A stretch of 37,345 nt of DNA from NCBI GenBank assembly GCA_903930765.1, contig CAIYZV010000300.1, positions 1 to 37,345 on the forward strand, written 5' to 3'. Below, one piece after another: positions 1 through 37,345 of this stretch. Numbering within the stretch: position 1 is the stretch's first letter; each line of letters opens with the position of its first letter. The stretch is from an uncultured Pirellula sp. (GTDB taxonomy: Bacteria > Planctomycetota > Planctomycetia > Pirellulales > Pirellulaceae). The position numbers were made by a program, and so were the translations under genes. The notes beneath the pieces were generated by a model. It did not search any database. It saw only the letters and a program-made list of their open reading frames with translations, and was not told where the DNA came from.

Positions 1-421
1 CAGCAGCTTCCGCAAACGACTCATCCGTCTCCCAAATACGCACGCGTGTCGCTACGCCGCCGGTACCAGCAAGAATCTTCGGGCAGACTTCTTCGAGAAG
101 GTATTTCGCCATGTTCTCCGCAGTCGGGTTGTACGGCATGAGAAACAAACGGCACGGCTTGACCATCCGCAAGGCTTCGATCGCGTTGTCATCCTCATGC
201 GAGACCAAGAAACTGTGGTCCCAATACTCATCGAGCCAACCCTTACACCGGGATTTCAGCTCGGAAAAATCCATCACCCTCCCGACGGCGTCTTGGGTAT
301 CTCCGGTGACAAAAAAATCGCAGACATAGTTGTGCCCGTGAAAGTGCTCGCACTTGCCACCGTGCTTGTAAAGTCGGTGCCCCGCACAAAACTTGATGCG
401 GCGCATGATCGTCAAACCCAT
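1..421 (-). CDS. queD: 6-carboxytetrahydropterin synthase / 6-pyruvoyl-tetrahydropterin synthase family protein (3' end cut by window)
   Basis: Translating the minus strand gives a protein starting MGLTIMRRIKFCAGHR. It carries the family signature CEHFHGHNY: the catalytic Cys (C-x3-H-G-H) and two of the zinc-binding His, with the first His in AGHRL. Later parts (VMDFSELK, WDHSFL, PTAENMAKYLLEE) also fit the QueD/PTPS fold. QueD acts on dihydroneopterin triphosphate in the queuosine precursor pathway; related enzymes make tetrahydropterins, and sequence alone does not decide which applies here. The start at 421 is preferred because AGGAA lies 7 nt upstream; an alternative ATG is at 406 (MRRIKF). 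It follows the MazG-like gene by 20 nt, so co-transcription is likely. The C-terminus lies beyond position 1. Confidence 0.88.
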   Translation of the reverse strand, partial: MGLTIMRRIKFCAGHRLYKHGGKCEHFHGHNYVCDFFVTGDTQDAVGRVMDFSELKSRCKGWLDEYWDHSFLVSHEDDNAIEALRMVKPCRLFLMPYNPTAENMAKYLLEEVCPKILAGTGGVATRVRIWETDESFAEAA

Positions 422-441
422 CGCGTAGTTCCTATGGTCGG

Positions 442-882
442 TTATGGAACGCTCGAATCGCCATGATGCGTGTCCTGAGTCGTGATGTCGGCGTCAACCT
501 CGTTTGCACGGTTGACGACAGCACCCGCAGCATCAGCGTTTAATTTTGGATTGTTGCGATGACGATCCCGATCTCGCTGGGTCTTTTTCTCGAGATTTGC
601 CACCATGGCCGATTGCAAGTCGACGCCGGTTTGGTTCGCGAGGCAGACCAAGACAAACAGGATGTCCGCCATCTCATCCGACAGATTGTAGGCCGTATCC
701 GATTTTTTAAAGCTCTGGTCGCCAAAAGTTCTTGCGAAAATCCTGGACAGCTCTCCGACTTCCTCCATCAAAACGGCCAAGTTGGTCAGTTCGGAGAAGT
801 AACGCACCCCGATGGACTGGATCCAGGCGTCAACCGTGGATTGAAGCTCCCGCAATGACAGCTCCCGATCCACATCGCTCAT
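442..882 (-). CDS. MazG-like nucleotide pyrophosphohydrolase
   Basis: This 146-residue protein has the all-alpha NTP pyrophosphohydrolase pattern: E41-x2-E44 (in MEEVGEL), then E70-x2-D73 (in DEMADIL) about 25 residues later, the ExxE...ExxD magnesium site of MazG and dUTPase-like enzymes. Single-domain members hydrolyse (d)NTPs to the monophosphate and pyrophosphate; the substrate cannot be read from sequence. The tail after residue 115 is polar and probably disordered. The ATG at 882 overlaps the stop of a preceding 6-codon mini-ORF (ATGA), suggesting coupled translation from the DUF2203 gene upstream. The queD-like gene follows. A pterin-pathway pyrophosphohydrolase role is possible from context but is only inference. 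Confidence 0.85.
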   Translation of the reverse strand: MSDVDRELSLRELQSTVDAWIQSIGVRYFSELTNLAVLMEEVGELSRIFARTFGDQSFKKSDTAYNLSDEMADILFVLVCLANQTGVDLQSAMVANLEKKTQRDRDRHRNNPKLNADAAGAVVNRANEVDADITTQDTHHGDSSVP

Positions 883-916
883 GCCGCCACCCCGCTCATG
901 CCGCCACCCCGCTCAT
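879..916 (-). repeat. 17-bp tandem duplication forming two ATGA-linked 6-codon mini-ORFs
   Basis: Between the DUF2203 stop and the mazG-like start, a 17-bp unit (minus-strand ATGAGCGGGGTGGCGGC) occurs twice, at 916-900 and 899-883. Each unit reads as ATG AGC GGG GTG GCG GCA TGA, a MSGVAA peptide whose TGA overlaps the next ATG by ATGA. The first ATG (916-914) overlaps the DUF2203 stop (915-913). The second (899-897) overlaps the first mini-ORF stop (898-896). The mazG-like ATG (882-880) overlaps the second stop (881-879). A 17-bp period is exactly what 21-nt ORFs overlapping by 4 nt give. The G-rich GGGGTGG could act as a ribosome re-engagement site. Translation of the peptides is inferred, not shown. 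Confidence 0.75.
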
Positions 917-1347
917 GTCGACATGCCTGCCTCAAAACGCCGGCGGTCGGCAGTCGATTCGTTGGCCCAGTGGAACTCGGAGACATCGCCCTGTTCCATC
1001 TGCCAAGTGAAGAATGCGGGAGCATCATCGATCACCGTCGGGAAATCGACAATCCCTTCATGGGCGGAACGCAGGATCACCCCCAATTGCTCCAACTCGC
1101 TGATGTAATCCTCCAGGTGTGCCGTCTCGACCTTCAGATCGTTCTGAATTTCGATGATCTCTTGGTCATAAACCTTGAACTTCGAGTTGCCTTGATGGTT
1201 CCGGAGCATCCGGCGAAGATTGGATCGGCGTTCGGTCAATTCGCGGTGCGACAGCGAAATGTCGGTCACGATCAAGCGGAGCAACGGCAACATCGAGCGG
1301 GCTTGCTCGATCGAAAAGACGGTTTGTGGGGTTGCTTTCGCGCTCAT
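913..1347 (-). CDS. DUF2203 family protein
   Basis: This 144-residue reading (from MSAKATPQ) opens with FSIEQARSMLPLLRLIV, has a long helical middle (residues about 20-95, charged, coiled-coil-like) and ends with LGVILRSAHEGIVDFP and FHWANE. That final block, a hydrophobic strand, VDFP and a terminal W/H segment, is the hallmark I associate with DUF2203. The function of the family is unknown. In-frame starts also exist at 1422 (ATG) and 1428 (TTG), but 1347 is preferred because the family motif begins soon after it. No good Shine-Dalgarno is visible at any of them. It is the first gene of the operon with the MazG-like and QueD-like genes and ends in an ATGA overlap. Confidence 0.8.
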   Translation of the reverse strand: MSAKATPQTVFSIEQARSMLPLLRLIVTDISLSHRELTERRSNLRRMLRNHQGNSKFKVYDQEIIEIQNDLKVETAHLEDYISELEQLGVILRSAHEGIVDFPTVIDDAPAFFTWQMEQGDVSEFHWANESTADRRRFEAGMST

Positions 1348-1509
1348 GTGGATCGTCCATCGCTGGAATAGTGATAAGGTCCTAGTGACGATACCGACAA
1401 CCTTCGAGTTCGAAAAGTTCATTTCCAAGGTTCGAAAGGGAACTTAGCCCGCTACTTCTATTTTTGCTCGAAATCCCGCCCCTTCAATCTCGAACCGCGG
1501 CAAACCTGC

Positions 1510-2385
1510 CTACATTAGCTGAAATTTAGCCCCCAAGGTGATCGAAAACTCGTCAAAAACCTGATCGACGAGGTCCGCATCCACCCGATCCGAGCCGCGA
1601 ACAGCACCTGCCACTAAGGCCAAATCGGCCAACTGAACGATGCGTCGAATCAATCCATCCCCCAACTCGTGGCACCTGGTTATCCCTTGAGCCGTGAATA
1701 TATCTTGGCTCGCCCCACATCGATCCAACGCGAATTCAAAGTAATCCGCAGTCTGCCCCAAATCCCAAGGTGGCAAATCGATCCGCAACTCGCAGCAATC
1801 CAAGATCCGGCGAGGTAAACCCAACATCGACTCCTCATCCACCGCAAGGATCAAACTCCACTTTCCTGGCCGAGTAAGTAGCACGCCTAATGCCTGGAGC
1901 GATTCTTCCGAAAGCTGCTCGGCGTGATCCAGCAATAAAGTAACCCTGCGACCGATGGCGGAAGAGGCCACCAAGAAATCATCGATTTCGCCAAGAAACC
2001 TGGAGAAGCACCCGGGCACTCGGGACGAAAGTACTTCCTCGATCAACGTATTTACGCCAAACCAGGGTGGGCATTCGTCGGAAGAAGTCTCTAGCACAGC
2101 ATTGCGGACCCGAGTCGCTACGGCCAACGGAGAGGCGCCGGCCAAGTCCACCTTGGCGATGCTCTCGGGCGCTTTGGTCAGACGCCGGAGTCGCAGATGC
2201 TCGAGAAAGAGGCTTTTCCCAGCCCCACTCGGGCCGACCAGCAACCCCAGTTTTCTGCGATGGGTGAGCAGAAATTCACTCCGAGCCAAAGCTTCCTCGA
2301 CGCTCCCTGCGACGAAATAGTCGTAGATCGGATTCGGCTTGGCAAAGGGTGACCGCGACAGTTTCCAATGCCTCAGATAGCTCAT
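1510..2385 (-). CDS. ExeA/GspA-like AAA ATPase
   Basis: A 291-residue protein starting MSYLRHWKLSRSPF, like the N-terminus of ExeA/MshM-type ATPases, with the FVAGSVEEALARSEFLL segment that in this family lies just before the P-loop. Walker A is GPSGAGKS at residues 51-58. The Walker B strand is VTLLLD ending at D153, followed by HAE instead of the usual EAQ/EAH. The C-terminal part (about 200-285) is helical, as in the lid domain. Relatives energise assembly of type II secretion or pilus components, or act as TniB-like regulators; no secretin or transposase is nearby, so the role is open. A strong GAGGAG sits 5 nt before the ATG. It is divergent from the ABC permease across 217 bp in which I see no convincing promoter. 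Confidence 0.8.
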   Translation of the reverse strand: MSYLRHWKLSRSPFAKPNPIYDYFVAGSVEEALARSEFLLTHRRKLGLLVGPSGAGKSLFLEHLRLRRLTKAPESIAKVDLAGASPLAVATRVRNAVLETSSDECPPWFGVNTLIEEVLSSRVPGCFSRFLGEIDDFLVASSAIGRRVTLLLDHAEQLSEESLQALGVLLTRPGKWSLILAVDEESMLGLPRRILDCCELRIDLPPWDLGQTADYFEFALDRCGASQDIFTAQGITRCHELGDGLIRRIVQLADLALVAGAVRGSDRVDADLVDQVFDEFSITLGAKFQLM

Positions 2386-2602
2386 AGCGGCTCCTCAAAT
2401 TGGTCGAGAACCATAAACACGCGAGAACCGAACTGCACACAACTCCGTATGGTGTCTTCTCGGCCGCGGACTACCGGAATCATCAGCAAATGTGGACTCG
2501 AAAACCGAGATATTCCTCGCTTTATTCGGGATTCATTGAAGTTTGGCTTCCGACACGATCCGTCATAGGCAGTCGTAGAACCACGGAGTAAACTTTCACC
2601 CT

Positions 2603-4447
2603 ATGATCGGACCCATATTCCAACGCGAACTGAGCACCCTGCCTCGACGGCCCCGGCACTTCATCGCGCGGATCGTTTTCTTGGTCATGCTGTTCGGCAT
2701 CATCTGCACGACTTGGCTGCTGCTAGCAGGGGTGCAACCGGTCCAAAACGCCGGTGATCTCGCCCGATTCGGGGTTTTGATCTTTCAACTATTAGCCCCG
2801 TTCCAAATGGTGGTGCTGCTGTTCATGGCCGCGCTCGCGGGATCCTCCGCAGTTAGCCACGAAAAGGACAAGCAAACGCTGACGCTACTGTTGATGACCT
2901 CGCTGACAGACGCCGAGGTTGTCATCGGTAAAATTGGTGCAGGACTGTTGGCAACCATGAATGCCTTCCTCTCATCGGCCCCAATCGTCTTTCTTCTGCC
3001 GATCTTGGGTGGTGTGTCGCTCGATCAAGTCATCGCGTGTACGGTGGTGACCGCATGCACGTTGATCGCAAGTTGTTCCCTCGGGGCGACAGTCGCATTC
3101 TGGCGGGAAAAGACCTTTCAAGCGATCGCGGTCACCACCCTATTGATCGCGCTTTGGCTGGCTCTCGGCGAAATCATCGCGGCCGGCATCATCCCCGGTA
3201 TTCCTCGCTCGATCGGCTCCATGATCAGCCCACTGCGGGCGGTCTGGGATATCGCGCAACCTATCCCATCACCCTCCGTTATTTCGGGATTCGGAGGCTC
3301 TGGGAATGCGATCTTGGCCAGCATCTTCATGAGCGCCTTGGCCGGTTCGTTGTCCCTTCTCTCCATCGCGAAGCTTCGGGTTTGGAACCCTTCCCGCGAA
3401 CGAAGAAACGTTGTCGCAGAATGGGAGGATTCTCCTCAACTGACGGTCGCGACAACAACGAACCCAACATCGGCCGATACTTCGGCAGCGATCGCACCCA
3501 AAGCAGCACAAGAACGCGTGGTCAAATCGTGGAAGAGCCGCGAACCGAGAGCGATGTGGAACAACCCCATCCTGTGGCGCGAGATGATGACTTGGGCCTA
3601 CGGCCGAAAGATCCTTTTCATCCGTGTCGCCTACATCCTCTTTTCCCTCCTGATCGGATTTGGGTTGTACCAAACCCTACAATCGGGTGCCGCATACACC
3701 GATTCAGGCTTCCAAGAACAACTCGTTCCCACAACCGTTTCGCTGCTGGCACCCTGCTTCGTACTATCGTTGATCATGATCAACGCCCTTGCGGTCAATT
3801 CGATCACCAATGAGCGAGACGCCGGGGCTCTCGATTTGCTGCTAGTCACTGAGATCACGCCCGCATCGTTCCTCCTCGGAAAGATTCTCGGCGTCCTCTA
3901 CGCCACCAAGGAAATGGTCCTGATGCCGATCCTCCTTTGCATCTACCTTTGGTGGGGCGGAGGCTTAACCACCGAAAATCTGGTGTTCACCGTTATCTGC
4001 CTGATGGTCATGGATATCTTCGTCGCTATGCTCGGCATTCATTGCGGCATGATTTACTACCAAAGTCGCATTGCGATCGGTACGAGTCTCGGAACAGTTT
4101 TCTTCCTATTCCTCGGGGTTGCGACCTGCATGCTCATCATGCTGATGTTCCGCGGATCCTTTGGCCGCCAACTCGCCCCGTTCTTGATGATCATCCTGGG
4201 TGGCGGAACAGGCCTTTATGTTGCACTTGGGAATCGCAATCCCTCGCCTGCGATCACCGTCACCTCGTTCTTGCTCCCCTTCTTGACGTTCTTCGCGATC
4301 ACCAGCTTTATCCTTCGCGATCAAGAGCTCACGGTGTTTAGTACGATCACGGTTTCGTACGCATTTGCAACCGCTGCAATGCTCATTCCCGCACTCAGCG
4401 AATTCGAGTTCGCGTTCGGCCGCGGAAGGCTCGCCGAAGAAGAGTAA
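2603..4447 (+). CDS. ABC-2 type transporter permease with two membrane modules
   Basis: A 614-residue integral membrane protein with two similar modules. Module 1 (about residues 1-265) begins MIGPIFQRELSTLPRR, an amphipathic start typical of ABC-2 permeases, and includes EKDKQTLTLLLMTSLTDAEVVIGK. After a polar Ala/Thr linker (about 275-315), module 2 starts near MWNNPILWREMMTWAYGRK and repeats the motif as NERDAGALDLLLVTEITPASFLLGKILG. Both copies match the coupling-helix element of NatB/gliding-type permeases. About a dozen hydrophobic segments are seen. No ATPase partner gene is in the window, so the substrate is unknown and the ATPase must come from elsewhere. The ribosome-binding site is weak (GGAG is 14 nt upstream). 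Confidence 0.82.
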   Translation: MIGPIFQRELSTLPRRPRHFIARIVFLVMLFGIICTTWLLLAGVQPVQNAGDLARFGVLIFQLLAPFQMVVLLFMAALAGSSAVSHEKDKQTLTLLLMTSLTDAEVVIGKIGAGLLATMNAFLSSAPIVFLLPILGGVSLDQVIACTVVTACTLIASCSLGATVAFWREKTFQAIAVTTLLIALWLALGEIIAAGIIPGIPRSIGSMISPLRAVWDIAQPIPSPSVISGFGGSGNAILASIFMSALAGSLSLLSIAKLRVWNPSRERRNVVAEWEDSPQLTVATTTNPTSADTSAAIAPKAAQERVVKSWKSREPRAMWNNPILWREMMTWAYGRKILFIRVAYILFSLLIGFGLYQTLQSGAAYTDSGFQEQLVPTTVSLLAPCFVLSLIMINALAVNSITNERDAGALDLLLVTEITPASFLLGKILGVLYATKEMVLMPILLCIYLWWGGGLTTENLVFTVICLMVMDIFVAMLGIHCGMIYYQSRIAIGTSLGTVFFLFLGVATCMLIMLMFRGSFGRQLAPFLMIILGGGTGLYVALGNRNPSPAITVTSFLLPFLTFFAITSFILRDQELTVFSTITVSYAFATAAMLIPALSEFEFAFGRGRLAEEE

Positions 4448-4478
4448 CCGTGGCGTAGTGTTCGATGGCTCGCGAGTA

Positions 4479-4516
4479 GGTCGCTTACTGGGGGGCTGGG
4501 TCGCTTACTGGGGGGC
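4479..4516. repeat. 20-bp-period tandem duplication at the end of the methyltransferase gene
   Basis: The 18-bp stretch GGTCGCTTACTGGGGGGC occurs twice, at 4479-4496 and 4499-4516, period 20. The inner copy covers the last codons and TAA stop of the minus-strand methyltransferase (Ala-Pro-Gln-stop) and the outer copy repeats them beyond the stop, so the duplication leaves the protein unchanged. It lies in the 57-bp gap between two convergent genes. No clear hairpin terminator is seen. Confidence 0.85.
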
Positions 4517-6337
4517 AGAGAGCAAATTCCACTCCGGCCGAAGCTTTTCGACCAAGCTACAGCGGTGCCCTTGCGTCACGGCCCCCAGTTCCCCCAACGG
4601 TTTGTACTGGACGATAAATCGCCTTGAGGGAAGTCCTTCGAAGGTCGCTTTCTTCGCCGAATCCAACTGCACCCTCAATCGCTCGCGCAGATTCAACGTC
4701 TCACCGACGAACACGTAGCGACGGCCATTCCCTCCCGCATCCACCGTCCCGATGGAGTAGAGAGCTGACGCATCGGGGATCTCCTCCACCTCCAAACGAT
4801 CCGCCGAAATGCCTTCGATGCGATCCCAATCAAACGCATCAACACCCTTGCCCGCTTCCGCCGCGTTTGACGCTTGCACTCCCTCCAAAGCTCGCCGCAT
4901 TAAAAGCGCTCCCCAGCGATACTCGAGCGGACTTCGTCCTGGTGCGTGATCGGCAGCGATTCGGTCGAACTGCTCCCTCAAACGCGGTTCACAGAGGATC
5001 TCATCAAGATCCGCAAGGTACGCATCGGCAACTCGACGCCACGCGATCTCCGAGGCGTGCAGATGGCGATCGAGTTCACTCCATTTCAGAACCATCAATT
5101 GCTCGCTGGATATCTCCATACCGATCAATTTCCCAGATTTCCGCAATCGGAGCAGGAATCGGTTGCGTTCCGCATCGCTTCCCGGAACCCCCAACGAATC
5201 GCACGTCTTCTGGAACGCTTCGTTCAAGAAGGTATCCACAATCACTCGGTCTGGACTAGCACCGCGATGGGATTCTTGGAAGGCTACGAGCAATTGTTCA
5301 CTTTCGCTTACCAGTTCCTCCGGAAATGGTAGCATCGGAGAAACAGAAGCCCGTATGGTCCGTTTTCGCGCTGTGCTTCCACTGCCATCACCCAATCGTT
5401 GCTTTCCATCTTTGGTCGATGGCGCGCTGACTTTCGGTTCCGGTGCCCCTTCGAGCATCTCACCGGGCAATACGCGACTCAATCGATCCGCTCCCAACTG
5501 AACATACTCGTTCGACAGATCGTACCCGAGGTAATTGCGACCCAACTTCTTGGCAACGACCAACGTCGATGCGCTTCCCGAGAACGGATCCATAACGATA
5601 TCGTTTGGATTAGAACTGACCCGAATGATCCTGCCTAAAAGTTGTTCGGGCATTTGGCACCCATGGAAGCCAGCCCGTTCTTTGAACGTTCCAGCGACCC
5701 GAGGAAAGTACCACACATCCTCATTCGGGGTGAGCCCTTCCGTGCAGTCCTGCGGGCGCAGAATCCAAGTATCATCTGGATTCCGCCCCTTCGGATTCGC
5801 TCTTGCATCCGCATACACCAGTTGTCGCGCCGATGGAACGGCAATGTCTGCGGCATTGAACGTAAAACGCTTTGGGTTCTTGTTAAAGTAAAAAAGGTGC
5901 GCATGAGAACGAGTGAATTTGGATTTGCAGTTCACTCCAAACGTGTAGTACCACACGATCCAACTTCGGCAATGAAAACCGACTTCTTGTGCGATCAGTT
6001 TCAATTCCGCGGCATACTCATCACCGATCGCAAGCCAAAACGTACCCGAGGCGTCTAAAACCCGGTGAACCTCGGCCATCCACTCCTTGCTCCAAGCCAA
6101 GTAATGCTCCCGCTCAAGGGAGTCCTTGTAAACGTCGTAGTCGTACCCGATGTTAAAGGGTGGATCTGCGAACACCAATTGCAACGACTCACTGGGCAAC
6201 TCGCGCATGCGCGACACGCAATCACCTTGATGGATTGCATTGAGGATCGCATCGGGAATCAACCTCGCGGTTTCGCTGCTGGAGTCGTGGCCGGGCTCAC
6301 TGCCGGATTCATTGCCAAGTTCGACAACAGTGGTCAT
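4505..6337 (-). CDS. DNA methyltransferase (N6-adenine/N4-cytosine, beta class) fused to a GIY-YIG-like C-terminal domain
   Basis: This is a 610-residue protein. Residues 33-290 form a beta-class DNA methyltransferase: catalytic motif IV DPPFNIGYDY (58-67) comes first, and the SAM-binding DPFSGSAST (250-258) and YLGYDL near the domain end, as in DpnA/HinfI-type enzymes. Residues 291-335 are a basic, low-complexity linker; 336-500 is a helical region I do not recognise. Residues 524-606 resemble GIY-YIG: ALY (527), then VFVGETLNLRERL with the key Arg at 553 (Gly545+8), then LVEKLRPEWN ending in N604. Compared with UvrC-type spacing, the YIG Tyr is F543 and the Glu position is R592, so nuclease activity is doubtful; E597 is nearby. 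Target sequence unknown. A strong GAGGA precedes the ATG by 5 nt. Confidence 0.85.
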   Translation of the reverse strand: MTTVVELGNESGSEPGHDSSSETARLIPDAILNAIHQGDCVSRMRELPSESLQLVFADPPFNIGYDYDVYKDSLEREHYLAWSKEWMAEVHRVLDASGTFWLAIGDEYAAELKLIAQEVGFHCRSWIVWYYTFGVNCKSKFTRSHAHLFYFNKNPKRFTFNAADIAVPSARQLVYADARANPKGRNPDDTWILRPQDCTEGLTPNEDVWYFPRVAGTFKERAGFHGCQMPEQLLGRIIRVSSNPNDIVMDPFSGSASTLVVAKKLGRNYLGYDLSNEYVQLGADRLSRVLPGEMLEGAPEPKVSAPSTKDGKQRLGDGSGSTARKRTIRASVSPMLPFPEELVSESEQLLVAFQESHRGASPDRVIVDTFLNEAFQKTCDSLGVPGSDAERNRFLLRLRKSGKLIGMEISSEQLMVLKWSELDRHLHASEIAWRRVADAYLADLDEILCEPRLREQFDRIAADHAPGRSPLEYRWGALLMRRALEGVQASNAAEAGKGVDAFDWDRIEGISADRLEVEEIPDASALYSIGTVDAGGNGRRYVFVGETLNLRERLRVQLDSAKKATFEGLPSRRFIVQYKPLGELGAVTQGHRCSLVEKLRPEWNLLSAPQ

Positions 6338-6438
6338 TGGGTTCCTCGTTGTAACTCTTCGATCCGCCTCGATTCAACGAGGTCTTACCCGATGTTCGTT
6401 CTTGTACAAAGCAGTTCCACAGCTAGCGGCTGATGGAC

Positions 6439-8403
6439 CTACGATTCCTCGTCGCTTCGCAGTTTTGCCAACACGCTGAAATCTTCGAGTGTTGAGGTAT
6501 CCTGCGTTGACTCTTTGCCAGCTGCGATGTCGCGGAGCAAGCGTCGCATGATTTTACCGCTCCTAGTTTTAGGCAAAGAGGTCGTGAATCGAACTTCATC
6601 GGGAACGGCCAACGCACCGATCTCTTTCCGCACGTGCTTCTTGAGTTCATCCCTCATCGCATCGCTAGGCTCGTGGTTTTTCAACGTCACAAAAACCGCG
6701 ATCCCTTGACCTTTGATCTCGTCTGGGCGTCCAACGGCAGCAGCCTCCGCTACGGAAGGATGGCTTACCAAGGCACTTTCGATTTCGATGGTGCTGAGTC
6801 GATGCCCGGAAACATTGATGACATCGTCGATACGTCCCATGATCCAATAGTACCCATCTTCGTCGCGGCGAGAATTATCGCCGGTCAAGTAACTATGGGG
6901 GACTTTGCTCCAATAGGCTTCTTGATACCGTTGGTCGTCGCCCCAGATTCCTCGGAGCATACCCGGCCAAGGCTTCTCGATGCAAAGCATTCCACCTTCG
7001 TTGGTACCGACATCGGTCAAATCCGAGTGAAGGATGCGGGGGACAATTCCGGGCATCGGAAGGGTGCAGGAACCGGGCTTGCATGCGATCGCTCCAGGAA
7101 GCGGAGACATCATGATCCCACCCGTCTCGGTCTGCCACCATGTATCGACGATGGGGCAGCGGCCACCGCCAATCTTTTCGTAGTACCACATCCACGCTTC
7201 CGGATTGATCCCCTCTCCGACGCTACCGAGCAGCCTCAACGAGGACAGATCGTGTTTGTCGACATGGTGATCACCCCATTTGATGAAAGCGCGAATCGCC
7301 GTGGGTGCGGTGTACAAGATCGAGACCTTATACCGTTCGATGATGTCCCAAAAACGGTTCTCCTCAGGCCAATTCGGAGCTCCCTCGTAGAGGACTTGGG
7401 TTGCCCCCGCCGAAAGAGGTCCGTAAACAATGTAACTGTGGCCGGTGATCCATCCGCAATCCGCAGTGCACCAAAAAATATCTTCATCGCGATAATCGAA
7501 CACCCACTGGAAGGTCCGCTTCGCGTACAAGTTGTATCCGCCCATGGTGTGCCGAATCCCCTTCGGCTTTCCGGTCGAACCGCTGGTGTACAGGATGAAA
7601 AGCGAGTCTTCGCTATCAAGTGGCACCGCGGGGAATTCGCCGGACTCGTTGCTGACCACTTCATGCCACCAAACGTCGCGTCCCTCAATCATAGGTGGGT
7701 TGTTGTTGGCGCGCTGAAGCACCACGCAATGCTCCACCGATGGACTCTTCGCCAACGCTTCGTCGACCGTCTGTTTCAGATTGAGAACCTTACCTCGCCT
7801 CCAGCCTCCATCGGCCGTGATGATCAATTTGGCCTGCGCATCGTTGTTCCGATCCGCGATCGCCTCGGCGCTAAATCCACCGAAGATCACCGAATGGATA
7901 GCGCCGATCCGCGCGCATGCCAACATCGCAACAGGCAACTCTGGAACCATCGGCATGTAAATGCTGACTCGATCCCCTTTGCGAATCCCGAGACGATCAA
8001 GTGCGGCCGCAAACCTGCAGACTTCCTCGAGCAATTGGGCATAGGTAATCGTTCGCTTATCGCCAGGTTCACCTTCCCAGAAAAAAGCAACTCGATCTCC
8101 CCGGCCTGCCTGAACATGGGCATCGAGACAATTATAGGAGACATTGGTCTTGCCACCCACGAACCACTTCGCGAACGGCTCATTCCATTCCAAACATTGC
8201 GTATACGGTTCGAACCAATGCAAATGCGTTTTGGCTTGAGCGTCCCAAAACTTCACGGGGTCGGCAATCGACTCATCGTAAAGTGCTTGGTACGCATCCA
8301 TCGAGCCGATAGCCGCTCGCGAGGAGAACTCGGCACTAGGCGGAAACACCCGTGTTTCATTCATCACATTAGCGATTTGCTTGGCAGTGTTCGGAGTGGT
8401 CAT
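6439..8403 (-). CDS. acs: acetyl-CoA synthetase (AMP-forming)
   Basis: A 654-residue adenylate-forming enzyme that converts acetate, ATP and CoA to acetyl-CoA, AMP and PPi. The P-loop-like motif [19 protein letters not shown] is present, followed by [10 protein letters not shown] (acetate pocket, with the conserved Trp), [20 protein letters not shown] (A8 hinge with Asp) and, near the end, [13 protein letters not shown], which holds the catalytic Lys that is the usual acetylation site of this family. Length matches the family. The start at 8403 (MTTPNTAK) is preferred over an upstream in-frame ATG at 8484 because AGGAG lies 9 nt before it. It is 101 nt upstream of the methyltransferase gene and 153 nt after the isomerase gene on the same strand. 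Confidence 0.96.
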
Positions 8404-8556
8404 GGAGAGATGCTCCTGGGTGGGTGAGGAGAGGCAGGCCTTGCGATGAGCGAGCCGATTGTTGAATGAAGTACGACGAAACATGGATGACGAAACGAAG
8501 GGTATCGAGCCAGCAGATCCACGGATCCGGCCAACCTGATCACCTACCGACGATGT

Positions 8557-9477
8557 TCATAGCGGCATGAATTGAGCGAGATATCGGTAGCTCTGCGAAA
8601 GTGCTGCAATGCGATGGTCGAGGCTCTTTTCGTAGGCGCGATCTTCGACTTCGACACAAACGGGCCCCGTGTAGCCGGCATCCCCAAGCACCGAAAAGAA
8701 GTTGCCCCAATCGATATCCCCAAGTCCCGGGAGTTTGGGAAAGTGGTACAGGTTTGGATGGGCAAAAATTCCGTGCTCGTCGAGAAGATGCTGATCGACT
8801 CGGACATCTTTCGCGTGAACGTGAAAAATGCGATCGATGAAATCGCGGATGGGCTTGAGGTAGTCCATGTGCTGGAACACCATATGCGATGGGTCGTAGT
8901 TGAGCCCCAAATTTGGACTCGCCAAATCCGAGAATAAACGGCGCCATAGGACCGGTGACGTGGCGAGGTTCTTACCGCCGGGCCACTCGTCCGCTGTAAA
9001 AAACATCGGGCAGTTTTCGATGCCGATCTGCACACCGAACTTTTCGGCTAAATCGACAATCGGCTTCCACGTCCGCAGCATGCGTGGCCAGTTATCGTCG
9101 ACACTCTTGGTGTGATCGCGGCCGATGAATGTATTGACCCGGTGGATCCCTAACCTCGGAGCCGCCGAAATGACTTTTTTCAGATGTTCCACATTCCGTT
9201 CAGCTTCTTCTTCGGAATGGGACAAGCAATTCGGATAGTACCCCAATCCGCTGATGGCGACGCCGTTTTCGTTGAGTGACGCTCGAACCGATTCGATTTC
9301 ATCATCGCTCAGATCGGCAACATCCAAGTGGGTCACTCCCGCATAGCGTCGGTCCGCTTTGCTCGGAGGCCAGCACATGATCTCAACGCACGAGTATCCG
9401 ATATCACCTGCGAGCGAGACAACCTCGTCCAAGGTCAACTCGGGGACGATGGCGCTGACAAACCCCAATTGCATCAT
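8557..9477 (-). CDS. sugar phosphate isomerase/epimerase family TIM-barrel protein
   Basis: A 306-residue protein of the AP endonuclease 2 / xylose isomerase-like TIM-barrel superfamily. Candidate metal ligands appear in the expected order: Glu in GIENC, Asp and His in YDPSHM, His in HVHAKD and Glu in CVEVED. The N-terminus [18 protein letters not shown] with [11 protein letters not shown] is the first beta-alpha unit. The substrate is not predictable; relatives isomerise keto-sugars or act in inositol-type catabolism. Two adjacent ATGs (9477, 9474) are possible starts, following a weak AGG. The gene begins only 6 nt after the sucB stop, so translational coupling with the 2-oxoglutarate dehydrogenase E2 is likely, an odd pairing of functions. 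Confidence 0.88.
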
Positions 9478-9483
9478 AGGAAC

Positions 9484-10785
9484 CTATATTTCCAAGAACA
9501 AACGTGAAGGATCTTCGATCACTTCCTTGATCGTCTTTAGGAAAGAGACGGCCTCCCGGCCATCGATGATGCGATGATCGTACGTCAAAGCGACGTACAT
9601 CATCGGGCGAATGACCACTTGGCCATTGAGCGCAATGGGACGTTCTTGGATCGCGTGCAAGCCAAGGATTCCGCTTTGAGGTGGATTGACGATCGGAGTC
9701 GACAGCAGCGAACCGTAGATCCCGCCGTTGCTGATCGTGAAGGTCCCACCCTCCAAGTCTTCCGGCATGAGCTTGTTGGCCATGGCTCGAGTGGCGTATT
9801 CAGCGATGGTTCGCTCGATGTCCGCGAAACTCATTCGCTCGACGTTTCGCAAAACAGGCACCACCAATCCCTTGCCACCACCGATCGCGATCCCGATGTC
9901 GTAGTAGTGGCGATAGACCACATTGTTTCCACGAACCTCTGCGTTCACCGAAGGATATCGCTTGAGTGCCTCACACGCAGCCTTCGCAAAGAACGACATG
10001 AAGCCCAATTTGACGCCATGCTTTTCATTGAAGGCATCCCGGTACTTGTTTCTCAATTGCATGACCGGTTGCATGTCGATCTCGTTGAATGTCGTCAGCA
10101 AAGCCGCATTGTGTTGTGCTTGTACCAAACGCGTAGCAATTGTCCGACGAATCATGCTCATCGGCTTGATTTCTTCGCTCCGATTCGGTGTCCCTTGCTG
10201 CAACCCCATGTTGCTCGGACTCACGGTGGTCGTCGCGATTGCAGTCGGCACAAGCCGCGACGCAGGTTCGAGCGTGCCGCTGGTCGCTGCAGGTTTTGCG
10301 ATGGGCGAGGCAGGAACTGGGGCGCTAGAGGCCGCCCGGGCCACATCTTCCTTGAGCACGCGCCCACCAGGCCCCGTCGCCGTTACCTCGTTGAGAGGTA
10401 CGTTCTGATCTTCCATCATCCTCTTCGCAGAGGGCATCACACGAGGCGAGCCCTCCGCCGGTGCGGTCGCCGCGGGTGCGGAAACCGAAGCGGTCGGTGC
10501 CGGTGAGCCAGCTGGTCCCGTGGCACCGGTCGATGCCGCAGCCCCCTTGGCCGATGGCTGAAATTCAGCGATCACTTCTCCAACCGTTGCGAACTGATCG
10601 TTCGGCTTGAGGATCTTGACCAAGTACCCATCCACCGGCGCGGATACTTGAACCGATGCCTTTTCCGTTTCGAGATCGACCAAGTCGGTTCCGGCGGAGA
10701 CCCAGTCTCCTTCCTTTTTGAGCCATTGGCTGATCTGGACTTCGGAAATACTTTCGCCGACGGCTGGAACAACAATTTCGGTCAT
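9484..10785 (-). CDS. sucB: dihydrolipoyllysine succinyltransferase, E2 of 2-oxoglutarate dehydrogenase
   Basis: A 433-residue protein with the three E2 parts. The lipoyl domain (residues about 2-77) has the lipoylated Lys in DLETEKASV and begins with PAVGES. An Ala/Pro-rich linker leads to the E1/E3-binding domain around [14 protein letters not shown]...[11 protein letters not shown]. The catalytic acyltransferase core starts near [15 protein letters not shown] and ends with [22 protein letters not shown], with the His and Asp of HRxxDG. The VPAVGES start and core sequence favour the succinyl type over acetyl type. It would act in the TCA cycle; E1 and E3 genes are not in the window. No Shine-Dalgarno is visible before ATG 10785. 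It is divergent from the aldo/keto reductase gene. Confidence 0.94.
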
Positions 10786-11076
10786 GGGACACTGAGGTTT
10801 TCGCGGAAGACTTTTCAGGGACGGGTACCTTCAGAATCATATCCCAAAGCCGCAAACCCTCCAACAGGCCCACCACACACTTCGAATCGAGACTACCACT
10901 CGATTTTCAACATTTGCGTACTACTTCCCTCGCAATCGTCACACTTTCCGGACCCAATCCAGCCCGCACCGAATCCCTTTGGGCTTTATCCCGTTAGACG
11001 CTGCTCCATTCAGCAATCCTTGAATGCAGCGTTCTCCCAGCATTCCCGCGACAAACGCCTTGAAACCGCCAAACCC

Positions 11077-12129
11077 GTGAAACCAACCTTGACCACCCAA
11101 TCCCAAATCCATGCCTCTCCGCTGCCACCCCCTCGCGTTCGACTTGGAAAATCCGACTTGATGGTAAGCCCCTTGGGATTGGGAACGTGGCCCATGGCTG
11201 GATTGACCACCCTCGGCGTCGACGACGAACAGTCCGTCCTTACCATCCGACGGGCCATCGAGTTAGGGATCAACTTCATCGACACCGCGTACTCGTACGG
11301 GATCGACGGACGAAGCGACCGGGTTCTCGCAAAAGCGATCGCAGGTGGCTTAAAGCCGCGTACAGCGACAACCGACGATCACGGGCAGTTCCATGCGACG
11401 GTGATCGCGAGCAAGGTCGGTGCCAGTTTGGACGCGCATGGCAAATGGCAAAACGATGCTCGCCCGGATCGGATGATCACCCAAGCCCGCGAAATCCTGG
11501 AGCGACTTGAACTGGACCGCGTCGATCTCATGTACCTGCACGCCCCCGACCCTCTGGTCCCTATCGAGGAATCTGCCGATGCGCTTCGCGAGATCCAGGA
11601 CCGAGGCTGGGCGCGTTGGCTCGGAGTAAGCAATGTCTCCACTTCCCAAGCCGAAACGCTTTTTGCTCGATGCCCGTTCGTCGCAATCCAGACCCATTTC
11701 AACATGCTTCAGCCGCAAAGCGTCCAGCAACTTCGTAACTTCTGCCGGGCAAATACGGTCTCGATCGTCACCTATTGGGCTCTGATGAAGGGCATTCTTG
11801 CAGGGGCAATGCCCCGCGAACACCGTTTCGACCCCGCCGACCGGAGGCTCAACTACCCCATTTACCACGGCGAGAAATGGGAACTGGCGCAACAATTTCT
11901 CGATGAACTCCGCCGAATCGCAGCCGAGCAGAAGGTAAGTGTTGCCCAACTAGTACTCGCCTGGAACATCGCCCAGCCAGGGATCGATGTCACTTTGGTC
12001 GGGGCCAAGCGTCCGGTGCAGATCGAAGAAACCGCCGTCGCCATGAATTTTCACCTTTCGCCCGCGACGGAACAGGAAATCTCGGCTTTGGCCAGACGAT
12101 TCGCCTCTGCCACCGAATGGACCCGATGA
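11077..12129 (+). CDS. aldo/keto reductase
   Basis: An NAD(P)H-dependent oxidoreductase of the AKR fold, about 350 residues. Catalytic tetrad positions are visible: Asp and Tyr in FIDTAYSYG, Lys in IASKVG and His in YLHAPD. The N-terminus VRLGKSDLMVSPLGLGTWPM and the C-terminal LVGAKRP (NADP-binding) also fit. The substrate is unknown. There is no in-frame ATG between the sucB start and the first motif, so the start is uncertain: GTG at 11077 is chosen, with TTG at 11089 possible. An ATG at 11111 is out of frame by one base just before a CCCCC run (11129-11133 area). The 291 bp between it and sucB should hold both promoters, but I see no clear -35/-10. Confidence 0.88.
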   Translation: MKPTLTTQSQIHASPLPPPRVRLGKSDLMVSPLGLGTWPMAGLTTLGVDDEQSVLTIRRAIELGINFIDTAYSYGIDGRSDRVLAKAIAGGLKPRTATTDDHGQFHATVIASKVGASLDAHGKWQNDARPDRMITQAREILERLELDRVDLMYLHAPDPLVPIEESADALREIQDRGWARWLGVSNVSTSQAETLFARCPFVAIQTHFNMLQPQSVQQLRNFCRANTVSIVTYWALMKGILAGAMPREHRFDPADRRLNYPIYHGEKWELAQQFLDELRRIAAEQKVSVAQLVLAWNIAQPGIDVTLVGAKRPVQIEETAVAMNFHLSPATEQEISALARRFASATEWTR

Positions 12130-12330
12130 TTCGGACACGACCTTATGCTTCCCCATCTCTAGGAAACGCAAGGAGTTACGTCCACACCGCCCGCAGCGGA
12201 CGACCGCGTCTAAGCTACTAGAGTGCCATTTTGGTATTAATTTCCAAAAATCCCCCCATTTTCCATCCAACTGGCCTTTCTGGGGCGCGCGACCTCGCTA
12301 CACTATGCGTCGTGGATGAGGGCAAAGCTC

Positions 12331-12355
12331 TGTAGTTTGTCGTAGGACAACTGCA
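12331..12355 (+). promoter_or_regulatory. possible RNA hairpin in the rpoB leader
   Basis: TGTAGTTTGTC (12331-12341) pairs with GACAACTGCA (12346-12355) across a GTAG loop, with one bulged T and one G-U pair. It lies about 460 nt before the rpoB ATG. No T-run follows, so it is not a typical intrinsic terminator. It could be chance. Confidence 0.3.
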
Positions 12356-12542
12356 TTTGTTTGCGTTGCTCGCTCTTTCTTTGGCCTTTTGGGGGACGTG
12401 CTTTGGACCGTTTTTTCGCCGTTCATTGTCTCTCAACCGTCTCTGTTCGTCGGCAATTCACCCCATGGCTTCCATCCGTGGTTGGGCATTGCCAAACCCC
12501 AAAGAGCAACGCCCTGAAACGCTTTACCTGGCCACCCTGCAC

Positions 12543-12596
12543 CACGGAATTTCAGTGCACCTCGGAATCTCAGTTCGCGGTAGGGTTTCAGTACTC
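12543..12596. repeat. three degenerate 18-bp direct repeats in the rpoB leader
   Basis: Units at 12543-12560, 12561-12578 and 12579-12596 share the core GGAATTTCAGT, GGAATCTCAGT and AGGGTTTCAGT at an 18-bp period. The divergence between units suggests an older array than the perfect duplications elsewhere in the window. Confidence 0.55.
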
Positions 12597-12813
12597 ATCG
12601 CGATCCAAGTTCTCCTTGGGCAGGCCGATCGATTTTTCGGGGCACTCCAGTCCGTTTCCCCACGATCCGACGTCTGCCGAACCGGTGCTCAAGGCTCGAG
12701 GGACGAATTGATGATGTCGCCGTTGATTCGGCTTTCTAATCAATCTGCTCCCATCGAGTCTACCCAATCCATCATTCTCAATCCGCGTCACTTTTAACCA
12801 GCGTTAGTCTCCC

Positions 12814-15800
12814 ATGGCAACATCCTCAAAGCGACGACTTCAAACTAGCCAAACGCGTGTTTTCGGGTCTGGCCGCAGTCAATTTCCGATCCCGAATTTG
12901 ACCGCGCTTCAAACTGCATCCTACGAAGCCTTCCTTCAGGAAGACATTCCTTCGGACAAGCGAAAGAACCAAGGGCTCGAAGCTGTGTTCCGGGAAATTT
13001 TCCCAATCAGCAGCTACGACAGCACAGTTTCGCTCGAGTACCTGCGGTTTGAGTTGGGCAAGCCCCGATACACTCCCGAAGAGTGCCGACAACTCCGTTT
13101 GACCTATGGCAAGCCGCTCAAGGTTTGGCTGCGGCTCAACCGCGAGCAGCCACTTGAGGAAGAAGTGTACCTCGGTGATATTCCTGTGATGCTCGGGGGT
13201 GGTGAGTTCATCATCAACGGTGCGGAGCGGGTTGTGGTCAGCCAGTTGCACCGATCGCCCGGAGTGGATTTCGTCGAGGAATCCGAAGGCACATCCGATC
13301 GCAAACTTCCATCCTGCCGCGTGATTCCTGAGCGTGGTAGCTGGATTGAAATCAACGTCACGAAGAAAGACTCGTTGTCGGTTCGGATCGATCAGTCGGG
13401 CAAGTTTTCAGTCGTCACTTTGTTGCGAGCGATGTCGCCCAAACTCAGTACCGACACCGATTTGCTGAGCGCCTTCTACGAGATCAAAACCGAAAAGATC
13501 ACGGATGGGCGCAGCATCATCAAGGTTGAGAACAAGATTGCGTGCGACGATGTTGTCTTTCCACCCGAGCATGAGCGGGCGGGTGAGATCGTTATCGAAG
13601 CTGGTCAGAAGATCAGCAAAGCGGTCGCAGAGACCATTTGCACCTGCGGTGTGAAGTCGGTCGAAGTGATGGAGGCTCCCAAGTTTCCTTACATTCTCAA
13701 CTCGATGGCGGAAGACAACACCAGCAGCCACGAAGAAGCGCTGCTGCGGATTTACCAACGGCTTCGACCGGGCAATCCGCCAGCCTTGGAAAAGGCCCGG
13801 TTGCTCTTCCACGAGAAGTTCTTCGACATCAATCGCTATCGATTGGGTCGAGTCGGTCGATTCCGCGTCAACCGAAAATTGGCGTTGAATGTTCCCGAAG
13901 ATGAGATGGCGCTTCGCCCAGAAGACTTGATGGCTTCAATCCGTTACTTGATCAACTTGTTCGACACCGAGACCGATGCTCGATTCGACGACATCGACCA
14001 CTTGGGCAATCGCCGGCTGCGAACGATCGACGAACTCGCGTGCGAGGAACTCCGCAAAGGCTTCCTTAAGTTGCGACGTACGGTCCAAGAGCGAATGAGT
14101 TTGAAGGAAGTCGAAGACATGACGCCGCGGTCGTTGGTCAACCCAAAGAGCATCAGCGCTGCCATCGAGTATTTCTTTGGTCGCGGGGAGCTTTCACAGG
14201 TCGTCGACCAAACCAATCCACTTTCCCAGTTGACCCACGAACGCAGGTTATCGGCTCTCGGACCAGGTGGTTTGAACCGAAAGCGTGCGGGTTTCGAAGT
14301 CCGGGACGTGCACATTTCTCACTACGGCCGTATCTGCCCGATTGAGACTCCTGAAGGTACCAACATCGGACTGATCAGCTCCCTGTCGATCTATGCAGGA
14401 GTCGATGAGTATGGGTTCTTGGTAACACCTTATCGCAAGGTTCTAGGGGGCGTGGTCAGCGATGAAGTCCTGTGGCTTCGCGCTGATGAAGAGTCCGATG
14501 CATACATCGCGCCCGCCGACTTGGCGGTGAAAGACTCCGCCCTCGTTCCAGGCCCGGGCTTGATCGCTCGCCACCGAAGCGACTTTGAAATCGTTGCACC
14601 GGAAGTCGTCCAGTACATGGACATTTCGCCTTGCCAAATGATCGGGGTCTCTGCAGGCCTGATTCCGTTCTTGGAGCATGACGACGCGAACCGTGCACTG
14701 ATGGGTTCCAACATGCAACGGCAAGCCGTTCCGCTGTTGGTCGCGGAACCACCGATCGTCGGCACCGGTCTCGAAAAAGAAGTCGCTGCCAACAGCTCCA
14801 TGGTGGTTCGCGCTCGACGCGCCGGCAAGGTTACCTTTGTCGATGCCACTCGAATCGAAATCGGCAACGATGTTTATCATCTGAAGAAGTACCAAGGGCT
14901 CAACGAGCGAACGTGCCTCAACCAACGTCCGATCATCAATATCGGGGATAAAGTAGAAAAAGGTCAGATCATCGCCGATGGTGCTTCGACGCACCTCGGA
15001 GAATTGGCTCTCGGTCGCAACGTCCTTGTAGGCTTCATGTCGTTCGACGGGTTCAACTACGAAGACGCGATCATCATCAGCGAAGAGTTGGTCAAGCAAG
15101 ACGTCTACACTTCGATCCACATCGAAGAGTTTGACGTCGAAATCCGCGAAACCAAACTCGGACGGGAAGAGTTCACGCGAGACATTCCAAACGTCAGCGA
15201 AAAAGCACTTCGCAATTTGGATGAGTCGGGCATCGTCAATGTCGGTACCTATGTTCGACCTGGGGATATCCTCGTGGGCAAGGTTTCGCCAAAGAGCAAG
15301 ACCGAACTCACGCCAGAAGAAAAACTGCTCCATGCGATTTTCGGACGGGCTGGTGAGGACGTTAAGAACGATTCCCTCGAAGTCAGCTCGGGCGTCGAAG
15401 GGATCGTCATCGATACCCAGAAGTTCTCGCGCCGCATGAGCCTCTCCGAAGAAGAGCGAAAGAACTTTGAACGGGATCTCAAGCAAGTTGAAACGGAAGG
15501 GAACAAGGAAATCTCGAATGCTTTCGCAGCGTTCGCAGAGGAACTGGAGAAAGCCATCGGTGGGAAACTCACCGATGAAGACGGGACGCCGTTGACCGGT
15601 GGCCAAGACCCCAAGTACATCGCCGAAAAGGCGCAAACCTTCAACTTGTCGAGGTTGTTGAACCGGCTCGACGCAGGACTCCACGCCGAAGTAAAGAAGG
15701 TTTACAAGAACCTTTGGCCTTCGGTCGAAGAATCGCTCGATATCCGAGATCGTCAACTCAACAGCATGAAGCGCGGGGATGAGCTCCGAAGCGGTGTGCT

Positions 15801-16533
15801 GCAAATGGTCAAGGTTTACATTGCGACGAAACGGGTGATCAGCGTCGGCGACAAGATGGCAGGTCGGCACGGCAACAAGGGGGTTATCTCCAAGATCCTG
15901 CCGGTCGAAGACATGCCGTTCTTACCCGATGGAACACCCATCCAAATCATGCTCAATCCGCTGGGGGTTCCTAGCCGGATGAACGTCGGTCAGATTCTCG
16001 AAACGCACTTGGGATGGGCAGGAGCCGCCTCTGGCTTCCAAGCCATCACGCCTGTGTTCGATGGTGCAACCGAAACGGACATCAACGATGCTCTCGAAGC
16101 AGCAGGATTGCCACGGCACGGCAAGATCCGACTGTACGACGGTCGGACCGGTGAGCGGATGGAACAGGAAACCACGGTCGGTTACATCTATATGCTCAAA
16201 CTGCACCACCTCGTCGACGACAAAGTCCACGCACGGAGCACAGGACCATACTCTCTCATCACCCAGCAACCACTCGGCGGCAAGGCACGCTTCGGTGGAC
16301 AACGCTTCGGGGAAATGGAAGTCTGGGCGCTCGAAGCGTACGGGGCAGCATACATCCTTCAAGAACTGCTCACCGTCAAGAGCGATGACGTCGAAGGCCG
16401 AACGAAGATTTACGAATCGATGGTCAAGGGAGAAAACACCCTCGAAGCTGGTACGCCCGCGAGCTTTGATGTGTTGACCAACGAGATCCGAGGTCTCGGC
16501 CTCAATATGCGATTGGAAAAACGTCGCTTGTAA
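12814..16533 (+). CDS. rpoB: DNA-directed RNA polymerase subunit beta
   Basis: A 1239-residue beta subunit of RNA polymerase. The rifampicin-pocket segment reads [20 protein letters not shown], retaining the residues equivalent to E. coli D516, H526 and S531, so no classical rifampicin-resistance substitution is seen; E. coli F514/M515 are Val-Val here. Other conserved blocks are [22 protein letters not shown]-like [38 protein letters not shown] and the C-terminal [18 protein letters not shown]. Length is slightly shorter than E. coli (1342), consistent with lacking some lineage-specific insertions. The ATG at 12814 has no visible Shine-Dalgarno. rpoC follows after 185 bp, a wide gap for these genes, containing a 19-bp duplication. 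Confidence 0.98.
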
Positions 16534-16598
16534 GCCGCCTGTCGGCAACGAGCGAAGTGCTGCGAGAGAGCAATGGTGACTCGCAGCAACCACTCGGT

Positions 16599-16636
16599 GT
16601 TAGCCATCCGATTTTTCGTTAGCCATCCGATTTTTC
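16599..16636. repeat. perfect 19-bp tandem duplication between rpoB and rpoC
   Basis: GTTAGCCATCCGATTTTTC occurs twice head-to-tail (16599-16617, 16618-16636), 80 nt before the rpoC start. The unit resembles the 17-bp unit of the array at 25563 (AGCCGTGACTTTTTC), suggesting that both belong to one family of short intergenic repeats. No palindrome is evident. Confidence 0.9.
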
Positions 16637-16718
16637 AATGCGTTCGCGGTCTCCCGACTCCGAACGCAACCCGAAACAAGACAATTTCACTCATAGCGTT
16701 CCCAGGAGCAACTCGTAC

Positions 16719-19700
16719 ATGGCCACAGCTACCGAAGCCACCTACGATCGCGTAAACGATTACACCTCCGTCAAGATCTCCCTTGCTCGACCACAGGACA
16801 TCCGTTCGTGGTCGTTTGGCGAGGTTAAGAAACCAGAAACCATCAACTACCGTACGTACCGCCCCGAAAAGGATGGACTCTTCTGCGAACGTATTTTTGG
16901 CCCTGAAAAGGACTGGGAGTGCGCTTGCGGCAAGTACCGCGGGATGAAGTACAAGGGGATGATTTGCGATCGTTGCGGTGTGAAGGTGACTCACTCGCGC
17001 GTTCGCCGCAAGCGGATGGGGCACATCGAACTGGCCGCTCCCGTGGCCCACATTTGGTTCTTCAAAGCCATGCCGAGCCGACTCGGTAACTTGCTCGAAA
17101 TGAAGACCACGAGTCTTGAGAAAGTGATCTACTTCCAAGACTACGTAGTGGTCAATCCGGGCACGACCGACCTCGAAGCACAACAGCTCCTCACCGAAGA
17201 CGAGTACCGCGCAGCACGCGCCAAGTACGGCGATGCCTTCGAAGCGGACATGGGTGCCGAAGCGGTCCGAAAGCTGCTCCAAGCTCTCGATTTGGTGAAG
17301 CTATCCGAAGAACTTCGCACCGAACTCCACGAGACCAGCAGCAAGCAACGGAAGAAGGAACTGATCAACCGATTGAAGTTGGTCGAGTCGATCCGCGATA
17401 GCGAAAATCGTCCTGAATGGATGATCCTCGACGTGATCCCCGTGATCCCACCCGATCTTCGTCCTCTGGTTCTGTTGGATAGCGGCAACTTCGCGACCTC
17501 CGATTTGAACGATCTCTACCGCCGGATCATCAACCGAAACAATCGACTCCGAAAGCTGGTCGATTTGAACGCACCGGAAGTCATCATCCGCAACGAAAAA
17601 CGGATGCTTCAGCAGTCGGTCGATGCGCTGTTCGATAACGGTCGTTGCAAACGGCCTGTGCTCGGAAGCAGCAACCGGCCTCTCAAGTCCCTCACGGACA
17701 TGATCAAAGGAAAACAAGGCCGTTTCCGTGAAAACTTGCTCGGAAAACGAGTCGACTATTCGGCGAGGTCCGTCATCGTAGTCGGGCCCCGACTAAAACT
17801 CCACCAATGCGGTCTTCCCAAGAAAATCGCCTTGGAACTGTACCAACCGTTCATCATTCGCAAACTGAAGGAGCTCGGCCACGCCGACACCATCAAGTCT
17901 GCAAAGAAGATGCTGGAACGCAAGGACGAAGAGGTTTGGGATATTCTCGAACAAGCGATCCGAAATCACCCCGTCCTCCTCAACCGTGCACCGACCCTCC
18001 ACCGGATGGGTATCCAAGCCTTCGAACCAACCTTGGTCGAAGGGAACGCGATCCACTTGCACCCGCTCGTCTGCAAAGGCTTCAACGCAGACTTCGACGG
18101 TGACCAAATGGCAGTCCACTTGCCCCTGTCGATCGAAGCCCAAGTCGAAGCGCATACGCTCATGATGAGCACGCACAACATCTTCGCTCCGAGCAACGGC
18201 AAACCCATCATGAGTCCGTCGCAAGACACGGTCATGGGTTGCAACTACATCTCGATCATGTTGGCGGAACAACCCGGTGAAGGCATGATCTTCTCCTCGC
18301 CTATGGAAGCCGACTATGCGTACAGCTCGGGCAAGATCGCGCTGCACGCGAAGATCAAAGTTCGCTTGCCCAAAAACAGGAAGCTCAAGAGCGATGAGGC
18401 TGATGCCAAACTCGGTCGCGTGGTCGAAACAACCTATGGGCGAATCCTTTTCAATTCCATCCTTCCCGATGGAATGGACTTCTACAACCAATCCCTCAAG
18501 TCGAGCGATTTGGCGATGGTTATCAGCGACTGCTACCAGTTGCTCGGTCGACGCGCAACCATCAAACTGCTGGACGACATGAACCAACTCGGTTTCCGTG
18601 AATCCACCCACAGCGGTCTCTCCTTCGGTGCCGATGACCTGGTAACACCCGATTCGAAGGCCAAGCACATCGCCGAAGCGGACAAGAAGGTGATGACGTT
18701 CCAAAAGAACTACCTCAAGGGGGTTATGACCGCTCTGGAACGTTACAACCAAGTCCTCGATGCTTGGACCGCCGCTCGCGAATTGATCACCAAGGACATG
18801 CTCGCGGCGATGGAAACCGACCAGCACCGGGGTGCTTGGTACGTCAATCCGGTCTTCTTGATGGCGTCCTCCGGTGCACGGGGGGGTATCGAACAAATTC
18901 GACAACTCGCTGGTATGCGGGGGTTGATGGCAAAACCAACCGGCGAAATCATCGAAACTCCGATCAAGTCGAACTTCCGCGAAGGTCTCTCGGTTCTCGA
19001 GTACTTCAGCTCGACCCACGGTGCTCGTAAAGGTCTCGCCGACACGGCACTCAAGACGGCCGACTCGGGTTACTTGACCCGAAAACTCGCCGACGTCGCT
19101 CAAAACGTGGTTATCACCATGAACGACTGCGGAACCAAACAAGGCATCACCAAGGGTGTTATCTACCGAGGCGAAAAGGTCGAAGTCCGATTGACCGAAT
19201 CGATCACCGGGCGAGTCAGTCGACAAAACATCGTCAACTTGATCACCGCAGAGACAATTGTCGAAGAAAACCAAATGATCACCCGCATCATCGCACGCAA
19301 GATCGAAGAAATGGGATTGGAAAAAATCCAAGTCCGTTCGCCGATGACCTGCGATGCTCCGCTGGGTGTTTGCCGTACGTGCTACGGGATGGACATGAGC
19401 ACCGGCTCACTCGTCGAAGAAGGAATGGCCGTCGGTATCATCGCTGCTCAAAGTATCGGTGAACCTGGAACCCAGCTCACCATGCGTACCTTCCACATCG
19501 GTGGTGCTGCCGGTACCACCGTCGAGGAAAGCGACATCAAGTCCAAGAAGAGCGGTTTGGTCAAGTTCATCCGAATGCGGTTCGTTCGCAACGACGATGG
19601 ACACGACGTGGTTCTGACCCGTAATTGCGAAATCGCGGTCGTCGACAATCGCGGTCGCGAACTCGAACGCTATGAAGTTCCAGCCGGTGCACGGTTGCTC

Positions 19701-21032
19701 GTTGCAGAAGACCAAGAAATCCCCAAGGGACAAGTCCTTTGCGAATGGAACCCCCACAAAGTTCCGATCCTCTCCACCGTCGGCGGTAAGGTCGCCTTTG
19801 TCGACATCGTCGACGGCGAAACGCTCAAGGTCGAAAAGGATCCGAGTGGAAACCTGCGTCGTCGTATCCAGGACTCGCGAGGCAAGTTCCATCCGCAGAT
19901 CGTTATCGAAGACGCGGAAGGCAAGGCTGTTGACGTTCACTATCTGCCCGACAAGGCCGTTATCAACGTCCAAGAAGGCAAGAAGGTCAATGCCGGTACC
20001 GAACTGGCTGAAATGCCTCGCGAAGCAACCGGTGTTAAAGACATCACCGGGGGTCTACCTCGCGTCACCGAAATCTTCGAAGCTCGCAAGCCAAAGGATC
20101 CGGCGGTCGTCGCCGAACTCGACGGTACCGTAGAAATCTCGAAGGACCGCAAGCGTGGAAAACGCTCCATCATCGTTCGCAGCGAAAGCGGCGAAGAGGT
20201 GGAACATTTGGTTCCACCAGGAAAACGCTTCCTGGTTCACACAGCCGATATCGTCAAGGCAGGACAAGCACTCGTCGAAGGCCCATTGGTTCCGCACGAC
20301 ATCTTGCGTGTCAGCGGCGAAGAAGCCGTTCAACAGTACTTGCTCCATGAAATCCAACAGGTCTACCGCTCTCAACGGGTGGAAATCAACGATAAACACG
20401 TTGAAATCATCATCGCACGCATGCTGCGAAAGGTGAAAATCACCAACGCAGGGGATACCAATCTCCTGTCCGGCCTGGTCATGGACCGATTCGAGTTCAA
20501 GAAGCATAACGATCACGCCGCCAAGTGCATGAAAATCACCGATCCAGGTGATACCGAATTTGCTGTCGGTGCGATCGTTCCGAAAGAATCTTTCGACGCG
20601 TCCAACACTCAATCGGAAGGACTTGGTGGCAAGGCTGCCAAGGGCAAGAAACCTAAACCTGCTCACTCCGAAGTCCAACTGCTTGGTATCACCAAAGCTG
20701 CTGTCCAAAGCAACAGCTTCATCTCGGCGGCTAGCTTCCAGGAAACCACCAAGGTTCTCACCGAAGCCGCACTCGCAGGCAAAGTGGACCGACTCGTGGG
20801 TCTCAAGGAAAACGTGATCCTCGGACACCTGATCCCGGCCGGTACCGGATTCCGGGTCTTCCAAGACTCCGAAGTCAGCTACCGCAAGGAAGCCCTCGAA
20901 GACCTCGTCAATCGTGGTACCGCTGCAGCGGAACAAAGCTTCCCGCTGCTCAACGAAGCACCCAAGCCACAAGCTCCAGAAGAATCCCCTGAGATCGCTC
21001 CTCCGTCCGATTCACCTGTGGCAGAGGAATAG
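16719..21032 (+). CDS. rpoC: DNA-directed RNA polymerase subunit beta'
   Basis: A 1437-residue beta' subunit. The N-terminal zinc ribbon is [20 protein letters not shown]; the bridge to the clamp reads [17 protein letters not shown]. The active-site loop [15 protein letters not shown], which binds the catalytic magnesium, is intact. The second zinc site uses the Cys in NDCGTKQG with [13 protein letters not shown]. The C-terminus is an acidic, Pro-rich tail. The frame is open upstream to 16638, but the start at 16719 (MATATEAT) is preferred because CCCAGGAG lies about 10 nt before it. A strong intrinsic terminator follows 44 nt after the stop, so rpoBC is probably one transcription unit ending there. 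Confidence 0.98.
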
Positions 21033-21075
21033 TCCCAGAAACGGTCCATATTGATTTTTAAAATCGATGCATCGG

Positions 21076-21107
21076 GCGGGGCGAGTTGAATACTCGCCCC
21101 GCTTTTT
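21076..21107 (+). terminator. Rho-independent terminator of rpoBC
   Basis: A perfect 11-bp GC-rich stem, GCGGGGCGAGT (21076-21086) with ACTCGCCCCGC (21092-21102), encloses a 5-nt loop and is followed directly by TTTTT (21103-21107). It begins 44 nt after the rpoC stop. Confidence 0.9.
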
Positions 21108-21200
21108 CGTTCCTCGTCTCCCCAAACGGCCACTTCCCCAATTACCAATCCTTTTTTCTTGCCCATCGACTGCTGCCGATGACGGCACCACATCGATGTC

Positions 21201-22433
21201 ATGTTTACCCTCGAGGACTATCGCTGGCTCACATCCCCGTCCGGGCGACGCGCCTGGGAACAACTGCAGCTAGAAAAAGCACCCGCATCGCTGGGCTCCA
21301 TCAAGAAACTCACGGCGGGCGATGAGTCCCACGCCCGTCTCCTCCTGGAACAGCAGCGTATCGCCGATGGGAACGCCCGAAGAAAATTTTCGGAACCCCA
21401 TCGTTGGTTTTGGACACAACAGCTATTCGAGCAATCCTCCGACGAGCAAGTCGCCCATGACACTGCGTTGGACTTCCCACCACAACAAGAAGTCGTCGAC
21501 GGATGCTGTGGCGCCGGGGCCGACTCCGTCGCGCTGTGCACCCAGTCGCGCCCAACACTCTCCATCGACTTGGACCCGGTCGCGTGCATGTTAACCCATG
21601 CAAATCTCGAGTCGCATCGTCTCACACCTGCAGTTCACTGCGGGCCGATCGAGTCAACACCCCTGCCAGAACGATTCCATCTCCATGTGGATCCCGACCG
21701 ACGAGCCACCGGAAATCGAACCATTCAACCCGAACACATGGCGCCAGCATGGCCATCGCTCTCGCCGATTATCGCGAAAAGTACCAGCTGCTCTTTAAAA
21801 CTCGCACCCGGACTTAAATTTCCACATCATCTGGACTGGGGGCCATCGGGCCCACCCAGTGCACTACGATGGATCTCCCGCCAAGGCACCGTGCGACAGC
21901 AGCGATGGTACTGGCGCGTCGAACGCTGGCCCGAAAATGCGATTATCACCAGTTGCTTGACTCGGCAAGGGAATTGGCACCATGAGGTTTTTGCAGCCGA
22001 CAACATCGCATCCCACGCCGGATCGATAGACCCGAAATCCAATTTAAAGAATGTTTTTATCGCAGACCAAGACCCCGTACTGCGGGCCGCGAATGTTGTA
22101 TCCCACTTCGCCCTGCGAATCGATGCGTCGCTGCTCGGCGGAGATTCAGGGTATTACCTCGCCGACCAACCTCAGTTCCACCCAATGCTCACCTGGTTTA
22201 AGATCGATGATGTCTTGCCCTTCGACCGAAAAAAACTGCGTGCGTATGCACGAGTGCGCAAAGCGAAAAACTGGGAGCTGAAAAGCCGAGGCGTCGAGAT
22301 CGATCTCGACAAGACCGCCAAGGAACTCGAAACGCACCATGGTTCCGAGGAACGGGTGACGATCCTCTTCACTCGCCACGGAACCAAACATCTTGCGATC
22401 GTCGCGACGAGAATTGATGAACATGCTCACTGA
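21201..22433 (+). CDS. class I SAM-dependent methyltransferase with C-terminal THUMP-like domain
   Basis: A 410-residue protein. The SAM-binding motif I is VVDGCCGAGADSVAL, followed by the acidic end of strand 2 in SIDLDPVAC and a HVDPDRR stretch, where family members have the motif IV DPxR. The C-terminal part, VLPFDRKKLRAYARVRKAKNW...SRGVEIDLDKTAKEL, fits the THUMP-like domain of a widespread family of uncharacterised methyltransferases. An RNA substrate is an inference from that domain. The ATG start at 21201 lies 94 nt after the rpoC terminator; no strong ribosome-binding site is seen. The 3' end overlaps the bioD start by 17 nt, so the two are translationally linked. Confidence 0.82.
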   Translation: MFTLEDYRWLTSPSGRRAWEQLQLEKAPASLGSIKKLTAGDESHARLLLEQQRIADGNARRKFSEPHRWFWTQQLFEQSSDEQVAHDTALDFPPQQEVVDGCCGAGADSVALCTQSRPTLSIDLDPVACMLTHANLESHRLTPAVHCGPIESTPLPERFHLHVDPDRRATGNRTIQPEHMAPAWPSLSPIIAKSTSCSLKLAPGLKFPHHLDWGPSGPPSALRWISRQGTVRQQRWYWRVERWPENAIITSCLTRQGNWHHEVFAADNIASHAGSIDPKSNLKNVFIADQDPVLRAANVVSHFALRIDASLLGGDSGYYLADQPQFHPMLTWFKIDDVLPFDRKKLRAYARVRKAKNWELKSRGVEIDLDKTAKELETHHGSEERVTILFTRHGTKHLAIVATRIDEHAH

Positions 22434-23076
22434 TCTGGATAAACCGCCGCGAGGTGTCTTCGTCACCGGAACCGATACCGAAGTAGGGAAAACGTTTTTC
22501 TCTTCCAAGCGATTGCGGGAACTCCGTGCTCAAGGCCTTCACGTGGGCGCCTATAAGCCAGCCGCCAGCGGCGCTGCATCGATTCAAGAAAGCGACGCTT
22601 ACCAATTGTGGTCCGCGATCGGAAAAGTTCAAAGTATCGATTGGGTGAACCCTCAATCGTTCGCCGCGCCGTTAGCTCCACCGATCGCTGCTGAATTGGA
22701 GGGGAAAACCATCGACGATCAGCTACTCGTCGACGGCGTTCGGCGATGGCGCGGGCATTGCGATTTTCTACTGGTCGAAGGAGCAGGCGGACTGCTCTCG
22801 CCGATCTCTTGGCAACAAACCAACGCGGACATCGCCCGCCGGATAGGTTATCCCCTTTGGATCGTAGCACCCAATCGACTCGGAGTGGTTCATCAAATCC
22901 TGGCGACCGTTTCGGTCGCGATCGGGCATGGGTTGGTCGTCGAAGAGGTTGTACTGAACGATGTAATACCGACCTCCAACGACCGAGCCGCTCAGAACAA
23001 CGAGCGTTTACTCATGCCTTTCTTGAAAAGACTTACCCCCGAGACAACGTTTCTGCGGAATCCATTCCAAGGCTAG
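22417..23076 (+). CDS. bioD: ATP-dependent dethiobiotin synthetase
   Basis: A 219-residue enzyme that closes the ureido ring of 7,8-diaminopelargonate with CO2 and ATP to give dethiobiotin, the next-to-last step of biotin synthesis. The P-loop GTDTEVGKTFF, the substrate and phosphate-binding YKPAASGA, and VEGAGGLLSPI are all present, followed by a NRLGVVHQILAT helix that matches the dimer-interface region. The start ATG at 22417 (MNMLTD) is inside the end of the methyltransferase gene; a second ATG at 22423 is possible. bioA, bioB and bioF are not in the window, so the gene is separate from the rest of the pathway. Confidence 0.92.
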   Translation: MNMLTDLDKPPRGVFVTGTDTEVGKTFFSSKRLRELRAQGLHVGAYKPAASGAASIQESDAYQLWSAIGKVQSIDWVNPQSFAAPLAPPIAAELEGKTIDDQLLVDGVRRWRGHCDFLLVEGAGGLLSPISWQQTNADIARRIGYPLWIVAPNRLGVVHQILATVSVAIGHGLVVEEVVLNDVIPTSNDRAAQNNERLLMPFLKRLTPETTFLRNPFQG

Positions 23077-23091
23077 CGCTCAATGCTTCGC

Positions 23092-23114
23092 GTCGGCATG
23101 CCCGACAACTTTTT
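23092..23114 (+). terminator. weak possible terminator after bioD
   Basis: GTCGG (23092-23096) and CCGAC (23102-23106) flank CATGC and are followed by AAC and TTTTT (23110-23114). The stem is only 5 bp. It lies between the convergent bioD and alkaline phosphatase genes. Confidence 0.35.
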
Positions 23115-23177
23115 CCAAACAGTATCTCCCGGCCAGCCATCAAAACTTTCCGGTCGATTCGTGAAAAATACCATCCA

Positions 23178-24866
23178 TCAATCCGTTGGGATCAGTGCTT
23201 CGGGTTTCACCAAATGGAAGAAGTGGCCGTGGTCGGACGTTACGATCACGAGCGACTCATCCCACGCTTTCTTTCGTTCGATCCAGTTAAAGACAGTCTC
23301 AACGGCTTCCTCGCCGCTGAACACAGCTCCGATCGAACTGTCGATGTTGTTTCCATGATTGGCCCAATCAACGTCACCCGCTTCCACCATCAACCAAAAG
23401 CCTTGCTCGCGTTTCTCGAGAACTTCGATGGCAGAGGATGTTAACTGCGCGAGGGTCGGATTCTCTTGAATGTCGGCTTCCTTGTAGACCTCTGGCCCCT
23501 TGACGGTCGCTACAGGGCGATAATCCCCGTTGGCAGTTCGGAATGGCAAATGCCCAGTGACGGTGCCAAAGAATCCCAGAAGCCGATGCCCGCCAGCGAC
23601 CGCTTCTTTCGTTGCGGCATGAAGAACTTCCGGTCCGGGCATTCCTGGAGTTCGCTCGGCAACGATGTACTTCGCACCAGGCATTCCCTTCTTCACATCC
23701 ACCGCATCGCGATCGACATCCGCAAGATAACGGTTCCCTGGAACAAAATTCTCACCCTGACCAGCCCCCTTGTCCGTCATTTCTCCCCATCCTGCTCCCA
23801 GCAAAACATCCAGTCCCGGATAAGGATTGCTCCGATGGGAGACCGACGGCAAACCCAGCATGTCTCGCGAGATGTCTTGGTAGTCATCTCGGCTAACGTT
23901 GACCGCGTACGCAGCGGCGGGGGTCGCATGACAAATCGGTACGCTGGTCACCGTCCCTACTGCGAATCCTTTTTCTCGCTGAGCCCAATGCGCAATCGTC
24001 TCAGCATGCCGCTGGTCCGGGAACACATTGAGAGCACCATTGAGAATTTTCACCCCCGAGGTCATCGAACTCGCCGACGACGAAGAATCGGTGTACGCGT
24101 GCGGCGACTGCTTATTGCGTCCTATGGGATATTCGACGTCTGCTTCTTTTTCCCAAGGAGCACTACCGGCGAAGCGCCAATCGTAGCCGCCCAATTTCGT
24201 GGCTGGCTTTTTGTCGATCTGAGCATCGACATCGGTTTCCACCTCATCGCCCAACGGCGATGACACGAAATAACCAAAGTCGGTTGGACAGCGATTGTAA
24301 TCTTGGAAGAGAAGCCCTGTTCCTCGCCCTGACGCGTACGGAATCTTTCGCGCTTTATAGATAGCCGCGGCCCACGTCGTCTGCCAATCCATACCATCAA
24401 AAACAATCAGAAACACATACTTCTTCTTGCCACTTTCGATGGCGTGTCGTTGAATCCGATAAACATCGGTCTGGTCTGCATAGTTCGCCTTGGGATTCAC
24501 CGTATTGACCGGCAGGAAACCGTATGTTTTTTGCAGTCGCTCCGCGTCTCGGTAAATACTGTTTTCATTGATATAAGGCTGAAAGCTATCGCCGAATACG
24601 TAGATCGGGATGAGGCGATTCGAGTGGTTGGTCCAACTGCTGTAACTGCTGGGGCGATATCCCCAATATCCCCAATCCGCCGTCAACGCTGTAATCGCAA
24701 CATGCTGCAGCCGTGCCACAGAGTCGAGGCCTTCGGGAATCACCACCTCCTCAGGCTTGGGCGGTGGTTCCGTGGATTTGTCTTGCCCCACCCCAATGCT
24801 CCCCGAACTCCATGCGAGCATGCTGACTAAACTCACCAACCAAGCGTTTCGAAGTTTCTTGTTCAT
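23178..24866 (-). CDS. alkaline phosphatase (PhoA superfamily), exported
   Basis: A 562-residue phosphomonoesterase. An N-terminal signal peptide is clear (MNKKLRNAWLVSLVSMLAWS, with cleavage near SIGVGQ). The active-site set is recognisable: metal-binding D158 in IVFDGMD, nucleophile S261 in YTDSSSSASS, H313/T315 in ICHATPAA, Glu/Asp/His in MVEAGDVDWANHG and Asp/His in VTSDHGHFFH. The protein ends 13 residues after HFFH, without the HTG motif that carries the last zinc His (H412) in E. coli PhoA; the His at the end of HFFH or one from elsewhere may substitute. I cannot tell whether that is normal for this subfamily. It follows bioD convergently. A 9-bp inverted repeat lies 67 nt upstream. 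Confidence 0.9.
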   Translation of the reverse strand: MNKKLRNAWLVSLVSMLAWSSGSIGVGQDKSTEPPPKPEEVVIPEGLDSVARLQHVAITALTADWGYWGYRPSSYSSWTNHSNRLIPIYVFGDSFQPYINENSIYRDAERLQKTYGFLPVNTVNPKANYADQTDVYRIQRHAIESGKKKYVFLIVFDGMDWQTTWAAAIYKARKIPYASGRGTGLLFQDYNRCPTDFGYFVSSPLGDEVETDVDAQIDKKPATKLGGYDWRFAGSAPWEKEADVEYPIGRNKQSPHAYTDSSSSASSMTSGVKILNGALNVFPDQRHAETIAHWAQREKGFAVGTVTSVPICHATPAAAYAVNVSRDDYQDISRDMLGLPSVSHRSNPYPGLDVLLGAGWGEMTDKGAGQGENFVPGNRYLADVDRDAVDVKKGMPGAKYIVAERTPGMPGPEVLHAATKEAVAGGHRLLGFFGTVTGHLPFRTANGDYRPVATVKGPEVYKEADIQENPTLAQLTSSAIEVLEKREQGFWLMVEAGDVDWANHGNNIDSSIGAVFSGEEAVETVFNWIERKKAWDESLVIVTSDHGHFFHLVKPEALIPTD

Positions 24867-24932
24867 CGATAATTAACTTTTGCAAACAAACGGACCTGGG
24901 CCATCAACGCCCCGAACGACGGATTCAGTTCA

Positions 24933-24958
24933 CGGAAATCGAAAACACGCGATTTCCG
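24933..24958 (-). promoter_or_regulatory. inverted repeat upstream of alkaline phosphatase
   Basis: CGGAAATCG (24933-24941) and CGATTTCCG (24950-24958) form a perfect 9-bp inverted repeat with an 8-bp spacer, 66-92 nt before the phosphatase ATG. It could be an operator for a dimeric regulator or a leader hairpin. It does not resemble the E. coli Pho box. No T-run follows on the minus strand. Confidence 0.4.
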
Positions 24959-25095
24959 AGGATTGCTATCCTAGGCGATGGGGTGGCGGAGAAAACAGAT
25001 CGGGGCAACACTGAACGAAGAATTAACTCGAATTTCAAACGTACGCCGATCCCTCAGAATCACCTAATACATAGTCTCCGGCACATGCACGCTCT

Positions 25096-25431
25096 CTAGT
25101 ACTGTGGAATCCTGGGATCGATTTCGAGACTCCATTGATCGATCCCTCCCGCCATGCTGAGCGCATCAGGAAAGCCATTCTGGCGAAACCAATTGGCCAC
25201 ACGCAGCGATCGCCCACCGTGATGGCAATGCACAACCACATGCTTTCCTTGCCACGAATCGACCAATTCCTGCGAGGGAGGCCACTGGCTCATCGGCACC
25301 AAAGTCGCGCCATGGATACTAGCGGTTTGGTATTCTGCGGGCTCTCGACAATCAACGAGGCAAACAGCCACCCCCGAATCATCGAGCCCACGATCCAGCC
25401 ATCGTTTTACGGTGCTAACATCCACTTCCAT
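25096..25431 (-). CDS. rhodanese-like domain protein
   Basis: A single rhodanese domain of about 111 residues. The active-site loop is VVVHCHHGGRS, with the sulfur-carrying Cys followed by HHGGRS. CREPAEYQTASIHGATLVP is the conserved CH2A-type block, and GGIDQW at the end matches the C-terminal signature (GGIxxW). Such proteins transfer sulfane sulfur. The partner is unknown. ATG 25431 (MEVDVST) is preferred because the domain starts there; upstream in-frame starts are ATG 25476 and TTG 25479. No operon partner is adjacent: 229 bp separate it from the phosphatase start downstream. Confidence 0.85.
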   Translation of the reverse strand: MEVDVSTVKRWLDRGLDDSGVAVCLVDCREPAEYQTASIHGATLVPMSQWPPSQELVDSWQGKHVVVHCHHGGRSLRVANWFRQNGFPDALSMAGGIDQWSLEIDPRIPQY

Positions 25432-25562
25432 AAAACTATCCACCCTAAAAGGAGACCTAGAAATACAAGGTTGCATCAATTTGAAATGCTAACGCTTTCG
25501 CGCCAGCGGCCGAATCGTCGCATCTGGCCCCGCCGCTAGCCTCTTACGGCATACACTGCGGT

Positions 25563-25630
25563 AGCCGTGACTTTTTCTCAGCCGTGACTTTTTCTCAGCC
25601 GTGACTGTTTCTCAGCCGTGACTTTTTCCC
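25563..25630. repeat. 17-bp direct repeat array, four units
   Basis: Units starting AGCCGTGAC at 25563, 25580, 25597 and 25614 repeat at exactly 17 bp (AGCCGTGACTTTTTCTC). Units 1 and 2 are identical, unit 3 has one T-to-G change and unit 4 ends CCC. There are no spacers, so it is not a CRISPR array. The gene-free stretch 25432-25816 holds this array and the hairpin at 25707-25738; I see no gene in it. The unit resembles the 19-bp duplication before rpoC. Confidence 0.92.
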
Positions 25631-25706
25631 AATAGACGATCTCGAAAGCCTACCTTGGTTTGACCTGCCAAGCAATCGTAACTACGCATAAGGTGTATCA
25701 ACGAAC

Positions 25707-25738
25707 TGAGGCTGGGTAAGTCGTCCGACCCAGCCTCA
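25707..25738. terminator. 11-bp stem downstream of the DUF1559 gene
   Basis: TGAGGCTGGGT (25707-25717) pairs with ACCCAGCCTCA (25728-25738), with a 10-nt loop. It lies 79 nt beyond the DUF1559 stop, where a terminator is expected. There is no T-run on the minus strand; on the plus strand, T-rich sequence (25750s) follows at some distance. The direction is therefore uncertain. Confidence 0.6.
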
Positions 25739-25816
25739 ATCTTTCATTTCGTTTTTTGCTTTGGTTACCCGAACACCTCGCTCTGTGCGTCAGGAGTCCG
25801 TTCGCCTAACAAGGCA

Positions 25817-26956
25817 CTATTCGATGGAGCTAGCATCCCAGCTGTCGCCGGCATCCTTCGTTCCCATCGCACCCCATGCCCCGTAGGGACTGGGCAAGTT
25901 CGATCGAGCACCGTCGATCCCTTCAGGGGCTTCGCGAGACGCATCGCCAGCATCCACCGAGTTCGGGATGTAGCGAACATTGTTGTCCCCGAAGACGACG
26001 TGGGCACCCGAGCCATGGTAGCTGGAAGCAGAGGAAACACCCCACGACCAAAGCGATTCGTTGCAGGACGGGGAGTTCGGCGGCAGAATCGTTTGGATCG
26101 AACCGTGGTTGTAGTCACCGTCTTGCCAACGCATCCCTTGGGAGTGCCAAAGATCCCCGTTGTTCACCATCGCTGGGTTGTAGCGATCGCCGAGTTGCAC
26201 TCGCTTGCAACCGATCGGGAATTTGACGTTGTTTTGACCCGCCGCTTCCCAACGTGCTCCTTGGATCCGCAGCTTGCCCGCCCCTGTTCCTAGGTTCTGT
26301 GACGGTGTGGTTGCGATTTCACCGAGCAGAATGGTGTAAGCCGTACCGTCGGTCAATTCGGACAATCGACGCGCATAGCGTCCTTGGAACGCCCCGCGGT
26401 TTGCAGCAGGATGCCAAGCTGCATTTACGTTGACGACTGTGTCCCCATAGCACGCTGCATAGTTGACTCGCCCGGTACCATCGTAGTCCCAGTTCGCGTC
26501 AGGGTTCAGTTTCCCTGGGTCCGAAGGGCATCGCAGCGTCGCGATCTGAGTACGCCACGGTGTGAAGTTGCCTTGCATGTCCCAAGTCGATCGGAAGAAC
26601 GGACGTTGTGTTTGAATCTGATCGTACAACGCGTTCTGTTCCATTTGCGGCAATACCGAAACGAACAGTGAGTATCGGTTCACACCGACACGGCCGACGT
26701 TGAGGTCTTCGTCATCCACGCTCCAAGGGTTGTACGAGCATGGGCCTTGGCGGCCAGCAGGTAGACGCTTGTAAGCGGATTCATAGTTGAGAACGGCAAG
26801 TCCTGCTTGTCGAATGTTGTTCGAGCAGGACATACGCCGAGCCGCTTCGCGGGCAGCTTGCACGGCGGGCAACAAAAGCCCCACCAAAATACCGATGATG
26901 GCGATGACCACTAGTAATTCAACCAGTGTAAAGCCCGATCTGTGACGTCGAGTCAT
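25817..26956 (-). CDS. DUF1559 protein with type IV prepilin-like N-terminus
   Basis: A 379-residue protein with the prepilin cleavage site and helix GFTLVELLVVIAIIGIL, followed by LLLPAVQAAREAARRMSCSNN, the standard opening of the DUF1559 family. The rest is globular, with the usual C-terminal block around HVVFGDNNVRYIPNSVD. These pseudopilin-like proteins occur in very many copies in planctomycetes; their roles in the envelope are poorly known. GAGGGG lies 9 nt before the ATG. It is separated from both neighbours by long gene-free stretches, so it is probably transcribed alone. Confidence 0.96.
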   Translation of the reverse strand: MTRRHRSGFTLVELLVVIAIIGILVGLLLPAVQAAREAARRMSCSNNIRQAGLAVLNYESAYKRLPAGRQGPCSYNPWSVDDEDLNVGRVGVNRYSLFVSVLPQMEQNALYDQIQTQRPFFRSTWDMQGNFTPWRTQIATLRCPSDPGKLNPDANWDYDGTGRVNYAACYGDTVVNVNAAWHPAANRGAFQGRYARRLSELTDGTAYTILLGEIATTPSQNLGTGAGKLRIQGARWEAAGQNNVKFPIGCKRVQLGDRYNPAMVNNGDLWHSQGMRWQDGDYNHGSIQTILPPNSPSCNESLWSWGVSSASSYHGSGAHVVFGDNNVRYIPNSVDAGDASREAPEGIDGARSNLPSPYGAWGAMGTKDAGDSWDASSIE

Positions 26957-27393
26957 AGTGCGAACCCCTCAAGACAAAAAATGAATCGATATGACGTGCC
27001 GAAACGGCAAACAACGAACTCACCCTAAACTTGGATCACAACCAATCGGTTTGAGTTCCGTAATTCGTCAAGTGTAACCCAGAAAAGGAGACCATTCCAA
27101 CCCCAAGCCCCTCCAAGGTGGAAAAAATCAGCTTAAAACAACGAGTCGGCGACGCTGCGCAAAGCCGCGTTTTATTGACCTTGTCGAAACCGCCCTGCCC
27201 GTGATTGAGGCACTTGCATTAAACCCCAGACCAGAAGCAAATCCACCCGCGAGAAAAGGCTTATCGCTCAGCCAACTGACTCAGGGGGTATTCGAATCAA
27301 CCGCGACTAAGTCGATTCAAGACTCAACGAAGGATCGCGATTAAGTAAATCCACTCACAGCAATCGGCACACATAAGTCGGCCTACACGCGCT
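26957..27393. other. gene-free region upstream of the DUF1559 gene
   Basis: About 440 bp between the DUF1559 start and the repeat array behind the HtrA gene. I see no plausible coding frame, RNA gene or strong hairpin. The DUF1559 promoter should lie in the part near 26957-27150 on the minus strand, but no convincing -35/-10 pair could be assigned. Confidence 0.5.
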
Positions 27394-27489
27394 GGCAAGA
27401 CGGCTGGCAAGACGGCTGGCAAGACGGCGGGCAAGACGGCGGGCAAGACGGCGGGCAAGACGGCGGGCAATGCGGCGGGCAATGCGGCG
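27394..27489. repeat. 12-bp tandem repeat array, eight units
   Basis: Eight 12-bp units run head-to-tail: GGCAAGACGGCT twice (27394-27417), GGCAAGACGGCG four times (27418-27465) and GGCAATGCGGCG twice (27466-27489). The graded variants indicate stepwise slippage expansion. The array begins 11 bp beyond the stop of the minus-strand HtrA gene. Read on the minus strand in the +1 frame relative to that gene, it encodes RRIA/RRLA/SRLA tetrapeptide repeats. There are no spacers, so it is not CRISPR. Confidence 0.95.
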
Positions 27490-27499
27490 GGAAAGCCCT

Positions 27500-28780
27500 C
27501 TATTGGACCGATGGTACAGCCACAAGTTCAACAGGTATACGGACCTTCTTTCCTTCGCGGAGAACGATGACATCGACCTTGCGCCCCGACGCGGATAATC
27601 CCACCAACTGAACTAGATGCTCATCATTCTCGACTTGAGTACCATCGAACTCCAGGATCACATCACCATATCGGAGCCCTGCCAACTCGGCTGGACTATT
27701 CGGCTTGATCACTTTCACAAACGCACCCCGTGGCCGTTGCGATGTGCTCCCCACTCCCGCCTCGGAGTTGAATGCCCGTTCGACGCTGACGCCGAGGTAA
27801 GACCGCTGCAGTTCCCCTCGATCGACGAGCTGGGTCGCGACATTGATTGCGATGTTGATAGGAATTGAAAAGCCTATCCCTTCGTTTCCTCCCGAGTTGC
27901 TGGCGATGGCGGTATTAATTCCGACAACCTCGCCTCGCATGTTCATTAGAGGGCCGCCGCTGTTCCCTGGGTTGATCGCTGCATCGGTCTGGATGAAGTC
28001 TTGGTAGACGATCGACTTCGTTCCCAATTCCAAATTCCGACGACCTTTGGCGCTAACGATTCCATAACTAACGGAGTGGTTGAGTCCGAATGGACTGCCG
28101 ACAGCGAAGACGTGGTCCCCGACTTCCAAATTCCGACTGTCCCCCAACCGTGCGATGGGCAAGTCGGCTCGTTCGACGTCGATCACGGCCAGATCGGTCG
28201 ATGGGTCATCCCATATTCTTGCTACATGCAGTGGAATCCCGTCGAAGGTTTCAACTCGGATATTTTGAAGAGCCGCGGACTGTATGACGTGGCGATTGGT
28301 GAGAACGTAGTTCCCTCGCCCGATCTGAATCACCACCCCTGATCCGGCTTCTTCAATCTTCCGGGATTCCGTTTTTCCTCGGCCTGGAACAGGAGTAACC
28401 CCTTGCGGATCGGGTGAATGATCCTCTTTGATCGCTTCGATATGAACGACAGTAGGCGTTACCAACCGAACAGCCCGGCGCAAAAGCATCGTTTGACGCT
28501 CGAGAAACGTCACTTCCTGAGCCAATTGCTCGTACTGTTCATCCCGGTGCTTCCAAGGTACTGTCCCGCTGGCGGGTTGATTTCCAAGGGTATTCGCTGG
28601 ATTGGCACTTCCCGCAAATTTACCACCTGCCGCAGGGTCCGTCATGCGAGAAACCGTACCGAAATCTTGAGCAACGAGCTCTTCTGGAACCGCTGCGGCG
28701 CCCAACGTACCGATCGCCACAAATAGCCATCGGGATGTCTTTTTCCAAGAGCGAGACTGGTTGAGCATGATCACGTTCAT
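27500..28780 (-). CDS. HtrA/DegP-type serine protease with one PDZ domain
   Basis: A 426-residue periplasmic protease. The N-terminus has a signal peptide (SRWLFVAIGTLGAAAV, cleavage near ELVAQ), then a polar segment and a short heptad-like helix (EQLAQEVTFLERQTMLLRRA). The trypsin-like domain shows the catalytic triad: His in LTNRHVIQ, Asp in DPSTDLAVIDV and Ser in NPGNSGGPL. One C-terminal PDZ domain spans roughly YLGVSVE to VIVLREGKKVRIPVEL, with the ligand loop in YLGV. DegP/DegQ have two PDZs, DegS has one; here the lack of a membrane anchor beyond the signal is like soluble HtrA. The start at 28780 (MNVIMLNQ) is preferred; 28768 is also possible. Confidence 0.94.
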   Translation of the reverse strand: MNVIMLNQSRSWKKTSRWLFVAIGTLGAAAVPEELVAQDFGTVSRMTDPAAGGKFAGSANPANTLGNQPASGTVPWKHRDEQYEQLAQEVTFLERQTMLLRRAVRLVTPTVVHIEAIKEDHSPDPQGVTPVPGRGKTESRKIEEAGSGVVIQIGRGNYVLTNRHVIQSAALQNIRVETFDGIPLHVARIWDDPSTDLAVIDVERADLPIARLGDSRNLEVGDHVFAVGSPFGLNHSVSYGIVSAKGRRNLELGTKSIVYQDFIQTDAAINPGNSGGPLMNMRGEVVGINTAIASNSGGNEGIGFSIPINIAINVATQLVDRGELQRSYLGVSVERAFNSEAGVGSTSQRPRGAFVKVIKPNSPAELAGLRYGDVILEFDGTQVENDEHLVQLVGLSASGRKVDVIVLREGKKVRIPVELVAVPSVQ

Positions 28781-29005
28781 TGCACCACAGATAGAGGCGT
28801 TCTCACGACAACCCCCACTCGGGATGTCGTCCCCTATTGTCTCGGATCGATGCAACACAAGCTCGCAATGGTTTTCTGATTGATTGCTATCACCGGACAA
28901 AACGCGTGCGGTCCGTTCCGCAACATCGCAGATTAGCGACTGTAACGATTCTGAAACGCATTCCGTGCGAGGTCGTCTGTAGCGATTGTTACGAGCGAGG
29001 GATCA

Positions 29006-32000
29006 CTAAAGGATCGCGGCTCGCTTTTCTTCCGCCCGCGGTCCCAAATTTCCGTAGCGATGATAATCGAACGAGATGCTCTGCTCGACAACATACCAAA
29101 GCAGTTCCGGAGCCGAAGCGAGTACCGGCGCATCCGCTAAGTAAACAAAGTTCTCGTTAGCAGCGCGCCGGATGGATTCAGGCACACGATCCGAGGATGC
29201 GTACCGAATACGGGGCGCACGGCCTTCTCGAATCGCCTCCTCCAATTCGCTGTCCGATTCATCGACAAACTCGATACGACCCGCCCATGGCAACGTCAAC
29301 TGTTCGAGCACGTCAATCAACTGCTGGCTGGTTTCCGAGCCGCAGGATACGGTCGCTCGACAACCAGAGGCAACCGCTGCGGCGCATCGAGTAACGATCT
29401 CCCAAACCTTATCGCCTGCGTGAACACGAATTCGCATCGGTGAAACAGGCAAATACCGTCGGTGATTGTCTTGTCCTACCAATTTGAAATGATCGTGCTC
29501 TACGAGAATCTCCTCCCTAGCAAATCGATCGTATTGGGACAGCGCTGCCCGAATCTTGTTGATGTCCTCAACACCAGCGTTAGGCAACCCCATCAACGAC
29601 CGGCTCGCGCTCTCTAATCGCTCCCACAAACTCTTCAGGACGGGCAACTGCGGTTTGCTGTCTGCGGCCGGAGTATCCGGCGATTCATTATCTCGTAGCT
29701 CGCTTAGCATGGTCACATAATTCGGACCGCCGGCCTTGGTCCCAGGCCCAAAAGCACTCTTGCCCATGCCTCCAAAAGGCTGACGGAGCACGATGGCGCC
29801 GGTCGTCGGGCGATTGATGTACAGATTCCCAGCCCGAATCCGCTGCCGCCACACCTGCTGCTCGCGGTCGTCGAGCGATTCCAAGCCACTGGTCAGTCCG
29901 TAACCGGTATCGTTGACCATCTCGATGGCTTCATCGAGACGCTGGTAAGGCATCACGCCCAAAACAGGTCCAAACAATTCGGTCATGTGGGTGAAATTCC
30001 CAGGCGTAACGTTCCACTTGACCCCCGGAGTGTAGAGGCACGGATTGTCACCGACCTGGGTTGGCATCACGAGCCAATGCTCGTCATGCTCGAGCTCCTT
30101 CATGCCTCTCAACAGATCGCCCGACGGTGGACGGATCAACGGTCCCAACTTGCTGGATAAATCCCAGGCCGAACCAACCTTCAAGCTGGTGATGGCATCG
30201 GAAAACTGCTCTCGAAACTCCTCGCTGTCGAATACTTCTTGTTCCAACAATAACAACGACGTAGCGCTGCATTTCTGCCCGGAGTGCGAAAACGCGCTAT
30301 GGAGAATATTTTTTACCGCCAAATCGCGGTCGCTGAGACCACTGACGATCGTGGCGTTCTTCCCACCCGTCTCGGCGAGCAGCTTCAACATCGGATTGGC
30401 AGCCAGCATCGTTAACGCCGTCTCAGTCCCACCGGTTAGTATCACTCTCGCAATATCGTTGCGTTTAATGATCTTTTCACCCACCAACGCCCCGCTAGAG
30501 GGCAAGAATTGAAGCGCATTTCGCGGCACGCCCGCCTTCCAAAAACATTGGCACATCAAGTAGGCGGGTAAGACCGTATCCGACGCAGGCTTGAGGATCA
30601 CCGTATTGCCAGCGGCCAATGCCGCGGCAACCCCACCGCATGGAATCGCAATCGGAAAATTCCACGGACTGATGACGACCACCGCCCCGGCTGGGCGCAT
30701 GGTGAGATCACGGCTCTGGCTCAAGTCCACCGCGCATCGCGCGTAGAACTCAACAAAGTCGATCGCTTCACTCACTTCAGGATCGCTCTCGGCGATCGTC
30801 TTGCCACCATCCGCGATAGCCGCACCAATCAAATCCCCTCGAGCGATCCGCAACTCCTGAGCAGCTTGTCGCAGGATCCTATATCGATCCACAGGTGCTA
30901 ACGCTCTCCATTGCGACGGATCCTCGACCGCCCATCGGGCCGCTTGCTCGATCTGCGACTCACTGGCCTGATGGTACCTCGCCACGACCACACCCGGACG
31001 CGAGGGGTCCAACGACTCGGTCAATGGCCCAGCTCCATCGACCTCACCATCGCCGATCGATACTGGGATCGATATCGCATTGGCATCGCAACGCCCGATC
31101 CAACCATCGATGATCTCTTGGGCCCAAAGCGAATTGGTGGTCAAACTGAAATCGGTGTCCGGCTCATTGGAGAACGCTTGCCACTGGGATGGTTCGGATG
31201 GCTCCACAGAAACCGCATGGCGATCCTGGGTCTTTCTAGGCCGATTAGAAACTTCACCGATCCGATGTACAGACTCGAGAAAACCATTCTCCAGCCTAGT
31301 CCACGTCGAACTTCCGGCTTGAATTTTAAAAGCATGCCGCAAGAAATTGTCAGGCCCCGTGTTCTCGTCGAGGCGACGGATCAAATAACCGATGGCGTTG
31401 ATGAACTCTTCGCGCTGGCACGCAGGTGCATAGAGCAACATGCTCCGAGCCAATTCAAACATGGCTCGGCGTTGATGGTTCGCCATCCCTTCCAGCATTT
31501 CAAACTGAACGCGAAGAGTCGCCTTCATCGCAACCGCTAACACGACTCCATACGCGAGATCAAACAGGTTATGCGAAGCGATCCCCAAATGAACCGCTTG
31601 GTTGTGGGCAGGAATCATCCCATAGCGGAGCATCCGTTTGTAGTTGGCATCGGTCTCGATCTTGGTGCGATACGGAGCTTGTGGCCAGCCCTTCAGCGAA
31701 GCCTCGACACGCTCCATCTCCATGTTGGCACCCTTCACGATGCGAATCGTTATGGGCGAACCACCCCGCTTTTGCCGTTCGATCGCCCACTGCGTAATGG
31801 ACTCTTGAACCAACGACGAGTCGGGAATATAGGCTTGCAACGCGATCCCACCTCGGACATTCTCAAGCCCCTTGCGAGAGAGGGTTTGCATGAAGATTTC
31901 GGCTGTCAGATGAAGGTCGCGATACTCCTCCATGTCGAGGTACACGAATTTTGGAACACGCGAACCATCCTGCCGAACAAACACTTCCTTCGCAGCCGCT

Positions 32001-32740
32001 CGATACAGCAACTCCAGCCGATCGGAAACCATTCGGATCGTGTTTTTCCTCGCCAAAGCTGATATCTGGGAATAGAGGGTGGAGATCTTGATCGAGACAC
32101 ATTCAATTTCTGGCAATTGCAAGATTGCAAGGTAGCGATCCAATCGCCGCCGCGATTCGCGTTCCCCAAGGATCGCTTCTCCGAGGAAATTAACATTCAT
32201 CCGTACCCCCTCGCGTGTCCGTTCGCGAAGGTGCCCCGCCAGTTTGTCTTTTTCTGCTGGAAGGATCACGTTCGACGTTTCCTTGCGCATCTTCTCCTTC
32301 ACCATCGGGACCGCGACCCCGGGGAGAAACTCTCCAAACGATTGAAACCCCTTGAGGAGCGCCTGGTCAAAAACGCTAAAGAATCTCGGTACGCCTTGAA
32401 CGTCTAAAATATGAACCATCTGGTCCACCACCCGGCCCGGGGAAATGCTGCGGAAGCTTTGGTCCGTGATCTGGGTCAAGGTCGCTTTGTCCTCGGGATG
32501 CTGCAGCATCCGATCGAGTTCCGCTTGCTGCCTGCGCTCCTGCGGTGTCTGCAACTGCGACGCTCTCTCCTGCAGATGCTTGGCAATGGTCAGCGCCGCC
32601 TCGACCAGATTCGGATCGTCGACGGTCCATTCAGAGCGATCGGCCCCCAATGCGTCTCGCCGGGCGACTCCCAGACCGGTCAATACCCCTTCGACCAAGC
32701 CCAAATCCAAGGCTGGGCCGATCCATGTCGACTCTGTCAT
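29006..32740 (-). CDS. putA: bifunctional proline dehydrogenase / L-glutamate-gamma-semialdehyde dehydrogenase
   Basis: A 1244-residue enzyme that oxidises proline to glutamate in two steps. The N-terminal FAD-dependent proline dehydrogenase barrel covers about residues 60-480, with SIKISTLYSQI, VYLDMEEYRDLHLT, VKGANMEMERVEASLKGW and LYAPA. The aldehyde dehydrogenase domain spans about 570-1050, with ISPWNFPIA, the Glu base E790 (LAETGGKN) and the catalytic Cys C824 (SGQKCSA), 34 residues apart as usual. The C-terminal 190 residues form the extra domain of longer PutAs. There is no ribbon-helix-helix DNA-binding domain, so it should not self-regulate like E. coli PutA. AGAGGGG precedes the ATG. 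topoisomerase VI A lies 62 nt upstream on the same strand. Confidence 0.96.
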   Translation of the reverse strand: MTESTWIGPALDLGLVEGVLTGLGVARRDALGADRSEWTVDDPNLVEAALTIAKHLQERASQLQTPQERRQQAELDRMLQHPEDKATLTQITDQSFRSISPGRVVDQMVHILDVQGVPRFFSVFDQALLKGFQSFGEFLPGVAVPMVKEKMRKETSNVILPAEKDKLAGHLRERTREGVRMNVNFLGEAILGERESRRRLDRYLAILQLPEIECVSIKISTLYSQISALARKNTIRMVSDRLELLYRAAAKEVFVRQDGSRVPKFVYLDMEEYRDLHLTAEIFMQTLSRKGLENVRGGIALQAYIPDSSLVQESITQWAIERQKRGGSPITIRIVKGANMEMERVEASLKGWPQAPYRTKIETDANYKRMLRYGMIPAHNQAVHLGIASHNLFDLAYGVVLAVAMKATLRVQFEMLEGMANHQRRAMFELARSMLLYAPACQREEFINAIGYLIRRLDENTGPDNFLRHAFKIQAGSSTWTRLENGFLESVHRIGEVSNRPRKTQDRHAVSVEPSEPSQWQAFSNEPDTDFSLTTNSLWAQEIIDGWIGRCDANAISIPVSIGDGEVDGAGPLTESLDPSRPGVVVARYHQASESQIEQAARWAVEDPSQWRALAPVDRYRILRQAAQELRIARGDLIGAAIADGGKTIAESDPEVSEAIDFVEFYARCAVDLSQSRDLTMRPAGAVVVISPWNFPIAIPCGGVAAALAAGNTVILKPASDTVLPAYLMCQCFWKAGVPRNALQFLPSSGALVGEKIIKRNDIARVILTGGTETALTMLAANPMLKLLAETGGKNATIVSGLSDRDLAVKNILHSAFSHSGQKCSATSLLLLEQEVFDSEEFREQFSDAITSLKVGSAWDLSSKLGPLIRPPSGDLLRGMKELEHDEHWLVMPTQVGDNPCLYTPGVKWNVTPGNFTHMTELFGPVLGVMPYQRLDEAIEMVNDTGYGLTSGLESLDDREQQVWRQRIRAGNLYINRPTTGAIVLRQPFGGMGKSAFGPGTKAGGPNYVTMLSELRDNESPDTPAADSKPQLPVLKSLWERLESASRSLMGLPNAGVEDINKIRAALSQYDRFAREEILVEHDHFKLVGQDNHRRYLPVSPMRIRVHAGDKVWEIVTRCAAAVASGCRATVSCGSETSQQLIDVLEQLTLPWAGRIEFVDESDSELEEAIREGRAPRIRYASSDRVPESIRRAANENFVYLADAPVLASAPELLWYVVEQSISFDYHRYGNLGPRAEEKRAAIL

Positions 32741-32802
32741 ACGCTCACGATCCCCTCTTCCACATTTCGCTTTTGGGAATGCTCATACTACGGTGCAGGT
32801 CG

Positions 32803-33954
32803 TCAATCGAGCCAGTCGTTGTTCCGTAGACGCTCTGGCACATACTGCTCGGTCACGTAGCTAATGTCGCGGCTGATCAACGCTTCGACTTCCAACTTGA
32901 AGCCATTGTCGATCATCTTCTTGATCTCCGCTTGCCAAGGTTTTTTGTCGGCGAACCAAGGGTAAGACGCTATTTGCTTCGCCCGCGTACGATCTTTTTC
33001 GTCCAATTTGATCGTGACATTGTCCTTCAACTGGCAACGTTCAAAATCAATGCTGCGAAGACCGATGAACTTCGCATCCGGAATCGCCATCCGCATGCTC
33101 TCAAAGGCCAAGTTGATCGAGCCTTGTTTGATCACACTGTAGATATAATATCCCCATGGATCGTTATCGAGCAAACAGAAAACGGGAAGCTTATGCTCGT
33201 AATGCAGCCGATGCAGCATGCGTCGCACTCCGCGCGAGGGTTGTCCCCCGCCGTGCGAAACGATGCAATTGTGCTTCTTCCAGAACTTGTCTTCGTTGAA
33301 TCGCTGCCAAACAGTACCCTTTTCGACGTGCAGGATGAATTTGGCTTCGCACTTTTTGATACGGACTCGATCCGGCTCCACGATGCTCGGGATCGGGTAA
33401 CCAGCTGCCCCCATGCGGGCCGCGTCGAGTTCATTCTCACCATCGATGAAGACAATCGGACCGGCGAGCGCTCCTTTTGGCTCGGCGTAGAGATGCAATT
33501 CCTCACGCATCGCCCCCGTGATAACCTCCAAATCCTCGATCACGGTATCCGATTCACCCTGTTCCTCGAACGTATTCTCCTTGGTCCCGTCGATCGTCTT
33601 TTTGAGCATGTAGTACAAACCCCGAATGCTCGTATTCTTGCCTTGGCGAATCAATCGAGTGCAACCGCTGCCCACCAGCAAGGTCTGCATGTACGACCGA
33701 GCTTGGTTCAAATTGAACAACTCGCGGCGGTTCTTTTTTTCCCCCATCTCGATGAGCCGCTTCTTGCGGTTAAAATGGCTGTTGGAGAGGGATCGCGAAG
33801 GGACGTCCAAATAAGGGTCTCGCCGTTTTTTTGCGATCTCGACAACGGCACCGGCCAGATTCTGGAGCTTGGCCATCGTTTCGATGTCCCTCCCCTTGAT
33901 CGGCACTTCCTTGTCTTCTTCCTCGTCCGCCGTTCGCTTCGCTTTTTTGGCCAT
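32803..33954 (-). CDS. top6A: DNA topoisomerase VI subunit A (Spo11 family)
   Basis: A 383-residue homologue of archaeal Topo VI A. After a Lys-rich N-terminal extension, the CAP domain has VPSRSLSN and the catalytic Tyr Y115 in SIRGLYY, four residues after R111 as in archaeal R99/Y103 and yeast Spo11 R131/Y135. NTFEEQGESDTVIEDLEV and REELHLYAEPKGALAGPI are typical. The Toprim domain has E211 (HVEKGTVWQRF) and D263/D265 (LLDNDPWGYYIYS), with the same 52-residue spacing as archaeal E197/D249, and the GGGQPSRGVRRM block. It should make and reseal double-strand breaks with subunit B. No B gene is next to it. A strong GGAGG precedes the ATG. Confidence 0.93.
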   Translation of the reverse strand: MAKKAKRTADEEEDKEVPIKGRDIETMAKLQNLAGAVVEIAKKRRDPYLDVPSRSLSNSHFNRKKRLIEMGEKKNRRELFNLNQARSYMQTLLVGSGCTRLIRQGKNTSIRGLYYMLKKTIDGTKENTFEEQGESDTVIEDLEVITGAMREELHLYAEPKGALAGPIVFIDGENELDAARMGAAGYPIPSIVEPDRVRIKKCEAKFILHVEKGTVWQRFNEDKFWKKHNCIVSHGGGQPSRGVRRMLHRLHYEHKLPVFCLLDNDPWGYYIYSVIKQGSINLAFESMRMAIPDAKFIGLRSIDFERCQLKDNVTIKLDEKDRTRAKQIASYPWFADKKPWQAEIKKMIDNGFKLEVEALISRDISYVTEQYVPERLRNNDWLD

Positions 33955-34000
33955 GTCGTTCTTTCCTCCGGTTCGTTCCTCAATGTGTCCCCAGTTTTAC

Positions 34001-34038
34001 TAAGCGATCCCCCATTTGCCTAGCAGACCCCATTTGCC
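34001..34038. repeat. degenerate ~20-bp direct duplication upstream of topoisomerase VI A
   Basis: TAAGCGATCCCCCATTTGCC (34001-34020) is followed by TAGCAGACCCCATTTGCC (34021-34038), the same unit with mismatches and a 2-bp gap. It lies in the gap between the divergent top6A and HExxH-protein genes. The TAAGCGA(T/C)CC part is also found on the minus strand in the duplication at 4479-4516. Confidence 0.6.
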
Positions 34039-34205
34039 CGAATCCAACCAAGCCCGTGAGTTACCACCCCTTGAATTACCCGCCCGTGCTTCAATCACCA
34101 GCTAGTAGCACTCTATTTGATTCCGAGATTCCGTTTTGGGAGAGGATACGGTCTGGGTCGCAACGGCCTAACACGCATGAAATCAATGTCGCAACATTCA
34201 CGTAT

Positions 34206-35021
34206 TTGCATGCACCCCTTCTCGCTCTTCTGTTTTGCTGCCTAGTAAAGAGCACCTTCGGCCAGGATGAGTCCGTACCCGCGACGCAGCCATCCAACGC
34301 TGCTGAGCTGACCCATGGATCCCCGCATCCTTGGATCGATACAGCTCCTCCCGCATTTGCTCGCCTGATCTCGCTCGGCCGCGTCCAAATAAAAATCGAC
34401 GATCAGCGTCTCGATGACGCGCGGAAACAAGCATTAACCCACTTCAAAATCAAAGCGGACTACCGCTATCTGTACACGCAACAATCCACGCGGGTCGATC
34501 CCAAAAATGACGGCGGTTACGTCGCGAAGATCAATGCTCGAATTGCGGTACCCGAGATCGAGATCTTACACAACATCTCGATTCGCTCCGGATTCAAACC
34601 GAGAGATCCATGGAAATCGCCATTGATGAAACATGAGTTCGACCATGTGTCCATCAGCACCGATCCTCGATTGTTAAAACTGCTGAAAAAAATTCTAAAT
34701 GGCAAAATCTCGTTCGAAGTTCGATGGACATCCGAGGAACAATTCAGCGACGAGCTTGTGAGCCGAGCGATTAAGGCGGAGATCAACACCCAAATTGCCG
34801 AGATAGAGAGAGTTGTTCAAGCCAACTACGATCGGCTCGATCGAGAGACACGCGATGGCACCATGGATGCCAAGGACTGGGAAGCTCTTTTCAGGTCGAT
34901 GTACGATGTCGATTCGCTCCGAACACTGAAGTTTTTGTATCTGGACGCGACGAAGTCCATTGTGCAAGATAGCCGGGACAAGGACGTCCTCGAGCACTAT
35001 TCTTTACTGGCACCCCCGTGA
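34206..35021 (+). CDS. hypothetical exported protein with HExxH motif
   Basis: I do not recognise the family. The protein has a hydrophobic signal-peptide-like start (LHAPLLALLFCCLV, cleavage near TFGQ). At 34632-34646 it encodes HEFDH, a zincin-like HExxH motif, after SPLMK, so a metallopeptidase is possible but unproven; no third ligand can be pointed to with certainty. The C-terminal part is charged and helical. The start is unclear: TTG at 34206 gives about 271 residues, GTG at 34056 gives 321 with the hydrophobic stretch internal, and an ATG at 34177 is out of frame by one base (see findings). The 3' end overlaps the MFS gene by GTGA. Confidence 0.6.
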   Translation: MHAPLLALLFCCLVKSTFGQDESVPATQPSNAAELTHGSPHPWIDTAPPAFARLISLGRVQIKIDDQRLDDARKQALTHFKIKADYRYLYTQQSTRVDPKNDGGYVAKINARIAVPEIEILHNISIRSGFKPRDPWKSPLMKHEFDHVSISTDPRLLKLLKKILNGKISFEVRWTSEEQFSDELVSRAIKAEINTQIAEIERVVQANYDRLDRETRDGTMDAKDWEALFRSMYDVDSLRTLKFLYLDATKSIVQDSRDKDVLEHYSLLAPP

Positions 35022-36358
35022 ACCCGTCGTCGACTACCACCCATCGCCCTGGCGTTGCCAGCGCGATCGTTTCTCGCATGGAACCGCATTCATCGTCAAC
35101 CGCGAGGCCTTCGGCTTCGTCGATATTCTTCAGCGGTGGCGCATACTTTATCCATTTTTTGGCTTTGGGATTTGCCTCGTTCCCGCTCCAAACACACCTC
35201 CGCCAAGTCCTCGCACCTGCATCGGCAAGCTTGGTTGCTAGCGTTGTTCCGATCGCTGCTTGCTCCACCTACTTCCTGTTCCGCTTTGCCGAATCGCGAG
35301 GCTGGACTCGGTCTCCCCAATGGATGCTTGTCGCGCTGGCTTCGGCGCTTTCGATCATGCAAGCCACCCTCGGGTTGAAGCTTCACTGGGTATCCGGTCA
35401 ATCCTATTGGATCGGGCCGGCCATCGATGTCGCCGCTTGCTTGCTCGTTTTGGGTTGCATCCAATCGAGTTGCATGACCGTCCTCAACCATATCGGTGTC
35501 GCCGCGATGGGAAGCCATGCATACACCGTCCGTGCGGCTGGATCCGCCGGTTACATGGTGGCAGTGATGCTGATGGGTCTCCTAGGTGGTTCGCAGCATG
35601 AGGTCTCTGAACGCCATCTTTTCATCGGCTCTGCCTGCAGCGCAATCCACGCGATCTTCGCTGCCCTGAGCTTTGCGTTCGTACGCTGGGCACCGGCCCC
35701 ACCTCACCCCCAGTCTCAAGCATGCCCCCCCAATGCGGCCTCAATACCACCGGGCGATGCAACCGCAGTTCATCAACCCCGACTTTCCCGCTCCCATTCG
35801 CTCGAGTGGTGGTGCTTGCTCGTGCTGGTCTGGATGATTGCGATGTGCGAAATGTCCTACGGCCTCTACTCGCACGAGTTCCTCACCTCGACGTACGGTG
35901 CCTGGGGGTACTTTGTTTTCGCGACTGCGATCGCGATGGAGATCGGACTTCTTTTGGCTATGCCGCGGCTTAACGCATTGAAGCAGCGTCTCCTTTTTGT
36001 CGGCCCTCTAGGCTGGATCTGTTTGTTCAGCGGTTGCCTACTGGCGATCGCTGGCTGGTACCCGATGGGCTATTTCGCATTGGCTCTCGCCCTCAATTGC
36101 CCATTCCAAGTCTCCGCCAATGAACATGCTCATCGCATGCAGCCGAGCATCCTGGGGGTTGCGTCGATGACGTTGGCGCAATCGTTAGGGTACGTCACAG
36201 CCACATTCGTTGCGGCGTGGACTACAGGAAACGGTAACGGCCCGCAGCGTCTCTGGATGACCATGTGGGTCGTCTCCATCATCGCCTTGATCCTCGCCCT
36301 GTGGAAAATGAACCGAGATCGCATCGAAGCAGCCGCCGACGTAGCCTCGCCTAACTGA
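35018..36358 (+). CDS. MFS-type transporter (nucleoside/sugar-like)
   Basis: A 446-residue membrane protein with about 12 predicted hydrophobic segments in two halves of six, separated by a polar, Pro-rich loop (residues about 225-265). The first half starts near IFFSGGAYFIHFLALGF. The overall look is of the MFS_1-like/nucleoside-proton symporter type, but the substrate cannot be inferred. The GTG start at 35018 overlaps the stop of the preceding exported protein gene as GTGA, so translation is probably coupled; an in-frame ATG at 35078 is an alternative that would shorten the N-terminal polar tail. No Shine-Dalgarno is visible. Confidence 0.72.
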   Translation: MNPSSTTTHRPGVASAIVSRMEPHSSSTARPSASSIFFSGGAYFIHFLALGFASFPLQTHLRQVLAPASASLVASVVPIAACSTYFLFRFAESRGWTRSPQWMLVALASALSIMQATLGLKLHWVSGQSYWIGPAIDVAACLLVLGCIQSSCMTVLNHIGVAAMGSHAYTVRAAGSAGYMVAVMLMGLLGGSQHEVSERHLFIGSACSAIHAIFAALSFAFVRWAPAPPHPQSQACPPNAASIPPGDATAVHQPRLSRSHSLEWWCLLVLVWMIAMCEMSYGLYSHEFLTSTYGAWGYFVFATAIAMEIGLLLAMPRLNALKQRLLFVGPLGWICLFSGCLLAIAGWYPMGYFALALALNCPFQVSANEHAHRMQPSILGVASMTLAQSLGYVTATFVAAWTTGNGNGPQRLWMTMWVVSIIALILALWKMNRDRIEAAADVASPN

Positions 36359-36383
36359 TGGCGCACGTTCGCGATGACGCTGG

Positions 36384-37345
36384 TCACGCTTTCCAGATCT
36401 TTGCCTTGGCACGACCGGCGTACGGCGCAGTCGCGTTTCTCGTATCGACGACGAGATTGGACTCTTTCACGATCTGAGAGTAATCGAACGCCGAATGGTC
36501 GGTGGCGATCAATACGCAGTCCAGCCCCCCCAGAAATTCCGGCGTTAATTCTTGACTGGATAACTCAGGAACATCAAACGATCGCATGCGGGGCAGATGA
36601 GGAACATGCGGATCGCTGTAAGTCACAATAGCCCCTCGATGCAGCAACAATTCCATCAACTTGAAACTGGGACTTTCCCGAGGATCGTCGATGTTCTTCT
36701 TATAAGCAACTCCCAAAACGCAAACCTTGGAACCCTTGATCGGTTTCCCTGCGTCGTTGAGCGCCTCGGCCACCCGATCGACGACGAATAGAGGCATCGC
36801 CGTGTTGATCTCGCCAGCGAGTTCAATAAAACGAGTCGGCATCTCGTGGCATCGCGCCAACCAAGTCAAATAAAATGGATCGATTGGGATGCAATGCCCC
36901 CCTAATCCGGGTCCTGGATAGAAGGCCTGGAACCCGAAAGGCTTTGTTTTGGCCGCATCGATAACTTCCCAAATATCCAATCCGAGCTTGGTGAACAGCA
37001 GCTTCAATTCGTTTACCATGGCAATGTTGACGCTGCGATAAGTGTTCTCCAAAATCTTGCATGCTTCGGCGATTTCGCACGAGGAGACAGGCACGACGTG
37101 CTCCATAACTCCTCCATACAGCGACAATGCTCGCGCAGAGCTTGCAGGATCCATCCCACCGACAACCTTAGGGATCGATTGCGTTGAAAACTGCAGGTTG
37201 CCTGGATCCTCGCGTTCAGGACTATACGCCAGGAAGTAATCCTTACCACACTCCAGACCGCTCCGGTCCAGAATCGGCTTGACCACATCCCGTGTCGTAC
37301 CTGGGTAGGTCGTACTCTCCAGAACGATCAATTGCCCTGGACGCA
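36384..37345 (-). CDS. wbpA: UDP-N-acetyl-D-glucosamine 6-dehydrogenase-type nucleotide-sugar dehydrogenase (5' end cut by window)
   Basis: The frame runs off the window end, so the N-terminal Rossmann NAD-binding part (roughly 120 residues) is missing. The visible part begins RPGQLIVLESTTYPGTTRD. The catalytic Cys lies in GPGLGGHCIPIDPFYL, whose HCIPIDP form distinguishes the N-acetylhexosamine dehydrogenases (WbpA/WecC-like) from UDP-glucose dehydrogenases (GGSCFPKD). GVAYKKNIDDPRESP is the UDP-binding C-terminal domain start. It should oxidise UDP-GlcNAc to the uronic acid for surface polysaccharide. The symbol is by similarity; a related sugar specificity is possible. It converges with the MFS gene, 25 nt apart, with no clear terminator. 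Confidence 0.9.
   Translation of the reverse strand, partial: RPGQLIVLESTTYPGTTRDVVKPILDRSGLECGKDYFLAYSPEREDPGNLQFSTQSIPKVVGGMDPASSARALSLYGGVMEHVVPVSSCEIAEACKILENTYRSVNIAMVNELKLLFTKLGLDIWEVIDAAKTKPFGFQAFYPGPGLGGHCIPIDPFYLTWLARCHEMPTRFIELAGEINTAMPLFVVDRVAEALNDAGKPIKGSKVCVLGVAYKKNIDDPRESPSFKLMELLLHRGAIVTYSDPHVPHLPRMRSFDVPELSSQELTPEFLGGLDCVLIATDHSAFDYSQIVKESNLVVDTRNATAPYAGRAKAKIWKA

Follow-up and report, generated by a model that had tools for sequence, protein, structure and literature searches.

A gene for the A subunit of DNA topoisomerase VI (Topo VI) without a B gene beside it raises the question of whether the bacterium encodes an orphan catalytic subunit or one half of an enzyme whose other half lies elsewhere. 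The window analysed here, the whole stretch of 37,345 nucleotides from an uncultured Pirellula sp., holds such a top6A gene as a complete open reading frame (32803..33954, minus strand) with an ATG start and a product of 383 amino acids. A GGAGGA motif at 33964..33969 on the same strand, read from the sequence, lies 9 nucleotides before the ATG and corresponds to the strong ribosome-binding site that had been claimed. The complete Top6A of the original prediction was borne out in full: the product matched PF21180 in Pfam (E = 1.4e-57), NF003333 in NCBIfam (541.7 bits, cut-off 465) and the S. shibatae Top6A in the PDB (2zbk_A, E = 5.7e-73), a homology which, judged by sequence comparison, is far beyond chance. 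The catalytic residues were found exactly where they had been placed, R111 and Y115 in the winged-helix part and E211, D263 and D265 in the Toprim part. Each of the five was invariant in all 104 distinct full-length Top6A frames of the fetched loci, our own included, and the product thus combines the winged-helix tyrosine with the Toprim acidic residues looked for in an A subunit of Topo VI.

The best NCBIfam match of the window's Top6A, NF003333, is titled 'DNA topoisomerase IV subunit A' in that collection. Judged by its domains, the protein is Topo VI despite this title. The title is misleading, and tallies of topo IV built on such names would come out wrong. In G026, G052, G040, G099 and G005, additional weak Toprim matches (E = 1.2e-10 to 8.4e-5) were obtained as well as the true Top6A; our guess is that they could be remote Toprim nucleases from defence systems.

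The surroundings of top6A were as described before. Next downstream, 62 bp away, lies a putA-like gene for a proline dehydrogenase / aldehyde dehydrogenase (29006..32740, minus strand), which is outside Topo VI. Upstream, a divergent ORF (34056..35021, plus strand) had neither a Pfam nor an NCBIfam match. It is followed by an ORF of 446 amino acids (35018-36358) without a Pfam match; a similar ORF was present near top6A in seven of eight near relatives, and in the eighth (L068) the contig ends where its counterpart would be. No B gene adjoins top6A in the window, again in agreement with the original prediction.

A partner was nevertheless present in the same genome, and the claim of an A subunit without one did not hold. 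The genome-wide search for Top6B that had been proposed was run on the window's own assembly, a draft of 527 contigs that is 96% complete, and returned one Top6A gene and one Top6B gene. The latter lies on contig C253 (G000:C253; L003:5375-7318, minus strand) and encodes 647 amino acids, which settled the matter in favor of the suggested option that A pairs with a distant B. Top6B matched PF09239 in Pfam, NF003218 (E = 1.4e-193) and TIGR01052 (480 bits, cut-off 380.7) in NCBIfam, and the M. mazei Top6B in the PDB (E = 4.5e-131). GHKL ATPase, H2TH and transducer were all recognised, the canonical H2TH by aligning the protein with archaeal Top6B. The GHKL-type residues fell in invariant columns of an alignment of 55 Top6B proteins, columns which we take to represent the GHKL motifs.

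A and B are inherited together in the order. Among 117 genomes sampled from the order, which close relatives bearing the names Pirellula, Blastopirellula, Lacipirellula and Thermogutta mark as Pirellulales, A was found in 110, B in 112 and both in 109; four genomes had neither (G053, G113, G027 and G036), three had B only (G003, G028 and G031) and one had A only (G037). Conservation of B along with A, which had been named beforehand as a mark of an ordinary split Topo VI, was thus observed almost without exception: 109 of the 110 A-bearing genomes gave a B match, and the sole one that did not, G037, is 73% complete.

Wherever a fetched locus contained both genes (94 of 94 loci, with some genomes represented more than once), B was the upstream gene, in the same orientation as A; gene distances in this comparison were taken between stop-to-stop frames and did not use assigned starts. 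Within the order, B and A were adjacent in 67 of the 108 genomes in which both were placed, a count that omits G003 and G026 with their B fragment only. The two genes were 50-714 kb apart on one contig in 7 of the 108 and on different contigs in 34, some of these perhaps through contig breaks. The seven genomes with the genes far apart on one contig show that the split is not merely a contig break. The neighborhood check in relatives, likewise proposed before, found top6A next to putA in all eight near relatives (Top6A 82-91% identical; titled Pirellula or Planctomycetota), with a relative of the divergent ORF, 30-45% identical, at the same place in each. No B match was present beside A in any of the eight, over an upstream span of 8 kb in four and of 0.7-2.5 kb in the other four. 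In the next nearest locus, L074, whose Top6A is 73% identical, B and A stand together. A relative of the ORF adjoining our own B gene (L003:7664-8200) also stands upstream of B in L074, L075 and L077, and it therefore appears that A, not B, was relocated in the split lineage.

A further question concerns the task of this enzyme, on which the distribution of type IIA topoisomerases bears. The only PF00521 gene of our own genome encodes a GyrA with a GyrA box; since the assembly is a draft, the lack of a topo IV gene in it is no proof of absence. A second full-length PF00521 (type IIA A subunit) gene was found in none of the 109 order genomes with both Topo VI genes, where G033 and G090 each gave two matches, interpreted as fragments of a single gene, and G056 gave none. 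Two genomes of the same family that have no Topo VI, G053 and G113, both 99% complete, each carry a second full-length PF00521 gene (L146:6064-8535 and L147:4370-8824, both minus strand). These extra genes have neither a GyrA box nor the five-blade match of a true GyrA, and they score below the GyrA cut-offs and also below those for ParC. A GyrB/ParE-type gene adjoins the extra gene in G113 (L147), the one neighborhood of the two that was examined for ParE. In the tree the two genes are sisters on a long branch beside family f21, which looks like one exchange event and not two; a donor was not found in this tree. In f21, a family of the same class, all 16 genomes were without A and B and all 16 had two PF00521 matches, and each of the six genomes read had one copy with a GyrA box and one without. 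G027 (97% complete) and G036 (94%), also without A and B, had a single PF00521 gene all the same; they are either assembly gaps or real counter-examples.

That no second full-length type IIA gene occurs in the 109 genomes while an extra one occurs in G053 and G113 suggests that Topo VI does topo IV's work. This comparison of gene contents lends indirect support to the task in chromosome decatenation that had been suggested beforehand, in which Topo VI would stand in for topo IV. Allen and Maxwell (2024, PMC11302465) report that, outside Pseudomonadota and Terrabacteria, bacteria with topo VI are without topo IV, and mention unpublished work in which an E. coli parE mutant was rescued by M. mazei topo VI. 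Relative to that paper, what is new is the exchange, within a single family, of Topo VI for another type IIA gene.

We are confident that the window gene encodes the A subunit of an ordinary split two-gene Topo VI, an A2B2 enzyme with the B subunit from C253. The B-A pair, kept together in most relatives, has been split in this lineage, leaving A beside putA. A would be made from the window and B from contig C253, and the two would assemble into A2B2, in which A is expected to cut and rejoin one duplex via Y115 and the Toprim metal site, and B to bind ATP, bend DNA and pass a second duplex through. The original prediction had also considered an orphan Spo11-like Top6A that makes double-strand breaks without B. 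A window devoid of a B gene, and eight near relatives with no B match beside A, are what such an enzyme would lead one to expect. Nevertheless, we rejected the orphan on account of the Top6B on G000:C253 and the co-occurrence across the order, where B is kept where A is kept, A stands without B in 1 of 117 genomes (the one that is 73% complete) and four have neither. Furthermore, the models and structures closest to the window's product are those of Top6A, and the GHKL-type residues of B are conserved throughout the 55 aligned proteins; an orphan is extremely improbable. It is also unlikely, to a lesser degree, that Topo VI is active without being the main decatenase, gyrase being sufficient and Topo VI serving a special task, e.g. 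repair or unlinking under stress. In a phylum sample of 68 genomes (completeness 95% or more, contamination no higher than 5%, one of them having B only), at least two PF00521 matches were found in 1 of 26 genomes with Topo VI and in 28 of 41 without it, these being raw matches that may include pieces of one gene and are counted irrespective of shared descent. The other 13 of the 41, all without Topo VI, had one match only and hence no additional type IIA gene; gyrase alone thus seems enough for some planctomycetes. The one Topo VI genome with two matches, and G027 and G036 with neither enzyme, speak for the same view, and the rule that Topo VI and an additional type IIA gene exclude each other is indeed loose in the wider phylum. 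In the order and the class, however, the exchange was clean in the most complete genomes, and Topo VI was kept in 109 of the 117 genomes of the order. The ordinary two-gene Topo VI in this order would most likely perform the chromosome unlinking done by topo IV in other bacteria.

The B subunit of this enzyme carries an insert in its transducer. In the alignment to M. mazei Top6B, the stretch 406-478 of our own Top6B was unmatched, and residues about 422-477 of the 647 (about 56 amino acids) form the inserted domain. In profile comparison the insert matched the protein's own H2TH with 99.0% probability (E = 2.1e-18 over 62 columns), whereas control windows of Top6B not overlapping the H2TH reached at most 1.7%. 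Against the PDB, the insert profile ranked five Top6B sequences first, at their H2TH (E = 2.2e-8 to 2.3e-4), and after these Fpg and uS13 (E = 0.011 and above); a search with the single sequence was weak (best E = 0.4) and also pointed to the Top6B H2TH. The AlphaFold model of the insert (pLDDT 87.3) superposed on the H2TH of M. mazei Top6B (9o0g_B 235-309) with Z = 14.6 and 1.1 Å over 75 of 75 residues. Nine Top6B entries gave Z = 11.5-14.6 and the next family, MutM, Z = 9.5, on a scale where helical bundles may commonly reach values of up to about 13. For the same model, Foldseek gave E = 8.8e-4 and a TM score of 0.89, and in the model of the whole protein both copies had the same four helices with nearly the same spacing. 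By sequence and predicted fold, the insert is a second H2TH (S13-like) domain. A Pfam match to NFACT_N was also obtained in the insert when the whole Top6B was scanned (38.6 bits, cut-off 31). Scanned alone, the canonical H2TH and the insert both gave sub-threshold matches to one and the same NFACT stretch (188-239), with 17.2 and 22.5 bits, and the Top6B H2TH was the best match, for which reasons H2TH was preferred. An assignment as a plain helix-hairpin-helix or NFACT piece was rejected, as the Top6B H2TH matches better in both sequence and fold.

An alpha-helical bundle near the transducer of P. staleyi Top6B, protruding into the cavity, is described in PMC11302465. We infer that this bundle is the insert described here, and its place in the A2B2 cavity is taken from that source. 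The bundle is left unnamed in the passages describing it, and the words 'hairpin', 'HhH' and 'insertion' are absent from its main text. A literature search covering few subscription papers found no paper calling the insert an H2TH, and the match to 'two H2TH' in PMC5922973 corresponded to no such passage in its main text. Relative to PMC11302465, the identification of the bundle as a second H2TH and the gene split are new.

The second H2TH was present in all 55 distinct complete Top6B proteins read. These were drawn from 58 complete ORFs, of which two (L001, L002) repeat our own gene and one is at least 97% alike. Eleven belong to genomes in the order sample; the remaining 44 derive from other fetched loci, five of which are titled otherwise and are of uncertain order (L106, L113, L117 and L124, Acidobacteria or Sulfopaludibacter; L143, Chthonomonadales). 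The PF09239 match was in at least two pieces in 110 of the 112 order genomes with B and in one piece in G003 and G026; a broken match of this kind marks an insert, not its nature. No H2TH was present at the transducer site in any of the 20 B genes examined from beyond the order. Among 132 genomes outside the order with a B match, PF09239 was matched in two pieces in three, all of family f66, and the single-piece matches had a longest span of 588 bases, too short for a 73-residue insert, with a few B genes lying at contig ends. In f66 the same transducer loop of Top6B (L160-L164) bears a charged insert or extension of low complexity. An HMM for the insert counted 101 of 111 loci with a B match at 30 bits; this HMM-only count was dropped, since canonical H2TH domains of relatives can themselves reach 40 bits. 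In a tree of the 56-residue domains, the second copies were monophyletic (0.998), as were the canonical H2TH domains of the same 55 proteins (0.926); the tree does not place the second-copy clade.

As for its function, PMC5922973 and PMC13040014 report that R263, K268 and K308 of the M. mazei H2TH contact gate DNA, and that changing these residues abolishes nucleotide-dependent bending. At the corresponding positions of the insert, transferred by eye from the M. mazei alignment, K or R was found in 0 of 55 proteins, with G in 55 of 55 and N in 51 of 55. The insert thus does not have the residues by which archaeal Top6B is known to contact nucleic acid, which lowers the likelihood that it binds DNA like the first H2TH, not that it is an H2TH. 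Other basic residues are kept, R425 and R455 as well as R or K at 428 in all 55 proteins and K or R at 445 in 54, as is a G-x-G hairpin (54 of 55). We consider that the second H2TH probably uses another surface and would constitute an extra DNA contact in the transducer. The non-basic nature of the three positions would fit a structural spacer or assembly surface that touches no DNA, a possibility that we take seriously but lean against, since the basic residues and the hairpin are conserved and the H2TH folds matched by the insert occur in nucleic-acid binders. A more far-reaching and rather unlikely proposal would see in the Pirellulales a distinct type IIB enzyme, with a B subunit whose DNA-bending H2TH is doubled and whose second copy, in the T-segment cavity, would read the second duplex or the crossing angle. 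It would be a dedicated decatenase replacing topo IV order-wide, with a topo IV-like enzyme where Topo VI was lost.

Where an orphan A subunit would have been unusual, the enzyme found is an ordinary split one, the more so as Topo VI of Pirellulales is already in print (PMC11302465). Its interest lies in an order-wide form of Topo VI with two H2TH domains per B subunit, a domain that bends gate DNA in the archaeal enzyme, and in the natural case, provided by the order, of an exchange of Topo VI with an additional type IIA gene. Together, the duplicated domain and the exchange make the bacterial role of Topo VI testable by genetics and by simple domain deletion.

Compared with the archaeal Topo VI of M. 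mazei (2q2e, 9o0g) and S. shibatae (2zbk), the enzyme shares a full-length A subunit with winged helix and Toprim, a B subunit with GHKL, H2TH and transducer, and all catalytic residues. It differs in that the A and B genes lie apart in the window's genome and that B in Pirellulales has an extra H2TH of about 56 amino acids in the transducer. It is the same enzyme, from the same order, as the Pirellulales Topo VI for which PMC11302465 reports A and B and no topo IV. Spo11 has a homologous catalytic subunit, whereas here the genome also encodes a true Top6B with GHKL and H2TH, which is inherited together with A. With topo IV (ParC/ParE), finally, the enzyme probably shares its cellular job, although Top6A belongs to another family of A subunits, and in G053, G113 and the six f21 genomes read it is a type IIA gene without a GyrA box that takes the place of Topo VI.
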